From positions 1 through 34,585 of the forward strand of contig JAKANM010000004.1 in NCBI GenBank assembly GCA_021812425.1: a stretch of DNA of 34,585 nt. Direction: 5' to 3'. The stretch comes from a bacterium (lineage in GTDB: Bacteria; Patescibacteriota; Patescibacteriia; Magasanikbacterales; GWA2-37-8). The notes below the pieces were generated by a model, which saw only the letters and a program-made list of their open reading frames with translations, was not told where the DNA came from and searched no databases. Below, piece by piece: positions 1-34,585 of the stretch. Each line of letters opens with the position of its first letter. The first letter of the stretch is position 1. Made by a program: the position numbers and the translations under genes.

Positions 1-70
1 CACCAATTCAATTCATTCTAAACAACCAAGATGTCCACTTGTCCAAAAGTGGGTGGCCTGATACAGCCGC

Positions 71-99
71 TTGCGTTTTAAAAAAGCTTAGTGTATAAT
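71..99 (+). promoter_or_regulatory. sigma70-like promoter (TTGCGT-N17-TATAAT) for the first CDS
   Basis: TTGCGT at 71-76, TATAAT at 94-99, 17 bp spacer, about 40 bp upstream of ATG 141. Confidence 0.6.
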
Positions 100-140
100 A
101 CTTGCTGTCCTAATTATTTATTTTTCATTTTTAATTTATT

Positions 141-1055
141 ATGTCAGATATTATGTCAGAGCCAAAGAAGAGCTTGCTTGAGGTGTTAGATCCCAAAGGC
201 GCCCTGATCGTCGGGTTAGTCGGAGGCGTATTATGCCTTGGCACCCTCGGGTTTATCATCCTTGGGACCTTAGTCCTGCAAGGCAAAGTTTCGGTCGGAA
301 GTAGTAAGGAAGGTTTGGCGACCACCGCGACCAATCAGAATCCGACCCAGGCACAACCACAGCCAGCCGCGGCGCAGAACCAAACTCCGCCTCCGGCAAA
401 TATCCCCAAGACTGCGAAGCCAAAAGTTGAACTGTTCGTGATGGCTTATTGCCCTTATGGACTTCAGATGGAAAAGGCGTTTGTTCCTGCCCTGGATCTC
501 TTGAAGGACAAAGCCGACATGTCGGTCAAATTTGTAAATTACGCGATGCACGGTAAAAAGGAAGTCGATGAAAATACGCGCCAGTACTGCATCGAAAAAG
601 AACAGCCGTCCAAATATTCATCCTATCTCAAATGTTACTTTGGCGCTGGGCAAAATAATGGCGAGGAAGCCAACTACAAGAGCTGTCTGACGGCGGTCGG
701 CGTAAACGAATCATCGCTGAACAGTTGTGTAAGCGGCGCAGACAAACAATTTGGAATTTCCGCGAAGTACAACGACCAGGCATCATGGCTCTCCGGACGA
801 TATCCTCAGTATCTGATTCATGATAGCGAGAATACCAAGTATGGTGTTCAAGGTTCGCCGACTCTAGTGATTAACGGCGTGCAGGCGCAGGTGGCCAGGA
901 CTCCGGAGGCGATCAAAGAAGCAATTTGCGCTGGTTTCATCAATCCTCCGTCTGAGTGTTCACAGCCGCTTAATAACAATTCATTTCAAGCCGGGTTTGG
1001 GTTGGCGCAGGCCGGAGCGGCCGGAGGAGCGGCCAATCCTGGCTGTGGAACTTAA
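141..1055 (+). CDS. membrane-anchored DsbA/thioredoxin-fold thiol protein
   Basis: N-terminal TM helix, Pro/Gln-rich linker, then VELFVMAYCPYGLQMEKAF (CPYG motif) and cis-Pro-like GSPTLVING. Confidence 0.75.
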   Translation: MSDIMSEPKKSLLEVLDPKGALIVGLVGGVLCLGTLGFIILGTLVLQGKVSVGSSKEGLATTATNQNPTQAQPQPAAAQNQTPPPANIPKTAKPKVELFVMAYCPYGLQMEKAFVPALDLLKDKADMSVKFVNYAMHGKKEVDENTRQYCIEKEQPSKYSSYLKCYFGAGQNNGEEANYKSCLTAVGVNESSLNSCVSGADKQFGISAKYNDQASWLSGRYPQYLIHDSENTKYGVQGSPTLVINGVQAQVARTPEAIKEAICAGFINPPSECSQPLNNNSFQAGFGLAQAGAAGGAANPGCGT

Positions 1056-1079
1056 TTAATTCATTAAGTTCAAAATAAT

Positions 1080-1391
1080 ATGGGAAGATTTAAAAAAGGT
1101 TTATTTTTAGGCGGACTTTTGGGCGCGGCGCTGGTGTGGTTAAATGCGACACCAAAGGGCAAAGAAATGCGTGAAAAAATAGCCGCGCATTTGGAGCCGT
1201 TGTTCAATGAGCTGACCGTAAGCTTGAAACAGCTCGAAGGTCCGACCAAGGAAATGTACGACGCCTTGGTTGAGCGCGCTGTAGCTGAGTATGCCGCCAA
1301 AAAAGAACTGGCTGATGATGTCAGGCAACAGTTGGTTCGGCAGTTGAAGAAACGCTGGTCAAAATTACAACACGAATTAAAACGAAAATAA
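1080..1391 (+). CDS. small YtxH-like hypothetical protein
   Basis: 103 aa; N-terminal GLFLGGLLGAALVWL hydrophobic segment followed by charged helices. Confidence 0.5.
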   Translation: MGRFKKGLFLGGLLGAALVWLNATPKGKEMREKIAAHLEPLFNELTVSLKQLEGPTKEMYDALVERAVAEYAAKKELADDVRQQLVRQLKKRWSKLQHELKRK

Positions 1392-1429
1392 AGGCAGGCC
1401 GCTTGAAAGGTTTTTTTGGGCTAATCCAT

Positions 1430-2500
1430 ATGTCTTCTATTTTAGATTCAATTTCTGACGTAAAAAAACTAGATTCCCAAAATATGCTTGGGAGTCTTGA
1501 AAGATTGGCTGATCAAATTGAACAAATTGATGCGGAGGCCAACGAGATAAAGTTGCCTTCTTCCTACAAAAAAGCGACCAATGTCGTTTTTTTTGGTATG
1601 GGCGGATCAGCCTTAGGAGCGCATTGCATTAGCTCGATTTTTAGAAATAACCTGAAACTCCCGTTGGAAATCGTGAATGGTTATGAAGCGCCTGGAACGG
1701 TCGGTAAGAATACGCTCGTCATCGCCGTAAGTTATTCGGGCGGCACCGAGGAAACATTATCGGCTTTGGAAAAGGCTCGCGAGCGCGGGGCCAAACTCGT
1801 GGTCATTACCTCTGGCGGTGAATTAGAAAAATATGCGAAAAAAAATAAAATTCCGGCCTTAATTTTCAGAACCGATAATAACCCCTGCGGTTCGCCGCGC
1901 ATGGGACTTGGTTATACTTTTTTTGGACCGTTATTAATTTTGGGGAAACTTGGCATCATAAATGTTTCCCGTTCTGACGTGCTCTCGGCCGCCGCGACTG
2001 CGAGGAAATATCAAAAATTGTTCGGACAACAAAATAACGAGAGCGCAAATTTTGCGAAAAGCGCGGCGGGGAAATTACTTGCCGGCAGTGTTTGGTTTTT
2101 TGGAGCGGAACACCTCTCCGGCAACGCGCATATTGCCGCCAATCAGCTGAATGAAAATTCTAAACGGTTTGGCGGTTATTTTTTGATCCCGGAACTGAAT
2201 CATCATCTGCTTGAAGGGTTGTCGTTTCCGAAAGAAGGACTAGGATCATTTTTTTTGATTAAATCGGATTTATATAGCATTCGTGTCCAGAAGCGTTTCA
2301 GTGTGACTAAAGAAATTTTACAAAAAAATAACCTAAATTTTGTATCATATCGTTGTTCCGAAAAAACGGCGTTAAATCAAGCTGTGGAATTTCTGGTACT
2401 CAGTAGTTATCTTGGTTTTTATCTCGCGATGCTGGAAGGCATCGATCCGACCGCGATCCCGAATGTTAATTTTCTCAAAGCGGCCCTGAAAAATTCTTAG
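1430..2500 (+). CDS. SIS-domain bifunctional phosphoglucose/phosphomannose isomerase-like
   Basis: GMGGSALGAH and VSYSGGTEETLSAL SIS motifs, C-terminal ELNHHLLEGL; ATG 1430 preferred over the ORF-track start at 1403. Confidence 0.75.
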   Translation: MSSILDSISDVKKLDSQNMLGSLERLADQIEQIDAEANEIKLPSSYKKATNVVFFGMGGSALGAHCISSIFRNNLKLPLEIVNGYEAPGTVGKNTLVIAVSYSGGTEETLSALEKARERGAKLVVITSGGELEKYAKKNKIPALIFRTDNNPCGSPRMGLGYTFFGPLLILGKLGIINVSRSDVLSAAATARKYQKLFGQQNNESANFAKSAAGKLLAGSVWFFGAEHLSGNAHIAANQLNENSKRFGGYFLIPELNHHLLEGLSFPKEGLGSFFLIKSDLYSIRVQKRFSVTKEILQKNNLNFVSYRCSEKTALNQAVEFLVLSSYLGFYLAMLEGIDPTAIPNVNFLKAALKNS

Positions 2501-2501
2501 T

Positions 2502-3275
2502 GTGGAAGTTTCCGTACTCACAGTTACTTCAAATTCTGTCGACTATATCGCCGGACAAATTTTTTCCGTGTCTGAAGCCGCGCGCGGCCTGGCGGTCGAA
2601 CAATTAATCGCGGACAATGCCTCGGATGACGGGACAATCACGGCGATTCGCCAAAAGTATCCTGATTTGGCGCTCACCGTATATAAGGCCAATCGGGGAT
2701 TTGGCGCCGCGAATAACGATCTCGCGACCAAGGCAAACGGTCGGTATTTTCTTCTTCTGAATCCGGATATGAAAATGATGCCGGGAAGTTTGTCGCCTCT
2801 CATCGCTTGGGCTGACGCGCATCCGGGGGCGGGAATAGTTAGCTGTAAGCTTGTCGACAAAAATGGGAATTTTAATACCAAAACCTCGCCACGACATTTT
2901 CCGACAATTTTTGATCAGTTGGTTATTTTATTGAAACTTCCGCATTTTTTCCCATCGCTTTTAGATAAATACCTCATGAAAGGTTTTGATTCAGAAAAAG
3001 AACAACCGGTCGATGCCGTTCAGGGGTCGTTTATGTTAGTCAGACGAGAGTTATACGAGAAGCTGGGACGCCTTTTTGATCCGAGGTTTTTCATTTGGTT
3101 CGAGGACGTGGATTTGTGCCGTGAAGCAAAGCGTCTCGGATATGGTGTTTGGTATGTTCCTTCTGTAAGCTGTGTTGATTTTGAGGGCAGAAGTTTTGCT
3201 CAGCGCGCGTTCTATTGGAAACAGCTACAGTTTATCAAAAGTATGTTTAGGTATTTTTTGAAGTGGGGTTTATGA
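2502..3275 (+). CDS. family 2 glycosyltransferase
   Basis: LIADNASDDGT, NRGFGAANND, LLLNPDMKM, FIWFEDVDLCRE motifs; GTG start. Confidence 0.85.
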   Translation: MEVSVLTVTSNSVDYIAGQIFSVSEAARGLAVEQLIADNASDDGTITAIRQKYPDLALTVYKANRGFGAANNDLATKANGRYFLLLNPDMKMMPGSLSPLIAWADAHPGAGIVSCKLVDKNGNFNTKTSPRHFPTIFDQLVILLKLPHFFPSLLDKYLMKGFDSEKEQPVDAVQGSFMLVRRELYEKLGRLFDPRFFIWFEDVDLCREAKRLGYGVWYVPSVSCVDFEGRSFAQRAFYWKQLQFIKSMFRYFLKWGL

Positions 3276-4279
3276 AGTTAGTCGTGCAACTTGTAGTCTG
3301 GAATGGTGAGAGGCATTTGCCGGCGCTTTTTGATTCACTGCAAAATCAGTCATTGAGTGATTGGGAATTACTCGTTCTCGATAACGGTTCGACTGATAGT
3401 TCATTAAAAATTATTGAGGCGGAAAAAGTTCGGTTTCCGAATCTGAAAATTTTTCGAGAGAAACAGAATTTAGGTTTTTCCGGCGGTCATAATATTTTGT
3501 ATCAAAAATCCGATTCCGAATATATTTTACTTTTGAATCAGGACGTAATTTTAGAAAATAATGTTTTTGAAAAATTAGTAAATTGTTTGGATAAAAATTT
3601 GAATGTCGCGAGCGCGTCTCCACGCCTCATGCGGATTGAAAATAATGAACGAACTGGAACGGTTGATTCGCTTGGTTTGACAGTTGATCGCCGTCGGAGG
3701 TTTTCTGATCGAATGGCGGGGGAACCTTGGAAACTGCAGGCCGAGTCGGTAAATCCAGCTCAACAGTGTACTGTCTTCGGAGTCTCCGCTACCGTAGCTA
3801 TTTATCGCCGGAGCGCGGTCAACCTCGCCACCAACGGCCGGTTGTTCGATCCGTATTATTTTTCTTATCAGGAAGATATTGATTTAGCTTGGCAACTACA
3901 GCTTAGAGGTTTTGATTCGGTGGTTTTACTTGATAAGGTAGCCTACCACCAACGCAGTACGCAGGATGCAAATCGGGGGATATTGTCTACCGCGATCAAT
4001 AAACAAAAACAGTCGCCGATGGTTCGTTATTATAGTTATCGAAATCATTTGGCCACTTTGATTAAGAATGACCAGTGGCAAAATTTTACCCTTGATTTTC
4101 CTTGGATTTTGTGGTATGAAGGGATGAAGTTTATCTATTTATTATTTTTCGATCGCGTGGCGCTGAGGGGGTTGAGGGAGCTGTGGAATGAAAGAGTCTG
4201 GCTGAAGAGCGAGAGGAACAGAGTCCAAACCGGGGCCAAGGCGGACTGGAAAAAAATCGGACAGTGGATGTACATGTGA
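3272..4279 (+). CDS. family 2 glycosyltransferase
   Basis: VLDNGSTDSS, NLGFSGGHN, LLLNQDVIL, YFSYQEDIDLAWQ; ATG 3272 preferred over GTG 3263. Confidence 0.85.
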   Translation: MKLVVQLVVWNGERHLPALFDSLQNQSLSDWELLVLDNGSTDSSLKIIEAEKVRFPNLKIFREKQNLGFSGGHNILYQKSDSEYILLLNQDVILENNVFEKLVNCLDKNLNVASASPRLMRIENNERTGTVDSLGLTVDRRRRFSDRMAGEPWKLQAESVNPAQQCTVFGVSATVAIYRRSAVNLATNGRLFDPYYFSYQEDIDLAWQLQLRGFDSVVLLDKVAYHQRSTQDANRGILSTAINKQKQSPMVRYYSYRNHLATLIKNDQWQNFTLDFPWILWYEGMKFIYLLFFDRVALRGLRELWNERVWLKSERNRVQTGAKADWKKIGQWMYM

Positions 4280-4282
4280 TAT

Positions 4283-5116
4283 ATGTTTGATGTAAATATT
4301 GTTATCGTGAACTACAACATGAAGGACGACATCGGGAGATGCCTCGATTCTTTGTATCAGGATATCAAAGACAGCCAATTGAATATCAATATTGTGGTTG
4401 TTGATAACGCCTCTACTGACGGTAGCCGTGAATTTATACATTCACGTTTTCCGCCGGTAAAGTATTTGGAACAGGAAATAAACCGCGGTTTTGGTTTTAG
4501 TCAAAATGTCGGCCTGTCTTCGGCTGAAGCAAAGTATTATTTTGTTTTAAATCCTGATACATATTTTTTCCCCGGCGGTAATTCAATCAAAAAGTTATTT
4601 GACTTCATGGAGAAGGAAAAGAAGATTGGAATAGTCGGTCCGAAAATTCTATATCCGGATGGTTCGCTACAGTATTCCTGCTATCGTTTTCCGACCTTGT
4701 GGCATCCGTTTTTTATCAGGACTAAATTGGTTAACAAAAAAGGTAAAAAATACCAGCGTTATTTTGCAATGAAGGATTACGACCATGAGGAATCCCGACC
4801 GGTGGACTGGTTGATGGGTTCGGCGATGTTTATCCGCGGGCAGGCTATTATTGAGGTTGGGAAGTTTGATGAGCAATTTTGGATGTACTATGAAGACAGT
4901 GATCTTTGTCGCAGATTTTGGGAGAATGGCTGGAGCGTTTATTATTTTCCGAAAGTTTCCGTTGAGCACACCTATTCGCGCAGTTCGGCGGCTGTTCCGG
5001 GGATTTTTTCCGCTTTAATAAAAAACAAATTAGCGCGCGTCCACGTCCTTAGCTGGCTGAAATATATGTGGAAATGGCGTGGTAACAATAAATATTATAT
5101 AGAGGATATAACCTAA
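4283..5116 (+). CDS. family 2 glycosyltransferase (rhamnosyltransferase-like)
   Basis: VVDNASTDGS, NRGFGFSQN, FVLNPDTYF, FWMYYEDSDLCRR. Confidence 0.85.
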   Translation: MFDVNIVIVNYNMKDDIGRCLDSLYQDIKDSQLNINIVVVDNASTDGSREFIHSRFPPVKYLEQEINRGFGFSQNVGLSSAEAKYYFVLNPDTYFFPGGNSIKKLFDFMEKEKKIGIVGPKILYPDGSLQYSCYRFPTLWHPFFIRTKLVNKKGKKYQRYFAMKDYDHEESRPVDWLMGSAMFIRGQAIIEVGKFDEQFWMYYEDSDLCRRFWENGWSVYYFPKVSVEHTYSRSSAAVPGIFSALIKNKLARVHVLSWLKYMWKWRGNNKYYIEDIT

Positions 5117-5165
5117 ATCGTTCGGAAATGAAAATTTATTTTCATTTCACTCACTCATTACGATT
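5117..5165. repeat. intergenic hairpin element, copy 1
   Basis: TCGTTCGG + perfect GAAATGAAAA-TTTA-TTTTCATTTC hairpin (5125-5148) + ACTCACTCATTA; similar arrangement at 32262-32340. Confidence 0.5.
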
Positions 5166-5183
5166 ATAAATAAAGAAAAAAAA

Positions 5184-6272
5184 ATGCCTAGGGTCGCGGT
5201 CGTATACCTCTCCTATCATTCTGATCCGTATCTCGAGGATATGGTAAAGGCAATGCAATCCTGCACCTATCCGAAGGAACGTTTGGCATTGGTTATCGTC
5301 GATAATCCTCATCCGGAGTTTGGTTTGTCAACGAAAAAAATAAATGAAGTGGTGGCGCCATTAGCGGGTGGGTCTTTGCCGGAGGTGATCGTGTTGCCAG
5401 AGCAAAAAAACCTCGGCTTCACTGGCGGAAATAATGTCGGGATAAAGTGGGCGTTGGAACACAGTTTTGATTATATTTTTCTGCACAATCAGGATGGCTA
5501 TCTCGATCATGATTGTATTTTGAAACTTGTCGAGGCGATGGAGGCGGACAAAACTATCGGCTGTTCGCAGGCTCTGATTATGCTCGACGGTACCGACAAA
5601 GTAAACACCGCCGGCAACTCATTCAATTATCTCGGCTTCGCATTCATTAATCATTTTGGAAAAAAATTATCAGAATTAAATTTGAAACCGGTCGAGGAGG
5701 TTGGTTATGCGAGCGGCGCCGGACTCATGATGCGAGCCGATCTGGTGAAAAAGTTTGGCGGTCTTGATGAAGATTTGTTCGCGTATCATGAAGATGTTGA
5801 ATATTCATTGCGTCTGAAATTTGTTGGTTTCAAAGCGGTGGTGGTGAGGGACGCGCTATTTCATCACAAGTATGTCTTCAGCCGCAGTAAGACGAAATTT
5901 TATTTTATGGAACGCAATCGCTACGCGGTGTTGTTCATGTATTATCGTCTTGCCACGCTTATTTTATTAATTCCGGCGCTGTTATTTATGGAACTTGGTC
6001 TTTTGGTTTTCTTTATTTTGAATGGCTGGGGTAATGAAAAATTGGAGATTTATAAATATTGGCTGAAGGCGAGTAATTGGAAATTATGGCTGTCAAAGCG
6101 CCAGAAAATTCAGCGGTTGCGGACGGTCACGGACCGCTATCTCATTCATAAAGCGGCATCTAGGGTCAAATTCGGGGCTAAGGAAGACATGAATCATCCT
6201 CTCCTCGTTTATATAGCAAATCCGTTAATGCTCGTCTATAAAGCGATTGTACAGGTGTTGATTTTCTGGTAG
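5184..6272 (+). CDS. family 2 glycosyltransferase
   Basis: VIVDNPHPEFG, NLGFTGGNNVG, FLHNQDGYL, FAYHEDVEYSLR; C-terminal TM segment. Confidence 0.85.
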   Translation: MPRVAVVYLSYHSDPYLEDMVKAMQSCTYPKERLALVIVDNPHPEFGLSTKKINEVVAPLAGGSLPEVIVLPEQKNLGFTGGNNVGIKWALEHSFDYIFLHNQDGYLDHDCILKLVEAMEADKTIGCSQALIMLDGTDKVNTAGNSFNYLGFAFINHFGKKLSELNLKPVEEVGYASGAGLMMRADLVKKFGGLDEDLFAYHEDVEYSLRLKFVGFKAVVVRDALFHHKYVFSRSKTKFYFMERNRYAVLFMYYRLATLILLIPALLFMELGLLVFFILNGWGNEKLEIYKYWLKASNWKLWLSKRQKIQRLRTVTDRYLIHKAASRVKFGAKEDMNHPLLVYIANPLMLVYKAIVQVLIFW

Positions 6273-6289
6273 AATATGCAGATAATCTT

Positions 6290-7369
6290 ATGAAGATAAC
6301 CAAAGCAATTCTAACCGGCGGCGGACGGGCGACGAGGCTCCGACCGATTACCACGACCATCAATAAACATCTTATCTCGCTTGCAAACAAGCCGATGATT
6401 TTTCATGCGATCGACAAGGTGGTCGAGGTCGGCGTAAAGGAAATTTTTATCAATACTAATCCAGGCGACACGCAGTTGCAAAAAGTTGTGGGTGACGGTT
6501 CGCGTTGGGGAGTTTCAATCAAATATTTCGAACAGGAAGGCGGTCCGCAGGGGATTGCTCACGTGGTAAATTGCGCGAAGGAATTTATTGGCGGCGATCC
6601 GTTCATGTTTTATTTGTCAGATAATATTATCCTGGGGAGTTTGGTGCCGTTTTTCGAGGATTTTGAACGAAAGAACTGCGATTGCATGCTGGCGTTTTCG
6701 AAGGTTGATGATCCGACGCGGTTCGGGGTGCCGGTGTTTGATTCGCGCAACAAATTGGTTGAAGTGATTGAGAAGCCGTCTGAGCCGTCTAGTAATTTTG
6801 CTGTCACCGGAATTTATTTATATGGGCCAAAAATATTTTTTGAGGCCTTTGATCATATTCAGAAATCGGCGCGCGGCGAGTATGAAATTTCCGACGTCCA
6901 TTCCTATTTTTTGAAAAAAGGTAAATTGGTCGGCTGGAAGGAAATTACCGGTTGGTGGAAAGATACCGGCAAGCCGGAGGATTTAATTCACGCCAACACT
7001 TTGCTTCTTTCTGAAATGAAAAAGGAAGAGTTTAATATGCTCGGCTCGGGAAAAGCGAAAGTCAAAGGGAACGTTCACGTCGGCGAGGGGACAAAAATCG
7101 GCAGTGGCGTAAAAATAATCGGGCCGGCAATAATCGGCAATCACTGCTCACTCAGGCAATGTTCGATCGGACCGAATGTTACAATCGGCTCCGGCTCGTC
7201 CATTCATTTGGCCAACATCAGTAATTCAATAATTTTTTCAAACTGTTCAATCGAATCAAAAATAAAAATTTCCGACAGTATTATCGGCGACCAGGCCAAA
7301 GTCATTAAAAACAAAAATAAAAAGGTTGTGCGTCTTATTATTGGGGATCAGACTTTGATAGAATTATAA
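6290..7369 (+). CDS. sugar-1-phosphate nucleotidyltransferase (glucose-1-phosphate thymidylyltransferase-like) with left-handed beta-helix tail
   Basis: GGGRATRLRPITTTINKHLI, EKPSEPSSNFAVTGIY, WWKDTGKPEDL, then hexapeptide-like repeats. Confidence 0.8.
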   Translation: MKITKAILTGGGRATRLRPITTTINKHLISLANKPMIFHAIDKVVEVGVKEIFINTNPGDTQLQKVVGDGSRWGVSIKYFEQEGGPQGIAHVVNCAKEFIGGDPFMFYLSDNIILGSLVPFFEDFERKNCDCMLAFSKVDDPTRFGVPVFDSRNKLVEVIEKPSEPSSNFAVTGIYLYGPKIFFEAFDHIQKSARGEYEISDVHSYFLKKGKLVGWKEITGWWKDTGKPEDLIHANTLLLSEMKKEEFNMLGSGKAKVKGNVHVGEGTKIGSGVKIIGPAIIGNHCSLRQCSIGPNVTIGSGSSIHLANISNSIIFSNCSIESKIKISDSIIGDQAKVIKNKNKKVVRLIIGDQTLIEL

Positions 7370-7390
7370 TTTTATTTTTTCGTTAAGTTT

Positions 7391-8593
7391 ATGAAGAATT
7401 ATCGTGAAAATCGACGAAAAATAATCGGCAGTTATCGGCTTGATGTCATTTCTCTGCCGGAGGAGTGTGATTTTGAAAATGATATTCCTTTGGAATTGGT
7501 TTATATCTTCAGACATTATCCGGAACATAAAGAGCGGGTGAAGCAAATTTTGAATGAGGGCAAGGCGATTGGCGTCAGAACTTTACTGCAAACGCCGGAA
7601 AATATTTTGAAAGCAATTCATACTATCAGCGTCCACAGTCAGCTGAACTATATTATCACCTGGCTGCCGAATCTTCTTCGGGATAAGCATCTCCCTGTCA
7701 TCGATGAGCGGGATCGGGCGCGCGCTCTGAGTCATGGTGAAAATATTGACCTTGCGGTCGAGGTGATTTTGGCGGACCGATTGCGCTTCAAGCATCTGGT
7801 TTTGATTGATGAAGAAAATAAAGGCATTAAAACCGAGGAACAACATTTTATGAATGAGTTGAGTGAAATTATTTATCCTCTGCAGGTTGATTACGCGATT
7901 CATCGGGTCGTCGCTGATAATGCCAACGAGAGGACAAAAATTGCTCAAGCGATTATCAAGATGTTGCTTATCATCGGTCCGATCGCGCATATCCTTGAAA
8001 AATATGCCGCCGGAATCGGTAAAATTTTTGCCGCATCGACGGATGATGTTCTTGGCGAGGCGGCGGAGCTTTCGGCGTTGCGTGGTTCCGGTTTTAGTTG
8101 GAGAGAGCTTAGTCGTCGTTCGTTAGTTCTCATTCCGGTTCTCGGTCTTGCGAGTTATGGCGCCTATTCGGTGGAGCATCTTCTCACCTCCGGACGAATC
8201 GTGACAGGCGGCGTAGTTTTTGGGTTGTCGGCGGTGGCTCTATCTATTACGACGGCTATACAGTCTTTTTTCATGTATTATAAAAATATTCAGAAATTGA
8301 AAAAGGAAAATAAATTACGAATGGAAATCAGGAGTATCGGATTGATTAGATTAGCCTTGCGTCAAGATTTTACGAATCCGGCTCGGCTCGGTTTGCTGCT
8401 CGGCGCGGCGATGGCTCCATTTTTTGGTATTATCGGTTCTTTTTTGCACCTGATGAGCAACGGTTGGATTTTGGCATTGATCGGCTCAAGCGAATCCATC
8501 GTTGCTGGGATAACGGTAATGACTTCACGATACGTTGACGCCTATCGTTTTAAGAAAAAGTTGCGGCATTTGGCGCATCAAAAAAATGGCTAA
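7391..8593 (+). CDS. uncharacterised integral membrane protein
   Basis: 400 aa; about 230 aa soluble N-terminal part and several C-terminal TM segments; no family recognised. Confidence 0.6.
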   Translation: MKNYRENRRKIIGSYRLDVISLPEECDFENDIPLELVYIFRHYPEHKERVKQILNEGKAIGVRTLLQTPENILKAIHTISVHSQLNYIITWLPNLLRDKHLPVIDERDRARALSHGENIDLAVEVILADRLRFKHLVLIDEENKGIKTEEQHFMNELSEIIYPLQVDYAIHRVVADNANERTKIAQAIIKMLLIIGPIAHILEKYAAGIGKIFAASTDDVLGEAAELSALRGSGFSWRELSRRSLVLIPVLGLASYGAYSVEHLLTSGRIVTGGVVFGLSAVALSITTAIQSFFMYYKNIQKLKKENKLRMEIRSIGLIRLALRQDFTNPARLGLLLGAAMAPFFGIIGSFLHLMSNGWILALIGSSESIVAGITVMTSRYVDAYRFKKKLRHLAHQKNG

Positions 8594-8607
8594 CAAGCCA
8601 TTTTTTT
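8581..8607. terminator. intrinsic terminator overlapping the end of the upstream CDS
   Basis: AAAAAATGGCT-AACA-AGCCATTTTTTT; the TAA stop falls at the stem-loop. Confidence 0.75.
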
Positions 8608-8688
8608 ATTTTGACTGCTGCCGCCAAATCCCTTCTAAATGTTTTATTTTATCTTCCATACGCTTTTTAGTTGTGGATAAGTATATAT

Positions 8689-8717
8689 TTGATTTTCGGG
8701 AAATTTTAGGGTATAAT
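8689..8717 (+). promoter_or_regulatory. promoter of the LexA-methyltransferase gene (TTGATT-N17-TATAAT)
   Basis: TTGATT 8689-8694, TATAAT 8712-8717, 17 bp spacer. Confidence 0.65.
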
Positions 8718-8754
8718 GAATATGCTAAATTACGAAAAAGCTGTCAAGCGTTTT

Positions 8755-10356
8755 ATGTCTACACTTACTAAAAAACAAAAGGAAATTCTAGACTTCATAA
8801 ATTCCTATTATAGCAAGCATGGTGTGGCGCCAACTTTTGAGGAAATAGGCGGGCGTTTTAAACGTGCTATCGCTACCATACACGAACATGTCGAAGAGCT
8901 GGTTAAAAAAGGCTTTATAAAAAAGAATAGTAATTCTGCGCGGGGCATTGAGTTAAATAAAGTTGTAGAAATGGTTAAAATACCTTTGCTCGGTACAGTC
9001 ACAGCTGGCTTGCCAATAGGGGTCATCCAAGAAAGAGAAGTTATTGCTATACCAAAGAATAAATTACCAAAAAATGGTAATATCTATGCTCTCCGCGTAA
9101 GTGGGGAAAGTATGGTTGAAGAGAATATTAATGATGGGGATTATGTGATTGTTAAGCAGCAACCCACAGCAGAAAATGGTCAAAAGGTAGTTGCATTGAT
9201 TGATAATGATGAGGTCACACTTAAAAAATTCTACAAAGAAAAAAATGGGGTTCGGTTACAACCTGCCAACCAATCCATGCTCCCACTTTTTTTTGAAAAT
9301 GCTAGGATAGACATACAAGGGGTTGTTCTTGATATTATAAAGTCAAATAATGAAACGGATAAAACAGGCTTTGAAGAAGAGGAACAAAAAGCAACACCTA
9401 TCAGACCGAAGGAAGCATTAAACTCACAGCCTAAAAAGATAAAAATAACATCTGCTTACCAAAAGAATGCTGACGCTGTGTTATTCCACGGTGATCGTTT
9501 GAAATTTCTTAGTACACTACCAGAAAAATCCGTTCGTCTGGTTGTTACTTCACCGCCCTATAATATTGGCAAGGAATATGAAAAGAGAAGAGATTTAAGT
9601 GTATACCTTAAAGATCAAGAAGATACAATTAGAGAGAGTGTGCGCGTTCTTGCCGACAACGGTAGCTTTTGTTGGCAGGTGGGCAACCATATAGGCGTAG
9701 ACGGTGAAGTTTTCCCGTTGGATATACTCATTTATCCAATTGCAAAAAAGTATGGACTTAAATTAAGGAATAGAATAATTTGGCATTTTGGGCACGGGCT
9801 CCATTGCACACATAGGTTTTCAGGGAGACACGAGACTATATTGTGGTTTACGAAATCAGATGATTATATATTTAATCTCGATCCGATCCGTGTCCCACAA
9901 AAATACCCCGGTAAAAAGAATTTTAAAAAGAATAGTAAATACGGAATGTTATCGGGTAATCCATTGGGCAAAAATCCTTCTGATATTTGGGAAATACCAA
10001 ATGTTAAAAGTAACCACCCAGAAAAAACCAATCATCCGTGCCAATTTCCAATTGAATTAATTGAGAGATTGGTTCTGTCGATGACAAATGAAAGAGATGT
10101 CGTTGTAGACCCTTATGCTGGCGTAGGCAGCGCTTTGTGTGCAGCTATTATCAATAATCGCAAGGGTTACGGATCAGACATTACCAAATCGTATCTCGAT
10201 ATAGCAAAAGAAAGAATCCAAGGAGTTGCTAATGGGACATTAAAAAGGCGTCCCATGGGGACACCTATTTTCCAACCGAAAAGTGGAATGAAGTTAGCAG
10301 AACTGCCACAAGAATTTCTAGAAGCCAGAAAAAAATTACTTGGGGCCAGGCTTTGA
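8755..10356 (+). CDS. LexA repressor domain fused to beta-class SPPY DNA methyltransferase (likely N4-cytosine)
   Basis: LexA wHTH (MSTLTKKQKEILDFI...GIEL), cleavage-site-like TVTAGLP, Ser in RVSGESM, Lys in DEVTLKKF; then MTase motif IV VVTSPPYNIGKEYE followed by motif I VVDPYAGVGSALCAA. ATG 8716 of the ORF track lies within the -10 box, so ATG 8755 is preferred. Confidence 0.9.
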   Translation: MSTLTKKQKEILDFINSYYSKHGVAPTFEEIGGRFKRAIATIHEHVEELVKKGFIKKNSNSARGIELNKVVEMVKIPLLGTVTAGLPIGVIQEREVIAIPKNKLPKNGNIYALRVSGESMVEENINDGDYVIVKQQPTAENGQKVVALIDNDEVTLKKFYKEKNGVRLQPANQSMLPLFFENARIDIQGVVLDIIKSNNETDKTGFEEEEQKATPIRPKEALNSQPKKIKITSAYQKNADAVLFHGDRLKFLSTLPEKSVRLVVTSPPYNIGKEYEKRRDLSVYLKDQEDTIRESVRVLADNGSFCWQVGNHIGVDGEVFPLDILIYPIAKKYGLKLRNRIIWHFGHGLHCTHRFSGRHETILWFTKSDDYIFNLDPIRVPQKYPGKKNFKKNSKYGMLSGNPLGKNPSDIWEIPNVKSNHPEKTNHPCQFPIELIERLVLSMTNERDVVVDPYAGVGSALCAAIINNRKGYGSDITKSYLDIAKERIQGVANGTLKRRPMGTPIFQPKSGMKLAELPQEFLEARKKLLGARL

Positions 10357-11007
10357 CCCATTGTATGTGCGCAGTTTAATTGTCTTTAGAGCTTCTCGTT
10401 TATCATTTTTAAAAAGTTCACGCAGGGCTTCGCATTTAATTTTTTCCTCTTCAGTTAAACCAATACCGATGACGAAAACAGGAATATCAATATTACTTTC
10501 GCCCCTATTCTCGAAATCAACCAATAGCTGTTGAAATGAGGACACACCCGTAGACATCTGTCGTACCAGTGCCTCACTTGGAACGACTTCAATCCCGCAT
10601 TCTATGTATTTTAAATTTTTAAAAATAATCATTTTTGAAAAAATATCATAACCCATGAAAGCATATTTGCCGAATTGAATTTCAAGACCGACTTTATTTT
10701 TAATCCCGTCCATTTCTCGAAATCGATTTTTGCCGAAAGCGTGTCGCGGTTCAATAAATTCCTTCTTTTTACCATCTGCCTTTTTAGTCCACCCCTTCTC
10801 GTAAAACATGAGCTTCAAATATTCATTCATGTCCCGTGGTGAAAAAAGAAGCTTTCCGCGCATTGTTTTTTCTTTGCTTTCCTTGGTTAGACACAAGGCG
10901 GCATCCAAAGATTTGATTGCCTCAAAAACTTCACGCAATTCTTTCGGATGATTTTCTTTGATAAATTTTTCACCACCTTTAAATGAGTATGTATCAAAAA
11001 TTTTCAT
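10336..11007 (-). CDS. type II restriction endonuclease, BglII-like
   Basis: MDGIKNKVGLEIQFGKYAFMGYDIF; D...E-x-Q with the same 9-residue D-to-E offset as BglII D84/E93/Q95 as I recall that sequence; next to a cognate-looking MTase. Confidence 0.75.
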   Translation of the reverse strand: MKIFDTYSFKGGEKFIKENHPKELREVFEAIKSLDAALCLTKESKEKTMRGKLLFSPRDMNEYLKLMFYEKGWTKKADGKKKEFIEPRHAFGKNRFREMDGIKNKVGLEIQFGKYAFMGYDIFSKMIIFKNLKYIECGIEVVPSEALVRQMSTGVSSFQQLLVDFENRGESNIDIPVFVIGIGLTEEEKIKCEALRELFKNDKREALKTIKLRTYNGSKPGPK

Positions 11008-11010
11008 AGG

Positions 11011-11229
11011 CTATACAAAATAACTAATTTTTTTCTTATATAAAATGGCAAATTCTTTTAACTCGACCACATCTATCCTTTGCTCGCCGATCTCTACCTT
11101 AGAAATATATGACTGTGGCCTTTTTAATTTTTGAGCTACCTGTTTTTGGGTTAAACCGGATTCTAAACGCGCAGCCTTTAATTTGGCCGTTATGTCCTTA
11201 TATATTTGTGAGTGTATCGTATTTGGCAT
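11011..11229 (-). CDS. XRE-family HTH regulator, putative R-M controller protein
   Basis: 72 aa: LKAARLESGLTQKQVAQKLKRPQSYISKVEIGEQRIDVVEL; 3 bp upstream of the endonuclease gene. Confidence 0.8.
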   Translation of the reverse strand: MPNTIHSQIYKDITAKLKAARLESGLTQKQVAQKLKRPQSYISKVEIGEQRIDVVELKEFAILYKKKISYFV

Positions 11230-11235
11230 GGATAT

Positions 11236-11274
11236 ATAATATATTCAAATCAAGAATATTCAAAGTTAGAATAT
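11236..11274 (-). promoter_or_regulatory. tandem operator (2x ATATTC-N7-GAATAT) overlapping putative regulator promoter
   Basis: ATATTC 11241-11246 / GAATAT 11254-11259 and ATATTC 11256-11261 / GAATAT 11269-11274; on - strand TTGAAT(11263-11258)-N16-TATTAT(11241-11236). Confidence 0.6.
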
Positions 11275-11544
11275 AAAGTTTACAATGAAGTTCAAGTATG
11301 GACACCAAACTCACCACAATCAAGCAAGAGTGAGGGTGTCGTTTTCTTAGTATATATTAAAAAATCACCATACATAATTGAATGTTAGGACTAGTGGGAC
11401 AGTTGGCTTCGCCTCTCGTCGGCTTCCGCCTCCTCGGGCTAGCCACCGCCTCGCGGTCGCGCTCGCCAGCCTGCGTCGCGCGACATCGCTCCGGCGTTCA
11501 AGTCCCAACGCGAGCAAAGCAGTTTGCTCGCTCTACCCCTCCTC

Positions 11545-11582
11545 AAAAATAAAAACGGCTATGAAGCCGTCTTTATTTTTTC
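11545..11582 (-). terminator. terminator downstream of tRNA-Pro(CGG)
   Basis: ACGGCT-ATGA-AGCCGT flanked by A/T runs on both sides. Confidence 0.7.
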
Positions 11583-11583
11583 G

Positions 11584-11656
11584 TCGGGCTAGTGGGACTT
11601 GAACCCACGGCCTCGTGGTCCCGAACCACGCGCGCTACCAACTGCGCTATAGCCCG
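11584..11656 (-). tRNA. tRNA-Pro (anticodon CGG)
   Basis: Cloverleaf: CGGGCTA/TAGCCCG acceptor, CGTGG-TTCGGGA-CCACG anticodon arm, GTGGG-TTCAAGT-CCCAC T arm. Confidence 0.93.
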
Positions 11657-11694
11657 ATTGGTGTCCGCCTTCGTCAATTCTATGGCGGACGCTG

Positions 11695-11768
11695 TCGGGG
11701 TGACAGGACTTGAACCTGCGACCTCATGCACCCCATGCATGCGTTCTAGCCAACTGAACTACACCCCG
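11695..11768 (-). tRNA. tRNA-Pro (anticodon GGG)
   Basis: CGGGGTG/CACCCCG acceptor, CATGC-ATGGGGT-GCATG anticodon arm, GCAGG-TTCAAGT-CCTGT T arm. Confidence 0.92.
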
Positions 11769-12028
11769 TTATTATTAATTATTTTAAATAATTTATTCTT
11801 TATATCACGGCTCAACACACCGTGACTTTTTTTGTATTTATGTTCAAGTATGCGAGCCTCGCCAAGTGTTTCCGTTTCTCTATAGCCAATTAATTTAAGT
11901 GGACGTCGGCATTTTGTCGAAACAACCAAACCATCATGGTGTTGTTTTATGCGTTGTTCTAAATATGGTGTTGAACCAATATAATTATCTAAATCCTTTA
12001 AACTTTTGAGTAGATATACATATGCCAT
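11759..12028 (-). CDS. small GIY-YIG nuclease
   Basis: MAYVYLLKSLKDLDNYIGSTPYLEQRIKQHHDG...EARILEHKYKK; start moved from 12079 to 12028; its stop lies inside tRNA-Pro(GGG). Confidence 0.85.
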   Translation of the reverse strand: MAYVYLLKSLKDLDNYIGSTPYLEQRIKQHHDGLVVSTKCRRPLKLIGYRETETLGEARILEHKYKKSHGVLSRDIKNKLFKIINNNGV

Positions 12029-12039
12029 ACAAATGTTCT

Positions 12040-12112
12040 CCTGCACCCCGCCGGGCAGAGCCCTCTGGGCGTCGCCCATGCAGGCGCGATAGCCAACTTC
12101 GCTACAGCCCGC
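12040..12112 (-). pseudogene. tRNA-Pro-like 5' half with expanded anticodon loop (degenerate or interrupted tRNA)
   Basis: GCGGGCTG-TA-GCGA AGTTGGCTA TCGC matches a tRNA 5' acceptor strand and D arm; CCTGC/GCAGG stem follows with an insertion where the loop would be; no T arm or 3' acceptor strand. Confidence 0.5.
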
Positions 12113-12167
12113 TAACCTTAAACTAACACAAAAAGGTTATCATATTTAATAATATAATTCAAGCGGA

Positions 12168-12216
12168 ACAAAGAAAAAAAGAAATAGGAACGGCGCGTGG
12201 CACCGTCCCTATAGAA
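12168..12216 (-). terminator. terminator of the 12233-12613 CDS
   Basis: - strand AGGGACGG...CCGTTCCT stem followed by TTTCTTTTTTT. Confidence 0.6.
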
Positions 12217-12232
12217 TTTCACACCTCTTTTG

Positions 12233-12613
12233 TCACCATTCCATCAGGATGGCGACCAGCATGGCAAAGGCGTTGAGGCCCGGCTGGGTGTCGATGCTGT
12301 AATGGTTGATGCGTCCGCCTTCGAGATGTCTGGACACATCGTCGGCGCCTCCGCTCTCACCCCGGATGCGGACGACATCACGAAATCGTTTGTTTAGTTC
12401 CTCCGCCTCTCTTCTCGGGATCCCCATGCCGTTGTTCGCGCGGACAATCCAGTAGATCCACGCCCGCCGTAGCGTCCAGTTGCCGATCTTGCCAATCAGC
12501 GTGTAGGCGACCTCGGATCGCTCGCGAGGAACCTCGACGACGGCGATTCCCGCCGCTTCCAGCTCCACTCGGATCGTATCGTTGCAGTTTATGTCGTTGG
12601 CGAGATTTTTCAT
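12233..12613 (-). CDS. hypothetical protein
   Basis: 126 aa, GC-rich; strong SD (GGAAAGGGAGAA) upstream of ATG; own terminator. Confidence 0.55.
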   Translation of the reverse strand: MKNLANDINCNDTIRVELEAAGIAVVEVPRERSEVAYTLIGKIGNWTLRRAWIYWIVRANNGMGIPRREAEELNKRFRDVVRIRGESGGADDVSRHLEGGRINHYSIDTQPGLNAFAMLVAILMEW

Positions 12614-12700
12614 CGCTGTTCTCCCTTTCCAGTTTTGCTGCGATTGTTATAAGTTAAGCTTAACAATGGTTCGCTGTCAATAACCAGCGCCTCGTCAGGG

Positions 12701-12729
12701 TTGACTTTAAGCGTTTTTATTGTTATACT
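12701..12729 (+). promoter_or_regulatory. promoter of ABC-F gene, nearly leaderless
   Basis: TTGACT-N17-TATACT; -10 ends only 8 nt before ATG 12738. Confidence 0.65.
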
Positions 12730-12737
12730 CTCGAACT

Positions 12738-14201
12738 ATGCAACATGGTGACGTTATCGTTCGTTTCGACAAAGTCGTATTTAATTACGAGGGTGGAAAA
12801 CCGATTCTGGATGAGGCGGATTTTAGCGTGCGCGAAAACGCCAAAATTACGATTATGGGACAGAACGGCGCCGGGAAAAGCACGATTTTCAAATTGATTA
12901 TCGGAGAATTAAAGCCTGAAAGCGGGGGAGTACATACTCGGAACGGAGCAAGTATCGCCATTGCCACGCAGGTAATGAAGCGAGAAAATTTGGAAAAAAC
13001 CGTCCAAACTTTTTTCGGAGAAGTTTTCAAGAAAAAAATTTATGATTTGCCGAAGCGCATCAAAACTGTTTTGGAAATCGTTCATCTTGACGCTCCGCTT
13101 GATAAAAAAATAAAGCAACTTTCCGGCGGGCAGCAGGCGCGGTTGTTGCTCGCGTACGCTCTGATACAGGAGCCTGATATTTTATTGCTCGACGAACCGA
13201 CCAACAATTTGGATCAGCAAGGAATTGAACATCTGACACAATTCCTAATGGACTATCAAAAAACTTGTCTCGTCATCTCGCACGACGCAAATTTTCTTAA
13301 TTCGTTTACTCACGGCGTATTATATCTTGATTCATATACGAAAAAGATGGAGCAGTATGTCGGTGATTACTACGAAGTGTTGGGAGAGATCGAGGCTCGT
13401 ATTGAACGCGACCGCGCCAAGAACGCTCAGCTCAAAAAAAGCATTCAAGATCGTAAAGATAAAATAAACTTTTTCGCTCACAAAGGCGGCAAAATGCGTA
13501 AGCTCGCAAGCAAGCTGAAGGATCAAGTCGAGGAAGCCGAGGAAAACATGGTGGATGAACGGCATGAGGATAAGACCATCAATGATTTTACTATTCCCGC
13601 TCAAACCGATATCGTCGGCGCGATCGTGAAGATCGATTCGGTGGGGGTGATGATCAATCATGAACCGGTGCGTAAAGTTATTTCTCCTCCGATCTCTGTT
13701 TTGAAAAGGCAACGGTTGCTTGTGAAGGGTCCAAACGGCATCGGCAAAAGCACCTTTCTTGAGGCTCTTGCGAGCGGTAGAGAATCCGGGGCTTCAATTT
13801 CGAAGGACACTCGCATCGGATACTATCGCCAGGATTTTTCCGGCTTTGATTTCAACAAGACCGCCTATCAAACGCTTGCCGAAACGATGGCCAATCCGTT
13901 CAATCAGGAAATCTACGCGACCGCCGCGCAATTTTTGCTGTCGGCGGAAACATTGAAAAATAAAGTCGGTTCACTTTCCGAAGGGCAGAAAGGTCTTCTT
14001 TGCTATGCTCAATTTGTCTTGCAAAAACCAGGCTTACTTATCATGGATGAGCCGACTAATCATATTAATTTTCGTCATCTTCCAATCATCGCGAGGGCGC
14101 TTGATGAATTTGAGGGCGCGGTAATTCTCGTGAGTCATGCCTATGAATTTGTGGAGCAAGTTACGATTGATCAGACTCTCGATTTAGGAACAATAAAATA
14201 A
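12738..14201 (+). CDS. ABC-F family ATPase
   Basis: Two ABC domains: GQNGAGKST / LSGGQQARLL / LLLDEPTNNLD and GPNGIGKST / LSEGQKG / IMDEPTNH; no TM. Confidence 0.9.
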   Translation: MQHGDVIVRFDKVVFNYEGGKPILDEADFSVRENAKITIMGQNGAGKSTIFKLIIGELKPESGGVHTRNGASIAIATQVMKRENLEKTVQTFFGEVFKKKIYDLPKRIKTVLEIVHLDAPLDKKIKQLSGGQQARLLLAYALIQEPDILLLDEPTNNLDQQGIEHLTQFLMDYQKTCLVISHDANFLNSFTHGVLYLDSYTKKMEQYVGDYYEVLGEIEARIERDRAKNAQLKKSIQDRKDKINFFAHKGGKMRKLASKLKDQVEEAEENMVDERHEDKTINDFTIPAQTDIVGAIVKIDSVGVMINHEPVRKVISPPISVLKRQRLLVKGPNGIGKSTFLEALASGRESGASISKDTRIGYYRQDFSGFDFNKTAYQTLAETMANPFNQEIYATAAQFLLSAETLKNKVGSLSEGQKGLLCYAQFVLQKPGLLIMDEPTNHINFRHLPIIARALDEFEGAVILVSHAYEFVEQVTIDQTLDLGTIK

Positions 14202-14202
14202 T

Positions 14203-14229
14203 GACGCGGTCGCCTGGGGCGACCGCGTC
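14203..14229. terminator. strong hairpin between convergent genes
   Basis: GACGCGGTCGCC-TGG-GGCGACCGCGTC, 12 bp perfect stem, no U tract. Confidence 0.5.
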
Positions 14230-14242
14230 GGTGTGTCGTGTG

Positions 14243-14911
14243 TCAAGGTCTCGGACCGCGAACTGGCAGGCATCGCTTGAATGCGTTGCGCTTGAACATT
14301 TCTAGAAGATAGGTGAATTCCGGCTGGTCCAGAAGCGTTGAAACATCCTCGAGCTCAGCTTCTTCAATCTGAAACTTGAGAAATTTTTCTATCGTCTCGA
14401 ACGATATTGCGGCCAGCTCCGGTGGTCGGCCGCAGTCCGGATCAGGCTTCAGGCTGGACGCCAGGATTTCTTCTGGCACACCAATGTACTCGCAGATGTC
14501 CATAACTTCCGATTTCCAGAGGTTCACGATCGGCAGAAGGTTCGCCGCACAGCTCGCAAGGCTGTAGTTGCCGAGCAAATCCTCAGTTCGATTTCGATTT
14601 CCGATCAGACGGCCTTTGAGCCGGAGACTGCGTGCGAGGAAGCACCCCCAGCGCATTTCCTCAGCATCTTCAGGTCGGCCTGGCGTTTCGATGAATTCGA
14701 CCGGACAGATCGACTCGAACCAATCTCGGCAGAGCAGATTATGCCCCGCATGGATCGCGATCGTTTTTTCAGGACAAGCTTCCTTGCAAATCTTTACCGT
14801 CACTGCGCCGTCACTTCCGCCCGAAATCGGGATGAGAAGGTGAGGTGATTTTTTTGTTTCGTTGTAAACGAATTGAACAATTGCTTCGAACATTCGACGT
14901 TCGGTTTTCAT
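14243..14911 (-). CDS. NAD+ synthase-like (PP-loop ATP pyrophosphatase family)
   Basis: LIPISGGSDGAVTVKI P-loop, GNRNRTEDLLGNYS, NLWKSEVMDICEYIGVPEEI; start at 14911 overlaps upstream stop (ATGA). Confidence 0.75.
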   Translation of the reverse strand: MKTERRMFEAIVQFVYNETKKSPHLLIPISGGSDGAVTVKICKEACPEKTIAIHAGHNLLCRDWFESICPVEFIETPGRPEDAEEMRWGCFLARSLRLKGRLIGNRNRTEDLLGNYSLASCAANLLPIVNLWKSEVMDICEYIGVPEEILASSLKPDPDCGRPPELAAISFETIEKFLKFQIEEAELEDVSTLLDQPEFTYLLEMFKRNAFKRCLPVRGPRP

Positions 14912-15663
14912 GGCTTTTCTCCGTTGATTACGAGGATGTTGCCAGGGCAAAAAAATCTGTTGGTGCAAATTTTTGCTACTGCCGCCGCGATTTCAGCTTG
15001 CGTGATGAGGCGTTTTTTAGGCGTCGAGTCGATCACGATTTGCAGGGCGTCTGCTTCGCTGATTTTTCGGTGCATCGCGAGGTTTTTGATTAACGACTCA
15101 GTCATGCCGCCTTCGACGAAATTTGGGCATATCGCGACGCAACGAATCCCGTGCCTCGCATACTCGAGGCCAAGTGACTTTGCCATCCCGACGAGCGCGT
15201 GTTTGGTGGCCGAGTAGGCCATGTTTCGCTGGAGGCCATCAAGGCCGGCCGTGCTCGACATCAGAATGATGTTTCCGCCGCCGTTTTCAATCAGCATCGG
15301 GAGGAATGTCCGGATGAAGTAAAATGCTCCGTGGACGTTTACGTCGAACATCCGTTTCCAGTTTGCATGAGAAAATTCCTCTGTCGGACCGCCGATGCCA
15401 ATACCGGCGTTGCAAATCAGGTTGCTGATTTTAAGGCCGCGGCATGATAGTTCGCATTCCCACGCCGTGTGCGCTTCCGCTACATCGCCGATCGTAAATT
15501 TTGCAATTCCTCCAGCCTCGTGAATTTCCCGGACGGTAGCCATGGTATTTTGTTGGTGTTGGCTGACAACCATTACCACGGTCTCCTTTGCCATTCTGAG
15601 GGCAACAGTGCGACCGATACCACGTCCGCCGCCAGTTACGATTGTTACCGAGTTAGCATCCAT
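14908..15663 (-). CDS. short-chain dehydrogenase/reductase
   Basis: TGGGRGIGR cofactor motif, NAG, S...YSATK catalytic motif; SD AAAGGA upstream of ATG 15663. Confidence 0.9.
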   Translation of the reverse strand: MDANSVTIVTGGGRGIGRTVALRMAKETVVMVVSQHQQNTMATVREIHEAGGIAKFTIGDVAEAHTAWECELSCRGLKISNLICNAGIGIGGPTEEFSHANWKRMFDVNVHGAFYFIRTFLPMLIENGGGNIILMSSTAGLDGLQRNMAYSATKHALVGMAKSLGLEYARHGIRCVAICPNFVEGGMTESLIKNLAMHRKISEADALQIVIDSTPKKRLITQAEIAAAVAKICTNRFFCPGNILVINGEKP

Positions 15664-15681
15664 GATTGGATCCTTTTTGGT

Positions 15682-15710
15682 TTGTGGAATTTTTCCTTTT
15701 CCTGTATAAT
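15682..15710 (+). promoter_or_regulatory. promoter of pilT-like gene
   Basis: TTGTGG-N17-TATAAT with extended -10 TG. Confidence 0.5.
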
Positions 15711-15731
15711 ATAAACATAAATATTTCATAT

Positions 15732-16769
15732 ATGCAACCCATAAAATTCTATTTCAAAGAAGCGATAAAGAAAGACGCGTCGGATCTTCATTTGGTCGGA
15801 GGTCAAATTCCGGTATTGCGTGTTGATGGTCAGCTTCAGGATATAGAAAATGAGCCGCTAGAAAATAAAACTTTAGAGACGCAGCTCCTCTCGCTGATTA
15901 GCAAGGAACAAGCTGAGCAGTACCGCGAGAGTAAGGAGCTTGATTTTGGTCTTAATATCGAGGATGTTCGTTTTCGTGTGAACTTGCATCAGGGTCAGGA
16001 GTCTATCGGTATGGCCGCCCGTCTGATCCCGAAGGATATTCCGACTCCGGAAAGTCTCCGGTTTGAACAGCCTCTCACTGATTTTATCAATCTTTATGAC
16101 GGCCTCGTGCTTATCACCGGTCCGACCGGCTGTGGTAAATCGACCACGATCGCGACTATGATCGAGGAAATTAATAAAACTCGTCGTTCGCACGTTATTT
16201 CTATCGAAGATCCGATCGAATTTGTTTTCAAAAGTAAAAAATGTTTGGTTGAACAGCGAGAAGTAGGTACGGATACAAAGTCATTCGCCGTGGCTCTCAA
16301 ATATGTATTGCGTCAGGATCCGAACGTGATATTTGTTGGTGAAATGCGTGACCCCGAGACGATCGCGACGGTTTTGACCGCGGCTGAAACCGGCCATTTG
16401 GTATTCTCAACTTTGCATACCAGTACCGCGGCTGAGGCAGTGGAGAGAATTGTTGATGTGTTTGAGGGGTCAAAGCAACGCCAGGTCTTGATTCAGTTGG
16501 CGGCGGTGTTGCGCGGGGTTGTTGCTCAGCAATTGATTCCAGCCAAAGATGGTGGTAGAGTTCCGGCCAGAGAAGTTCTTATCAATACGCCGGCGGTATC
16601 AAACATGATTCGAGAGAATAGTATCGCTCAGATCAAATCCGCTATCCAGACTGGCATTAAGGATGGCATGATAACAATGGAAAATTCTATTAAGTCACTC
16701 ATTAAGGAAGGGCTCATCGACCAAACGTCGGCAGAGAATCGCAGTGGCAGTCGCCGCAAGGCTTCTTGA
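15732..16769 (+). CDS. pilT: twitching motility ATPase PilT
   Basis: DASDLHLVGGQIPVLRVDGQL, ITGPTGCGKSTTIA, EDPIEFV, VGEMRDPETI, LHTSTAAEAVERIVDVF. Confidence 0.92.
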   Translation: MQPIKFYFKEAIKKDASDLHLVGGQIPVLRVDGQLQDIENEPLENKTLETQLLSLISKEQAEQYRESKELDFGLNIEDVRFRVNLHQGQESIGMAARLIPKDIPTPESLRFEQPLTDFINLYDGLVLITGPTGCGKSTTIATMIEEINKTRRSHVISIEDPIEFVFKSKKCLVEQREVGTDTKSFAVALKYVLRQDPNVIFVGEMRDPETIATVLTAAETGHLVFSTLHTSTAAEAVERIVDVFEGSKQRQVLIQLAAVLRGVVAQQLIPAKDGGRVPAREVLINTPAVSNMIRENSIAQIKSAIQTGIKDGMITMENSIKSLIKEGLIDQTSAENRSGSRRKAS

Positions 16770-18226
16770 TGGATAATGGTATGAAGACGGTTGAGGACGT
16801 ATTCAAAAAAATTCATAAGGCCGCCAAACAGGAAAAGGTTGAGGTTTATGTGGTTGGCGGCTATATAAGGGATATTCTTCTTGGTAAAAAAGATACGAAG
16901 GATATTGATTGCATGGTAGTGGGGAGTGGGATCAATTTTGCCCGCTCTTTTGATGTAGCCGTGGACAAGGTTGGTTCATTGATAGAGTTCCCCGATTTTG
17001 ATACCGCCAGATATATTATTGAAACGCCAAACATTATGATTGAGTTTGCTGGGGCTAGGGCGGAGGCGTATGACCAGAAATCGAGAAAACCTAAGGTGGC
17101 AGAGGCGACTCTGGAGCAGGATCTTTCAAGGAGAGATTTTACCGTTAATGCGATGGCCGCTTCGGTCGAGGTTTTTACAAAAAAAGTTACATTGGTCGCT
17201 CTAAAAAAAAAATTAGTCGATCTTTTTGAAGGCAGTAAGGATTTAAAAAATAAACTTTTACGGACTCCGCTAGATCCGGATTCTACCTTTAGCGATGATC
17301 CGCTCAGGATGCTGCGCGCGATCCGTTTCGCCGGCCAGCTTGATTTTTCTATTACTCCGGAAGCGATGGAATCGATCCATCGCAATCGGGGGCGCATTAA
17401 AATAATTTCCGGAGAACGCGTACAGGAAGAATTATTGAAAATGTTGGCGACGAAGAAACCCTCGGTATCTCTCACACTATTATATCAAACAAAACTTCTT
17501 GATGAAATTCTTCCGGAGGTCTCAGCTCTGAAGGGCGTCGAGGAGGTTTTTGGTCACCAGCACAAGGATAATTTGGTTCATTCGTTCCTGGTCGTTGATA
17601 ATATCGCGGAACAGTCGGAGGATGTTTGGCTCCGCCTCACCGGTCTTTTTCATGATATCGGAAAAACCGGGACTAAAAAATTTGTGCCAATGATTGGGTG
17701 GACATTTCATGGCCACGAACATCTTGGCAAGAAATTATTTTATGGTATTGCAAAACGTCTGAAATTTTCGAGAGAGCGCACTGATTATATCGCGAAGCTT
17801 ATTCGCTGGCATCTTCAGCCGATCAGTCTGATGGATGACGGCATCACTGATTCGGCAGTGCGCCGGCTAATCGTCACGATGGGGGAACTGATTGGTGATT
17901 TATTAATTCTGGGCCGCGGCGATATCACTACCGGCAATCCGAATAAAAAGGAACGTCGGCTTAAGAATTATGATAACCTCGCAAAAAAAATTGTGGAGGT
18001 TATGGACAAAGATAAGTTGCGTAATTTTCAGTCACCGCTTAGAGGTGATGAGATTATGTCCCTGTGCGGACTGAAACCCGGTCCGACGGTCGGGAAAATT
18101 AAGTCCGCAATTGAGGAGGCGATCCTGGACGGCATAATTCCAAACGAATATGAAGCTTCAAGGGAGTACTTTGGCAAAATTAAAGATCAATATTTAAAAT
18201 TAGCCCTTGATTGGGAAAAAGCATAA
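16769..18226 (+). CDS. cca: CCA tRNA nucleotidyltransferase / HD-domain protein
   Basis: YVVGGYIRDILLGKKDTKDIDCMV, RRDFTVNAMA, DPLRMLRAIRFAGQL, HD-type LFHDIGK. Confidence 0.88.
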   Translation: MDNGMKTVEDVFKKIHKAAKQEKVEVYVVGGYIRDILLGKKDTKDIDCMVVGSGINFARSFDVAVDKVGSLIEFPDFDTARYIIETPNIMIEFAGARAEAYDQKSRKPKVAEATLEQDLSRRDFTVNAMAASVEVFTKKVTLVALKKKLVDLFEGSKDLKNKLLRTPLDPDSTFSDDPLRMLRAIRFAGQLDFSITPEAMESIHRNRGRIKIISGERVQEELLKMLATKKPSVSLTLLYQTKLLDEILPEVSALKGVEEVFGHQHKDNLVHSFLVVDNIAEQSEDVWLRLTGLFHDIGKTGTKKFVPMIGWTFHGHEHLGKKLFYGIAKRLKFSRERTDYIAKLIRWHLQPISLMDDGITDSAVRRLIVTMGELIGDLLILGRGDITTGNPNKKERRLKNYDNLAKKIVEVMDKDKLRNFQSPLRGDEIMSLCGLKPGPTVGKIKSAIEEAILDGIIPNEYEASREYFGKIKDQYLKLALDWEKA

Positions 18227-18245
18227 TTTTTAAAAGAGATATCAT

Positions 18246-19805
18246 ATGCGTAAAATTTTTCGGACCCGCTACATAATCGGCTTGTTAATCATTTTGATTG
18301 CGGGAGGATTGTGGTATAGAAATTATCAAAATAAAACTAAGGCTCCAAGTTATGAAACCGTGGCTGTTTTGAAGGAAAATTTGATACAAACTGTGGATGC
18401 GACTGGCAGGGTTGAGTCTGAAAATGCGCTTGGTTTACGTTTTGAAATGCCGGGGACAATTGAGAAGATGTATGCGAGAGAGGGCAAGACAGTAAGGGTT
18501 GGAGAGGAACTCGCGAGTGTGCGGTTGGCTGAACTAAACGCGGCGGTCGCGCAGGCCGAGGCCAACCTCAATCAAAAATTGGCGGGAGCAACGGATGAAG
18601 ATAGAAAATACTACGCGGCCGCCCTTAATTCTGCAAAGGCATCGCTTGATCAATCAAAAATTGATGCCGTTAATTCGCAGAATGATACGATTGTGATAAT
18701 CCAGTCAAGCATGCCGAAGCTTGATGATTCGTTGACACAGGCTGATAATATTCTCGGAGTTGATAATACAACTATTAATGCTGATTTCAAAATATATCTT
18801 GGCGTTCAATCTCCTGCTGTTTTTGGTCAGGCCGTCACTGATTATAATTTAGCGAAGAAAGCGAAAGTAGATGCCAAGGCGAAGATTTTTGATTTAGCCC
18901 TGAACGGTAACAACGTAAAACCAGCTATTAGTTTGATGGATAATTCTTTCATAACAATGAACCGTTTGTTGTCCGACGTGTCGGATTTGTTGAAAGCAAG
19001 CGTCGCCAATGGGTCATTTACGCCGGCTGTGATTGATGCGAAAAAGACTACTATCGAAACGACCCGTAACGTGCTTTTCACACAATATAGTTTATATGTA
19101 AACCAGATTCAGTCCATGACGGACGCTGAAAATACTATTAACCTTAAACAGGCGGCCTATGACCAGGCGCTGGCAAATTATGAGGGCAAAATTAATCCGC
19201 CGCGAACGGTCGACCTTGCGCCTCTTCGGGCCGCGCTTGCACAAGCTGTCGCCAACCGCGACAAAGCGATCATTCATGCGCCGATTAATGGCTTGATCAC
19301 TAAAGTTAATAAAAAAATAGGCGAGACCGTCAGTGTCGCGGATAGTATTATTGAAATATTAGTTCCATATTATGAAGTTAAGGTTGATATTCCGGAAACA
19401 GATATTTCAAAAATTTTTATCGGCAATAATGTTGTGATTACGCTTGATGCGTTTGGAGACGAGGTAAAATTTGTTGGAAAAATTCTTAATATCGAACCCG
19501 GATCCACGGAAGTCCAGGATGTCGTATATTATAAGGTGACGGTAAGTCTTGATGACTCTGGGAAACCGGTGAAGCCCGGTATGACAGCGAATGTTTCTAT
19601 CAGCGCCGCGCAAAAAGACAACGCGCTCAGTATTCCTCTTCGGTCCGTGAAAACCAGATCGGACGGCAGTAAGTATGTTCGTATCCTGCAAAATAATAAG
19701 TTGGTTGAAAAAATTGTCACGCTTGGGCTTAAAGCAAACGAGGGAAAGGTGGAAGTGTTGGCGGGATTGGACGTAGGGGACGAGGTGATTGTAGCGGTAA
19801 AATAA
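18246..19805 (+). CDS. efflux periplasmic adaptor (MacA/HlyD-like membrane fusion protein)
   Basis: N-terminal TM, TGRVESENALGLRFEMPGTI, long coiled-coil insertion, IHAPINGLITKVNKKIGE. Confidence 0.85.
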   Translation: MRKIFRTRYIIGLLIILIAGGLWYRNYQNKTKAPSYETVAVLKENLIQTVDATGRVESENALGLRFEMPGTIEKMYAREGKTVRVGEELASVRLAELNAAVAQAEANLNQKLAGATDEDRKYYAAALNSAKASLDQSKIDAVNSQNDTIVIIQSSMPKLDDSLTQADNILGVDNTTINADFKIYLGVQSPAVFGQAVTDYNLAKKAKVDAKAKIFDLALNGNNVKPAISLMDNSFITMNRLLSDVSDLLKASVANGSFTPAVIDAKKTTIETTRNVLFTQYSLYVNQIQSMTDAENTINLKQAAYDQALANYEGKINPPRTVDLAPLRAALAQAVANRDKAIIHAPINGLITKVNKKIGETVSVADSIIEILVPYYEVKVDIPETDISKIFIGNNVVITLDAFGDEVKFVGKILNIEPGSTEVQDVVYYKVTVSLDDSGKPVKPGMTANVSISAAQKDNALSIPLRSVKTRSDGSKYVRILQNNKLVEKIVTLGLKANEGKVEVLAGLDVGDEVIVAVK

Positions 19806-19809
19806 ATTT

Positions 19810-20532
19810 ATGCCTTTGATTAAGATTGTTGACCTCAAAAAGGATTATGCTTCCGAGGGTGTTGTCACGCCGGTCCTTCGCGGTCTCAATTTTGAAATCC
19901 AAAGGGGGGAATTTGTGGCGATAATGGGGCCTTCTGGGTCGGGAAAATCAACCTTGATGCATATACTTGGTTTTCTTGACACGCTTACCACCGGTCAGTA
20001 TTTTTTTGATGGTCAGGACGTCAGCACGTTAGACGAGGATCGTTTGGCGGAAATGCGCGGAAAGAATGTTGGTTTTGTTTTTCAGGCGTTCAATCTTCTA
20101 CCTCGCGCCAGTTCGCTTGAAAATGTAATTTTACCGTTGTTATATGTTAAATTATCTAGTGCCGAACGTATCGAAACCGGGAAGAAATATCTAGATTCTG
20201 TTGGTCTATCGCACCGCTTAAACAATACTCCCGGGCAATTGTCCGGTGGCGAAAAACAGCGCGTGGCGATTGCGAGGGCGCTGATCAACGAGCCAGAAGT
20301 TATTTTTGCCGATGAACCGACCGGCAACCTGGATTCAAAATCAGGCCTGCAAGTTATGAAATTACTTCAGGGATTGAATGATCACGGGCACACGATAATT
20401 CTGGTGACTCATGAACGTTATACCGCTGATCACGCCAAGCGCGTCCTGCAGATCCGAGACGGAGTAATCGTTTCCGATAAAAAAGTTGACAATAGACAAA
20501 TTGCTTCGGAAAACGGCGAACTGAAAAAATAG
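19810..20532 (+). CDS. ABC transporter ATP-binding protein (MacB/LolD type)
   Basis: [38 protein letters not shown]. Confidence 0.95.
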
Positions 20533-20533
20533 T

Positions 20534-21772
20534 ATGAATCTGCTTAGCAATCTTAGTAGCGCCTTACAAATTATTGGGCACAATAAAGTGCGCTCATTTC
20601 TGACGATGCTCGGGATTATTATCGGCGTCATGGCAGTCGTGGTGATAATGTCGGTCGGCGCCGGCGCGCAAAGCTTAATTTTAAATCAGGTAAAAAGTCT
20701 TGGTTCGAATTTGGTGGGAATCTTACCCGGCAAATCCGATGATAAGGGGCCTCCCGCCTCGGTATTTGGAATTGTAGTAACAACACTAAGAGACGAAGAT
20801 CGCGCCGAGCTTGTGAACGGCCAATTTAAACATATTGTCGCGGCCAGTTCCTATGTGAGAGGTATAGTCACGGCGACGAAAGATTCCAATAAAACTGATA
20901 CAAATTTTCTTGGGACCTCGGCAGAATATCCTGAAGTTGAAGATGTGACCATATCTGAAGGCCGATATTTTTCCGCCGATGAGCAGAAAGATGTCGCAAG
21001 GGTGGCGATTCTTGGTAGTTCAGTCGTGCAAAGCTTATTCCCCGATACGGACCCGATTGGAAAAAACATCAGAATTAAAAAAACTAATTTTGAAATTATT
21101 GGTGTCATGAAGCCGCGCGGCCAGAGCGGATTTCAAAATCAAGACAATCAGATTTTTGTCCCGCTGTCGACGGCGCAGAAGCTTCTTCTAGGCATTGATT
21201 ACGTAAATTTTATGCGGGTAAAAATTGATTCCGCTGAAAATGTCGACGGCACTATTGAAGATATAAAATCAGTCTTGAGAGTTCGACATAATATAAGTAA
21301 CCCTGAAAATGATGATTTTTCCGTCCGATCAAGCAATCAGGGTCTCGCCGTTTTAACTCAAATAACCAACGTGCTTCGTTTTTTTCTTGCCGCGATCGCC
21401 GCGATTTCATTATTGGTCGGCGGACTTGGTATTATGAATATCATGCTGGCCGCCGTTGAGGAACGGACAAAAGAGATCGGTCTGCGCAAAGCGGTCGGTG
21501 CGACTAACCGGCAAATCGTGATGCAATTTTTGGTTGAAACGGTGATGATTACGTTTCTTGGAGGGTTGATTGGGATTGTTGTCGGAAGCGTGATTTCGAT
21601 TCTTGTTGCCTATATTGCGACCAGCTATGGCTATAATTGGGACCTGGTAATTACTCCGTTCTCGATTATTTTGGGTTGTGTTGTTTCGATTAGCATTGGG
21701 CTAATTTTCGGGATCAGCCCGGCAGTACGCGCCAGTCGTCTAAATCCGATTGAGGCGCTTCGATATGAATAA
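20534..21772 (+). CDS. ABC transporter permease (MacB/FtsX type)
   Basis: KVRSFLTMLGIIIGVMAVVVIMSVGAGAQ, VGGLGIMNIMLAAVEERTKEIGLRKAVGA. Confidence 0.92.
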   Translation: MNLLSNLSSALQIIGHNKVRSFLTMLGIIIGVMAVVVIMSVGAGAQSLILNQVKSLGSNLVGILPGKSDDKGPPASVFGIVVTTLRDEDRAELVNGQFKHIVAASSYVRGIVTATKDSNKTDTNFLGTSAEYPEVEDVTISEGRYFSADEQKDVARVAILGSSVVQSLFPDTDPIGKNIRIKKTNFEIIGVMKPRGQSGFQNQDNQIFVPLSTAQKLLLGIDYVNFMRVKIDSAENVDGTIEDIKSVLRVRHNISNPENDDFSVRSSNQGLAVLTQITNVLRFFLAAIAAISLLVGGLGIMNIMLAAVEERTKEIGLRKAVGATNRQIVMQFLVETVMITFLGGLIGIVVGSVISILVAYIATSYGYNWDLVITPFSIILGCVVSISIGLIFGISPAVRASRLNPIEALRYE

Positions 21773-23024
21773 TATGAAATTCAATTTTGCAAGCCTTCAA
21801 GTCGCATATGACGCCCTGCGTCGTCAAAAAAGACGCACCATCCTGACGATGCTCGCGATTAGTATTGGTATCGCGGCCGTTATTACCATTATGGCGGCTG
21901 GAAAAGGTATGCAAAAATTTGTGTTTAGTCAACTTGATGTTTTTGGTCCTGATACGATCAGTATCGAGGTCAAAGTTCCAAGCGCGAAACAGGGCTCGAC
22001 CGATAATGCCGTTGGCCTCGCAAGCGGGATAATAATTACCACAATGAAAGATCGCGATCTTCAGGATATCATGAAACACCCAAATATCGCCGCGGCTTTT
22101 GCGATGAATTCAAGCCAGGAAGCGGTTAGCTATGGCGGTCAAATTAAGAAAGTTATTTTGTTTGGTTATGGGTCATCAGCTCCTGAAGTCGAGAAACTTG
22201 AGTTGGCTGAAGGCAGATTCTATACCAAAGAGGAAGAAGACTCGCTCGCGGCTGTCGCGGTCCTAGGATCAAAAGCCAGGGAAAAATTATTTGGCGATGA
22301 TGATCCGATTGGAAAAAATATCTATATTCGCGGCAAGCCCTTTCGCGTCATTGGCCTGTTGCAGTCGCGTGGGGCCGCTTTTTTTATAGATATGGACAAT
22401 ATCATTACTCTTCCGACTAAAACCATTCAGCGGAAATTACTTGGTATCGATTATATTCCTCATATCATGGCCAGATTAAAAGATGGCAGTAAGGTAGAAT
22501 CGACGGTCGAGGATTTGAAGGCGACGATTCGCGCGAACCATGGGATCGTTGATTCATCACGAGATGATTTTGCAATCGATACGATGGCGGACGCGGCCAA
22601 AACTCTTGGGACTGTGACTGACGGTATTACGTTGCTTTTGGTGTCGCTGGTTTGTGTTTCTCTTTTGGTGGGAGGGGTGGGAATTATGAATATTATGTAT
22701 GTATCAGTTGCGGAAAGAACATTTGAAATTGGTCTTCGAAAAGCGGTTGGCGCGAAAAAAGCCGATATCATGTTTCAGTTTTTGAGTGAGGCGGTCATGG
22801 TCACGCTTGGTGGGGGAGTAGTCGGTATTTTGTTGGGCGCTGGAGCGGCGCTTGGAATATATTTTCTCGCCACAAGTTTTGGATTTAAATGGGTCTATGA
22901 TATTTCTCTTGCGTCGGTGGGGTTGGCGGTAGGATTTTCGGCTGGCATCGGTTTATTGTTTGGTTATTATCCGGCTCGTCGCGCTGCAAATTTGCATCCG
23001 ATTGATGCTCTCAGGAGGGAATAA
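21765..23024 (+). CDS. second MacB/FtsX-type ABC permease
   Basis: RRTILTMLAISIGIAAVITIMAAGKG, VGGVGIMNIMYVSVAERTFEIGLRKAVGA; ATG 21765 overlaps the preceding stop. Confidence 0.9.
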   Translation: MNNMKFNFASLQVAYDALRRQKRRTILTMLAISIGIAAVITIMAAGKGMQKFVFSQLDVFGPDTISIEVKVPSAKQGSTDNAVGLASGIIITTMKDRDLQDIMKHPNIAAAFAMNSSQEAVSYGGQIKKVILFGYGSSAPEVEKLELAEGRFYTKEEEDSLAAVAVLGSKAREKLFGDDDPIGKNIYIRGKPFRVIGLLQSRGAAFFIDMDNIITLPTKTIQRKLLGIDYIPHIMARLKDGSKVESTVEDLKATIRANHGIVDSSRDDFAIDTMADAAKTLGTVTDGITLLLVSLVCVSLLVGGVGIMNIMYVSVAERTFEIGLRKAVGAKKADIMFQFLSEAVMVTLGGGVVGILLGAGAALGIYFLATSFGFKWVYDISLASVGLAVGFSAGIGLLFGYYPARRAANLHPIDALRRE

Positions 23025-23032
23025 AAATGATG

Positions 23033-23059
23033 AACCCCGCCGGATTAGGGCGGGGTTTT
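23033..23059. terminator. intrinsic terminator, probably bidirectional
   Basis: AACCCCGCC-GGATTAG-GGCGGGGTTTT. Confidence 0.85.
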
Positions 23060-23072
23060 GTTCGACGACGAA

Positions 23073-23297
23073 TTAGTCCTCGTCGTCTTTCTTGACGGGC
23101 AGTGCTTCCTGGTCGGGAAGAGGAAAGTCCTTGTTCATCACCCAGGCGAACGCCCAGACCAAGACGATGACCATGAGGAGCGCCGGTACATGGTACGCCT
23201 CATTGATGGCTATGACCGTCACGATCAGGGCGATGAGAGGGATGGTGAGCAGGATGGCGATCCAGTACACCTTGAGAAACGTCAGAAGCTTGTTCAT
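23073..23297 (-). CDS. small two-TM membrane protein
   Basis: MNKLLTFLKVYWIAILLTIPLIALIVTVIAINEAYHVPALLMVIVLVWAFAWVMNKDF; SD AAGGAAG. Confidence 0.6.
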   Translation of the reverse strand: MNKLLTFLKVYWIAILLTIPLIALIVTVIAINEAYHVPALLMVIVLVWAFAWVMNKDFPLPDQEALPVKKDDED

Positions 23298-23511
23298 GGG
23301 GCTTCCTTTTTGGTCGGGTGGGACAGCAACGTCAATTGTCAAAGTTGATCGACGCATCTTGAATTGCTTCAAGATGAGTAAAACCAACGGTTTATAATAT
23401 CACAATTTGTGAAGCTTGTCAAGTGTTAAGTGGCGGTTTTTGGCTAAATTAAAGCAAAAGATAGGATCGAATTACTTGCAATGTTTGATTTTAGATGCTA
23501 GAGTAAGGCAT

Positions 23512-25293
23512 ATGTCGACCGACACACAAGCAATCAAGGACAGGCTCGATATCGCGCAGATTATCGGCGAGTATGTGGCGCTGAAGAAAGCTGGCGCCAA
23601 CTGGAAAGCCTGTTGTCCGTTTCACCATGAGAAAACGCCGTCATTCATGGTTCAGCCGGAAAAACAATTCTGGCATTGTTTTGGTTGCGGAAAAGGTGGT
23701 GATGTTTTTACTTTTATTCAGGAGATCGAGGGGCTGGATTTTATCGAAGCTCTAAAATTATTGGCGCGCCGGGCCGGGGTCGAGGTTAGTCTTGATCATA
23801 GCGAAGTCGATCAGAGTCTGCGCAATCGTCTGCTCGAAATTAATACCGCGGCGGCGAATTTTTTTCATCGGTTTCTGATGGAGCTTCCGGTTGCCGCAAA
23901 AGCGAGAGAATATCTTGAAAACCGCGGCTTAAAAAATCAGACAATTGCTGATTGGCAAATTGGTTTTGTTACTGACCAGTGGGATTTGCTTACACAAAAT
24001 TTAGTGAAAAAAGGTTTCGCGATTGACGATTTGGTTTCGGCCGGGCTTACGATTAGGCGCGACGGCGCGGATTCGAAAAGCGGTCGAGGTTATTATGATC
24101 GTTTTCGCGGGCGCGTGATGTTCCCGATATCGGATACGCATGGGAATGTTATAGGTTTCACAGGCCGAGTTTTGGTAGAGACGGAAAATTCAGGAGGAAA
24201 ATATGTAAACACGCCGGAGACTATATTATATGAAAAATCACGCGTGCTTTATGGAATTCACAAAGCAAAGACAGAAATTAAATCTCAGGACTTGGCAATC
24301 CTAGTCGAGGGACAAATGGATGTTATTGCCTGTCATCAGGCCGGAACGAGTAATGTTGTCGCGGCATCTGGTACGGCTCTGACACTCGAACAAATAAAAC
24401 TTTTGAAACGCTATAGCGGTAATATTGCCATGGCGTTTGATGCTGATGCGGCGGGAGAGAAGGCAGGGAAACGCGGCATTGATGTGGCACTGGAGCAAGG
24501 GATGAATGTAAAAGTTATCGTGATTCCTCCTGGTGCCGGAAAGGATGCCGACGAGTGTCTGAAAAAAAATCCTACAGTGTGGTTTTCGGCGGTTAAAAAT
24601 GCAGTCGGTGTGATGGACTGGTATTTCAGAATTACACTAGGTGGACTAAATCGTAGCGACTACAAATCTAAACAAGTTGCCTCTGATATTTTGTTGCAAG
24701 AAATATCCCGTATACCAAACGGGGTTGAACGAGATGAGTGGTTAAAAAAGCTTAGCGACGAATTAGCAATTGATATTAATGTTTTGCGTGAAGAACTTAA
24801 GAAGACCAAGATTAAAAAAAGTATTCCTGAGCATAAAACTACCACTCAATCAGGAGTAGCGATGAAAAAAAGTCCATATGAGTTATTGATTGAGGATTTT
24901 TGGTCATTGTTATTGAAGTATCCGGGCAATTATAATGATTTGCATGATAAATTGCGTCCGGAATTTTTTGTAGGGACCGGATTATCAGGCCTTTACGAGG
25001 CGGTCGAAACATTGTATACTAATAAACGCAAGTTAGAGATTGACGAATTGCGGCTGGTCGCGTTAAATGGCGAGCTGTCCGTCGACCTTCTCCTTCTTCG
25101 TCCGGTAAAAGAATTTGAGCCCACTCTAAACGTAGAAATCAAGAAGGAGCTTGAGGAAATTTTACATCGGATTAAGGATAAATGGCGTGAAGGGCGCGGT
25201 CGCGAACTGCAAAAACAAATTGCCGAAGCGGAAAAAAATAATAATCATGATCTGGTCGTAAGTTTGCTTTCAGAATTGCAAAATCTCCAATAA
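23512..25293 (+). CDS. dnaG: DNA primase
   Basis: CCPFHHEKTPSFMVQPEKQFWHCFGCGKGGDVFTF zinc finger, VEGQMDVIACHQ TOPRIM, FDADAAGEKA. Confidence 0.95.
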   Translation: MSTDTQAIKDRLDIAQIIGEYVALKKAGANWKACCPFHHEKTPSFMVQPEKQFWHCFGCGKGGDVFTFIQEIEGLDFIEALKLLARRAGVEVSLDHSEVDQSLRNRLLEINTAAANFFHRFLMELPVAAKAREYLENRGLKNQTIADWQIGFVTDQWDLLTQNLVKKGFAIDDLVSAGLTIRRDGADSKSGRGYYDRFRGRVMFPISDTHGNVIGFTGRVLVETENSGGKYVNTPETILYEKSRVLYGIHKAKTEIKSQDLAILVEGQMDVIACHQAGTSNVVAASGTALTLEQIKLLKRYSGNIAMAFDADAAGEKAGKRGIDVALEQGMNVKVIVIPPGAGKDADECLKKNPTVWFSAVKNAVGVMDWYFRITLGGLNRSDYKSKQVASDILLQEISRIPNGVERDEWLKKLSDELAIDINVLREELKKTKIKKSIPEHKTTTQSGVAMKKSPYELLIEDFWSLLLKYPGNYNDLHDKLRPEFFVGTGLSGLYEAVETLYTNKRKLEIDELRLVALNGELSVDLLLLRPVKEFEPTLNVEIKKELEEILHRIKDKWREGRGRELQKQIAEAEKNNNHDLVVSLLSELQNLQ

Positions 25294-25322
25294 ATTTTTT
25301 TAATAATTATTAATTGAGGGAC

Positions 25323-26615
25323 ATGACTTTGAGGTCAAAAAGCTCCAAAAAAAATCGGGGCAAGACAATCAAAAAATCGGCGGTCGGTGCCGCCAAAAAA
25401 CATACAGCCCAGAAGGCTGCTAAGAAAAAATCTTCATCATCCGTCTTCAGACGCGATGCACAAAATACCAAAAGACATCATTTTAAAAAAAGTAAAAAAT
25501 CTCTTTCTCCGGAGGAAGTGAAGGAGCCTACCATCGAACGAATTTGGGCGGTCGTCAAAAAAGGGCGGAATCGCGGTTTTATCACCGAGATTGAATTGAT
25601 GGAGGTAATGCCGCGTCCCGAATGTTACGTCGAATTGTACGAAGCTTTTTTGGATTTGGCCGAGAAAAACGGTATTTCGCTCGTGGATGGCGTCGGTGGT
25701 TTGCTCGGGAATAAGGAACGGCACATCGAAACATTAAAACAATTTCAGGGTGAACAGCCGGACATGGATGTTCCGTTTGATCTTGGACAGATTTCTTCGG
25801 ATTCGATCCAAATGTATCTGCGTGAGATCGGTAAAATTCCACTCCTTACGGGCGAAGAGGAAGTGTCGCTCGCCAAAAGAAAAGAACGAAATGAAAAGGC
25901 CGCGGAACGTAAATTAATTGAGGCGAACCTTCGTCTTGTGGTTTCGATCGCCAAAAAATTTGTCGGCAAGAGTTTGTCTCTTCTCGATCTCATTCAGGAA
26001 GGAAACATCGGTCTTTTTCGCGCCGTGAAAAAATTTGATTATCGAAAAGGGTATAAGTTTTCAACTTATGCGACCTGGTGGATTCGCCAAGCGATCACGA
26101 GAGCGCTCGCCGATCAGTCGCGTACCATCCGTATTCCCGTGCACATGGTTGAAACGATTAATCGATTTCAGCAAGTCCAGCGCCGGTTGTTGCAGGATCT
26201 CGGTCGAGATCCGACTCCGGAGGAACTTGCGGCTGAAATGGGCGAGTCGGTCGATAAGATTCACCATATTATAAAGATTTCTCAGGATACCATGTCGCTT
26301 GAGGTCCCGATCGGAGACGAAGATGAGGATACTCAGCTGAGCGATTTTATTGAAGACGTAAAAAATGTTTCTCCCGATCGTTCAGCCGGACTGCAAATTT
26401 TACGCGATTATGTTCGGGAAGGAATCAAAGATCTTCAGCCGCGGGAACAAAAAATTCTCGAGATGCGTTTCGGTCTTGGCGACGGCGTGACCCACACGCT
26501 CGAGGAAGTCGGTCAGGAATTTGGCGTCACGCGCGAACGTATCAGGCAGATTGAAGCCAAGGCGCTTGAAAAAATTCAGCAGACTGGCATCATCAGTAAA
26601 CTTAGAGATTATTAG
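25323..26615 (+). CDS. rpoD: primary RNA polymerase sigma factor
   Basis: [61 protein letters not shown] and [23 protein letters not shown]; Lys-rich N terminus. Confidence 0.95.
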
Positions 26616-26616
26616 T

Positions 26617-27687
26617 GTGAAAATACTTCTATCAGGCGGGGGAACATTAGGGCCGGTTTCTCCGCTTTTGGCTATCGCGGAAATATACCGGCAGTATGAT
26701 CCAACGGTAAGTTTATTATGGGTCGGGACCAAAAATGGTCCTGAACGGCAATTGGTCGAGGAACAAAATATTAAATTTATCACGATCAGAAACGGAAAAT
26801 GGCGTCGTTATCTGTCGCTGTTAAATGTGGTTGACTTGTTCAGACTTGTTGCGGCATTTTTTCAATCATTGATCATCTTGATGAAGGAGAAACCGGACTT
26901 GTTAATTTCCGCCGGCGGTTATGTAAGTGTTCCGCTTCATGCCGTTGCCGTGCTTTTTGGTATTCCGTGTTGGGTGCATCAGCAGGATGTTGGGGTCGGC
27001 CTCGCCAACAAGCTAATGTTTTTGAAAGCCAAAAAAATTACCGCCGCGCTGGGTGAGACAGCCGGTAAATTGCCGAAGGGGCGTACCGAATGGATTGGAA
27101 ATCCGTCACGTAGCCTCGAAGTCGGGGATCGGAGTGAAGCCCGAAAAAAGTTTAATATTCCGGAAAGTGCGCCGGTTATTTTTGTTTTTGGCGGCGGCAC
27201 CGGCTCTAATCATCTGAATCAGCTTATACTCGCGGCCATGCCCCAACTAAATCCCGCCTGGCATGTTATTCATGTTGTGGGACGCGACCGTTCCGGTGAA
27301 TCATCAGAGATGACATCCGAAATTTTTCCCAATTATCACGCTTATAAATTTTTTACCGAGGAAATGAAGTACGCGTATGCGATTGCGGATGTGGTCGTCG
27401 CGCGCGCCGGTTTTGGTACTCTAACTGAATTAGCCGCCCTGTCAAAGCCGGCGGTAATCTTGCCAATGATAGGTACTCACCAAGAGGAAAATGCCCGTTA
27501 CTTTGCCGCTCACGGCGGTATTATTATGTTGGATCAGGCGGCTAGCGGTCTTAAACTTGCGCAGGTGATTAAGGACATCATCGAATCTCCTCAGAAGGGC
27601 CAGGAACTTGGTAGTACCTTACATTCGCTATTACCTTGCACGGAACCTAAGAAGATCATTGAAATTATTTTAGAGTTAACAAAATAA
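26617..27687 (+). CDS. murG: MurG-like UDP-GlcNAc transferase
   Basis: KILLSGGGTLGPVSPLLAIAE, VHQQDVGVGLANK, VFGGGTGSNHLN, VVARAGFGTLTELAALSKPAVILPM; GTG start adjacent to rpoD stop. Confidence 0.82.
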   Translation: MKILLSGGGTLGPVSPLLAIAEIYRQYDPTVSLLWVGTKNGPERQLVEEQNIKFITIRNGKWRRYLSLLNVVDLFRLVAAFFQSLIILMKEKPDLLISAGGYVSVPLHAVAVLFGIPCWVHQQDVGVGLANKLMFLKAKKITAALGETAGKLPKGRTEWIGNPSRSLEVGDRSEARKKFNIPESAPVIFVFGGGTGSNHLNQLILAAMPQLNPAWHVIHVVGRDRSGESSEMTSEIFPNYHAYKFFTEEMKYAYAIADVVVARAGFGTLTELAALSKPAVILPMIGTHQEENARYFAAHGGIIMLDQAASGLKLAQVIKDIIESPQKGQELGSTLHSLLPCTEPKKIIEIILELTK

Positions 27688-27716
27688 AAACCGCTTCTAT
27701 TTTTGAAGTGGTTTTT
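27686..27716 (+). terminator. intrinsic terminator of murG-like gene
   Basis: AAAAACCGCTTC-TATTTTT-GAAGTGGTTTTT. Confidence 0.75.
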
Positions 27717-27731
27717 AATAACCGGAATTAT

Positions 27732-27819
27732 AAACCTTCGCACTGTTCTAATCGCCGACGGTGATGAAAACAGTAGTGGCGAAGGTTTGATTCTCCGCCA
27801 CTCTGTTTTGGTGTGGAGA
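27732..27819. other. two adjacent structured hairpins with alternative pairing
   Basis: AAACCTTCGC(27732-27741)/GCGAAGGTTT(27779-27788) with nested ACTGTT/AACAGT and TCGCC/GGTGA; second hairpin TTCTCC...GGAGAA at 27791-27819. Confidence 0.5.
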
Positions 27820-27821
27820 AA

Positions 27822-28556
27822 TTACAGGACTTTTATGCCTAGTAGCTCCCGTCTGGCAACGCTCGCTTCGGCTTCGATCAAACTGAACGTTTCGCGTGGA
27901 TTCGTTTGATCAACTAACGAAGCAGTTATGAAAAGATGACTGGCACCGTTTAGGATCGCTGACTTCGGGGAGAGCTCAGGAGGGAGATTAAGGTTTTTTT
28001 GAGGCGGGACCAATCCTGATGCGACTAGCTTTAGTTTTGCAAATTCTTTACTCGCGAGCGGGCCAAGCCATTTGTTGGGACAAATCAGGCCGTGGACGCC
28101 AACACCTTTCGCGATTGACGCCAATGATCGTACGGCAAGGTCGGGCGCGTTGCCGTGGATGTCTCGCACGTCTTCCTCGGTGTGCGTAGGAAGCAGTATC
28201 GTCGCAACAATCTCTTTTGGTCCGTTCTCGACCACGGCGCGCATCATCGCGGCGCCGCCAGAGGCATAAACACTGATGATATCTGCTCCAGCGGTCTTGG
28301 CAACGTAGGCGTATAGCCCGGCGTTTCCTGGACCGGTAATCATTTTGTGATCAACCCAGACGCGCTTGAAGCCGGCTTTCTTTAGATTCTCAATTAAGTG
28401 AAAGTCCGGCAGATCGGAACAGTAGCCAATTTTTATTGCGTAAACCAGGCTACTGATTTGGGGAGCCAGGTTGTAGATCTGTTCCGGAGTAAAGGTCTCG
28501 GCGTCGAGAATGACTCTTTCGGCGGTGAAGCAAAATTCTCCGGCGGTGGTGTTCAT
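27822..28556 (-). CDS. orotidine-5'-phosphate decarboxylase-like TIM barrel protein
   Basis: ERVILDAE, RVWVDHKMITGPGNA, GADIISVYASGG; SD GGGAGA. Catalytic motif is non-canonical. Confidence 0.55.
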   Translation of the reverse strand: MNTTAGEFCFTAERVILDAETFTPEQIYNLAPQISSLVYAIKIGYCSDLPDFHLIENLKKAGFKRVWVDHKMITGPGNAGLYAYVAKTAGADIISVYASGGAAMMRAVVENGPKEIVATILLPTHTEEDVRDIHGNAPDLAVRSLASIAKGVGVHGLICPNKWLGPLASKEFAKLKLVASGLVPPQKNLNLPPELSPKSAILNGASHLFITASLVDQTNPRETFSLIEAEASVARRELLGIKVL

Positions 28557-28683
28557 GGGTTTCTCCCTGGGTGGGGTTGTGTTAGTGGTGAAAGGAACTG
28601 CGAAGAGCGTGAATTAAATCCTAGCAGGTTATGGTTCGATGGTCAACTCAGTAGTGCGGTTATTTATTCTAATTATAATAAAT

Positions 28684-28731
28684 AAAGAAAGCGCGCAGGT
28701 GACCAAATCGGTCTATCACTACGCGCTTGAT
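28684..28731 (-). terminator. terminator of the 28750-29040 CDS
   Basis: - strand AAGCGCG...GTGA...TCAC...CGCGCTT followed by T-rich tract. Confidence 0.55.
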
Positions 28732-28749
28732 ATCAAGGCAGAGGTTGGT

Positions 28750-29040
28750 CTAGCCGCCGCTGACGTCTTCCTCCGACCAGAGCGAGTCATTGTCGATCTC
28801 GCCGGTCTTTTCGTCCTTCAGGGCGAGGAAGAAGACTTGGCCCTCAGCCGAATTTTGCTCGGCTTGAAGAAACTCGACGAATTTTTGACCGTCAGACATG
28901 GTGTACCGCTTGAGGCGGTATTCTTCACCGAACTCGCCGGTGAAGGAATCCTCGGTTTTTTCCTTCGCGATTGCTTTCTCGACGAGGAATGAGGCGTTTC
29001 CGTTGAGTCCCATCAGCTGATCGTTTCGACCGTTCTTCAT
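28750..29040 (-). CDS. small hypothetical protein
   Basis: 96 aa from ATG 29040 with a good SD (AGGAGAT, 7 nt spacing). Confidence 0.6.
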   Translation of the reverse strand: MKNGRNDQLMGLNGNASFLVEKAIAKEKTEDSFTGEFGEEYRLKRYTMSDGQKFVEFLQAEQNSAEGQVFFLALKDEKTGEIDNDSLWSEEDVSGG

Positions 29041-29151
29041 TTTGATCTCCTCTTGGTTTTTCACAGGCGTCAGCATGATGCTAACGACTGAACGCTTCAG
29101 TTTATAACATAAATTTTATCAATAGTCAAGAAATGGCGTATGCATAAGTCA

Positions 29152-29184
29152 AAAAAAACAGCTTTTTTTGGAGGCTGTTTTTTT
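29152..29184 (-). terminator. terminator of tRNA-Lys
   Basis: AACAGC...GCTGTT flanked by A/T runs. Confidence 0.75.
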
Positions 29185-29185
29185 G

Positions 29186-29258
29186 TGGGACGGCCGGGGC
29201 TCGAACCCGGGACCTTATCCTTAAAAGGGATCTGCTCTACCAGCTGAGCTACCGTCCC
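29186..29258 (-). tRNA. tRNA-Lys (anticodon TTT)
   Basis: GGGACGG/CCGTCCC acceptor, ATCC-CTTTTAA-GGAT anticodon region, CCGGG-TTCGAGC-CCCGG T arm. Confidence 0.94.
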
Positions 29259-29340
29259 GTGTGGACTTTAGACTTCGTTGATGATATACTATTTTCAGAA
29301 TAAAATCAAGTTTCGACGTGGATAAATTTATAATATTTGT

Positions 29341-29919
29341 ATGTTAAACAAGAAATATTTCAGGGAAATTCGCGAAGAATTGCTGTCCTATGCGGAAAAA
29401 CGCCGCGATTTGATCAAGTCGGCCGGTGACGCTCAGCACCTGGCCAAAAAATGCATTTTCGCTCTACAGCGAGATGATGCTAAGGAAGCGAGGGAACTAT
29501 TGCGTAAATCATTAGACCTGCTACAGGGTTTGGTAAAGAAATACAAAAGTGAAGCGGGAATTTTCGATGAGGGTTCGTTCAAGGCGGCGCTTGAGGAATA
29601 TATCGAAGCAAGGCTGTTTAGAGATTTTGTTGAGGGAAAATCTTTGGATATGATTGACGAATTGCCGGTTGACCCGGACGCTTACGTGAGTGGTCTTTGT
29701 GATGTTCCGGGTGAGATAGTTCGTTATGCCTTGAAATCCGCCACTGAGCGAAAGTTTGATATCGTGAAGCACTGTTATGAGGTCGCAGAGGCGATTATCA
29801 ATGAACTTATCGACATGGATTTGACCGGCTATCACCGTCAGAAATTTGATCAGGCTAAGCAGGCGCTGAACAGACTCCAACAAATTGTCTACGAAGTCAG
29901 TCTAAATGAAAAAAATTAA
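29341..29919 (+). CDS. translin-like protein
   Basis: All-helical 192 aa; YVSGLCDVPGEIVRYALKSA and C-terminal LTGYHRQKFDQAKQALNRLQQIVYEVSL resemble translin family helices. Confidence 0.65.
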   Translation: MLNKKYFREIREELLSYAEKRRDLIKSAGDAQHLAKKCIFALQRDDAKEARELLRKSLDLLQGLVKKYKSEAGIFDEGSFKAALEEYIEARLFRDFVEGKSLDMIDELPVDPDAYVSGLCDVPGEIVRYALKSATERKFDIVKHCYEVAEAIINELIDMDLTGYHRQKFDQAKQALNRLQQIVYEVSLNEKN

Positions 29920-31198
29920 AAGGATAATACATCTTTTGCTCGCATGGAGCGCGTATTGGTTCTATGGAAGACCGGCCAGGAAATTGGTCGTGATTGGTGT
30001 TACCGGGACAAAGGGTAAGTCCACCACCTGCCGCTTGATCGCGTCCGTGCTCGAGGCCGGCGGATATAAAGTCGGTCTGCTCAGTACGGTTGAATTTCAG
30101 ATCGGCGAAAAACGCTGGCTGAACAACAAAAAAATGACCATGCTCGGGCGCGGGCAGATCCAAAAAATGCTGAGACAAATGGTGAACAAAAAATGTACTC
30201 ATGCCATTATTGAGACTTCATCGGAGGGAATTTTGCAGTGTCGGCACCTCGGATTGAATTATGATGTCGCGGTATTCACCAATCTCGGGACCGAACACTC
30301 GGAACGGCATGGCGGTTATGAAAATTTACGCGCCGCCAAAGGAAAAATGTTTGCGACGCTTTCGACTAAATCAAGAAAAAAAATCAATGGTAAAATTATT
30401 CCGAAGGTTATCGTTGCAAACGGCGACGATCCGGAGGCCAATTTTTTCCTTTCATTTCCAGCCGATAAAAAATATTTATTTAGCCTCGAACAAAATCACG
30501 TGGCTGTCGAGGGGGTTGAAGCTGTCGTCGCAAGGATTGATGGTCAGCGGCACGGATTTCTGGTTGATGATCAATTGTACCAATTAAGTTTAATTGGAAA
30601 GTTTAATTGTGAAAATGCTCTAGCCGCGCTTGTGGTTGGGAGATCGTTTGGCATCTCACCGAAGCAAATTGCGGACGGCCTTGTGAAGGTTGATCTAGTG
30701 CCGGGGAGAATGGAATTCATCGAGGAGGGTCAGCCTTTCAAGGTAGTGGTTGATTTTGCCCACGAACCGTTGAGTTTCACGGCATTATTTACCACCCTAA
30801 GGAAATTAACTAGCGGAAAATTAATCGTCGTGGTCGGATCAGATGGCGGCGGACGAGACATATCAAAGAGAGAGCGCATGGGTGAAATCGCCGGTCGTTT
30901 GGCGGATATTGTGGTTATCACCGACGTTAATTGTTATGATGAGGATCCGGCTGTTATCGCTGAAATGCTTGCAAAAGGCGCGCGCCAGTCCGGGAAAATT
31001 GACGGCAAGGATATGTTTATTAATGTTAATCGGCGCGAAGCGATGAAACTGGCGTTTATGTCGGCAAAGCCGGGTGACGTGGTAACGGTCGTGGCTAAAG
31101 GCACTGAACCATACATCGGCATCGCGGGTGGTAAAAAGATTCCCTGGGATGACCGAAAAATCAGCCGTGAACTAATTAAGGAAATTTATGTATCGTGA
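29906..31198 (+). CDS. Mur ligase family protein (MurE-like)
   Basis: GVTGTKGKSTTCRLI, ETSSEGILQCRHLGLNYDVAVFTNLGTEHSERHGG, VVDFAHEPLSF, VGSDGGGRDISKR. Confidence 0.85.
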   Translation: MKKIKRIIHLLLAWSAYWFYGRPARKLVVIGVTGTKGKSTTCRLIASVLEAGGYKVGLLSTVEFQIGEKRWLNNKKMTMLGRGQIQKMLRQMVNKKCTHAIIETSSEGILQCRHLGLNYDVAVFTNLGTEHSERHGGYENLRAAKGKMFATLSTKSRKKINGKIIPKVIVANGDDPEANFFLSFPADKKYLFSLEQNHVAVEGVEAVVARIDGQRHGFLVDDQLYQLSLIGKFNCENALAALVVGRSFGISPKQIADGLVKVDLVPGRMEFIEEGQPFKVVVDFAHEPLSFTALFTTLRKLTSGKLIVVVGSDGGGRDISKRERMGEIAGRLADIVVITDVNCYDEDPAVIAEMLAKGARQSGKIDGKDMFINVNRREAMKLAFMSAKPGDVVTVVAKGTEPYIGIAGGKKIPWDDRKISRELIKEIYVS

Positions 31199-31826
31199 GC
31201 GAAATTTAGCTTTGCGAGCGGATGAAACAGTGGTAAGTATCATCCGTCCCTCGAGAGCTAGGCATTTTCTAAAAGTCGCACTGGGTTTTTGTATGATAAC
31301 CGTCAACGCTTTTTTTACTTTTTGGCTTTGGCAGCAGGGGATTGAAGGAAAAATATTTTATGTGATAGTTTGGGTGTTGGGGGTCTACCTTCTGCTGTAT
31401 GGCTCGCTATTTAATCGTTCAAATTTTTTGGTCGTGACGACGGAACGAATTTTTGATATTCATCGTGAGTCATTTTTCGACGAGACGGTTTCCGCCCTGT
31501 CGATTATCGATGTGTTGGACGTGGTGGTGGAGCAAAAGGGTATTTTTGCCTCATTGTTCAACTACGGCGTGCTGACGCTTCATCCGCGTGAAGGAAAGTT
31601 TCGTTTTGAAATTGATAAAATTCCAGCGCCCGCCAGAGTACGTAATTTATTATTGGAGAGGCGGGAGGAAGCGCGCGCGGCCAGCCGTTTTAAGGAAAAG
31701 GATGAGGTTTATAAACGCCTGGTAAGTTTTTTGCCTGAATATTCTGAAGCGGAATTGACATTGCTTTACGAGCGAGTGCACAGCCAACTTCTCAGACTTG
31801 CGAAGCCAGTTGGGGAAAAACCTTAA
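31188..31826 (+). CDS. membrane protein with bacterial PH-like domain
   Basis: Two TM helices then FLVVTTERIFDIHRESFF...SIIDVLDVVVEQKGI pattern. Confidence 0.6.
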   Translation: MYRERNLALRADETVVSIIRPSRARHFLKVALGFCMITVNAFFTFWLWQQGIEGKIFYVIVWVLGVYLLLYGSLFNRSNFLVVTTERIFDIHRESFFDETVSALSIIDVLDVVVEQKGIFASLFNYGVLTLHPREGKFRFEIDKIPAPARVRNLLLERREEARAASRFKEKDEVYKRLVSFLPEYSEAELTLLYERVHSQLLRLAKPVGEKP

Positions 31827-31854
31827 AAAGTGATATACTAAGCCTAGCTTTTGT

Positions 31855-32253
31855 ATGAGGCATAAGATTGGCTTTATTAGAAATATTTTCTCTTCTCGCG
31901 CATTTTTTTTGGCGGGGGTCGTGATTTTGTTAATTCTTGGCGTGGCTTACCTTAGGGCCTATTATCAAAATAATCAAATTCAGGAAGAAATTAGACAAAT
32001 GCTCGATGAATCTGCAAGAATAGAAAATAAAAACGCCGAACTGCGCGCCTTACTCGAAAGAGTGAAGCAAACTGATTACGTCGAGGAGAAAGCCCGGACC
32101 GAACTTGGGTTAATTAAGGCAGGCGAGAATGAAACGATTATTCTGGGTAGCCGTCCGATATCTAGTAGTGGACAGACAGAAACGACTATGTTAAAATCTA
32201 AACGTCTTTCCAACCCACATGAGTGGTGGAATTATTTCTTTAATCATAAGTAA
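31855..32253 (+). CDS. FtsB/DivIC-like septum formation initiator
   Basis: Single TM followed by coiled coil and DYVEEKARTELGLIKAGENETIIL. Confidence 0.75.
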   Translation: MRHKIGFIRNIFSSRAFFLAGVVILLILGVAYLRAYYQNNQIQEEIRQMLDESARIENKNAELRALLERVKQTDYVEEKARTELGLIKAGENETIILGSRPISSSGQTETTMLKSKRLSNPHEWWNYFFNHK

Positions 32254-32261
32254 TAGCTATA

Positions 32262-32340
32262 TGGGCTTCGCCTCATATATTTATTCTCATTCGCTCGGAA
32301 TTAAATTAAAACATTTAATTTAATCCGCTCACTTATTTTA
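32262..32340. repeat. intergenic hairpin element, copy 2
   Basis: TCGCTCGG + ATTAAATTAAA-ACA-TTTAATTTAAT (32300-32324) + CCGCTCACTTATT, directly before a CDS start. Confidence 0.5.
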
Positions 32341-32348
32341 TTTCGAAT

Positions 32349-33389
32349 ATGAACGCATTATCGGTGAAACAGTTAGGAGAGAAAATTAAGGCAATGGCGC
32401 AAAAAAAATTTACGAAAAATCAAAAAGTTTTTCTAGCCGGTTTTTTCGGTTTTTTGGGATTAGTGTTAGTCATAGGTCTTGGAGTCGGTGTCTATCGCGT
32501 TTATGCGAAGACCAAAACGGATCGTTTTACTATGGCGGTCGCGTCGGTACTTCGATTGCCGATAGCGAAGGTTAACGGTGTTCCGGTACTGTATACCGAT
32601 TATATGGATGACCTTCGGGCGATTACGGTGATGCGTGATTACGATAAGGCAAATAATGGCCAAGCGGCCTCTCTTACCGATGAAAAATTATCGGATCAGG
32701 TGCTGTTTCGCCAGGTTAATAATATTTTGATAAATGCGCTGGCGAGAAAGAATAACGTGACCGTCGAAGCGAAAGATATTGAAAAAGTAAAAACTAACGT
32801 GTTGGAAAAGGAATTTCAGTCTCTTGCCGCCGCCGAGAAGGCGATCCGGGATCGTTACGGCTGGTCGCTCACGGTATTTGAGAAGAAGGTGATCGTGCCG
32901 TTTGTTTTACAAGGCAAGCTGACGGAAAAAATTAAAAATGATTCTGCTAATAAAGAACAGCTTAAGGCGCGGGCGCAAAAAGTTCTTGATGAGATTAAGG
33001 GTGGTGGGGATTTCGCGACTTTAGCCCAAAAGTATGGTGAGGATGGAACCTCCCAACGAGGAGGGGATTTAGGTTGGTTTGCGAAAGGGGAGATGGTGCC
33101 GGAATTTGAAAGTGTCGCATTCGCGCTAAAAAAAGGAGAATTATCTCCAAACCTAGTCGAAACACGTTACGGTTTTCATATTCTCCAGGTGGAAGACACG
33201 AAAACGGAAAAATCCAAGGATGCGAAAGGTAAATCAATCACAAAGGCATCCGTGAAAGCACGGCATATCCTTTTCATGTTCCCGGCTCTTGATCGTCTGC
33301 TTAGTGACAATCTGAAAAACGCCACCATTAATGTTTACGGCAAGGTTCACAATCCGTTCGCGGACTTATTGAAAACTCCTAATAAGTAA
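32349..33389 (+). CDS. SurA/PpiC-type parvulin peptidyl-prolyl isomerase, membrane anchored
   Basis: N-terminal TM; FATLAQKYGEDGTSQRGGDLGWFAKGEMVPEFESVAFALKKGELSPNLVETRYGFHILQVED. Confidence 0.9.
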   Translation: MNALSVKQLGEKIKAMAQKKFTKNQKVFLAGFFGFLGLVLVIGLGVGVYRVYAKTKTDRFTMAVASVLRLPIAKVNGVPVLYTDYMDDLRAITVMRDYDKANNGQAASLTDEKLSDQVLFRQVNNILINALARKNNVTVEAKDIEKVKTNVLEKEFQSLAAAEKAIRDRYGWSLTVFEKKVIVPFVLQGKLTEKIKNDSANKEQLKARAQKVLDEIKGGGDFATLAQKYGEDGTSQRGGDLGWFAKGEMVPEFESVAFALKKGELSPNLVETRYGFHILQVEDTKTEKSKDAKGKSITKASVKARHILFMFPALDRLLSDNLKNATINVYGKVHNPFADLLKTPNK

Positions 33390-33409
33390 TTTCTTCAAAA
33401 GAGGGATAC

Positions 33410-33448
33410 GCGGGTATACTGTGAGGTATACCCGCTCATGCGGGTATA
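33410..33448. repeat. three-armed inverted repeat at the tRNA-Gly 5' end
   Basis: GCGGGTATAC (33410-33419), GTATACCCGC (33426-33435), GCGGGTATA (33440-33448, tRNA 5' end). Confidence 0.75.
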
Positions 33449-33513
33449 GTATAGTGGTAATATGTATCCTTCCCAAGGATAAGCGACGGGTTCGATTCCC
33501 GTTACCCGCTCCA
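33440..33513 (+). tRNA. tRNA-Gly (anticodon CCC)
   Basis: GCGGGTA/TACCCGC acceptor, TATCC-TTCCCAA-GGATA anticodon arm, ACGGG-TTCGATT-CCCGT T arm; CCA directly follows. Confidence 0.94.
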
Positions 33514-33542
33514 AGACAAAAAATCAAAATGTTTTGTCTTGG
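33511..33542 (+). terminator. hairpin immediately downstream of tRNA-Gly
   Basis: CCAAGACAAAA (33511-33521)/TTTTGTCTTGG (33532-33542), 11 bp perfect; no clear U tract. Confidence 0.5.
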
Positions 33543-33600
33543 AGTATATTTACAACAAAGCTCGAACTTATTTTACCGAAAATTCCTGAAAAAATCCAAT

Positions 33601-33810
33601 TTGCTCCGCCCCGCCGCCAGCCGCCGCAAAGCTGCGGCCTGCCTCGCAGAAAAATTTTCTCTGCATTTTTTATTTTGCGCGCGCCAGATTTCTTCTTCTA
33701 AAAGGAAAAGAAAATTTTTCTGCTCGGCTCCGCGCTCAATCGCGCGAGGCGGCTGGGCTACGCTCGGGCGGCTCGGCATCCCCCCCCTTGAACCCCCCTG
33801 CCGAGCCGCC
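33601..33810. repeat. GC-rich hairpin-dense non-coding island
   Basis: GCCGCA-AAGC-TGCGGC (33623-33638); 15 bp IR GCAGAAAAATTTTCT (33646-33660)/AGAAAATTTTTCTGC (33709-33723); 12 bp IR GGCGGCTCGGCA (33767-33778)/TGCCGAGCCGCC (33799-33810) with C8-TTGAA-C6 loop. Confidence 0.7.
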
Positions 33811-33855
33811 ATCGTTTGGAATCCAATTTTTTCGGCGGGCTAAAATTAGAGACAC

Positions 33856-34479
33856 TTAACAAGCAAATTCTCCTTCGCCGCATGGCGATGGCGCTTCGCG
33901 TTGCGTTGGAACTCCGGGCTCTTTGCCTTTCCAGATATAATCTTCCGGTTTGACTGTTTTCCATTCATGCTCGTGGTTCCAGAGCGTCCAGAAATGCCGC
34001 CATTCATTCCAGCCGATGCCAAGAGTTTTAACATAAATGTCGTTTTCCGCAAGCATCTTCCCGATTTTTCTTCCGGTCATGCAAGGCATGCTGTAGCAGT
34101 AAGTGATGATTTCTTTGCCGGGATTCTTTTCTATGAGTTCTCGAAATTGGCGCACAATTCTGTCTTTTTCTTGGTAAGCGGAGGTGTTCGGATCGGTATA
34201 GGCGGAGATGCTGACCGCGCCGATAATATGTTCCCGCTCATACTCTTGGGGGCTACGAAGGTCAACAAGCACATAGTTCTGGTCTCCCTTATCCATGCTT
34301 CTCCTCAAGCTGTGAGGGCTGACATGCGCCGCGTTTTCAGCCAAGTAAAATTCTTTAATCAGTTCATTCTCGGTTGGTTTTGACGGTTTTTGAAGCGACT
34401 GAAATGTAAAAGTTGCGCCGCTTCCGACCACTGCTCCGATGATTGCGGACAATATCGCGATTTTTATGATTTGATTCAT
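33856..34479 (-). CDS. membrane-anchored rhodanese-like domain protein
   Basis: N-terminal TM; YVLVDLRSPQEYEREHIIGAVSI and ITYCYSMPCMTGRKIGKML active-site loop. Confidence 0.8.
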   Translation of the reverse strand: MNQIIKIAILSAIIGAVVGSGATFTFQSLQKPSKPTENELIKEFYLAENAAHVSPHSLRRSMDKGDQNYVLVDLRSPQEYEREHIIGAVSISAYTDPNTSAYQEKDRIVRQFRELIEKNPGKEIITYCYSMPCMTGRKIGKMLAENDIYVKTLGIGWNEWRHFWTLWNHEHEWKTVKPEDYIWKGKEPGVPTQREAPSPCGEGEFAC

Positions 34480-34518
34480 AGGTTGTATATTAATTTGTAA
34501 GTTAAACTAGCGTTGTAT

Positions 34519-34553
34519 ACAGTTCTGAAGTAAAATAATTACTTCTAAACTGT
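34519..34553. promoter_or_regulatory. hairpin/operator-like inverted repeat upstream of rhodanese gene
   Basis: ACAGTT-ct-GAAGTAA-aataa-TTACTTC-ta-AACTGT. Confidence 0.5.
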
Positions 34554-34585
34554 AACAACTATGGTGATACACAAACGAACGAGGT

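Follow-up and report, generated by a model that had tools for sequence, protein, structure and literature searches.

The window, the whole stretch of 34,585 nt that was analysed, carries on its minus strand, in this order, the 5' half of a tRNA-Pro gene with a hairpin insert, a small GIY-YIG open reading frame (ORF), an intact tRNA-Pro(GGG) and a tRNA-Pro(CGG) (Table 1). Base-by-base inspection of the minus strand confirmed several points of an initial annotation of this DNA: the broken half before the ORF, the insert with two small hairpins in its anticodon loop, after which the anticodon stem is resumed (12074-12038), the lack of a T arm and 3' acceptor strand, and the ORF stop within tRNA-Pro(GGG). 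The ends of the insert are ambiguous by ~3 nt because of G runs, and inserts of the same type and position were found in relatives.

Table 1. Features of the tRNA-Pro locus, with the syntenic anchor and the element-free loci of relatives.
Feature	Position or locus	Strand	Basis or remark
tRNA-Pro(GGG) remnant, nt 1-37 (5' acceptor strand, D arm, 5' side of anticodon arm)	12075..12111	-	Sequence CGGGCTGTAGCGAAGTTGGCTATCGCGCCTGCATGGG
Hairpin insert, ~28 nt, two small GC hairpins, in the remnant's anticodon loop	12047..12074	-	Sequence CGACGCCCAGAGGGCTCTGCCCGGCGGG
Remnant resumed, anticodon stem 3' side	12038..12046	-	Sequence GTGCAGGAG
GIY-YIG nuclease ORF (predicted), 89 aa	11759..12028	-	PF01541, E 7.4e-11
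ORF stop codon TAG = T8-A9-G10 of the intact tRNA-Pro(GGG)	11759..11761	-	ORF and ARAGORN coordinates
Intact (putatively restored) tRNA-Pro(GGG)	11694..11768	-	ARAGORN; Rfam 63.5 bits
tRNA-Pro(CGG), array anchor outside the element	11583..11656	-	ARAGORN; Rfam 71.6 bits
T2SSE/PilT-like ATPase gene, syntenic anchor	15732..16769	+	Adjoins tRNA-Pro(GGG) in element-free relatives
Element-free tRNA-Pro(GGG) loci	L071, L075, L077, L078, L084, L085, L018, L034		

The broken half had been likened to the nearby tRNA-Pro(CGG), but it proved to be a GGG remnant. Without its insert, it is best matched by the tRNA-Pro(GGG) of another family member (G013, locus L075), with a score of 77 and three differences in 46 positions, two of which amount to one swapped anticodon-stem base pair. 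Against its own intact tRNA-Pro(GGG) neighbour the score is 47, with 29/37 positions of the first part identical. Since the intact copy is of a different sequence type, mere duplication of the broken copy does not account for it; on the simplest reading, the broken copy would be the earlier resident and the intact copy would have arrived with the element.

Within the remnant's anticodon stem, an AGGAG (12042-12038) lies 9 nt 5' of the ORF start codon ATG and could serve as its Shine-Dalgarno sequence. Translation could also begin in frame at 12079, within the remnant, and would then give a product of 106 aa. A terminator-like hairpin (12212-12184) closes the gene upstream, so the remnant would begin a new transcription unit; a scan for consensus promoters before the remnant gave no clear candidate. 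The folding of the leader was not unusually stable relative to shuffled sequences (z = -0.68), and in an Rfam search of the leader the cut-off was reached by the two intact tRNAs only. A tRNA covariance search of the same genome at E<=10 did not detect the broken half, and a relaxed tRNA search is therefore insufficient for such remnants.

The ORF product matched PF01541 with 42.6 bits (cut-off 22.6) and has the conserved catalytic residues Y5, Y16, G18, R26, H30 and E62, of which Y5, Y16, G18, R26 and E62 are invariant across 16 relatives. It can thus be assigned to the GIY-YIG nuclease superfamily, with nuclease activity predicted. Among solved structures, the family profile matched UPF0213 (1zg2) at 2.3e-17, SLX1 at 1e-8 and I-TevI at 0.024, placing the predicted nuclease in the Slx1-like/UPF0213 branch, nearer to UPF0213/SLX1 than to I-TevI/UvrC, although the window protein by itself reached only 0.037 against 1zg2. 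The protein consists of the catalytic domain, with no additional DNA-binding domain. Given this and its kinship to the structure-specific UPF0213/SLX1 nucleases, it is conceivable that it recognises folded tRNA genes.

Two other regions of the window were recorded. On the plus strand, a GC-rich stretch at 11390-11520 matches the tRNA-Pro T loop exactly over 12 nt (GTTCAAGTCCCA, 11496-11507) and may be an old ORF-less scar; a tRNA-Pro(CGG) remnant is not claimed there, the T-loop match being limited to these 12 nt. In a 546-aa ORF (8716-10356, +), an N6/N4 DNA methylase is fused to a LexA DNA-binding domain and an S24 peptidase domain; beside it are a BglII-type endonuclease (10336-11007, -) and a small HTH protein (11011-11229, -). 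The region 8716-11229 resembles a restriction-modification cluster that includes a LexA-methylase fusion.

Association of the GIY-YIG genes with tRNA genes

The window protein was searched against 86 genomes of the order Magasanikbacterales, nearly all of them environmental assemblies, and the flanks of 130 homologs were collected (L037-L066, L087-L186). An intact tRNA gene on the same strand adjoins 91 of the 130, so that the link between this family and tRNA genes, on which the initial annotation had staked its reading, was borne out. From tRNA density (35 tRNAs per 742 kb) less than 1% would be expected. None of ten housekeeping YhbQ-like relatives adjoins a tRNA, and only 8 of 102 other ORFs of the same tRNA-rich loci lie within 30 nt of one, versus 77 tRNA-GIY pairs at this spacing in the 130 GIY loci, 63 of them of type A and 14 of type B. 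In type A the tRNA follows the ORF, as in the window; in type B it precedes the ORF and the remnant lies downstream. Type A was found 70 times and type B 28 times, seven homologs showing both, which gives 98 tRNA-GIY pairs spanning 34 genera and 19 isotypes. The ORF stop falls on T8-A9-G10 of the tRNA in 14/70 type-A loci, like that of the window.

Reading of the other 39 loci indicated that about ten of them are tRNA cases too, truncated by contig ends or by masking. A search of named genomes with an alignment of a closer subfamily found the same pattern in other Patescibacteria (34/80 loci, tRNA-His included). In viral contigs the same alignment gave a single weak match, so a phage origin of the element is unsupported and was set aside.

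Related GIY-YIG genes were also seen in other settings. The genome of the window has a second case, with tandem units of tRNA-Asp remnant, hairpin and GIY-YIG ORF at a contig end (G000:C9; L005, L294), and three GIY-YIG genes (L002, L003, L004) flanked by inverted palindromic repeats instead of tRNAs, of the TGTCATTCCCG type in two of the three. Other related ORFs (L198, L201, L235, L251, L256, L261 and others) have short terminal inverted repeats, CCCCCACACC / GGTGTGGGGG or ACCCTGTTAAAT / GGGTgA, and sit in genes for 16S rRNA, apparently 23S rRNA and RNase P RNA, or in intergenic DNA, also outside Patescibacteria. A separate clade in six genomes (L108, L114, L115, L121, L147, L173) lies behind hairpins directly before a gene that, judged by eye from its start, resembles infC, encoding translation factor IF3. 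A protein-gene version was noted at L057 and L088, where an intact gene end is followed by the GIY-YIG ORF and a duplicated gene end with a GC hairpin.

Remnants, hairpins and empty sites

Remnants were sought with intact tRNAs masked, and a remnant was accepted when the locus's own tRNA beat every tRNA of other isotypes. By this test, 61 of the 98 pairs have, on the far side of the ORF, a remnant best matched by their own tRNA, and the broken half of the window is therefore not a chance resemblance. A significant remnant was absent in the other 37 pairs, which counts against the reading favoured below. Type-A remnants begin at nt 1 in 37/47 cases and type-B remnants reach the last tRNA nucleotide in 13/14; breaks cluster at nt 34-37, and identity over the match is 100% in 34/61. 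The remnants thus keep the outer end of the tRNA and are broken at a loop or arm, usually with one or more GC-rich hairpins in the gap. In some, a whole arm is swapped for a hairpin; the L067 remnant is a full tRNA-Pro(CGG) in which the T arm alone is exchanged for TCCGCC-TAA-GGCGGA.

Hairpin folding energy beat shuffled sequences at 5% in only 36 of 57 remnants; in several of the failures the hairpin lies inside the aligned part. One family is a double hairpin found at tRNA-Arg, tRNA-Ser and tRNA-Pro, in which 98.8% of cells are paired and six pairs are changed on both sides, a level reached by 0/500 shuffles. This covariation shows selection on the folded strand, whether RNA or DNA. Covariation of the leader, which had been named as a test of the initial proposal, was thus seen in the hairpins of one family. 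The double-hairpin motif occurs in 6/86 genomes, at tRNA loci in five of them; the match in the sixth is probably due to chance. Copies without an ORF form 74-bp tandem units in L292 and were also found in L073, both loci being ORF-less remnant arrays. Complete element units also occur in tandem (L076, L294), with two perfect units in L076.

Occupied and empty alleles were compared at two targets, of which tRNA-Trp gives the cleaner comparison. In G021 the insert follows nt 37 of tRNA-Trp and nt 1-37 are duplicated, while in two genomes of the same genus (G017 and G023) the tRNA-Trp gene that follows the same upstream gene is uninterrupted. The syntenic tRNA-Pro(GGG) beside the T2SSE/PilT-like gene has no GIY-YIG gene in eight family members (Table 1), and G011 (L081) has there its own, independent GIY-YIG gene, behind two remnants with the hairpin GTCGCC-TGA-GGCGAC. 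Scar-like pieces of tRNA 5' ends lie upstream at some ORF-free sites, such as L034 and L075, so tRNA-Pro(GGG) was apparently a target more than once.

On a tree of 132 nuclease proteins (88 columns, many forks open), target isotype requires 42 changes versus 72 in shuffles (minimum 65 of 300), whereas host genus requires 75 versus 74, a random distribution. Two separate clades target tRNA-Glu, one in the anticodon loop and the other in the D loop, and tRNA-Asp is likewise the target of two separate clades. Seven genomes from different Patescibacteria lineages share one hairpin at the same site of tRNA-Trp, and the 5' part of the tRNA differs from genome to genome; within a locus, remnant and intact copy agree fully in their 5' parts in three of these genomes and differ (0.71-0.86) in the other four, as they do in the window. 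When this hairpin was searched as a DNA pattern in 380 genomes across the phylum, only the known G021 copy was recovered, and single element families are therefore sparse. The isotype clustering on the tree and the empty sites within one genus support target-specific horizontal spread into empty alleles, as in homing endonuclease genes. GIY-YIG proteins have been listed among the genes transferred from Patescibacteria to other bacteria (PMC12455944).

Possible origin of the locus and alternative explanations

The locus is probably a target-specific, homing-like mobile element built around a minimal Slx1-like GIY-YIG nuclease, which splits a tRNA gene and leaves an intact tRNA on one side. The initial annotation had proposed invasion of a tRNA-Pro gene by a homing-type nuclease, with a structured leader derived from the tRNA left behind; this proposal is strongly supported, and the pattern proved to be general across the order. 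As we picture it, the nuclease would cut a tRNA gene at a position that depends on the nuclease clade (examples are the D loop, the T loop and the junction of nt 36 and 37), and the break would be repaired from an occupied copy, with the tRNA halves as homology. Repair would insert the hairpin or hairpins, the rest of the marked copy, the ORF and a tRNA 5' part. The recipient's own 5' part would be left behind as a non-functional remnant marked by the hairpin, and the recipient's 3' part would be joined again to a 5' part, imported or duplicated, so that the tRNA would survive. Type B would be the mirror version, in which the 3' part is restored. The ORF would ride on the tRNA gene, presumably using the tRNA promoter and, in the window, taking its AGGAG from the anticodon stem and its stop from T8-A9-G10. 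The role of the hairpin is probably to tag the remnant's cut site or to abolish it.

Three observations count against parts of this model. The protein lacks a DNA-binding domain outside the catalytic one from which its specificity could come. The presumed site is disrupted by the hairpin in the remnant, but the intact tRNA copy of the same locus still carries it and would have to escape cleavage. In several tRNA-Trp cases both 5' parts are of the host's own tRNA, which does not fit a simple donor-derived repair; identical 5' parts would need within-species donors, duplication or gene conversion.

Several other explanations were weighed. The nuclease could bind the remnant, as DNA or as a tRNA-like mRNA leader, without cutting it and so repress its own synthesis; the insertion would still be mobile, with the remnant as its functional part. 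I-TevI represses itself by binding its own operator, and an operator or leader would account for type-A remnants lying directly upstream of the ORF, kept from nt 1 to the break and often at 100% identity, and for hairpins that covary in one family. We nevertheless consider it unlikely, given that type-B remnants lie downstream of the ORF, that arrays of remnants exist without any ORF (L073, L292) and that the window leader folds no better than shuffles. A dedicated tRNA-mimic regulator, as suggested in the initial annotation, is conceivable but leaves the mirror-image loci unexplained. A passive origin, in which tandem tRNA duplicates decay, GIY-YIG genes land in the gaps and the hairpins are unrelated REP-like palindromes, would agree with the tandem repetition of units and with the similar GC palindromes beside GIY-YIG genes away from tRNAs. 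It appears very unlikely, since random decay would not produce remnants with precisely one end of the tRNA retained and with their breaks in loops, nuclease clades track tRNA isotype, the same hairpin occupies the same tRNA-Trp site across lineages, and the double-hairpin motif is found almost only at tRNA loci.

The restoration of a tRNA end after integration is classic behaviour of integrase-type elements, and type B keeps the 3' end, which would fit a tyrosine recombinase element whose att site restores the tRNA and which carries the GIY-YIG gene as cargo. This can hardly be the case here: the GIY-YIG gene (~250 bp) is the sole ORF between remnant and intact tRNA, no recombinase is present in the unit, and ORF-less units go down to 74 bp. 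A transposon or insertion sequence with its own transposase was rejected because the GIY-YIG gene is the only ORF in that interval. Splicing of an intron or twintron from the RNA, joining the first tRNA half to the second copy, was also considered, as excision of the stretch between the two 5'-part copies would yield a complete tRNA. Splicing is not needed, however, since an intact tRNA is already encoded downstream, and the intron relic offered by the initial annotation is highly improbable: no Rfam intron family was matched at E<=1, the hairpins often stand in for whole arms, and the GIY-YIG insertions in rRNA genes of Patescibacteria (candidate phyla radiation, CPR) lie outside group I/II introns (Tsurumaki 2024, PMC11270868). 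Group I/II and archaeal-type tRNA introns were both discarded, the remnant having no 3' half.

A broader reading of the homing-like element, which we put forward tentatively, is that of a new class in which a structure-guided, Slx1-like nuclease and covarying hairpins, single or double, would read folded tRNA genes (as cloverleaf or cruciform, perhaps single-stranded), insert at loops, replace single arms and rebuild the tRNA alongside, the ORF-less arrays being non-autonomous.

If the homing-like reading is true, a large share of the small GIY-YIG genes of Patescibacteria would be selfish elements and not repair genes, and nearly every kind of tRNA gene would be invaded without death of the host. 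It would account for the unusual incomplete tRNAs and the pseudo-tRNAs with hairpins that these genomes contain, make it easy to study how a nuclease of fewer than 90 residues finds its site and how an essential RNA gene survives invasion, and open a route to study DNA movement between uncultured episymbiotic bacteria.

Comparison with known systems

A limited literature search, by which novelty is not proven, found no account of such GIY-YIG elements in bacterial tRNA genes, and the tRNA-invading element is apparently an undescribed form of widespread selfish DNA. Short GC-rich hairpins or double hairpins inside genes and RNA genes are known from Rickettsia palindromic elements, REP/RAYT and the double-hairpin elements of Allomyces; unlike these, the hairpins described here are linked with a GIY-YIG gene, with tRNA arms and with a restored copy of the tRNA. 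Freestanding phage homing endonucleases such as SegB are longer proteins with DNA-binding regions, and we know of no hairpin-marked tRNA remnants associated with them. Phage T4 SegB is similar in that it is a GIY-YIG nuclease whose gene lies beside tRNA genes and promotes the spread of the region (PMC2988022, PMC13096335). The minimal prokaryotic Slx1-like/UPF0213 nucleases belong to the same sequence family and share the minimal domain; in the parts of their description considered here, they are treated as repair nucleases and no tRNA-gene element is described (Dunin-Horkawicz 2006, PMC1564403).

The CPR rRNA-gene insertions are found in the same host group and also consist of small GIY-YIG ORFs, outside introns, in structured RNA genes (Tsurumaki 2024, PMC11270868). 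That survey makes no mention of tRNA and places GIY-YIG outside homing spread. In contrast to those insertions as described, the element reported here shows target-specific clustering and gene restoration.

A close parallel in architecture is with the mobile ORFs (mORFs) of fungal mitochondria, known in atp6, atp9, cox2 and nad3 of Glomus and atp6 of Allomyces (Beaudet 2013, PMC3630166), where an endonuclease ORF enters an essential gene and brings along a foreign gene end by which that gene is restored, and the displaced native end stays beside the ORF. The window's remnant and intact copy likewise appear to be of different lineages, and a displaced native part and a restored gene seem to share one locus, as in mORFs, in the window and in the 61 remnant-bearing pairs out of 98. 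The fungal mORFs reside in mitochondrial protein genes and encode full homing nucleases (LAGLIDADG, one GIY-YIG), whereas the element described here resides in bacterial tRNA genes, encodes a catalytic-domain-only Slx1-like protein and has hairpins in its remnant.
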